From positions 1 to 36,410 of the forward strand of contig CAMOTI010000169.1 of assembly GCA_946625675.1 (NCBI GenBank): a stretch of 36,410 nucleotides of DNA, given 5' to 3'. Shown piece by piece: positions 1 through 36,410 of the stretch (position 1 is the stretch's first letter; every line of letters starts with the position of its first letter). The DNA is from an uncultured Prevotellaceae bacterium. GTDB lineage: Bacteria; Bacteroidota; Bacteroidia; Bacteroidales; Bacteroidaceae. The notes under the pieces are model-generated. The model was not told the DNA's origin, did not search any database, and saw only the letters and a list, made by a program, of their open reading frames with translations. The translations under genes and the position numbers were made by a program.

Positions 1-183
1 GTCGGTGGCTTGCTGCGACAGAAAATGTACTCCTCTGTGTACGTTTGCGTTCACGTTGTAGTATTCTTCCACCATCGCTTCCACCACGCAGCGCGGTTTC
101 TGCGTCGTGGCGGCATTGTCGAGGTAGACCAACGGACGGTTGTAAACGGTTCTCGAGAGTATCGGAAAGTCGTCTCTGTTCAT
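1..183 (-). CDS. sufS: Cysteine desulfurase SufS, N-terminal fragment (truncated by window edge)
   Basis: Reverse-strand translation from ATG at 183 reads MNRDDFPILSRTVYNRPLVYLDNAATTQKPRCVVEAMVEEYYNVNANVHRGVHFLSQQAT, with the YLDNAATTQKP and NVHRG motifs of SufS; position follows sufBCD. Confidence 0.9.
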   Translation of the reverse strand, partial: MNRDDFPILSRTVYNRPLVYLDNAATTQKPRCVVEAMVEEYYNVNANVHRGVHFLSQQATD

Positions 184-206
184 TTTGAAAGAGGATTGAA
201 TTTAGA

Positions 207-259
207 AGTGGGAGTAGAAATAGGAGTAAAAGTGGGAGTAGAAATGGGAGTAAAAGTGG
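207..259. repeat. Short tandem repeat, 24-nt unit agtgggagtagaaataggagtaaa x ~2.2
   Basis: 207-230 and 231-254 differ at one base; partial third copy from 255; sufS-sufD intergenic. Confidence 0.8.
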
Positions 260-301
260 ACATTTGTCTTGTCTTCTTGTCTCCTTGTCTTCTTTCCTTC
301 T

Positions 302-1516
302 TTATTTACAAAGATTACATGTCTTGCATTTTTCCAGTTCTCCGAGGAATCGTTTCTCCACTTTCACGTAGAGTTTGCTTCGGAGTGGCTCGTAGGAAAT
401 TTGGTCGATCACCTGTCCCATGAATGCGTTTTTCAGCAGCATCCTTGCTTGCTCCTCCGGTATGCCTCTCTGCCGCATATAGAAGAGTGCCGTCTCGTCC
501 ATCACTCCGACTGTTGATCCGTGAGCGCATTTCACGTCGTCGGCATAGATTTCGAGCATGGGTTGTGAATACATCCTTGCCTCTGGGCTGGCACACAGGT
601 TGTTGTTGGTCTCTTGCGATGATGTCTTCTGGGCGTCTTTCTCCACAAGAATCTTTCCCGCAAACGCCCCTACAGCCTGCTCGTCCACCACGTACTTGTA
701 CAGTTCGTTGGATGTGCAGTTTGGCGCAATATGTCGGATGAGCGTGTTGTTGTCGATATGCTGTGCTGCGCTCGCAATCGCGCAGCCGTTGAGAGTCACA
801 TCGGTGTACTGTCCTTCCATGACCACATCGCAGAGGTTGCGTGTTGTCCCGTTATGGAGCGTGATGCAGCTGTGACGCACGTTGCAGTCATTCTCTGTAT
901 GTATGTAGACGTTGGAGAATCGGTTCATCCCCGGAGTGGTTTCCTCAATCTCGTAGAGGTCGAGACGCGAATTGTCGTGGCAGAACACCTCCATCACCTG
1001 CGTTGTGAGGAATGCCTGCTGGTCTGTGGCATGGTCGCCCACGATGACGGTGGCGTCGGCTCCGCTTTCCAGGACTACGAGCATACGCCGGTTCATCATC
1101 GACGGTACGGAGCCGCGTATCCAGTTGTCCACATTGATAGGTTTCTCTACTTTTGTGTTTTTTGGCACATAGATGAGCAGACATTCGTGTGCGAGCATCG
1201 TGTTCAGGAGTGTGATGCCGTCTGACGTGTCGGCCAGCCTGTTGTAATAGGCCGTCATGTCCTTCGGGGCATCCTTCAGGCTGAAGATATAGTTGGATGG
1301 AGCGATTCCGAGTGGTGTGAAGAGGATGCCGTAGTTGGGTGCGAATGCCTTGTCCACGTCTGTGTACTTATAGCGCTCCACTTTTTGTGACGGAAACCCA
1401 CACTGCTTGAACAACTCAAAGGCCTTCTCCCTTTCGTTGTTCATCACGGCTGTGCTTTTCGACATAATCATGTCGCGGCACTCACTATAGAATTCTATGT
1501 ATTGCTGTTCGCTCAT
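302..1516 (-). CDS. sufD: Fe-S cluster assembly protein SufD
   Basis: 404 aa; C-terminal CAHGSTVGVMDETALFYMRQRGIPEEQARMLL motif; ATGA overlap with sufC stop. Confidence 0.95.
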   Translation of the reverse strand: MSEQQYIEFYSECRDMIMSKSTAVMNNEREKAFELFKQCGFPSQKVERYKYTDVDKAFAPNYGILFTPLGIAPSNYIFSLKDAPKDMTAYYNRLADTSDGITLLNTMLAHECLLIYVPKNTKVEKPINVDNWIRGSVPSMMNRRMLVVLESGADATVIVGDHATDQQAFLTTQVMEVFCHDNSRLDLYEIEETTPGMNRFSNVYIHTENDCNVRHSCITLHNGTTRNLCDVVMEGQYTDVTLNGCAIASAAQHIDNNTLIRHIAPNCTSNELYKYVVDEQAVGAFAGKILVEKDAQKTSSQETNNNLCASPEARMYSQPMLEIYADDVKCAHGSTVGVMDETALFYMRQRGIPEEQARMLLKNAFMGQVIDQISYEPLRSKLYVKVEKRFLGELEKCKTCNLCK

Positions 1517-2259
1517 TGTTCTTCCTTAATCCAGTCGAATCCGTTGTCTTCTATCTGCTTTGCCAGTTCAGGTCCTCCCGTCTTGACAATCCTGCCGTCG
1601 AGCAGTACGTGTACCGTGTCGGGCGTGATGTAGTCGAGCAGCCTCTGATAGTGCGTGATAATGATGGCGGATGTTTCCGGCTTGCGCAGCTTGTTGAATC
1701 CCTCTGCCACTATACGCAGTGCGTCCACGTCCAGTCCGGAGTCCGTTTCGTCGAGTATGCAGAACGTAGGTTCGAGCATTGCCATCTGGAATATCTCGTT
1801 GCGCTTGCGCTCACCTCCGCTGAATCCTTCGTTCACGGAGCGGTTCACCAACTTGCTGTCCATCGACACAAGTTTACGCTTCTCACGCATCATCGACAGG
1901 AAATCAGAGGCTTTCATCGGATCGAGCCCCTGGTATTTCCTCTTGGCGTTGACGGCTGCTTTCAGGAAGTTTGCCATCGACACTCCTGGAATTTCGATAG
2001 GCTGCTGGAACGACATGAATATGCCGGCATTTGCACGTTCTTCAGGCTTCATCGCCAAGAGGTCGTGCCCATCGAATATGATGCTGCCTTCGGTCACCTC
2101 GTACGAGGGGTCTCCCACAATCACTTTGCTGAGTGTGGACTTACCGGCCCCGTTGGTGCCCATCAGCGCATGAATCTCTCCGTCTCGGATGGTGAGATCC
2201 ACGCCTTTCAGTATTTCCTTGCCGTTGATGTTGGCATGCAGATTTTTTATTTCTAACAT
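1513..2259 (-). CDS. sufC: Fe-S cluster assembly ATPase SufC
   Basis: 248 aa ABC ATPase: GTNGAGKSTLSK Walker A, FSGGERKRNEI signature, CILDETDSGLD Walker B. Confidence 0.96.
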   Translation of the reverse strand: MLEIKNLHANINGKEILKGVDLTIRDGEIHALMGTNGAGKSTLSKVIVGDPSYEVTEGSIIFDGHDLLAMKPEERANAGIFMSFQQPIEIPGVSMANFLKAAVNAKRKYQGLDPMKASDFLSMMREKRKLVSMDSKLVNRSVNEGFSGGERKRNEIFQMAMLEPTFCILDETDSGLDVDALRIVAEGFNKLRKPETSAIIITHYQRLLDYITPDTVHVLLDGRIVKTGGPELAKQIEDNGFDWIKEEQ

Positions 2260-2286
2260 GATTTTGTTCTTTTTTTGATGGCTTTT

Positions 2287-2336
2287 TTTAGATGCTCTAG
2301 ATTTTCTAGATATTCTAGATTCTATAGATATTTCTG
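2287..2336. repeat. TCTAGA-rich short repeat tract in sufB-sufC intergenic
   Basis: gatgctctagattttctagatattctagattctatagatatttct: tctaga word repeated three times. Confidence 0.6.
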
Positions 2337-2352
2337 CCTGGTTTTATTCGCT

Positions 2353-3792
2353 TTATCCTACGGTTCCCTCAAGGGAGACAGAGAGCAGTTTCTGGGCTTC
2401 CACGGCGAATTCCATGGGGAGTTTGTTGAGCACGTCCTTGGCATAGCCGTTCACGATGAGCCCGACTGCCTCCTCGGTGCTTATGCCTCGCTGGTTGCAG
2501 TAGAGGAGCTGGTCCTCCGATATCTTCGATGTCGTGGCTTCATGCTCCACGGTGGCGTTGTTGTTCTGCACGTCCATATAGGGGAAAGTGTGGGCTCCAC
2601 ATTCGCTTCCCAACAGCAGGGAGTCGCACGACGAGTAGTTGCGTGCTCCGTCGGCTTGCTTTCCCACTTTCACGAGGCCACGGTAGGAGTTCTCGCTTTT
2701 TCCTGCAGATATGCCTTTCGATATGATTGTGGACTTTGTTCGTTTGCCCAGGTGTATCATCTTTGTGCCAGTGTCAGCCTGCTGGTAGTTGTTTGTGACG
2801 GCTACTGAGTAGAACTCGGCCTGCGAGTCGTCGCCTTGCAGCACACAGCTCGGGTATTTCCATGTGATGGCTGATCCTGTCTCCACCTGTGTCCATGACA
2901 ACTTGCTGTGGTGTCCTTTGAGCAGACCGCGCTTTGTCACGAGATTGAGCACGCCTCCTTTTCCTTCCGCGTCGCCTGGATACCAGTTCTGCACCGTGGA
3001 GTATTTTACCTCTGCATTGTCCATCACCACGATTTCCACGATGGCGGCATGCAGCTGGTTCTCATCTCGCATCGGGGCAGTACACCCTTCGAGGTATGAT
3101 ACATAACTGCCAGATTCGCAGACGATAAGAGTCCGCTCAAACTGACCTGTGTTTCGTGCGTTGATCCGGAAGTAAGTAGAGAGTTCCATCGGGCAGCGTG
3201 TGTTCTCGGGAATGTAGACGAACGACCCGTCGGAGAATACAGCTGAATTCAGTGCTGCGAAATAGTTGTCGCGGTATGGTACTACGCTTCCCAAGTGTTT
3301 TCTGACCAGATCAGGGTGGTTTTTGACAGCCTCGCTGATGGAGCAGAAAATGATGTTTTTCTCAGCCAGTTTCTCCTTGAACGTGGTTTTGACGGATACA
3401 GAGTCCATCACTGCGTCCACGGCCATTCCGCTGAGAGCCATACGTTCTTCAAGCGGTATTCCCAGCTTGTCGAAGGTCTTCATCAGTTCCGGGTCGATTT
3501 CCTTGTTTTCGCTCTGTTGCTGTTTCCTGGTAGGGTCTGCATAGTATGAGATGTCCTGATAGTCAATCTCGGGCAGACGCAGGTGTCCCCAGTTTGGAGC
3601 TTTCTGATCCTTCCAGTAGCGGAATGCTTTCAGACGAAATTCCAAAAGCCAATCGGGCTCACCTTTCTTCTGCGAGATGAGCCTTACGACGTCCTCGTTG
3701 AGGCCTTTGTCGATGATTTCAGTCTGTATGTCGGTGGTGAAACCGAATTTGTATTTCTCTTCTGCTACTTTTTTTACAAATTCGTTTGGCAT
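2353..3792 (-). CDS. sufB: Fe-S cluster assembly protein SufB
   Basis: 479 aa; [17 protein letters not shown] and [27 protein letters not shown] motifs. Confidence 0.96.
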
Positions 3793-3862
3793 TAAAAACT
3801 AGTTTTCAGTTTTTAGTTATCTGTTATCAGTTATCAGTTATATCTGATAGCTGCCAACTGAC

Positions 3863-4411
3863 TTATAATCCGATTTCGTCGATTTTATCCTGAATGGAAT
3901 GTTTCGGTGCTACTCCAGATGCTTCCTCAGTGGAGTCTGTCACGATGATGATGTCGGGTATGAATCTCTGTGACGCATGTTTCACCTTATAATATAAATC
4001 GTCTCTCTGTATAAGCGATTCGGTGCTTGTGCCGCCTTTGCTCTTGATGAAGTCGTATACATTGAATGCCACGCTGAGAATGAGCAGGTAGCCTGCAGCT
4101 CCAACCACAGCTCCAGCCAGCCTGTTGACGAAACTGAGGTGTATGGCCTTGAACGCCTTAGTGAGCAGCGACGCGATGAGGCCTAAGACGATGGGGAAGA
4201 GGATGACGATGGCAATGAAAGCGATGATGTCGGCTGTCGTCTCTTCAGTTCCCGTGAAGTCTGCCAAAACCTTTCCGAACTTGTCATACGCCATGACAGC
4301 CAGGAGCAGTCCCACGATGATGCCTCCCAGATTGGCTATTTGCTTGATGGCGCCTTGGATGTATCCAACCAAGGCGCCAATCAGGGCTACTATGATGATA
4401 AGTACTGTCAT
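3863..4411 (-). CDS. CvpA family membrane protein
   Basis: 182 aa, several TM helices, N-terminal [27 protein letters not shown] typical of CvpA; ATGA overlap with infB stop. Confidence 0.85.
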
Positions 4412-7362
4412 AATTTCTGCTTGATTTCCACCTCTGAGAAAGCTTCCAGCAGGTCGCCTTCCTTGAGGTCGTTGAAGTTAACGATAGAGATACCGCAGTC
4501 GAAGTTCAGTCCCACTTCCTTCACGTCGTCCTTGAAACGTTTCAATGCATTGATGCTGCCTGTGTGGATGACGATTCCGTCGCGTATCACGCGGATTTTG
4601 TCGCTGCGATGGATTTTTCCTTCAGTGACGATTGCACCAGCAACGGTTCCAACCTTCGTGATTTTGTAGACTTGCTTGACTTCAGCCGTTCCGGAATATT
4701 CCTCCTTGATCTCAGGAGCCAGCATTCCTTCCATCGCGCTCTTGATTTCCTCAATCGTGTCGTAGATGATGGAGTAGAGTCGTATGTCCACGCCTTCCTG
4801 CTCGGCGAGTCGTCGTGCAGGCTGGGAAGGACGTACCTGGAATCCGATGATGATAGCGTCTGACGCCTTAGCGAGCGACACATCGTTCTCAGAAATTTGT
4901 CCCACAGCTTTGTAGATGACGTTGACCTGAATCTTCTCGGTGGAGAGCTTGATGAGCGAGTCGCTCAATGCCTCGATGGATCCGTCGACGTCGCCCTTGA
5001 CGATGAGGTTGAGGTCTTTCACTCCGCCGATTGCGATGTCGTGAGCCAGATCTTCAAGTCCCTTGCGCTTGGTTGTGCGTATTCCCTGCTCGCGTTTCAG
5101 CTGTTCGCGCTTGTTTGCCAGCTCACGTGCCGCTTGCTCCGTCTCCATCACATGGAACGTGTCTCCGGCAGTTGGTGCTCCGTTCAGTCCGAGAATCAGT
5201 GCAGGCTCTGCAGGCAGCACCTTGTCGATGCGCTTTCCGCGCTCGTTGAACATGGCCTTGATTTTTCCCCAGCTTGTTCCGGCAAGCACGATGTCGCCTT
5301 GTTTGAGCGTTCCGTTCTGCACCAGCACGGTTGCCACGTAGCCTCGTCCTTTGTCGAGCGACGACTCAATCACGCTTCCCACTGCCTTGCGGTTGGGATT
5401 GGCTTTGAGGTCGAGCATCTCTGCCTCAAGCAGCACTTTCTCCATCAGCAGGTCGACATTGATACCTTTCTTTGCAGAGATGTCCTGGCTCTGGTATTTT
5501 CCGCCCCAGTCCTCGACGAGGTAGTTCATGGCAGCCAGCTGCTCCTTGATTTTCTCAGGGTTGGCTCCCGGCTTGTCAATCTTGTTGATTGCAAACACCA
5601 TAGGCACGTTTGCAGCAACTGCGTGGCTGATTGCCTCCTTCGTCTGTGGCATGATGTCGTCGTCGGCAGCTATGATGATAATCGCGATGTCGGTCACCTG
5701 CGCACCGCGCGCACGCATGGCTGTGAATGCCTCGTGTCCCGGTGTGTCGAGGAATGTGATACGTTTGCCGTTAGGCATCTTCACGTTGTATGCACCGATA
5801 TGCTGTGTGATACCTCCAGCCTCTCCGGCAATCACGTTGGTCTTGCGGATATAGTCGAGCAGTGATGTCTTACCATGGTCGACATGTCCCATCACGGTGA
5901 TAATCGGCGCGCGTGGCTGAAGATCCTCCTCTGCGTCGGCTTCTTCCTCGATGGCGTTCGAAACATCCTCGCTGACATACGTAGTTGAGAATCCGAACTC
6001 TTCAGCTACGAGGTTGATGGTCTCGGCGTCCAGTCGCTGGTTGATGGAAACCATAATGCCGATTTGCATACATGTTGCAATGACCTGTGTGACAGGCACG
6101 TTCATCATGGTTGCGAGTTCGTTGGCAGTCACATATTCAGTCAGTTTCAGGATTTTGCTCTCTGCATTTTCCTCCTCTTCCTGCTCTGCCATCCTATTGT
6201 GTATCGCCTCACGCTTGTCCTTACGGTATTTCACGCCCTTCTTCATTTGCTTTGAGGTCAGACGGGCGAGCGTCTCCTTCACCTGCTTTGATATTTCCTC
6301 ATCGGTCAGTTCAGGTGCTTTCGCATTTTTGTTCTTCTTCTTTTTCTTTCCCGACTGCTGAGCCCCCTGCTGGTTTTGCTGCTGGTTCTGCTGCTTGTTC
6401 TTCTTGCGGGGGTCGGTGGTCTGCTGTGCTGCCTCTGCGTTGATGTCGACGCGCTCCTTTCCAATGCGTGTGCGCTTCTTCTTCTTTGCAATCTCTCCCT
6501 CATGGGCTTGACGCATGGCTTCTTTTGCTTCTTTGCGCTGACGCTCTTTCTCCTCTCGTTCTTTCCTTTTCTCGGCTTTTGACTTCTTGTCAGGACGGGT
6601 CTTGGAGTTGAGGTTGCTCAGGTCGATAAAGCCCACTTGCTTCACTCCTGTTGTGGGTGTCTCAGTGCGGAAAACTCCGTCTTCGTCCACCTTTCCCATC
6701 ACTTTCTGCTTCTGCTTCTTCTCCTTTTCCTTGTGAGATTGTGTGTCAGGCTGAGTTTTCTCCTCGTCTTTCACAGTTTCTTTGCTTTCAGAGAGGGCAG
6801 GTTCCGGTGATTCTGTTAGCGTCTTAGCCACAACTGCAGGCTCTTCGTTTTTCTCTTCCTTCTTTTCCTCCTTTTCAGCTGTCGCAGCAGTTGCGCTTTC
6901 CTCCTTCGGCTGCTCAGCCTCCACAACAGGCTGTGTCTGAGGCTTGGCGTCCGTCTGTGTCTTCTCCTCTGCAGGCGTTTCATTCTGGGGCTGTGGTGGA
7001 GTCACTTGGACTCTCTCTTCTTCTTTTTTCTCTTCAGACTTAGGCTGCTGAAGATCCTTGATGTTGCCCACTACCTTGAACTGCTGCTTGGTCTCAGAAG
7101 GTGCTCTGAATATTTCAGGCTTCTGTCGCTTCTCCTGCTTGAGGCGTTCGCGTTCTTGCCGTTCGCGCTCTTTCTGCTTCTGAATCTCCTCGTGTTTCGT
7201 CTTGTCGGCGCCGAAAGCATCCATGAGCAGTTTGTACTGCTCATCCGTGATCTTTGCGTTAGGGCTGGCGTCTTGCAGCGCCTTGCCCTTCTTCTGCAGG
7301 AATTCGGCCACGGTGTTAATTCCCACATTCAATTCTCTTAATGCTTTATTGAGTCTTGGCAT
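4408..7362 (-). CDS. infB: Translation initiation factor IF-2
   Basis: 984 aa; [49 protein letters not shown]; charged low-complexity N-terminus. Confidence 0.98.
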
Positions 7363-7460
7363 GTATGTTGATTTTGGTTTTTACTTTATTACTTAATGGG
7401 CGGTCGCTTCTTGTTTCGCCGCGATATGGCGGATGCTGCAGCCTTGTAGGCTGGTGGAGA

Positions 7461-8726
7461 CTATTCTTCCTCGAACTCAGCACGCAGTATGCGTAGCACC
7501 TCGTCGACGGTTCCCTCTTCGAGGTCTGCTTTCTCAATCAGCACCTCCCTTGGTGTGTCGAGCACGCTCTTGGCTGTGTCGAGTCCGATGTTCTTGATGG
7601 CCTCAACCACCCAATCCTCAATCTCGTCCTTGAACTCGTCGAGGTAGATGTCCTCGTTGTCGCTGTCGCTTCCGAGGTCTCTGAATACGTCGATTGAATA
7701 TCCAGTGAGCATGCTGGCTAGCTTGATGTTGAGTCCGTTCTTTCCGATGGCCAGTGACACCTGGTCTGGCAGGAGATATACGCTGGCTTTCTTTGCCTCC
7801 TCGTCAATGGATATAGAGTTGATCTTTGCCGGGCTGAGCGCACGCTGTATGTAGAGCTTGATGTTGCTGGTGTAGTTGATCACGTCGATGTTCTCGTTGT
7901 GCAGCTCTCTCACGATTCCGTGAATACGGCTTCCCTTGACGCCTACGCATGCACCAACCGGGTCGATTCGGTCGTTGTAGCTCTCGACCGCGATTTTTGC
8001 ACGTTCTCCTGGTATACGAGCGATCTTATGGATGATGATGAGTCCGTCGTTGATTTCTGGCACCTCAGCCTCGAGAAGTCTCTGCAGGAAGTCGGGCGAT
8101 GTTCTTGACAGAATGATTTTCGGATTGCTGTTGGCGTTGTCCACCCTTAGTATGACTGCTCGTGTGGACTCTCCCTTGCGGAAGAAGTCTCCCGGAATCT
8201 GTTCAGACTTCGGCAACAACAGTTCGTTGCCTTCGTCGTCGAGAATGAGCACCTCTCGTTTCCATATCTGATAGACCTCTCCGTTGACAATCTGTCCCAC
8301 CTTGTCCGCGTATTTGTTGTAGAGGTTGTCGTGCTCGAGCTCGAGAATCTTGGCTGCCATGGTCTGACGCAGGTTCAGTATAGCCCTTCGTCCGAAGTCA
8401 GCGAAATTCACCTTCTTGCTCAACTCCTCTCCCACCTCGTAGTCAGGATCTTCCTTCTGCGCATCCGACAAGGCTATCTCAGCAGCTTCGTTCTCCACTT
8501 CTCCGTCGGGAACAACCGTACGGTTCCAGTAAATCTCGAAGTCGCCCTTCTCGGGGTTCACAATCACGTCGAAGTTGTCGTCATGACCGTACATCTTCTG
8601 AAGCACACTTCTGAACGAGTCCTCAATCACGTTGACGAGTGTGGCCTTGTCGATCTTCTTGCTTTCCTTGAAGTCTTTGAATGTGTCCGACAAGTTTACG
8701 CTTTCTATTGCTTTCTTTGTTGCCAT
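7461..8726 (-). CDS. nusA: Transcription termination/antitermination factor NusA
   Basis: 421 aa; S1/KH architecture, GACVGVKGSRIHGIVRELHNENIDVINY, SLAIGKNGLNIKLAS. Confidence 0.97.
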   Translation of the reverse strand: MATKKAIESVNLSDTFKDFKESKKIDKATLVNVIEDSFRSVLQKMYGHDDNFDVIVNPEKGDFEIYWNRTVVPDGEVENEAAEIALSDAQKEDPDYEVGEELSKKVNFADFGRRAILNLRQTMAAKILELEHDNLYNKYADKVGQIVNGEVYQIWKREVLILDDEGNELLLPKSEQIPGDFFRKGESTRAVILRVDNANSNPKIILSRTSPDFLQRLLEAEVPEINDGLIIIHKIARIPGERAKIAVESYNDRIDPVGACVGVKGSRIHGIVRELHNENIDVINYTSNIKLYIQRALSPAKINSISIDEEAKKASVYLLPDQVSLAIGKNGLNIKLASMLTGYSIDVFRDLGSDSDNEDIYLDEFKDEIEDWVVEAIKNIGLDTAKSVLDTPREVLIEKADLEEGTVDEVLRILRAEFEEE

Positions 8727-8768
8727 TTTGATATGTAGTTTTTGTTTTTTCTTTGAGTCTGTACGGGC

Positions 8769-9236
8769 TTATTTGAAGTCGATGACCGACTTCACCCATT
8801 TCACGTCTTCATAGCTGTAGGTGTATTCCACTTCTACAAGCTCAGGTCGTTTCTTTCCTTCTATTCTCTGTTTTTCTTCCACGGCCACCACGAAATGGTC
8901 GGGGTCGGCTTCAATCAGGGACCCAAGCTGCTTCTTTCCCTCTTTCGTCATCAGCTCGACGTCGTAGCCGATGTTGTTGATGTATTGCTGAAGCACTTTG
9001 AACGGCTGTCCGATGCCAGCAGAACCGACTTCCAGCTCATAGTCATCGATTTCGGGCTGGCACTGCTCGTTGATAAAACGGCTGAGTTCGCAGCAGTCTT
9101 CAATCCATACACCGTCCTTGTGGTCTATCTCAACCGTGATTTTGTTGTCTTTGTCTACGTTTGCCTCTACGAGGAAATATTCTTTGTCCTTGAGCCATTC
9201 CTCCGTTAGCTCGGTGATTCTTTGCTTATCTATCAT
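8769..9236 (-). CDS. rimP: Ribosome maturation factor RimP (start trimmed to MIDKQRITELTEEW)
   Basis: 155 aa from ATG at 9236; LEVGSAGIGQPFK motif region; synteny rimP-nusA-infB. Confidence 0.9.
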   Translation of the reverse strand: MIDKQRITELTEEWLKDKEYFLVEANVDKDNKITVEIDHKDGVWIEDCCELSRFINEQCQPEIDDYELEVGSAGIGQPFKVLQQYINNIGYDVELMTKEGKKQLGSLIEADPDHFVVAVEEKQRIEGKKRPELVEVEYTYSYEDVKWVKSVIDFK

Positions 9237-9327
9237 ATATTCTCTCTGACCGGGTGTGAACAATATTTCTTGTTTTGTATGATAATAAATTAGGAGGAAC
9301 CCTAAGGCACCTCCTATCCGGTCAGTT

Positions 9328-9360
9328 GCAAAGTTACAACTTATTTTGCTTATTTCCAAA
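9328..9360 (-). promoter_or_regulatory. Bacteroidetes-type promoter (-33 TTTG / -7 TAACTTTGC) for rimP-nusA-infB-suf operon
   Basis: Reverse strand reads TTTG (9360-9357), 20 nt, TAACTTTGC (9336-9328); matches the Bacteroidetes TTTG...TAnnTTTG consensus. Confidence 0.75.
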
Positions 9361-9387
9361 GGTTTTTCGAAAAAAATGCGAAAAACA

Positions 9388-9422
9388 GGGCCCTTTTCAT
9401 CGTTTTTTGTGAAAAAGGGCCC
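9388..9422 (-). terminator. Rho-independent terminator downstream of the GH2 gene
   Basis: Inverted repeat gggccctttt (9388-9397) / aaaagggccc (9413-9422); on the minus strand followed by tgtttttcgcattttttt. Confidence 0.8.
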
Positions 9423-9438
9423 AGTATTCGTGTTTTAC

Positions 9439-11226
9439 TTAACGTTTTTCGTACCATTTCTGAAGCACAAAGAATGCTTTCTTCTTTTCTCCTTTGTCGC
9501 TCACCAGTCCTTTTCTGTTGTAGTAGTCCTGGATTCCTGGCAGCACGCGTCGGGGCGAGCGGAAATCCTTCAGAATCCAAGGTGTCGTACCGGCCAGTCC
9601 ATCGATTTTTTCTATCATCGCCAGGTTCTCGATGTAGAGGTTCTCCTGGAACTCCTCAGTCCAACGCTGGTTCTTCTCTCCATGCAGCCCAGCTCTGGCT
9701 CCGCCTCCGAACTCACTGATGATGACTGGCTTCTCGTATGGTATTTCCCATGTCATCTTGGGTGCGTCGTTCACGTCGCGGTACCATCCCACGTATTGGT
9801 TGAAGCTGATGATGTCTACATACTGGTTCATGTTGTCGCTGAGTCGGTTTACGTAGTTGGACGCACTGGTCACTTCCATGGCCATGCTGATGAGACGTGT
9901 GTTGTCGAGATTGCGTGCACATGTGGCCAGATTGCTGAGGAACGCGTCGCGCTGTGGACTGTGTGGCGTCTCGTTGGCGATGCTCCAGACGATGATGTTG
10001 GCCCGGTTCTGGTCGCGCAGAATCATGTCGCGCAGTTGGTTGCGCGCGTTCTCCAATGTGGACGGGTTGGTCCAAGCGATGGTCCAGTAGCATGGGATTT
10101 CCGACCACAGGAGAATCCCTTGACGTTCGGCCTCCCTCACAGCGTGCTCGTTGTGGGGATAGTGAGCAAATCTCATAAAGTTGCATCCCAGCTCCTTAGC
10201 CCATGATATGAGCGTGCGTGCATCGTCTGCTCCGTTCGCCCTTCCTCCTCCGTATGCCTTCTCTTCGTGTGCGCTGATGCCTTTGAGGTAGATGGGCTTT
10301 CCGTTGAGCAGTATCTGCTTTCCGCTTGTGGTGATGCTGCGGAATCCGATTTCGTCGTTGATGGTCTCTCCTCCTTGGCTAATCACGACTTTGTAGAGTT
10401 TTGGACTCTCCGGGCTCCACAGCTGGGGCTTGGCTTTCAACTCCGTGCTCACATCGCCAGAGGCATCGGTTGTGAGCGTCTTCTTGATTTTCAGCTCGGG
10501 AATGCTCAGTGTGACGGTCTCTCCTGCCACGGCTTTGTTGAGATGTGCCGTGAAGTGTATTTTTTTGAAGTCCTCCCGGTCGAGCGCCAGCTTGTAGTTC
10601 TCCACATAGGTGTCGTTCACTTCCACGAGCAGTACGTCGCGTGTGATGCCTCCGTAGTTCCACCAGTCGAAAATCTGTGTGGGTACATCCTCGGCATGAC
10701 GTTTGTTGTCTACTTTCAGTATCAGCACGTTCTTTCCGTCCTTCAGCGCGTCTGTGATGTCGGCGTTGAACGGGGTGAATCCTCCCGCATGGTGTACCAC
10801 CTCCTTGCCGTTCACGTAAACATGGCTGTCGTAGTTGACGGCTCCGAAATAGAGCAAAGTGCGCTTGCCAGTATGCCTTGTGTAATCGAACTCGCGCTCA
10901 AACCACACGGTTCCTTCGTAGAAGAAGAGACGCTCGTCCTGCGTGTTCCAGTCGCCGGGAATTTTCATCGTAGGAGATGCGTCGAAGTCGTATTCAATCA
11001 GGTCCTCCGGCTTTTGTGGTTTCGCATTGCGGAAGAAGCCCCATCTTGTGGGGTTCATACGGTAGTCGTAGTATCCCTCCTCCTGCACGTCGACAATATA
11101 GTGCCAGTCGCCGTTAAGGCTGACACTCTGTCGGTTGAACACATTGCCTACGACGGGCAGATACTCTGCGGCACGGACTGACATGCTCAGCAGTGCCATA
11201 AGGATGAGAATCGCTGTTTTTTTCAT
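9439..11226 (-). CDS. Glycoside hydrolase family 2 protein (beta-glucuronidase/beta-galactosidase-like), secreted
   Basis: 595 aa, signal peptide; SLNGDWHYIVD, GISAHEEKAYGGGR, FMRFAHYPHNEHAVREAERQGILLWSEIP, NIIVWSIANETP, ISEFGGGARAG. Confidence 0.9.
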   Translation of the reverse strand: MKKTAILILMALLSMSVRAAEYLPVVGNVFNRQSVSLNGDWHYIVDVQEEGYYDYRMNPTRWGFFRNAKPQKPEDLIEYDFDASPTMKIPGDWNTQDERLFFYEGTVWFEREFDYTRHTGKRTLLYFGAVNYDSHVYVNGKEVVHHAGGFTPFNADITDALKDGKNVLILKVDNKRHAEDVPTQIFDWWNYGGITRDVLLVEVNDTYVENYKLALDREDFKKIHFTAHLNKAVAGETVTLSIPELKIKKTLTTDASGDVSTELKAKPQLWSPESPKLYKVVISQGGETINDEIGFRSITTSGKQILLNGKPIYLKGISAHEEKAYGGGRANGADDARTLISWAKELGCNFMRFAHYPHNEHAVREAERQGILLWSEIPCYWTIAWTNPSTLENARNQLRDMILRDQNRANIIVWSIANETPHSPQRDAFLSNLATCARNLDNTRLISMAMEVTSASNYVNRLSDNMNQYVDIISFNQYVGWYRDVNDAPKMTWEIPYEKPVIISEFGGGARAGLHGEKNQRWTEEFQENLYIENLAMIEKIDGLAGTTPWILKDFRSPRRVLPGIQDYYNRKGLVSDKGEKKKAFFVLQKWYEKR

Positions 11227-11318
11227 TTTTAAATATCTTCTATGCTTTATGAATTAGTAACTCAGGTTTAAATATCTAAATGAAATTCGAAAATTCTGGC
11301 AACTGGTACCGTAAAGCC

Positions 11319-13733
11319 TTATCTCACCATCACTTTCTTTCCGCCCACGATGTAGATGCCAGGCTTGAGACCTTCCGTGGAGTTTGTGCCTGTGCGCACG
11401 AGTTGTCCGGAGAGCGAATATATGTTTCCGTCCTGCGTGGCGTGGCTCTCATCGGCCATGATGTCGTCGATGCCCACGGGGAAGGAGTTGTTGTTCGTGT
11501 TTCCGTATACGTTGGTCTGGTAGAGTTTCACCTTGTATGGCCATTGCTCGTCGTCGGTGGTCCTGCCGTTCCATCCGCGCGGCCAGTAGTCGGTGGGTGC
11601 GCCGGTGACGACGAGCCACAGGTATGAGCATCCTGATGGGCAGTCGAACGCAGCGGTTTCTCGTGTCTGGTCGTAGGTGGCGGTGGCGATGTCGCCGTAC
11701 AGCCGTGTTCCGTCTTTTTTGAGAGCCACGAATCCGAACTTCCATCCGGCTGCTTTCGATTTGTAGGCGATGTATCCGGTCTCGTCAGGCAGTCCGATCA
11801 GCTCGGCATACACGGTCTTGGCGCTGGATGGCACGTTCAGCCTGATGGCGTTGTTTCCGAAATTCTCCACGCAGTTGGCTGCTGTGGGCTTGAAATATCC
11901 CTCGGTGTCTTTTGTCATAGCGGTTTGTGCCCGCTTCCCGATGGTGCTGTTGCCGTATTTGCGGATGGGTTCCATGTCGAAGGTGGTCAATCGTGCCGCA
12001 TATTCCCACATCTCGTTGTTCAGCTGTTCCAGCTTCTCTTCCTGTGAGAGACTGCTGTCCATCGTCAGTCGCATATAGGCCTGGAGAGGGTCCTCAAGTC
12101 GTACCGACTCGTTCCAGAGCTGTCCGATGAAGCCCATGCCATGTTTGTGGCACATATAGTCCTGGATGAAGTAGTTGTTGTAGCGCAGTTCCTCTGCGAA
12201 CGGGTTTTTGTGCAGGCCGTTCAGCGTGTTCGTCAGCCACTCGTTGTTGAACTGGTAAGTGGGGTAGTACTTGTATGCCTGCCACTGTGCGCACATCTCC
12301 CAGAACACGTTGCCGTTTCCGGAGTTCATCCATGTGTACATCCATCCGTTCTGGTTGTTGTTGTCGCAGTGTACCTGATACTGGAAGCAGTGACCAATCT
12401 CATGGGCCACCGTCTGTCCGCTTCTTGAGGTGTGTGCCCCGTTGGACAGGGTGAGCATTCCGATCTGGTCGTCGATACCGCTTCCGTTTGCGGTCCATTC
12501 GCTGGTGCTGAGCAGACGGATAATCATCTTGTATGTGTCCGTCTTCGACTTCCCTTCGTTGATTGTGATGAACTTCAGGCTGTCGGCATAGAACTCAAAG
12601 ATCTTGTCGGCCGTCTCGAGGATTTCAGGCACAGAAGCCGGCACTTCCGTCCCATAGCCTTTCTCCCAGAACAAGATCCAGTGCTTCGACTGGTAGCTTC
12701 GCTCGTAGCAATACTGGCTGTTGGCGTTTTTCAGTTGGGCGTCGGTGCCGCATGCGCTGGTGCTGCAATAGATTTTCTTGTCCACTGCGCTGATGCGGTT
12801 GTTGATGGCGCTGACGGCTGCGTTGAGTTGGAATTTGGACAGTTCGTAGTCAGTCAGTTTGTTTTCTGCCGTTTCGATGGCGTTCTCCAACAGCCCCAAT
12901 GCCACGGACTTTCGCTCCACGTCTTTCCACCATCCCTGCACTTTCTTCGCGTAGTCGATGCGGTCCTGTAGCGCGTCATAAAGCGCGCGCGACGCCTCGG
13001 CTGCCGACAGCTGGGTTTCCAGCTCTTTCTTGGCGGATTTCAGCTGCTCGTACAGCGCATCCTTGTCCCCTTCGTAGGTCTCGCTCTTGGCTTGTTCGGC
13101 GAGTGCTGAGGCGCTCTCCATAGCAGCTTTCAATGGTTCTGCCACACTCGTCTGAATGCCTTTTTCCAGCAACTCGCCGGCATGTGCCGCCATATCTTCG
13201 ACGACTCCGGCATAGTCTGCCATCGTCAACTCGCTGTCGTAAGTCAGCGTGAAGTAGTCCACGCAGAGCCAGTTGCCAGTTGCGTTCTCTGCCTTCACGC
13301 CAATCTCGACGCTTCCCTCACCGTCCACCACGCTGAAGCTCACGCTGTACTGGCGCATCGCCGTGATAGGGGTCTGCTTGTGTCCAGCGTAGAGGTAGGC
13401 GCCGGTCTGTGCCTTGCCGCTGTTGGCTGTGCTCGATGATGCATTCTGCTGGATATGAAGGGCATACACTTTCAGGGTGTAGTTTCCGTCGTTAAGCCCG
13501 CTCAGTGTGCGCGACACGTAGGCGTCAGGGATGTGCTTACCGCGGTCGGTCCAGATTTCCATGTAGTAAGTCCCTTTCTTGCGGGTGAAGACCGAGTTGC
13601 TCTGTTGCGTCATGTTCGTGTTCCAACCGGTGGTTCCGCTCTCAAAACTTGCGTTGCTGATCTCTATGTCGGTCTGGGCATGCCCAAACACGCATAATAT
13701 CATAAAATAAATGCAAAAAAGTATTTTTTTCAT
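11319..13733 (-). CDS. Secreted HExxH metallopeptidase-like protein with N-terminal carbohydrate-binding-like domain, helical linker and C-terminal sorting-like tail (start trimmed to MKKILFCIYFM)
   Basis: VAHEIGHCFQYQ zinc motif; FIVAR-like helical stretch; C-term IYSLSGQLVRTGTNSTEGLKPGIYIVGGKKVMVR resembles Por/T9SS-type tails. Confidence 0.75.
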   Translation of the reverse strand: MKKILFCIYFMILCVFGHAQTDIEISNASFESGTTGWNTNMTQQSNSVFTRKKGTYYMEIWTDRGKHIPDAYVSRTLSGLNDGNYTLKVYALHIQQNASSSTANSGKAQTGAYLYAGHKQTPITAMRQYSVSFSVVDGEGSVEIGVKAENATGNWLCVDYFTLTYDSELTMADYAGVVEDMAAHAGELLEKGIQTSVAEPLKAAMESASALAEQAKSETYEGDKDALYEQLKSAKKELETQLSAAEASRALYDALQDRIDYAKKVQGWWKDVERKSVALGLLENAIETAENKLTDYELSKFQLNAAVSAINNRISAVDKKIYCSTSACGTDAQLKNANSQYCYERSYQSKHWILFWEKGYGTEVPASVPEILETADKIFEFYADSLKFITINEGKSKTDTYKMIIRLLSTSEWTANGSGIDDQIGMLTLSNGAHTSRSGQTVAHEIGHCFQYQVHCDNNNQNGWMYTWMNSGNGNVFWEMCAQWQAYKYYPTYQFNNEWLTNTLNGLHKNPFAEELRYNNYFIQDYMCHKHGMGFIGQLWNESVRLEDPLQAYMRLTMDSSLSQEEKLEQLNNEMWEYAARLTTFDMEPIRKYGNSTIGKRAQTAMTKDTEGYFKPTAANCVENFGNNAIRLNVPSSAKTVYAELIGLPDETGYIAYKSKAAGWKFGFVALKKDGTRLYGDIATATYDQTRETAAFDCPSGCSYLWLVVTGAPTDYWPRGWNGRTTDDEQWPYKVKLYQTNVYGNTNNNSFPVGIDDIMADESHATQDGNIYSLSGQLVRTGTNSTEGLKPGIYIVGGKKVMVR

Positions 13734-13759
13734 ATTGTTTGTTTTTTTATATCTTTCGT

Positions 13760-14680
13760 TCAAACGACCTCCACAGTCATTCCTTCGTTGCTGGCGATGG
13801 TGTTGGGAAAAATGGGCTGTGCTTCTTTCAGAAACAGGCTGTCGTCGTCGTAGCGTGATGAGAAATGCCCGATCAAGAGCTGCTTCACTTCGGCGGCTTG
13901 TGCGATGGCTGCAGCCTGTGCGGCAGTGGAGTGCCCGTATTTCTCAGCCTGGTCTATCTCGCTCTGTAGATAGGTGGACTCGTGATAGAGGAGGGTTGTC
14001 CCTCGTAGCTGTGGTATCATTGCCGGGTTGTAGCTTGTGTCGCTGCAGTAGGCGTATGAGCGAGGCTGGAATGTGCACTCTGTGGTCAGTTCGCTGTTGG
14101 GGATGACGGTGCCGTCAGGCTTTCTCCAGTCAGCTCCGGCTTTGATTCGCCCGAACTCAGTCTGTGGTATTCCCAGCGCAAGGCATTTCTGCGGAAGCAG
14201 CACCCGTGGCTTCTTCTTCTCTCTGAAAAGGAATCCGCAGCATGGTGTACGGTGGTTGAGCGGTATGCTTTCCACCGTCATGTTTCTGCCGTCGTAGAGC
14301 ACTGCTGCCTTGCACGTGTCGATGGCGTGCATGAGCAGAGGAAAGGACAACTTGCAGTAAGTGCTGAAGTCATATTCGAGAGGTTCTTTCAGGTCCTCGG
14401 GCAGCCAGATATGGAGCGGCGACTTGCGGTTCTGTATCAGGTCGAGGCTTGAGACGAAAGGCAGGAGACCGTAGAAATGGTCGACGTGTGCGTGGCTGAT
14501 GAAGATATGGTTGAGGTTGGCGGTTTTGAACCCGAATTTCCATATCTGTGCCTGGATGCCTTCTCCGCAGTCCACCATGAATCGCTCGTTGTGTACACAC
14601 ACCAACTGCCCGCTCGTCATATGACGCTGGTTTGGGAAAGCTGCGCCGCAGCCTAATATGTTCACTTCGAAGCGTTCCAT
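13760..14680 (-). CDS. rnz: Ribonuclease Z
   Basis: 306 aa; ILGCGAAFPNQRH, HIFISHAHVDHFYGLLPFVSSLDL, LLYHESTYL, QLLIGHFSSRYDD. Confidence 0.93.
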   Translation of the reverse strand: MERFEVNILGCGAAFPNQRHMTSGQLVCVHNERFMVDCGEGIQAQIWKFGFKTANLNHIFISHAHVDHFYGLLPFVSSLDLIQNRKSPLHIWLPEDLKEPLEYDFSTYCKLSFPLLMHAIDTCKAAVLYDGRNMTVESIPLNHRTPCCGFLFREKKKPRVLLPQKCLALGIPQTEFGRIKAGADWRKPDGTVIPNSELTTECTFQPRSYAYCSDTSYNPAMIPQLRGTTLLYHESTYLQSEIDQAEKYGHSTAAQAAAIAQAAEVKQLLIGHFSSRYDDDSLFLKEAQPIFPNTIASNEGMTVEVV

Positions 14681-14902
14681 CTTGGTTTAAGAATACTTGT
14701 GTCCGACAGCCTGACATGGAGTGGGGCATGTCTGCGATTTGCTTTGTCGTCTGTTTTTTTCTGCTTGTGTGCAAACCATTTGCAAATTTATATAAAAATA
14801 TTGAAATTTTTGTTTTTTCCTAAAATAAAACATCGCTTGTCCCATGAATTGAGACAACTTGCCCCGTACTTTGCGCCATACAGCTGAACAACACACGCAA
14901 AG

Positions 14903-15013
14903 GGAGTTCACAAGGCCGGCCAGGGATTCAGCCCGAACGAAGATTCCGTTTCTGAAGGAGTCAGGGAGATAGGCGCGGTTCCAAACCAGGCTTTCGTGAA
15001 CTCCTCCTTCTTT
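14903..15013 (+). ncRNA. Candidate structured RNA / long hairpin with U-tract
   Basis: ggagttcac (14903-14911) perfectly complementary to gtgaactcc (14996-15004), extended by aaggcc/ggcttt; followed by tccttcttttttt; no credible protein-coding gene. Confidence 0.35.
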
Positions 15014-15203
15014 TTTTCCGAGCTTTGACATCATTGGCGCACCTTGCTGTCTTCTCTTCTTCATTATTAAAACGAGGCAACTTGTTTTTTTAGGCTACTT
15101 CACATTTTCTATTTCCTTTTTTTTCAATAAATTTGCTTCGACGGAATAAAATTCATATTTTTGCATATTCATTTATTAATACACTCAAACAAAAACTACT
15201 ACT

Positions 15204-15629
15204 ATGTACAGCAATCCAGCCGACTGTCTCTATTGCACGAACAATGAGACACTGCACAACCTCATGATTCAGATTGCGGAACTGCGTGTTTCGCGTGTTT
15301 TCCTTTTTAAGGAGCAGACCTACCGCGGCCGTTGCCTCGTGGCTTACAACGGTCATGTGAACGACCTCAATGAGCTGAGCGACGATGAGCGCAATGCGTT
15401 CATGGCCGACGTGACCCAGGTGACCCGTGCCATGCAGAAAGCCTTTAATCCGGAGAAAATCAACTATGGGGCTTACAGCGACAAGCTCAGCCACCTCCAT
15501 TTCCATCTCGCTCCCAAATACGTGGACGGGCCAGACTACGGCGGCACATTCCAGATGAATCCCGGCAAGGTGTATCTCTCCGACGAGGAATACCAGCAAC
15601 TCATCGACGCCGTGAAGGCTAATCTCTGA
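15204..15629 (+). CDS. HIT family protein
   Basis: 141 aa; CLYC near N-terminus and LSHLHFHLAPKY (HxHxH histidine-triad) motif. Confidence 0.85.
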   Translation: MYSNPADCLYCTNNETLHNLMIQIAELRVSRVFLFKEQTYRGRCLVAYNGHVNDLNELSDDERNAFMADVTQVTRAMQKAFNPEKINYGAYSDKLSHLHFHLAPKYVDGPDYGGTFQMNPGKVYLSDEEYQQLIDAVKANL

Positions 15630-15690
15630 CTTCGGGTCGTCTGCGTAAGTAAATCCATAGTCCCTCATTTTTCTTTCAACATTCAGCATT

Positions 15691-15805
15691 AAACTCTAAA
15701 CTCAACAGAGTAACTTTACTCTAAACTCAACAGAGTAACTTCACTTTAAACTCTCAACTCAACAGAGTAACTTCACTCTAAACTCTCAACTCTAAACTCT
15801 CAACT
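15691..15805. repeat. Imperfect tandem repeat of ~25-32 nt containing ctcaacagagtaactt(t/c)a
   Basis: ctcaacagag core at 15701, 15726 and 15758, with degenerate ctctaaactctcaa copies to 15805. Confidence 0.85.
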
Positions 15806-15810
15806 AATCT

Positions 15811-17244
15811 ATGTTTGTCTCGACAGAACGTGTGTTCGCCATATTCAAGGAGCTGAACCAAATACCCCGCCCTTCCCATCACGAGGAGCGCGTGGCTGAT
15901 TATCTGTGCCAGTTTGCACAGCGTCTTAACCTCGACTACGACCGCGACAGCCACAACTGTGTGGTGATACGCAAGCCGGCCACTCCCGGACATGAGCATG
16001 CGGAGCCGGTTGTGCTGCTCAACCACATGGACATGGTGTGCGTGGGTATGGCTGATCCGCTCAACTCGCCAGTGGAGACCTACGTGGACGGAGGGTGGAT
16101 GAAAGCAAGGGGAACATCCCTGGGAGCCGACAACGGAATCGGACTTTCCATGGCCTTGGCGGTTCTCGAAAGCCAGGACATCGTGCACGGTCCCCTTGAG
16201 GTCATCACGACCACCAACGAGGAGGACGGCATGTCGGGTGCTTCAAATCTTTCACCGGACTTCATCAAAGGACGGAAGGTTATCAACCTCGACTCCGAGG
16301 ACTACGACACCATCACCACCGGCGCGGCTGGTGCCTGCCTGCAGTTCCATCGCATTCCTGTCCAATGGCAGGATGTGCAGGAGGCCGACCGGCTGTGGTT
16401 CCGAATCCATTTCATGGGTGGGCTCGGAGGACATTCAGGCGTGGACATCAACAAGGGCCGGGCGAGCGCAGTGGAGATGGCATGCCGTCTGCTCACCAAA
16501 ATCCATGAGGCGCACGACATGGACATCGCCCTGTTCAACGCTGGAGAGGCCAACGCGTCTATCGCCTCAGCGGCTGAAATCGTCGTGGCTGTCTCTTCCC
16601 CTGCGGCCGTGTCGTTTGTGGAGAAACAAGTGGAACAGATGAACAGCTGGCTGAAAAGCCATTATGGACAGACGGATCCTGGGATGCGTTGTACGATAGA
16701 GCGCTGTGATGCTCATCCTCGCGTGGCCGACAGGGCGGCTGTAGACACATTGTTATATTGCCTGGGGCATATCCCGCAGGGGGTGGTGGCCATGAGCCAG
16801 GTCATGGAAAACACCGTGGAAACTTCCAACAACATCGGCCGTGTCGGCACACAGGATGACCATTTCTTCGTCTCTACCCACACGCGCAGCTTCGTTGATG
16901 AGGACATGGAAATTCTCAGCCGGCGAATTGCCGAATGCTTCGCAAAGCGCGGTGGTGAGTCCGAAATCATCATGTCGGCGCCGGCATGGCAAGAAAACCA
17001 ACACTCCGACTTCCTGAAGCTCACGTCCGACACTTTTGACGATGTGCTGGGATGGCGGCCGCGCATGGTGGCCATGCATTTTGTGCTTGAGGCGGGCTTC
17101 TTCGTTCAGAAATTCCCGGGAATCGAGATGGCCAGTATCGGGCCGCGTATCGTCGAGCCCCATTCTGCGTCTGAGCGCGTGGAGCTGTCCACAGTCGACG
17201 ATATATGGAAGGTGCTTGTCGAGTTGCTCGGCAGGCTGGCATAG
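15811..17244 (+). CDS. pepD: Aminoacyl-histidine dipeptidase (PepD-like M20 family)
   Basis: 477 aa; LLNHMDMVCVG, SLGADNGIGLSMALA, TTNEEDGMSGASNL, FMGGLGGHSGVDINKGRASA. Confidence 0.92.
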   Translation: MFVSTERVFAIFKELNQIPRPSHHEERVADYLCQFAQRLNLDYDRDSHNCVVIRKPATPGHEHAEPVVLLNHMDMVCVGMADPLNSPVETYVDGGWMKARGTSLGADNGIGLSMALAVLESQDIVHGPLEVITTTNEEDGMSGASNLSPDFIKGRKVINLDSEDYDTITTGAAGACLQFHRIPVQWQDVQEADRLWFRIHFMGGLGGHSGVDINKGRASAVEMACRLLTKIHEAHDMDIALFNAGEANASIASAAEIVVAVSSPAAVSFVEKQVEQMNSWLKSHYGQTDPGMRCTIERCDAHPRVADRAAVDTLLYCLGHIPQGVVAMSQVMENTVETSNNIGRVGTQDDHFFVSTHTRSFVDEDMEILSRRIAECFAKRGGESEIIMSAPAWQENQHSDFLKLTSDTFDDVLGWRPRMVAMHFVLEAGFFVQKFPGIEMASIGPRIVEPHSASERVELSTVDDIWKVLVELLGRLA

Positions 17245-17368
17245 CCCAAGTGAAGTTTGCTGATGAAAGACGGACAAAGGCAGGCTCTGAGACATGTTAA
17301 TATTCGTAAGTCTTCCATTTTTATTTTAGAAACTTAAGTTGGTCGTCCATATTTAAAAAATTAGAGTT

Positions 17369-18211
17369 ATGAAAAAAGTATTGATTTATTTATGCCTGAT
17401 GGCATTTCCTCTGGCATTGTCAGCCCAAAGCAAACGTGGCGACGTGAACTCGGACGGAAAAGTGGACATATCCGACATTGTGGCTGTGATTAACATCATA
17501 GCGACGGGAGGAGACGACATTGTGACTAAAACGGTCACATATGAGGTGGATGGAGTCGCATTCAACATGGTCAGTGTGGAAGGCGGCGTGTTTAAGATGG
17601 GGTCGGAGTCAGGCAACGATGATGAGAAACCCGTCCACGAAGTGAAGCTCAAAAGTTTCTCCATCGGTCAGACCGAGGTGACTCAGGAACTGTGGGAGAC
17701 CGTGATGGGCACGAACCCGTCGAAATGGAAAAGTCTGAAGCTGCCTGTGGAGAATGTGTCGTGGAACGACTGCCAGACCTTCATCACGAAGCTGAACACG
17801 CTGACCGGTCAGCAGTTCCGCCTGCCCACTGAGGCCGAGTGGGAGTATGCCGCCCGTGGCGGGAGCCAAAGCAAGGGCTATACCTACAGCGGCAGTAACA
17901 GCCTCGACGAAGTAGCGTGGTACTCATCAAACAGCGGTAGCAAGACTCATGAAGTGGCCACGAAGTCTCCGAACGAGCTGGGCATCTACGATATGACCGG
18001 CAACGTTTGGGAATGGTGCCAGGACTGGTATGGCGACAACTATTACGCTTGGTCTGTGATCATTAACCCTACCGGACCGTCCTCGGGCTCCTACCGCGTG
18101 TACCGTGGTGGCAGTTGGAGCCACTACGCGAGGTACTGTCGTGTGCCGATTCGCTGCAGCATCACCCCTGACTTCCGCAACTACGACCTCGGCTTGCGCC
18201 TTGCCCTTTGA
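17369..18211 (+). CDS. Secreted dockerin-like + FGE-sulfatase/SUMF1 (C-type-lectin fold) protein; candidate DGR variable protein
   Basis: Signal peptide; RGDVNSDGKVDISDIVAVINIIA dockerin-like EF-hand; FKMGSESGNDDEKPVHEVKLKSFSIGQTEVTQELWETVMG, LPTEAEWEYAARGG, YDMTGNVWEWCQDWYG; C-term YRVYRGGSWSHYARYCRVPIRCSITPDFRNYDLGLRLAL. Confidence 0.93.
   Translation: MKKVLIYLCLMAFPLALSAQSKRGDVNSDGKVDISDIVAVINIIATGGDDIVTKTVTYEVDGVAFNMVSVEGGVFKMGSESGNDDEKPVHEVKLKSFSIGQTEVTQELWETVMGTNPSKWKSLKLPVENVSWNDCQTFITKLNTLTGQQFRLPTEAEWEYAARGGSQSKGYTYSGSNSLDEVAWYSSNSGSKTHEVATKSPNELGIYDMTGNVWEWCQDWYGDNYYAWSVIINPTGPSSGSYRVYRGGSWSHYARYCRVPIRCSITPDFRNYDLGLRLAL
18092..18210 (+). other. Putative DGR variable region (VR) with adenine-free IMH-like 3' end
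   Basis: NNC-type codons tac,agc,cac,tac,tac,(att),tgc,agc,atc,ttc,aac,tac,gac at lectin-face positions; 18188-18210 ctcggcttgcgccttgccctttg contains no A. Confidence 0.72.
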
Positions 18212-18247
18212 GTTCCTGTCAAAAAAAGGAATAACAAACTAAAAGGA

Positions 18248-18316
18248 GCATTCCTGGTGCGGACAGGAAGAAAATTCCAATGAAAAGGAATTTTCACCGG
18301 TCCGCACCAGGAATGC
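18248..18316. repeat. Bipartite perfect-arm hairpin/cruciform downstream of VR
   Basis: Outer arms gcattcctggtgcggac (18248-18264) / gtccgcaccaggaatgc (18300-18316), 17/17; inner arms gaaaattcc (18270-18278) / ggaattttc (18287-18295), 9/9; loop aatgaaaa. Confidence 0.95.
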
Positions 18317-18331
18317 GACGCAAAAAAATAT

Positions 18332-18492
18332 GTGCAGTTTAGGAATTTTGTACACTCGTTGGGAGACGATGGCTTGCAGGAGGCAGAGCTGAATCGGTTC
18401 CTGCGGGTTCATCGCAATTGACACCCGACACCGGGAGCGTGGATCTGGTGGAGGCACTGCCACCCGGAGGGGTGTTGGGTTGTTTGTAGAAA
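18332..18492 (+). pseudogene. Decayed HRDC-like DGR accessory ORF remnant
   Basis: Frame from 18332 reads VQFRNFVHSLGDDGLQEAELNRFLRVHRN* (stop at 18418-18420), resembling the N-terminus of the short HRDC-like accessory proteins next to Bacteroidetes DGRs; sequence continues in other frames without an intact ORF. Confidence 0.5.
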
Positions 18493-18527
18493 AAACTTAA
18501 ATACTAAATCGTAAATACAATCTTAAA

Positions 18528-19094
18528 ATGAAACGTATCCTTTTAATGATGGCAGTAGCTGTTGTAACGACACTGTCATGCACTGGGCAGAACCAGAACA
18601 AAACAAGTGAACAATCAAAAACTTCAGACATGAAGACATTAGTGACTTACTTTTCCGCCACAGGAACCACGAAAAAGGCTGCTCAGCAGCTGGCGGACAT
18701 CATCGGAGCCGACCTCTATGAGATCACGCCGGAAACACCATACACCGACGCAGACCTCGACTGGACCAACAAGCAGTCGCGCTCATCCGTCGAGATGAAG
18801 GACCTCAGCAGCCGGCCTGCCATCAAGGGAACCGTCGACAACCTCAGTCAGTATGACACCGTCTATATCGGATTCCCGATCTGGTGGTACACGGCACCTA
18901 CCATCATCAACACTTTCATCGAGGCCAACGACCTCAAGGGAAAGACTGTCGTGCCGTTTGCCACATCGGGCGGAAGCACCATCGAGAAGTCTTGTGAAGA
19001 CCTCAAGAAGACCTATCCCGGCCTGAAATGGAAACAAGGAAAACTGCTCAACTCCATCGACCGTGCTGAAATTGAGGCATGGGCCAAAGAATAA
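18528..19094 (+). CDS. Flavodoxin family lipoprotein
   Basis: 188 aa; lipobox-like TTLSCTG; LVTYFSATGTTKKAAQQLADIIGADLYEI FMN-binding loop; FPIWWYTAPTIINTFIE. Confidence 0.9.
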   Translation: MKRILLMMAVAVVTTLSCTGQNQNKTSEQSKTSDMKTLVTYFSATGTTKKAAQQLADIIGADLYEITPETPYTDADLDWTNKQSRSSVEMKDLSSRPAIKGTVDNLSQYDTVYIGFPIWWYTAPTIINTFIEANDLKGKTVVPFATSGGSTIEKSCEDLKKTYPGLKWKQGKLLNSIDRAEIEAWAKE

Positions 19095-19144
19095 ACGCTT
19101 GATGAGCATAGTTTATCCTTCATCGGCCTGAAAAGCCAGAACAT

Positions 19145-19183
19145 AAAAAACGTAGCCAGAGACAACCTGGCTACGTTTTTTTT
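19145..19183. terminator. Bidirectional terminator between convergent flavodoxin and FMN-binding genes
   Basis: aaaaaacgtagccag-agacaac-ctggctacgttttttt: inverted repeat with flanking A/T runs. Confidence 0.9.
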
Positions 19184-19213
19184 AGGCTATTATATGGAAT
19201 GAACCCTCAATTC

Positions 19214-20329
19214 CTATAGGAACCGGTCTTCCGCCGTCTTCATCAGGGAACCAGTCGGGCATAGGAACCGGCAGTAGGGGCGTGGGATGAAAATGCTGAC
19301 AATGGTGCTTACGACGGCCAGCGCGATGACCACCCAAGAAGCTACCTGGACGATGAAAGCCTTGAAGAACTCATAGTCGATCCAGTCGAAATAGATGCCG
19401 CTGACCATCAGAATCATCAGAACCACCCAGAGAATACGCCGGAACCAACACAACCCTTTCAGTGTGGCTATCGACAACTTCCATTTCTTTTTGCTCAGCT
19501 TGCCTGCCAGGTCCTGCAAAGATCCGAAAGGACATATATGGGTGCAGTAGTGAGTCTTCTTGCCGAACAGTGGATAGATGAACGCGGTGATGAGCATGAT
19601 AATCGGAATGAGGTCCACCCACCAGTCCATACCGTTAGACAAGGCACGCAGGAACGTCGTGTAGTTCAGGAATGTGCCGCACCAGAAGCCCAGCACCCCC
19701 ACGTTCAGCAGCAGCTGGACCGTGCGGAACGTCTTTCCCTTGAAGAACAACGGGACGATCGCCCCCATCAACACCACGATAAGCTCGATGATGCTCTTTG
19801 CCGACAAGTCCATGGTGCCCAGTCCGGAGAAGGCGTCACCAGATTTGTCGGATTCCGGCATGTGGGCGCTGGCATACGACAGTCCGGCGCGTATGTTGGC
19901 CATGATGGCATTCGACGAGAACGTCGCGCCACTCACCGCGTCTACCTGCAGCTGCATGCCTTCCTCTATCGTCTTGTCTTTCCAGCTGGCGATAATCACC
20001 TGCGCCTCTTCGAAAAACTCAGGTGTCTCGTCGTTGGCCAGTGCTTTCAGGTCCACAATCTTGCCGTCCTTGATCCTCAACTCCATCGGGACAGGACCGG
20101 CATAACCGTCGACATCCTTGCACAGACTCGTCGTATTCACCACAATCGTGCCGTCGTCTTCAGTCTGAAGCACTTCTGCACCGGCGCCAGCCAGGCTGTC
20201 GGTTGTCAACTCAGTCTTACTCTCGCCTCCTATTTTTTGGCCCAGGAGCTTGCCGTTCTTCTGGATGGCTGCTACGGCCATCACGGCGATGCATATCAGC
20301 AGCATCACGATTTGTCGGATTCTCTTCAT
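19214..20329 (-). CDS. FMN-binding domain protein with NosR/RnfG-like 4Fe-4S membrane domain
   Basis: 371 aa; DAVSGATFSSNAIMANI flavinylation-type motif; YCTHICPFGSL and YCRFLCPTGSL motifs with TM helices. Confidence 0.85.
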   Translation of the reverse strand: MKRIRQIVMLLICIAVMAVAAIQKNGKLLGQKIGGESKTELTTDSLAGAGAEVLQTEDDGTIVVNTTSLCKDVDGYAGPVPMELRIKDGKIVDLKALANDETPEFFEEAQVIIASWKDKTIEEGMQLQVDAVSGATFSSNAIMANIRAGLSYASAHMPESDKSGDAFSGLGTMDLSAKSIIELIVVLMGAIVPLFFKGKTFRTVQLLLNVGVLGFWCGTFLNYTTFLRALSNGMDWWVDLIPIIMLITAFIYPLFGKKTHYCTHICPFGSLQDLAGKLSKKKWKLSIATLKGLCWFRRILWVVLMILMVSGIYFDWIDYEFFKAFIVQVASWVVIALAVVSTIVSIFIPRPYCRFLCPTGSLMKTAEDRFL

Positions 20330-20781
20330 ATATATAAATTTTGGCTTTCTCGCTTTTCGGGCAACAAATTTAGGAATTTATTTTCATTTCTCAAAATCAT
20401 TCATGAAAAAAGCCCTTTTTGCCCGTGTATAATCCACGGATGAAACACTGCTCTTTTTGACTGCCAAGAAACGGTGCTGGTTTAGCGTAATAATCCGAAA
20501 ATGTGTGTGATAACAGCCTGTGGAAACATTTTTGCACAACTTTGAAAACATTTTTACATTATTGAATATGATACGCGTACACATAAAGAAACAATTATTA
20601 ACTTTTGTTCGGTTTTTTTGTGATAATTTTGTACCGTCGAAAAATAGCCGACGAAAACGCTTCTTTTCTGACTGATTGCAATGGTTAGACTTCGGCAGAA
20701 ACCGCTTTCGACTACTAACACGTCCGACACAATAATAACACGAAAATATTTCTATTAATTACTAACTAAAAATTCAAACTA

Positions 20782-23700
20782 ATGAGAAAGACGTTTCTTT
20801 TCAAAGTTGCAGTGATAGCGCTTTTCCTGCTCTTCCCTGCAATGAATGTGATGCAAGCGGGCTTGATCTCTGCACGTGCAATCAAGGGTACGGTGGTTGA
20901 TGCGGCTAACGACGAGCCGCTCATCGCTGCTTCCGTACAGGTTGAAGGCACATCGAAGGGAATGATGACCGACATGAACGGTAACTTCACCCTTGATGTC
21001 AACGACGGAGAGACGCTTGTAGTGACTTACGTCGGCTATGTCACCCAGCGGATCGTAATCCAGGGACAGACAAACCTGACCATTCGAATGGTGGAAGACT
21101 CACAGCTGCTCAACGAGGTGGTGGTAGTGGGTTACGGCACGATGCAGAAAAAACTCGTCACTGGAGCCACCATCCAGGTTAAAGGTGAGGATGTGCAGAA
21201 ACTGAACACCACCTCGCCCCTGCAGGCACTTCAGGGACAGACACCGGGTATGGCCATCGTCTCCACTTCCGGACAGCCGGGTGAGGGCATGAAGGTCACA
21301 ATCCGTGGTCTCGGTACGACCGGAGACTCAGGTCCTCTCTACATCATCGATGGTGTCCGCGGTGACATCAGCACCGTCAACCCTGCCGACATCGAACGTA
21401 TTGACGTGCTCAAGGACGCAGCTAGTGCTGCCATCTACGGTAGTCAGTCTGCCAACGGTGTCGTGCTCGTGACGACCAAGAACGGTAAGGACGGTAAGGC
21501 TGTCGTTTCGTTCGACGGATATATCGGATGGCAGAACGTGGCTCGTAAGGCGAAGATGCTCAACTCGAAGCAGTACATGGCCATCATGGACGAGCAGAAC
21601 GTCAACTCGGGCAGCACACCTTACGACTGGACAAGCTACACCAGCATCTACGACAAGGACGGCAAAGTATATGACACCGACTGGGTGGACCAGATGTTCA
21701 AGGACAATGCCAAGCAGCAGAGCTACACCATCGGTGTAACGGGTGGAAACGCAAAGAACACCTATGCTCTCTCTCTCGGATACATGAGCCAGGAAGGTAT
21801 CATCGGTGGCAGCAAGGTAAGTAACTATGAGCGCTACAACTTCAGACTCAATGCCGACCAGGACATCATCGAGAACTTCCTCAAGGTCGGTGAGCAGGTC
21901 AGCTTCGTCTACGACAAGAAGCGGGGTATCAGCGTCGGCAACCAGTACAACAACACGCTGCGCAGTGCATTCGGAACCAGCCCGCTCGCACCAGTCTACA
22001 GCGACAACAACATCTACGACAGCCCGTATAACGACACGAGCAACAGCGACTGGTACAACGCGGACGGCAACCCCTACGGTGCCATGATGACTACGGTGAA
22101 CAACAAGTCGAAGAACGCCTATTTCTCTGGCAACGTATATGCTGAGATGCAGCTTATCAAGGACCTCAAGTTCCGCACCACTTTCGGAGCGCGCTACACT
22201 TCAACAGACTACCGCAGCTTCACTCCGCTCTACCACTTCTCCATCTACTCTTTCAACGACACCCGCACCTCGGCTGCTCAGAGCAAGAATGACGGATGGG
22301 AACTCACATGGACCAACACCTTAAATTATAAGTTTGACCTCGCCAGCGACCATCACTTCGACGCGTTGCTCGGTATGGAGTCCTACCGCACAGAGGGGTC
22401 CTCACTCTATGCCGCCAACGGATACCTTCGCGACGGCTTCGACTCATGGAAATATGCCTACGTGAGCAACGGTACGGCTCAGAGCACAGAGGACGGGCTC
22501 AACGCAAGCGGAACTCCTTGGGACGAGACACGCATGATGAGTTACTTCGGACGACTCAGCTGGAACTACAACGAGAAGTACATGGCTACGGCAACACTCC
22601 GTGCCGACGGTTCCAGCCGATTCGCGAAAGGTCACAGATGGGGTTGGTTCCCTTCAGTCAGTGCAGGATGGATCATCTCCAATGAGAACTGGTACAAGCC
22701 TGTAGCCAGCTTCATGGACTACTTCAAACTCAGAGCCAGCTGGGGACAGGTGGGTAACCAGAACATCGGTAACTACATGTACTCCGCTCCGGTCTCTTTC
22801 TCTAACCGCTACTACAACTTCGGTACCACACTCGGCAGCGCTGCCGACCAATGGGGTTCTTATGTCAGCCGTCTGGCAAACGAGGACATCACATGGGAAA
22901 CATCTGAGCAATGGGACCTCGGATTCGACGCACGCTTCTTCAACAGCAAGCTCAACATGACATTCGACTGGTACTACAAGACGACGAAGGACTGGCTCGT
23001 TCAGCCGCCTATTCTCGCCACCGTCGGAACAGGTGCACCTTATATTAATGGAGGCGACGTGAAGAACGTAGGTATCGAGCTCGGACTCGGATGGAGAGAC
23101 CACATCGGAAAGGACTTCAACTACTACGTCAACGCCAACTTCGCATACAACCACAACAAGGTGGGCAACATACCGAACGAGGATGGAATCATCCACGGAC
23201 AGACCAACATGCTATACGACAACTCGGGCGAGTTCTATCGTGCAAGCAACGGTGAGCCTATCGGATACTTCTGGGGCTACAAGACAGCCGGGCTCTTCCA
23301 GAACGAACAGGAAATCAACGACTGGATCGCCGCTGGAAACGGTGTGCTGCAGTCAGACGTGAAGCCGGGTGACGTCAAATACTATGACATCAACCACGAC
23401 GGACAAATCAACGACGCCGACAAAGTCAACCTCGGTAACGGTATGCCGAGCTGGACTTACGGATTCTCACTCGGATTTGACTGGAAAAACTTCGACTTCT
23501 CAGTCACTGCAAACGGACTGGCCGGATACAAGATCGTGCAGAGCTACCGCAACGTAGGCTCGACTACAGCTAACTACACCACTGAGATCCTGAAACGATG
23601 GACGGGTGAGGGAACGTCAAACAAGATTCCACGTGTCACCAACACCAACATCAACTACCAGTTCTCCGACCTCTTCCTGCACAAGGGAGACTTCCTCCGC

Positions 23701-23925
23701 TTGTCGAACCTCACCATCGGATATGACTTCGCAGACCTCATGGCTTGCAAGTATATCAGCCAGTGCAGACTCTACTTCCAGATTCAGAACCTCTTCACAC
23801 TCACTAAGTACAACGGAATGGACCCGGAAATCGGTTACGGTATGGACGGATGGGTTTCGGGTATCGACCTCGGATACTATCCGCGTCCGCGCACCTTCCT
23901 CGTGGGTGTCAACCTCAAGTTCTAA
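20782..23925 (+). CDS. SusC/RagA-type TonB-dependent receptor
   Basis: 1047 aa; carboxypeptidase-regulatory-like domain AIKGTVVDAANDEPLIAASVQVEGTSKG; LNEVVVVGYGTMQKK; plug IRGLGTTGDSGPLYIIDGV. Confidence 0.97.
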   Translation: MRKTFLFKVAVIALFLLFPAMNVMQAGLISARAIKGTVVDAANDEPLIAASVQVEGTSKGMMTDMNGNFTLDVNDGETLVVTYVGYVTQRIVIQGQTNLTIRMVEDSQLLNEVVVVGYGTMQKKLVTGATIQVKGEDVQKLNTTSPLQALQGQTPGMAIVSTSGQPGEGMKVTIRGLGTTGDSGPLYIIDGVRGDISTVNPADIERIDVLKDAASAAIYGSQSANGVVLVTTKNGKDGKAVVSFDGYIGWQNVARKAKMLNSKQYMAIMDEQNVNSGSTPYDWTSYTSIYDKDGKVYDTDWVDQMFKDNAKQQSYTIGVTGGNAKNTYALSLGYMSQEGIIGGSKVSNYERYNFRLNADQDIIENFLKVGEQVSFVYDKKRGISVGNQYNNTLRSAFGTSPLAPVYSDNNIYDSPYNDTSNSDWYNADGNPYGAMMTTVNNKSKNAYFSGNVYAEMQLIKDLKFRTTFGARYTSTDYRSFTPLYHFSIYSFNDTRTSAAQSKNDGWELTWTNTLNYKFDLASDHHFDALLGMESYRTEGSSLYAANGYLRDGFDSWKYAYVSNGTAQSTEDGLNASGTPWDETRMMSYFGRLSWNYNEKYMATATLRADGSSRFAKGHRWGWFPSVSAGWIISNENWYKPVASFMDYFKLRASWGQVGNQNIGNYMYSAPVSFSNRYYNFGTTLGSAADQWGSYVSRLANEDITWETSEQWDLGFDARFFNSKLNMTFDWYYKTTKDWLVQPPILATVGTGAPYINGGDVKNVGIELGLGWRDHIGKDFNYYVNANFAYNHNKVGNIPNEDGIIHGQTNMLYDNSGEFYRASNGEPIGYFWGYKTAGLFQNEQEINDWIAAGNGVLQSDVKPGDVKYYDINHDGQINDADKVNLGNGMPSWTYGFSLGFDWKNFDFSVTANGLAGYKIVQSYRNVGSTTANYTTEILKRWTGEGTSNKIPRVTNTNINYQFSDLFLHKGDFLRLSNLTIGYDFADLMACKYISQCRLYFQIQNLFTLTKYNGMDPEIGYGMDGWVSGIDLGYYPRPRTFLVGVNLKF

Positions 23926-23990
23926 TCCAAGATTCTGTATGAATAAGTAATCAACGATTATGTTATACCTTTTATAATAAAGAAGCAATT

Positions 23991-25703
23991 ATGAAATCGA
24001 AAATATTGAATTTTGCCGCACTGGGATTGATCATGCTCGCTACAGCATCTTGTGGGGACAGTTGGCTCGAGGTGGAGTCTAAGACGGAGTCTACTACCGA
24101 CAACTACTTCAAGAGCGAAAGCGATGCTGCCCGTGCGCTGATCGGATGCTACGACGGATGGCAGTGCACCATCTCAAACGGACCTACTTTCAGCCTGCAT
24201 TACCTCACAGAGCTGATGGGAGACCAGTGCTTCGGAGGTACGGGAGCGAACGACGTCCGCAACTCACAGGTGGTCGACCGATGGGACATCGCACAGGACC
24301 CTTCACAGGTCAACCTCTTCAACGACCTCTGGGGATACTACTATGCTGCAATTTACAGATGCAACGAACTTCTCGCGCATGAGGAACAGATTGCATGGAC
24401 TTCTGACGCGACGAGAGGCCAGTATATGGGAGAGGCCAGGGCACTGAGAGCCATCTGCTACTTCGACCTCGTTCGTCTGTTCGAGAACGTGCCACTGCTG
24501 ACATCTCCGTCATCTGAGAACCTCCCACAGGCGGAGCCGGCGGAGGTGTACGCTCAGATCGTGGCCGACCTCAAATACGCTGCCGCCAACATCCCTGCTG
24601 ACGCATATCCTAAGAGCGGGGCTGCGGAAAACGACGGACGTATCACGCCTTATGCCGCCAAAGCGCTCCTCGCACGTGTCTACCTCTTCTATAACGGTGT
24701 GTACGGTGCAGAACCGGGCGACCTCACTAAGGCGGAGGCGCTACAGGGGCTTGAGGATATCGTCGCTTCTAAGGAGTATTCACTCGTTCCGCTTTACAAG
24801 AACCTCTGGTATTGTGCCAGCACAACGGCTGACGAAAACCACAACGAGGTGTCTACGTATGCGGGAGACGGTAACTCCGAGGTCATACTCGCACAGAAAT
24901 TCAACTACACGTCTGACTATAACGGAAACGCAGGTGGTAACAACGGCATCCAGATGTTCTCCATCCGTGGAGGCACTTTCAAGGCACCTTACGGACAAGG
25001 ATGGGGTGGAGCTACAGTACCGAAGTATGTCGTGGCTTCCTATCCTATGGGCGACCAGCGCCGCACGGCCAGCGTCATCGACCTCAAGTCGGAGGGTATC
25101 GAGGACATGGACGAGTACCAGAAGGCACTGCCCGACCAGCGCGAGTACACTGGCTATTTCAACAAGAAATACACTGCACGCTCGAAGTACTTCCAGCAGA
25201 CTGACGGAAGCTGGAACCTCACGCACTACTACAACGACGTGATGGCGGGTGACTTCCAGATTTCACAGCCCATCGACTATGTCATCATGCGGTATGCCGA
25301 CGTGCTGCTCATGGCTGCTGAGCTCGGAAGCCAGAACGCACAGAGCTACTTCAACCAGGTGCGTCAGCGCGCTTTCATGGAGGACGACGGACAGGGCAAT
25401 GCAGTCCTGGGTGGCTACTACCAGGTGAAGAGCCCTACGAAGGAGAACATCCTCGAAGAACGTAAGCTCGAGTTCGCATTCGAGGGACAGCGGTGGTTCG
25501 ACATACGCCGGCAGGACGCCAACGGAGCCTATGCGGCGAACGCCATCGCTGCAGCGAACGGAGAAGTAGTTCTGTCGGGAGGAAGTGAGGAAACCATGAA
25601 CTACGTGCCGGCTAACGTCACTTCCAAGCGGGGTTTCCTCCAGATTCCTAACACCCAGATTCAGCTCTCCAACGGAGTGCTCAAGCAGAATGAGGGATGG
25701 TAA
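23991..25703 (+). CDS. SusD/RagB-type nutrient-binding outer-membrane lipoprotein
   Basis: 570 aa; lipobox ATASCGD; GEARALRAICYFDLVRLFENVPLL; EERKLEFAFEGQRWFDIRR. Confidence 0.96.
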   Translation: MKSKILNFAALGLIMLATASCGDSWLEVESKTESTTDNYFKSESDAARALIGCYDGWQCTISNGPTFSLHYLTELMGDQCFGGTGANDVRNSQVVDRWDIAQDPSQVNLFNDLWGYYYAAIYRCNELLAHEEQIAWTSDATRGQYMGEARALRAICYFDLVRLFENVPLLTSPSSENLPQAEPAEVYAQIVADLKYAAANIPADAYPKSGAAENDGRITPYAAKALLARVYLFYNGVYGAEPGDLTKAEALQGLEDIVASKEYSLVPLYKNLWYCASTTADENHNEVSTYAGDGNSEVILAQKFNYTSDYNGNAGGNNGIQMFSIRGGTFKAPYGQGWGGATVPKYVVASYPMGDQRRTASVIDLKSEGIEDMDEYQKALPDQREYTGYFNKKYTARSKYFQQTDGSWNLTHYYNDVMAGDFQISQPIDYVIMRYADVLLMAAELGSQNAQSYFNQVRQRAFMEDDGQGNAVLGGYYQVKSPTKENILEERKLEFAFEGQRWFDIRRQDANGAYAANAIAAANGEVVLSGGSEETMNYVPANVTSKRGFLQIPNTQIQLSNGVLKQNEGW

Positions 25704-25733
25704 GACTTTCATTAACTATTTAATCGAAAACGT

Positions 25734-27566
25734 ATGAAAAAGATAGTATATTCATTAATGACATGCCTCACCCTGCTTTTCGCACTGCAGGCATGCTCGC
25801 CCGACGACTACAGTCTGGGAAAGAAGGATGTGACGTCGGAGGACTTGGTCGAGGGGATTGCCTTCACCATCACGCACGACCAGTCGAATCCTAACATCGT
25901 TTACCTCGAGAGCAAGATGCCGGACAACTACCAGGTGCTCTGGAACCATCCTCAGGGACGCTCTCAGGGAAAGAAAGTGACGCTGAAATTCCCGTTTGCC
26001 GGAACATACCAGGTGCAGATGGGAGTTGAGACTCGTGGAGGCGTCGTTTATGGTGACTATGTAGACTTCACCATCGACGACTTCTGTGCAGACTTCGTAA
26101 GCGACCCGCTTTGGGAGACACTCACCGGTGGTGTCGGACACTCAAAGACATGGTACCTCGACCTCGACGAGAACGCGGTGTGCCGCTATTTCGTCGGACC
26201 GCTCTATTTCTATGGAACGGCCGACAACTGGAACACCGTCACGCTCGGACAGACTGTCGAAGGAGACAGCTGGAGCTGGGGTGCAGACTGGGCAGGTAAC
26301 GGAAGCTGGCTCTTTGGCTCAACGGGTGCCATCGACTTCGGTTCTATGACTTTCTCGCTCGAGGGAGGTGCTAACATCATAGTAGACGACAAAGCACACA
26401 ACCGCGTCATGAACGGTACGTTCCAGATGGATACCGACAACCACACGATGAAGCTCACCGACGCTGAGATCCTGCACGACCCGGGCCGTGACGCCATCGT
26501 TACCCAGTGGGGAAACATCACCATTCTCGCTCTCGACGAGAACCACATGCAGCTGGCTGTACTCCGTGACAACGACCCGAACGAGGGACCGTGTCTGCTC
26601 TCTTACAACTTCATCTCAGAGGACTACAAGAACAACTGGTCACCGGACAACGCAGGTGACACAGAGGTGTTCCCCGCTCTGGCTGAGGACTGGAGAGACT
26701 ACGTAGAGCCGAAGACGTCTAAGCAGATGACATTCAAGTTTGCTGATGAGGACTGGTTCGACATCATGAACCTCGACGGAACCAACAAGGGCCTCACGGG
26801 CAGCTACACTGCCAATGACGCCATCAGCGACATCCGTCTCGAGTTCAACCGCAACGACAACACCTATAAGTACACCGCCGGCAGCGGAGACGTCGTTTCG
26901 GGTACTTACACTCTCTCTGACGACGGTGTCTACACCTTCTCTGACGGCATCATCGCCGAAAACCTCTCTTCCGACGGCACTTTCCAGATGAAGGCCAATG
27001 CCGACAACACGCTGAGAATCATGCAAGTGGTACTCGACGACTATACTGGAGGCATCAAGGACCTCTGGCTCGGATCTGAGATGAAGGACGACCAGGGCAA
27101 CCGCATTCAGTATATGGGATACCACCTCGTGCCTGTTGTGGCGGGAGCGGGAGACGTAAAGCGTTACACCGGTATTCTGCAGTTCTTCGACACCGACTGG
27201 GTGTTCCAGACATCTGAGAAAGTCTTCATCACAGGAGACGGATCTTACACCTTCACCATCAACGGTAGCAGCGACAAACCATATGGTATTTTCCTCGACG
27301 TGGCTAAGATATTCAAGGACAACGTCAATGTCGACCTCATCATCACCAGCATCAAGGCTGACGGTAAGGATGTGCCGTTCGACGACACCGTCATCGACCG
27401 TGGCGTGGGCGACGACCCGGGAACGGCCAGACGTTATATCCTCAACCCGTGGGGAGCAACTGCTGCCGACGCGCCTAACTATGTGTTCACCAGCTCACTC
27501 GAAGTCACTATCAAGGTGGTGATGGACAGCGGAAGCAACGTGATGAATCCAGAAGCAACTGAATAA
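25734..27566 (+). CDS. PUL surface lipoprotein, PKD-like N-terminus (glycan-binding candidate)
   Basis: 610 aa; lipobox LFALQACSPDD; FPFAGTYQVQMGVETRGGVVYGDYVDFTI PKD-like; C-term RRYILNPWGATAADAPNYVFTSSLEVTIKVVMD. Confidence 0.8.
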   Translation: MKKIVYSLMTCLTLLFALQACSPDDYSLGKKDVTSEDLVEGIAFTITHDQSNPNIVYLESKMPDNYQVLWNHPQGRSQGKKVTLKFPFAGTYQVQMGVETRGGVVYGDYVDFTIDDFCADFVSDPLWETLTGGVGHSKTWYLDLDENAVCRYFVGPLYFYGTADNWNTVTLGQTVEGDSWSWGADWAGNGSWLFGSTGAIDFGSMTFSLEGGANIIVDDKAHNRVMNGTFQMDTDNHTMKLTDAEILHDPGRDAIVTQWGNITILALDENHMQLAVLRDNDPNEGPCLLSYNFISEDYKNNWSPDNAGDTEVFPALAEDWRDYVEPKTSKQMTFKFADEDWFDIMNLDGTNKGLTGSYTANDAISDIRLEFNRNDNTYKYTAGSGDVVSGTYTLSDDGVYTFSDGIIAENLSSDGTFQMKANADNTLRIMQVVLDDYTGGIKDLWLGSEMKDDQGNRIQYMGYHLVPVVAGAGDVKRYTGILQFFDTDWVFQTSEKVFITGDGSYTFTINGSSDKPYGIFLDVAKIFKDNVNVDLIITSIKADGKDVPFDDTVIDRGVGDDPGTARRYILNPWGATAADAPNYVFTSSLEVTIKVVMDSGSNVMNPEATE

Positions 27567-27588
27567 CCTATAAAAACTTTGACGAATT

Positions 27589-29730
27589 ATGAATGCAAAA
27601 TATATTTTAGGTGCCGCATGTCTCGCGATCGGATTCTCCTTCACGGCTTGCTCCGACGATGACGACTACAAGGCATACAGCGGAAATGTACTCTCTGTGG
27701 TACAAACAGGAGACGCGGCTGTCACCGCCACTACTGCCACCACTACGGGTACGGTGCTTGACCTCTCGTCTTTCGCATCGGCGTCTTATGAGGTCGGTAC
27801 GGTATACTCTACATCCAACACCCCGACTACAAGCGGTAAACGACAGCCGGGAACGCTTGCACAGGATGGAACGGTAACGGCTACTATCGCGGAGCTGACG
27901 AAGGGACAAACTTACTATTATGCCACTTATGTCACCCTTCAGGGAAAAGTCACGCAGTATGGAGATGTGAAGTCTTTCTACACCACCGATGCCAACATCG
28001 CCTCAACAACGGGCGAGGTCACGGCTACGAAGGCTACTCTCAACGCTACGGTCAGCCAGACGGCGGACATCATCAATGCGGGGGCTACCGAAATCGAGTA
28101 TGGATTCAAGCTCGCGGCTGATGAGGAAGGGGTCCAGGAGGGCATCGACTTCCCGGCTGCCGGTGAGGCTACCTCTTTCTCTCAGCAAGTGGAGGGTCTG
28201 CTTCCGGGAAAGACTTACTACTATGCGTCTTACTTCAAGATTGGAAACGGACTGGTATACAGCGACGTACAGTCTTTCACAACCAAGAGCATGGAGATGG
28301 AGTATGTTGACCTCGGACTTACCGTCATGTGGGCCAAGTACAACCTCGGTGCAGAGGCTGAGACGGAGCTCGGAGGACTCTACGGATATGGCGACATCAC
28401 CGGACTCAAAACATCGGAGTATGCGGCGCAGTACGCCACAGGCGACATCGCAGGGACGCAGAACGACATCGCGCTCGCCATCAGCAGCGCTATCGACGGA
28501 GAGGCAACTAAGCAGAGCATGATGCCGACACAGGCTCAGATTGAGGAGCTCATGGCCAACACGACAAAGGAATTCACGGAGATTGAAGGGGTTCCTGGAT
28601 ACAAGCTCACGGCAAAGAACGGGAACTACGTATTCTTCCCTGCCGCTGGATATCGCAATCTGACGTCTGTCGCCGACGAGGGAGTGGCCGGATACTACTG
28701 GTCGGGAAATATTAACCCTACCAACGGTGACTATGCCAACACCATTACTTTCTCCAACGACAATTTCGCTACGGGAACCAGCGCCCGGCAGCTCGGTCTC
28801 TCAGTCCGCTCTGTTCGCGAAGCTGAGCCACAGGCTACGCTCGACGTCGACAACTCGAAGATCATCTATGGTGACATCGAAAACAACGGACGATTCCGCA
28901 TCGAGATTTTCAATCTCTACGGTGCAGGCACGAATGCCAACCCGCCTATCGACATCAACAAGCTGAAGTTTGAGAAGAATATGATCGTGAAGTTCACGCT
29001 TGAAGGACTTCCAGAGGAAGGCGTGGACTGCTATGGAGGACTGGAATACGCGGACGACAGCTGGGATCCGTCTCTCTGGAGCGAATTCAACTGCAAGTAC
29101 GACTGCCACGTCACGAAGAACGGCACGTACACCGTGTGGATGGAGACAGCTGCTTTGGCTGAGGGTGCCGCTGTATTCTGCATTGACATCGACGGTCTCC
29201 ACACCCAGCTCGGTGACGCCATCAGCAATGTGAAGGCCACTATCGAGAGTATTTCCTTCGACGTCGACGACAGTGCTATCCAATATTATGTGGACAACAA
29301 CCTCGTGCAGTTCAACAACAAGGATGGAAACGGAGTGGACGGACGTGTTGAAATCTTCAACGAGTGGGGCGCCACCAAGGCTGCTGGGGCTGACTACAGC
29401 GACCTCAAGTTCAAGAACTCGTATATGATTGTCAACTTCACAATCTCTGGAATCGACGGCAACCTCGTCAGTGGCGCGACCGGCAGCTACAAGACGGAGC
29501 TCTCCTTCGCCGACCAGGGATGGGCGTGTCAGTACTGGGGAGGATTCGCCCCGGCAGGGACAACAGTTACAGGAGACGGTACCTACGAGGTGTGGGCTCC
29601 GCTCTCTGGCGACGCTACTGCAGGTCCGTGTGTGTGGACCATCGAGCTCTACGGACTCTGGAAGGACCTCGTGGACGGTTCGAAGGTGAAGGCCACCATC
29701 AACAGTGTGATTGTTCCGGGAAAAGAATAG
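27589..29730 (+). CDS. PUL surface lipoprotein with fibronectin-like repeats, a FISUMP-like domain and duplicated C-terminal modules
   Basis: 713 aa; lipobox SFTACSDDDD; YVDLGLTVMWAKYNLGAEAETELGGLYGYGD; PAAGYRNLTS...YYWSGN...LGLSVRSVRE; two related C-terminal modules. Confidence 0.8.
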   Translation: MNAKYILGAACLAIGFSFTACSDDDDYKAYSGNVLSVVQTGDAAVTATTATTTGTVLDLSSFASASYEVGTVYSTSNTPTTSGKRQPGTLAQDGTVTATIAELTKGQTYYYATYVTLQGKVTQYGDVKSFYTTDANIASTTGEVTATKATLNATVSQTADIINAGATEIEYGFKLAADEEGVQEGIDFPAAGEATSFSQQVEGLLPGKTYYYASYFKIGNGLVYSDVQSFTTKSMEMEYVDLGLTVMWAKYNLGAEAETELGGLYGYGDITGLKTSEYAAQYATGDIAGTQNDIALAISSAIDGEATKQSMMPTQAQIEELMANTTKEFTEIEGVPGYKLTAKNGNYVFFPAAGYRNLTSVADEGVAGYYWSGNINPTNGDYANTITFSNDNFATGTSARQLGLSVRSVREAEPQATLDVDNSKIIYGDIENNGRFRIEIFNLYGAGTNANPPIDINKLKFEKNMIVKFTLEGLPEEGVDCYGGLEYADDSWDPSLWSEFNCKYDCHVTKNGTYTVWMETAALAEGAAVFCIDIDGLHTQLGDAISNVKATIESISFDVDDSAIQYYVDNNLVQFNNKDGNGVDGRVEIFNEWGATKAAGADYSDLKFKNSYMIVNFTISGIDGNLVSGATGSYKTELSFADQGWACQYWGGFAPAGTTVTGDGTYEVWAPLSGDATAGPCVWTIELYGLWKDLVDGSKVKATINSVIVPGKE

Positions 29731-29803
29731 ATAGTAACATTATTAGGCTCCTGCCGGCATCCACAGGGTGTCGGCGGGAGCAAACCAAAATCTGAAAAAA
29801 GAA

Positions 29804-31591
29804 ATGAAAAGATATTTCAAATTTATGTCGCTGCTACTGCTGGCGGTATTCGCATTTGCCAATACGGCGTGCAGCGATGACGACGAAAGCCAGGCGAACT
29901 ACGGAAAGACGAAGGATTTCATCGTCAGCAAGACCGACATCACCTTCTTCAGTGAGGGTGGGGTGGCAGTCCTGTCGGTGAAGGCGCCGTCGGCTCCTCA
30001 GGTATCAGCAAGCGAGTCCTGGCTCACAGTCGCTCCCAAGTCATCTTCCGCTGTGACGTATAACTACGATGTCACCGCCGCGGAATATAACGGGGTGGAG
30101 GACAGAACAGCCACCATCAACGTGACTGTGGCTGGAGAGACGAAGACTGTTACCGTCACCCAGCTCTCAGCCGACGGAATCACCATCACTTCCGGCAAGG
30201 AGTCAACCATCGGCGCTGAGGGTGGAATCGTCAACATCAAGGTGGCGGCTAACGGAGATTATTCCGTGAAAATAAACAACGAGTGGATAACCAACTCACT
30301 GACGGCAGCCAAGACACGTGCCATGGAGGAGACCACACATGCCTTCGTCGTGGCGAAGAACGCCGGATCGGAGCGTAAGGGTACCATTTCGTTCATCCTC
30401 GACGACATCACCGTCACAGCCACCATCACGCAGGAAGGTGCACAGATGGGCAACATCACTTCCGACGCCAAGACCATCGCGAAGAACATGTATCCGGGAT
30501 GGAACCTCGGAAACACTATGGAGGCAAGCGGAAACAACCTCGCAGCCGAGACCGCATGGCAGTCTACAAAGACCACACAGCAGCTGCTCGACTATGTCAA
30601 GAGCCAGGGCTTCAAGTCCGTTCGTATTCCTTGCTCATGGATGCAGCATGCTTCCGACGGAAAGATTGACGCCCAGTGGATGGCACGCGTGAAGGAGGTT
30701 GTGAACTACTGCATCGCAGCCGACCTCTACGTCATGCTCAACGACCACTATGACGGGGGTTGGATTGAGGTGCTCGGCTTCTCCAAGAGCGCTTCTTCTT
30801 ACGAGAAGGTTGACGAGAATGACATCACTGCCAAGATTGCTGACCTCAAGAACATCTGGACACAGATTGCAGAGGAGTTCAAGGACTACGACGAGCACCT
30901 GCTCTTCGCAGGCATGAACGAGCCGTTCCAGCAGTACGACCTCTTCCATAACCACCACCAGGAGCTCACACCTATCCTCAACCGCTACAACCAGGCGTTC
31001 GTGGAGGCTGTGCGTGCCACTGGCGGTAACAACAGCCAGCGTGCCCTCGTTGTGCAAGGACCGTCGGTCAACATCGCATCCACCACCAACGCGGCTTACG
31101 GATTCACCATGCCTGACGACGCGGCGCAGGATGCGCTCATGGTGGAGGTGCACTATTACGACCCGTGGGACTTCTGCGGAGGCAGCGGCGTCTACTACTG
31201 GGGCAAGGCCAACCACCACACCGAGAACAACGCTTCCTTCGGCGAGGAGGACTGGGTGAAGAGCCAGTTCCAGCTTATGAAGACCAACTTCGTCGACAAG
31301 GGTTACCCTGTCATCGTGGGTGAGTGCGGAGCCAACTGGAAAGACCTCAGCGGTGTCAGCGGAGCCAGCCAGGACAAGCACAACGCGTCCATCAAGTCAT
31401 TCTTCTATGAGACGTCAAAGCAGGCTGTCGACAACGGACTTGTGCTCATGGTATGGGACATCAACGCCACGAACCAGAACGGAACAAACGGAACCATGAC
31501 CATCCTTAACCGCGGAAACCTCAGTGTGTTCTGTCCGTATGCCATGGACGGAATCAAGGAGGGTAATGCCGCCGGTGCATGGCCATACTGA
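29804..31591 (+). CDS. GH5 endoglucanase-like enzyme with two BACON domains, lipoprotein (start trimmed to MKRYFKFM)
   Basis: Lipobox FANTACSDD; BACON-like repeats; GH5 motifs YPGWNLGNTMEA, VRIPCSWMQH, LLFAGMNEPFQ, VIVGECGANW. Confidence 0.92.
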   Translation: MKRYFKFMSLLLLAVFAFANTACSDDDESQANYGKTKDFIVSKTDITFFSEGGVAVLSVKAPSAPQVSASESWLTVAPKSSSAVTYNYDVTAAEYNGVEDRTATINVTVAGETKTVTVTQLSADGITITSGKESTIGAEGGIVNIKVAANGDYSVKINNEWITNSLTAAKTRAMEETTHAFVVAKNAGSERKGTISFILDDITVTATITQEGAQMGNITSDAKTIAKNMYPGWNLGNTMEASGNNLAAETAWQSTKTTQQLLDYVKSQGFKSVRIPCSWMQHASDGKIDAQWMARVKEVVNYCIAADLYVMLNDHYDGGWIEVLGFSKSASSYEKVDENDITAKIADLKNIWTQIAEEFKDYDEHLLFAGMNEPFQQYDLFHNHHQELTPILNRYNQAFVEAVRATGGNNSQRALVVQGPSVNIASTTNAAYGFTMPDDAAQDALMVEVHYYDPWDFCGGSGVYYWGKANHHTENNASFGEEDWVKSQFQLMKTNFVDKGYPVIVGECGANWKDLSGVSGASQDKHNASIKSFFYETSKQAVDNGLVLMVWDINATNQNGTNGTMTILNRGNLSVFCPYAMDGIKEGNAAGAWPY

Positions 31592-31625
31592 TTTGTCACT
31601 ACTAGCTAACTATATTATATTTGGG

Positions 31626-31662
31626 CGTGCCCCCGTCTGCAGTGATGCAGGTGGGGGCACAA
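31626..31662 (+). terminator. Terminator-like hairpin downstream of the PUL
   Basis: tgcccccgtctgca-gtga-tgcaggtgggggca (with G-U pairs) followed by caatttt. Confidence 0.65.
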
Positions 31663-31874
31663 TTTTGAAAAACCGGACATGACGGAAGGGTGAATTGAAA
31701 ATGTCATTTAGCTATGAATTTTTTCTGTTTTGTATTTTGAGCCCCATTAAAATGTATTAAATATAGTTAAAATAGGTTAAATTACATATTAATACAAAGG
31801 AAAACACTCCCATAATATATGGTGTTTGGAGATTTTTTTGTAACTTTGCACCGCTTTTTAGGCTGCGTCCTAAA

Positions 31875-31898
31875 TTGACCGGCGCGTTGACCGGCGCG
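31875..31898 (+). repeat. Perfect 12-nt tandem duplication ttgaccggcgcg x2 in the rpsL leader
   Basis: 31875-31886 identical to 31887-31898. Confidence 0.9.
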
Positions 31899-32074
31899 AG
31901 AGCTGGTCTGATAAGCGAAAAGTTAGGAGAATAATGCGCTATATATAATATAAGGTGTAGGGATGCACCGGTTATGCAAAGTGCAGTAAGCGGTTGAGGT
32001 ATTACCCGGCTGAAGATTCTCCATAATGGAATGAAATAAAATCATAAATATATAATAACATAAAAATTTTTAAA

Positions 32075-32455
32075 ATGCCTACTATTCAGCAACTAGTAAG
32101 AAAAGGAAGACGTGTGCTGGTAGACAAAAGTAAATCTCCTGCTCTGGACTCATGTCCTCAGCGTCGCGGAGTTTGCGTACGTGTCTACACCACGACTCCT
32201 AAGAAGCCTAATTCGGCAATGAGAAAAGTCGCGCGTGTGCGCCTCACCAACAAGAAGGAAGTGAACTCTTACATCCCAGGAGAGGGACACAACCTGCAGG
32301 AGCACTCAATCGTACTTGTACGTGGCGGCCGTGTAAAGGACCTTCCAGGTGTGCGTTACCACATCATTCGTGGTGCTCTCGACACCGCCGGCGTAGCCAG
32401 CCGTACTCAGAGACGAAGCAAATATGGCGCTAAGCGGCCTAAGGCTAAGAAGTAA
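32075..32455 (+). CDS. rpsL: 30S ribosomal protein S12
   Basis: 126 aa; [47 protein letters not shown]. Confidence 0.99.
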
Positions 32456-32591
32456 TCAAGAAAAGAAGTTTAAATTTTAAACATTTAGTTTGTCTTTAGC
32501 TATTTTTTACGCTGGTTGAGTAAATGACCCGGTGGGGACGTTGAAGAACGCTGATGGCAACCGGACAGACTGAAAAAAAAGAACAAACAAA

Positions 32592-33068
32592 ATGAGAAAA
32601 GCAAAACCGAAGAAGAGGGTGATCCTGCCGGACCCCGTCTATGGCGATGTGAAGGTGACGAAATTCGTCAACAACCTTATGTATGATGGTAAAAAGAGTA
32701 TTGCTTACTCCATTTTCTACAACTCACTTGCGCTTGTCGAGAAAAAACTCAAGGATGAGGAGAAGTCTTCTCTCGAAATCTGGAAGAAGGCGCTCGACAA
32801 CATCACTCCGACCGTTGAGGTGAAGAGCCGTCGAATCGGTGGTGCCACATTCCAGGTGCCTACAGAGATTCGTCCCGACCGCAAGGAGGCCATCTCCATG
32901 AAGAACCTCATTCTCTATGCTCGTAAGCGCTCTGGAAAGAGCATGGCTGAGAAGCTCAGCGCTGAAATTGTTGACGCTTACAACCAGCAGGGAGGCGCAT
33001 TCAAGCGCAAGGAGGACATGCACCGCATGGCAGAGGCTAACCGCGCTTTCGCACACTTCAGATTCTAA
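32592..33068 (+). CDS. rpsG: 30S ribosomal protein S7
   Basis: 158 aa; [45 protein letters not shown]. Confidence 0.99.
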
Positions 33069-33183
33069 TCGCACGCCCAGAGCGGACAAGACGGCTGGTA
33101 GGCGTCGTTATCTACGCCTCAGCTTCATTCACTTGTTAGTTTTTTTAAGGTTAAAAAGAAATAAAAAGGAATAAATTTCAATT

Positions 33184-35304
33184 ATGGCAAAACGTGACTT
33201 GCATTTGACGCGCAACATCGGTATCATGGCGCATATTGATGCCGGAAAGACCACCACATCTGAGCGTATCCTCTTCTACACGGGTAAGACCCACAAAATA
33301 GGTGAGGTACACGACGGTGCGGCCACTATGGACTGGATGGCACAAGAGCAGGAGCGCGGTATAACTATTACCTCTGCTGCTACAACCTGCTTTTGGAACT
33401 ATGAGGGCCAGCAATACCAGATCAACTTGATTGACACTCCGGGACACGTGGACTTCACCGCTGAGGTGGAGCGTTCTCTTCGTGTGCTCGACGGTGCCGT
33501 CGCCACATACTGTGCCGTCGGTGGCGTACAGCCGCAGTCAGAGACCGTTTGGCGTCAGGCAGACAAATATAAGGTTCCACGTATCGGTTATGTCAACAAG
33601 ATGGACCGTAGCGGAGCTGACTTCTACGAGGTGGTTCGACAGATGAAGGAAATCCTCGGTGCAAACGCTGTTCCAGTGGTTATTCCTATCGGGGCCGAGG
33701 AGAAATTCAAGGGCGTTGTTGACCTCGTAAAGATGAAAGCCATACTCTGGCACGACGAGACCATGGGCGCCGACTACGACGTCGAGGATATTCCTGCCGA
33801 CATGATGGACGAGGCTGAGGAATGGAGAGGCAAGCTTCTCGAGGCTGTCGCTGAATACGACGACGCACTGATGGAGAAGTTCTTCGACGACCCTTCAACC
33901 ATCACTGAGGAGGAGATTCTCCGTGCTATCCGCCAGGCAACCGTGGCACAGGCTTGCACGCCTATGCTCTGCGGTTCTTCTTTCAAGAACAAAGGTGTAC
34001 AGACTCTTCTTGACTATGTGTGCGCATTCCTCCCGTCTCCTCTCGACACGGAGAACGTGGTGGGAGAGAATCCTTCTACTAAGGAGGAGGAAGACCGCAA
34101 GCCAAGTCCGGACGACAAGACCTCGGCACTCGCATTCAAAATCGCGACTGACCCTTATGTCGGAAGACTCACTTTCGTCCGTGTCTATTCTGGCAAGATC
34201 GAGGCAGGATCATATGTCTACAATCCTCGCTCAGGCAAGAAAGAGCGTATCAGCAGACTCTTCCAGATGCACTCCAACCACCAGAACCCGGTGGAGGAAA
34301 TCAGCGCAGGAGACATCGGTGCAGTTGTCGGACTGAAGGACATCCACACTGGCGACACCCTCTGCGACGAGACAGCGCCAATCGTTCTTGAGTCTATGGA
34401 CTTCCCGGATCCAGTTATCGGTATCGCCGTTGAGCCTAAGACTCAGAAGGACCTCGACAAGCTCTCTGTCGGACTCGCCAAGCTGGCTGAGGAGGATCCT
34501 ACGTTCACCGTACGTACTGACGAGCAGAGCGGACAGACTGTCATCTCGGGTATGGGCGAGCTGCACCTTGACATCATCATCGACCGACTCAAACGTGAGT
34601 TCAAGGTTGAGTGCAACCAGGGCCGTCCCCAGGTCAACTACAAAGAGGCCATCACCACTACTGTCAACCTTCGCGAGGTTTACAAGAAGCAGTCGGGTGG
34701 ACGTGGTAAGTTCGCTGACATCATTGTCAACGTTGGACCGGTGGATGAGGACTTCAAGGAGGGAGGCCTCCAGTTCTCCGACTCTGTCAAGGGCGGTAAC
34801 ATTCCGAAGGAGTTCATCCCGTCTGTACAGAAGGGATTCACCAACGCCATGAAGAACGGCGTGCTTGGCGGCTTCCCTATGGACAGCCTGAAAGTGGAGC
34901 TCGTCGACGGATCATTCCATCCCGTTGACTCCGACCAGCTCTCTTTCGAGATTGCTGCCATGCAGGCCTACAAGAACGCTTGCTCGCAGGCACACCCTGT
35001 CCTCATGGAGCCTATCATGAAGCTCGAGGTGGTTACACCTGAGGAGAACATGGGTGATGTCATCGGCGACCTCAACAAACGCCGCGGACAGGTGGAAGGA
35101 ACAGAGGCTACCCGTTCAGGTGCCAGCATCGTCAAGGCTATGGTTCCGCTGGCTGAGATGTTCGGATATGTCACCACACTCCGTACCATCACATCTGGAC
35201 GTGCCACCAGCTCTATGCAGTACGACCACCACGCGCCTGTCAGCAACTCTATCGCCAAGGCCGTGCTCACGGAATGCGGTGGAAGGGTTGACCTCGTTAA
35301 ATAG
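33184..35304 (+). CDS. fusA: Elongation factor G
   Basis: 706 aa; [46 protein letters not shown]. Confidence 0.99.
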
Positions 35305-35395
35305 AATTATCAGTGACAGGGATGTGTGTTAGCGTATGACTCTTAACACACACCCCTCTCACCCTTTAATAACTTTTAATTTCATAAACAAAACA

Positions 35396-35701
35396 ATGAG
35401 TCAGAGAATTCGTATCAAACTGAAGTCCTACGACCACAACCTCGTGGACAAGTCGGCCGAGAAGATCGTCAAGACCGTCAAGGCTACGGATGCAACTGTG
35501 AGCGGCCCTATTCCTCTCCCGACACACAAACGCATCTTCACTGTCAACCGCAGTACTTTCGTCAACAAGAAAAGCCGCGAACAGTTCGAGTTGAGCACCT
35601 ACAAGCGTCTCATCGACATCTACAACGCGACTCCTAAGACTGTTGACAGCCTCATGAAACTTGAACTGCCCAGCGGTGTGGAAGTAGAGATTAAAGTGTA
35701 A
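35396..35701 (+). CDS. rpsJ: 30S ribosomal protein S10 (start trimmed to [14 protein letters not shown])
   Basis: 101 aa; [33 protein letters not shown]. Confidence 0.98.
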
Positions 35702-35749
35702 GAAAACGAAAACTAAAGAGAAAAAAACAATTTTTAAAATCAATTTGAA

Positions 35750-36364
35750 ATGCCAGGATTAATTGGAAAGAAAATCGGAATGACATCCGTTTTCAGTGCC
35801 GAGGGCAGAAATCTGCCATGCACTGTTATCGAAGTAGGTCCTTGTGTTGTTACCCAGGTCAAGACCGAGGAGGTCGACGGATACAAGGCCGTGCAGGTGG
35901 GATTTCAGGAGGCAAAGGAGAAGAACACTTCTAAGCCTATGAAGGGACACTTCGCAAAGGCCGGTACAACACCGAAGAGACACTTGGCCGAGTTCACTTT
36001 TGATGAAGACTACAACCTCGGTGACGTTATCACCGTTGAGCTCTTCGAGGACGTGCCATACGTTGACGTTGTCGGCACATCGAAGGGTAAGGGCTTCGCC
36101 GGTGTTGTAAAGCGCCATGGTTTTGGCGGTGTCGGACAGGCAACCCACGGTCAGGACGACCGTCAGCGTGCTCCAGGTTCTATCGGTGCCTGCGCCACTC
36201 CGTCCCGTGTATACAAGAACCTGCCGATGGCCGGCCAGATGGGAAATGAGAGAGTGACTACTCATAACCTGCAAGTGATAAAGGTGATTCCTGAACACAA
36301 CCTTCTCCTTGTGAAGGGCTCTGTGCCAGGTTGTAAAGGTTCAATCGTAATAATTAAGGCGTAA
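35750..36364 (+). CDS. rplC: 50S ribosomal protein L3
   Basis: 204 aa; [49 protein letters not shown]. Confidence 0.99.
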
Positions 36365-36410
36365 TGGAAGTATCAGTATTTAACATAAAGGGCGAGGACA
36401 CAGGAAGAAA
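36364..36410 (+). CDS. rplD: 50S ribosomal protein L4, N-terminal fragment (truncated by window edge)
   Basis: TAATG overlap with rplC stop; [16 protein letters not shown]10-operon order. Confidence 0.9.
   Translation, partial: MEVSVFNIKGEDTGR

Follow-up and report, generated by a model that had tools for sequence, protein, structure and literature searches.

The 69-nt hairpin at positions 18248-18316 (+ strand) of the window, which is the whole 36,410-nucleotide stretch of DNA analyzed here, is very probably the target-recognition hairpin or cruciform of an HRDC-type cellular diversity-generating retroelement (DGR) in a Bacteroidales bacterium, left behind at a locus from which the DGR core has been deleted. 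DGRs are systems that repeatedly rewrite the terminal part of a gene for a surface protein. The original prediction had likened the structure to a DGR target-recognition hairpin from its position relative to the variable repeat (VR), and this reading is supported by adenine-type hypervariation in the VR, by an IMH end, by hairpins that follow VRs and not template repeats (TRs) in related DGRs, and by the stub of an accessory gene 15 nt 3' of the hairpin.

A bipartite perfect hairpin with 17/17 and 9/9 stems, internal strands AGGAA and ACCG, and an 8-nt loop had been described, and a base-by-base check confirmed every pair (26/26). The outer arms are complementary at 17/17 positions and the inner arms at 9/9, with a 5/4 internal loop between them, and the AT-rich inner stem has G-C pairs at 3/9 positions (Table 1). 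The hairpin starts 36 nt past the stop codon of a dockerin/FGE-sulfatase gene. Fold prediction, proposed at the outset as a check, gave z values of -10.5 as DNA and -9.9 as RNA, and 0/200 shuffles were equally stable. The hairpin is single copy in the window's own genome (G000), where the search covered an assembly of 2.75 Mb in 170 contigs that is about 70% complete and where the other matches were its own reverse complement and chance hits of 14 to 15 nt. Among 60 relatives it was found in one, the same-genus genome G010, at the orthologous locus, so that the dispersed copies that had been named as evidence against a DGR hairpin did not appear. The original prediction also included an alternative fold between TTCCTGTC (18213-18220) and GACAGGAA (18262-18269). 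The exact 8-nt complement does exist, but a competing role is not supported: the fold looks incidental, given that the complement shrinks to 6 nt in the G010 ortholog and to 5-6 nt in other members of the genus.

Table 1. Features of the window (positions 1-based) and anatomy of related hairpins
Feature	Position	Strand	Basis or anatomy
DGR target gene: dockerin-like repeat + FGE-sulfatase (C-type-lectin-like) domain	17369..18211	+	Pfam PF03781 E 5.5e-51, PF00404 E 7.4e-05
VR, outer limits approximate	18086..18216	+	Differences vs G010 ortholog + sister TR adenines
GTTCC past stop, VR-type (IMH) end; TRs have GCT	18212..18216	+	GTT (VR) vs GCT (TR), 7/8 pairs
Outer stem, left arm, 17 nt, GCATTCCTGGTGCGGAC	18248..18264	+	Base-by-base check
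Internal loop, left strand AGGAA	18265..18269	+	Base-by-base check
Inner stem, left arm, 9 nt, GAAAATTCC	18270..18278	+	Base-by-base check
A-rich 8-nt loop AATGAAAA	18279..18286	+	Base-by-base check; most related hairpins also A-rich
Inner stem, right arm, 9 nt, GGAATTTTC	18287..18295	+	Base-by-base check
Internal loop, right strand ACCG	18296..18299	+	Base-by-base check
Outer stem, right arm, 17 nt, GTCCGCACCAGGAATGC	18300..18316	+	Base-by-base check
Truncated first 29 codons, HRDC-type DGR accessory gene, GTG start, TGA at 18419	18332..18418	+	Match to a profile built from seven accessory N-termini, E 4.9e-05
Short dispersed repeat in place of remaining DGR core	18413..18480	+	Several copies in G000 and G010
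L154 hairpin			Outer 14 bp, internal loop 3/3, inner 8 bp, loop AAAATTCTAAAA
L187 hairpin			Outer 11 bp + further pairs, internal loop 5/4, inner 8 bp, loop AATAAAAA
L188 hairpin			Outer 14 bp, internal loop 4/1, inner 8 bp, loop AAAACTTAAAA
G010:C30 hairpin			Outer 6 bp, internal loop 5/4, inner 9 bp, loop AAAATTTAAAA
G005 hairpin			Outer 10 bp, internal loop 4/4, inner 9 bp, loop AAAATAAAAAA
L091 hairpin			Outer 11 bp, internal loop 4/4, inner 7 bp, loop AAAGCGATAGC

The C-type-lectin-like class to which the FGE-sulfatase domain belongs is a known DGR target type. Compared to the G010 ortholog, the last 126 bases of the target gene contain 24 differences, 22 at codon positions 1-2 and 2 at position 3, whereas the 58 differences in the gene body divide into 18 at positions 1-2 and 40 at position 3 (Fisher 3.7e-07). 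Adenines of a sister TR on G010 contig C30 account for 17/24 of the VR differences between the window and G010 (p 5.6e-07), and judged from sequence the pattern is the AAC-to-NNC of adenine mutagenesis. The concentration of VR differences at template adenines that is expected of a DGR was found here with the ortholog and the sister TR as references and not with the window's own TR; with the cognate TR missing, the limits of the VR and its distance to the hairpin can be given only approximately. At or just past the stop codon, GTT in the VR is paired with GCT in the TR in 7/8 pairs, L154 being the exception, and the window carries GTT, the VR form (IMH rather than IMH*).

The sister VR on contig C30 (locus L150) is followed by its AAC-rich TR about 1.5 kb further along, and 20 of the 22 differences between the two fall at TR adenines. 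Neither an RT nor an HRDC gene was found in the L150 neighborhood, and we read L150 as another DGR that lacks an RT, carried by the sister genome G010. An HNH-endonuclease ORF (4859-5659) sits between this VR and TR (L150 4513-6176).

Past the hairpin, the accessory stub begins with GTG at 18332 and translates to VQFRNFVHSLGDDGLQEAELNRFLRVHRN before its stop, resembling the starts of HRDC accessory proteins such as MQYKKFLLPLTDDGRQEAELNSFLRGHRV in L186. Among the loci searched, a profile of seven accessory N-termini matched only the window frame (E 4.9e-05) and its G010 ortholog (8.8e-05), and the accessory gene is present only as this 29-codon HRDC-type remnant. The dispersed repeat that follows begins CGCAAT(T/G)GACACCCGACACC. 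Exactly where the window carries it, G010 has a stretch of about 1.75 kb (L025 5290-7045), which has an 80% identical paralog at L025 10915-11930. Beyond the repeat or the stretch, the window and G010 reach the same flavodoxin gene, and at both loci the RT, the TR, and the rest of the accessory gene have been lost. Elsewhere in the window, tandem AACTCAACAGAGTAACTT-like repeats lie at 15689-15810, between the HIT and M20 peptidase genes.

No DGR RT was found in the assembled 70% of G000, and the assembly yielded neither a TR copy nor a stand-alone accessory protein; the lack of an RT and a cognate TR in this part of the genome counts against the DGR reading. HRDC matches elsewhere in the genus covered the HRDC part only (model positions 78-147) in frames of 727-766 aa and are presumably RecQ helicases. 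An RT on G010 contig C87 (L024) was rejected: it resembles the RT of a group II intron, and its 14-kb stretch lacks the VR end sequence. The RT of G007 (L031) was also rejected as a source, as it belongs to a prophage DGR whose target is not of the FGE type. Because no RT was found in the assembled 70% of G000, we class the locus as a remnant or target, not a complete DGR; it is a core-deleted DGR that consists of target gene, hairpin, and stub. The core loss probably precedes the split between the window and G010, given that the two genomes share the end point of the stub. DGR-type VR differences despite this shared truncation would point to an RT acting in trans. Between the window and G010, the flanks of the locus share about 98% identity, and the end of the target gene diverges. 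A block at about 17449-18325, comprising the target gene and the hairpin, shows about 10% divergence from G010, compared with 1-2% in its flanks, and reads as a replaced allelic block that ends just past the hairpin. Whole-allele import by recombination would explain the VR differences as well as an RT in trans, given that the whole block exceeds its surroundings in divergence.

A TR-pattern search led to L154 in G223, a genome from a different genus of the same family, where the DGR is complete, with VR gene, HRDC accessory, RT, and TR. The L154 RT has relatives in 43/399 family genomes and in 0 of the window's own genus, for which every genome used is partial. In the closest group (L154 and L186-L191), the order is VR gene, accessory, RT, TR. 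TR/VR pairs were found computationally by mismatch concentration at TR adenines, and the HRDC domain was assigned by Pfam for L154, L186, and L091 and by alignment for the other group members. The TR of L091 was not located, the pair search gave none in L194, L195, and L204, and the L185 pair was rejected as a low-complexity false pair. A search of viral contigs with the HRDC-DGR RT as query gave no match. Like the window, L154 and L186-L191 have a VR that is FGE-type or similar and shows A-specific changes, and in these loci and L091 a hairpin lies 3' of the VR with the HRDC gene directly next, two-storey in L154, L187, L188, and L091. Unlike the window, which lost these parts and most of the accessory gene, they retain the RT and, where verified, the TR.

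Strong hairpins occur 3' of the VRs of the L154/L186-L191 group, between the VR gene and the HRDC gene in the complete DGRs. Several related hairpins share one plan: a long outer stem, an internal loop, an inner stem of 7-9 bp, and a loop of 7-12 nt that is mostly A-rich. Their arm sequences differ, and the comparison for covarying arms that had been suggested for regions downstream of VRs gave both-sided changes at 8/9 inner-stem positions, with pairs counted from each sequence's own arms, a procedure biased toward structure, because aligning the inner hairpins with MAFFT failed to bring their arms into register. The fold z was lower in the VR flank than in the TR flank in 8/8 verified DGR pairs (p 0.004). 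Of the VR flanks, 8/12 matched a strict bipartite descriptor, compared with 0/8 TR flanks and 1/86 other gene ends (p 2.7e-08), where five of the 12 VR flanks were picked after folds were seen and two are orthologs; the seven RT-anchored VR flanks alone gave 3/7, about 0.001 versus 1/86 (hypergeometric, by hand). Across the window and the group, the inverted repeat lies 3' of the VR and not of the TR. The shapes in L186 and L189-L191 are different or weaker and fall outside the strict descriptor, which counts against the DGR reading, and 0 of the prophage-like DGRs L192-L203 (VR-TR-RT order) match it. The same small palindrome, ACCGGCGTAAGCCGGT, stands 3' of the VR in L191 and L202, whose DGRs are otherwise different. 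A bacterial MAG (L073 5554-6084) carries an FGE-type VR and TR about 380 nt apart with 26 A-changes and a large branched hairpin past the VR.

The palindrome 3' of the VR in BPP-1 is required for efficient homing (Guo et al. 2011, PMC3240598; see also PMC12875486 for this precedent). Its stem structure matters rather than its sequence, it forms in supercoiled DNA, and it does not set the integration site (PMC3240598). The hairpins of BPP-1 mtd and of phages share with that of the window an inverted repeat just 3' of the VR, beyond TR/VR homology and absent at the TR, with a variable stem sequence and a spacing of a few to about 34 bp. Phage DGR hairpins follow a rule of one 7-10 bp GC-rich stem with a 4-nt GRNA loop, and a BPP-1 loop lengthened by 2 nt nearly abolished homing (PMC3240598). 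The window has neither the single GC-rich stem nor the GRNA tetraloop of the BPP-1 class; its hairpin is instead two-storey (17 + 9 bp) with a 5/4 internal loop, an AT-rich inner stem, and an 8-nt A-rich loop, and it is accompanied by an HRDC accessory instead of Avd. This misfit of loop and inner stem counts against the DGR reading. The arms had been noted as much longer than in BPP-1, and long arms turned out to be common to a group of HRDC-type DGRs. The difference in hairpin anatomy may go with DGR type rather than with host, given that a prophage DGR of the same genus (L031) has a GACA-loop palindrome. In that prophage DGR (L031 5774-9118, G007), the palindrome lies past the VR and a small ORF sits between the non-FGE target and the RT. 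The HRDC-type DGRs of Treponema denticola also have an HRDC accessory beside the RT, IMH/IMH* differences, and target genes that persist in strains lacking RT and TR, whereas their accessory gene lies between TR and RT (PMC4891356). That paper describes no hairpin, and the words "hairpin" and "stem" are absent from its text. We found no description of a two-storey DGR hairpin in the literature searched, which included little subscription literature and few preprints.

We considered that the hairpin could act at the RNA level, as a terminator, attenuator, or mRNA-stabilizing 3' hairpin that lowers expression of the accessory protein and RT relative to the target protein. The site between two co-directional genes and the high stability of the hairpin as RNA fit such a role, and 3'-end hairpins are common (control gene ends have a mean z of -1.5, with 12/86 below -4.5). 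We nevertheless regard it as unlikely, given that AAAAAAA and not a T-run follows on the + strand, where a terminator scan made no call at the hairpin, in line with the original view that this is not a typical terminator. In addition, the two-storey shape recurs at just 1/86 other gene ends and is absent 3' of TRs, and the BPP-1 counterpart forms in DNA (PMC3240598). Matches to known RNA families were sub-threshold hits to microRNA precursors (scores 24-26 versus gathering 66-92), as expected of any long hairpin, and an integron attC reading was dropped on visual inspection alone. A REP/MITE-like mobile or repeat palindrome, or a chance palindrome without a DGR link, is highly improbable. Such elements typically contain long perfect palindromes, and a dispersed repeat lies nearby (18413-18480), yet the hairpin is single copy in the assembled 70% of G000 and kept at the orthologous G010 site, and comparable hairpins of other sequences occupy the same place in other DGRs.

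A different question is whether the hairpin once served a DGR at a locus that is no longer diversified. This is compatible with the identification of a DGR target hairpin, as it concerns activity and not identity, and we consider it a serious possibility, if somewhat less likely than not. The accessory gene is cut at codon 29 in both G000 and G010, the RT and TR are absent from the locus and were not found in the G000 assembly, and T. denticola strains are known with target genes but without the core (PMC4891356). Against decay, the window hairpin is perfect, the differences between the VR and its ortholog are of the DGR type though the truncation is common to both, the sister TR in G010 is intact, and G000 and G010 are each only about 70% complete, leaving room for an RT in trans.

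In a working element of this kind, TR RNA would be reverse transcribed with errors at adenines, the cDNA would replace the 3'-terminal VR of the FGE gene, and the palindrome just 3' of the VR would mark the VR copy, not the TR, as the recipient. The palindrome probably extrudes as a DNA hairpin or cruciform, which may keep the IMH region open or be bound by DGR proteins; by analogy with BPP-1, we infer the action at the DNA level, the role in homing efficiency, and the protein binding. Because the locus lost its core, present diversification of the VR would depend on an RT and TR from elsewhere or on recombination with alleles of an intact lineage. More speculatively, and with considerable doubt, we suggest that HRDC-type cellular DGRs use a target signal of their own, a two-storey hairpin whose 7-12-nt loop is A-rich and which is recognized by the HRDC accessory protein and not by the Avd/GRNA-tetraloop system, and that VR-hairpin modules survive the loss of their core, with an RT elsewhere diversifying them in trans.

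In summary, the way a DGR discriminates its target from its template is understood for BPP-1, which has a short GC stem and a tetraloop (PMC3240598), and a cellular HRDC-type DGR group with a different but structurally maintained hairpin provides a second case that can be tested directly. The group also suggests that hairpin shape and accessory-protein type are linked. The global DGR survey itself states that remote targets would escape detection (PMC8144416), and the hairpin gives a sequence-based route to DGR targets even when a contig lacks the RT and TR, targets to which RT-anchored surveys are blind.
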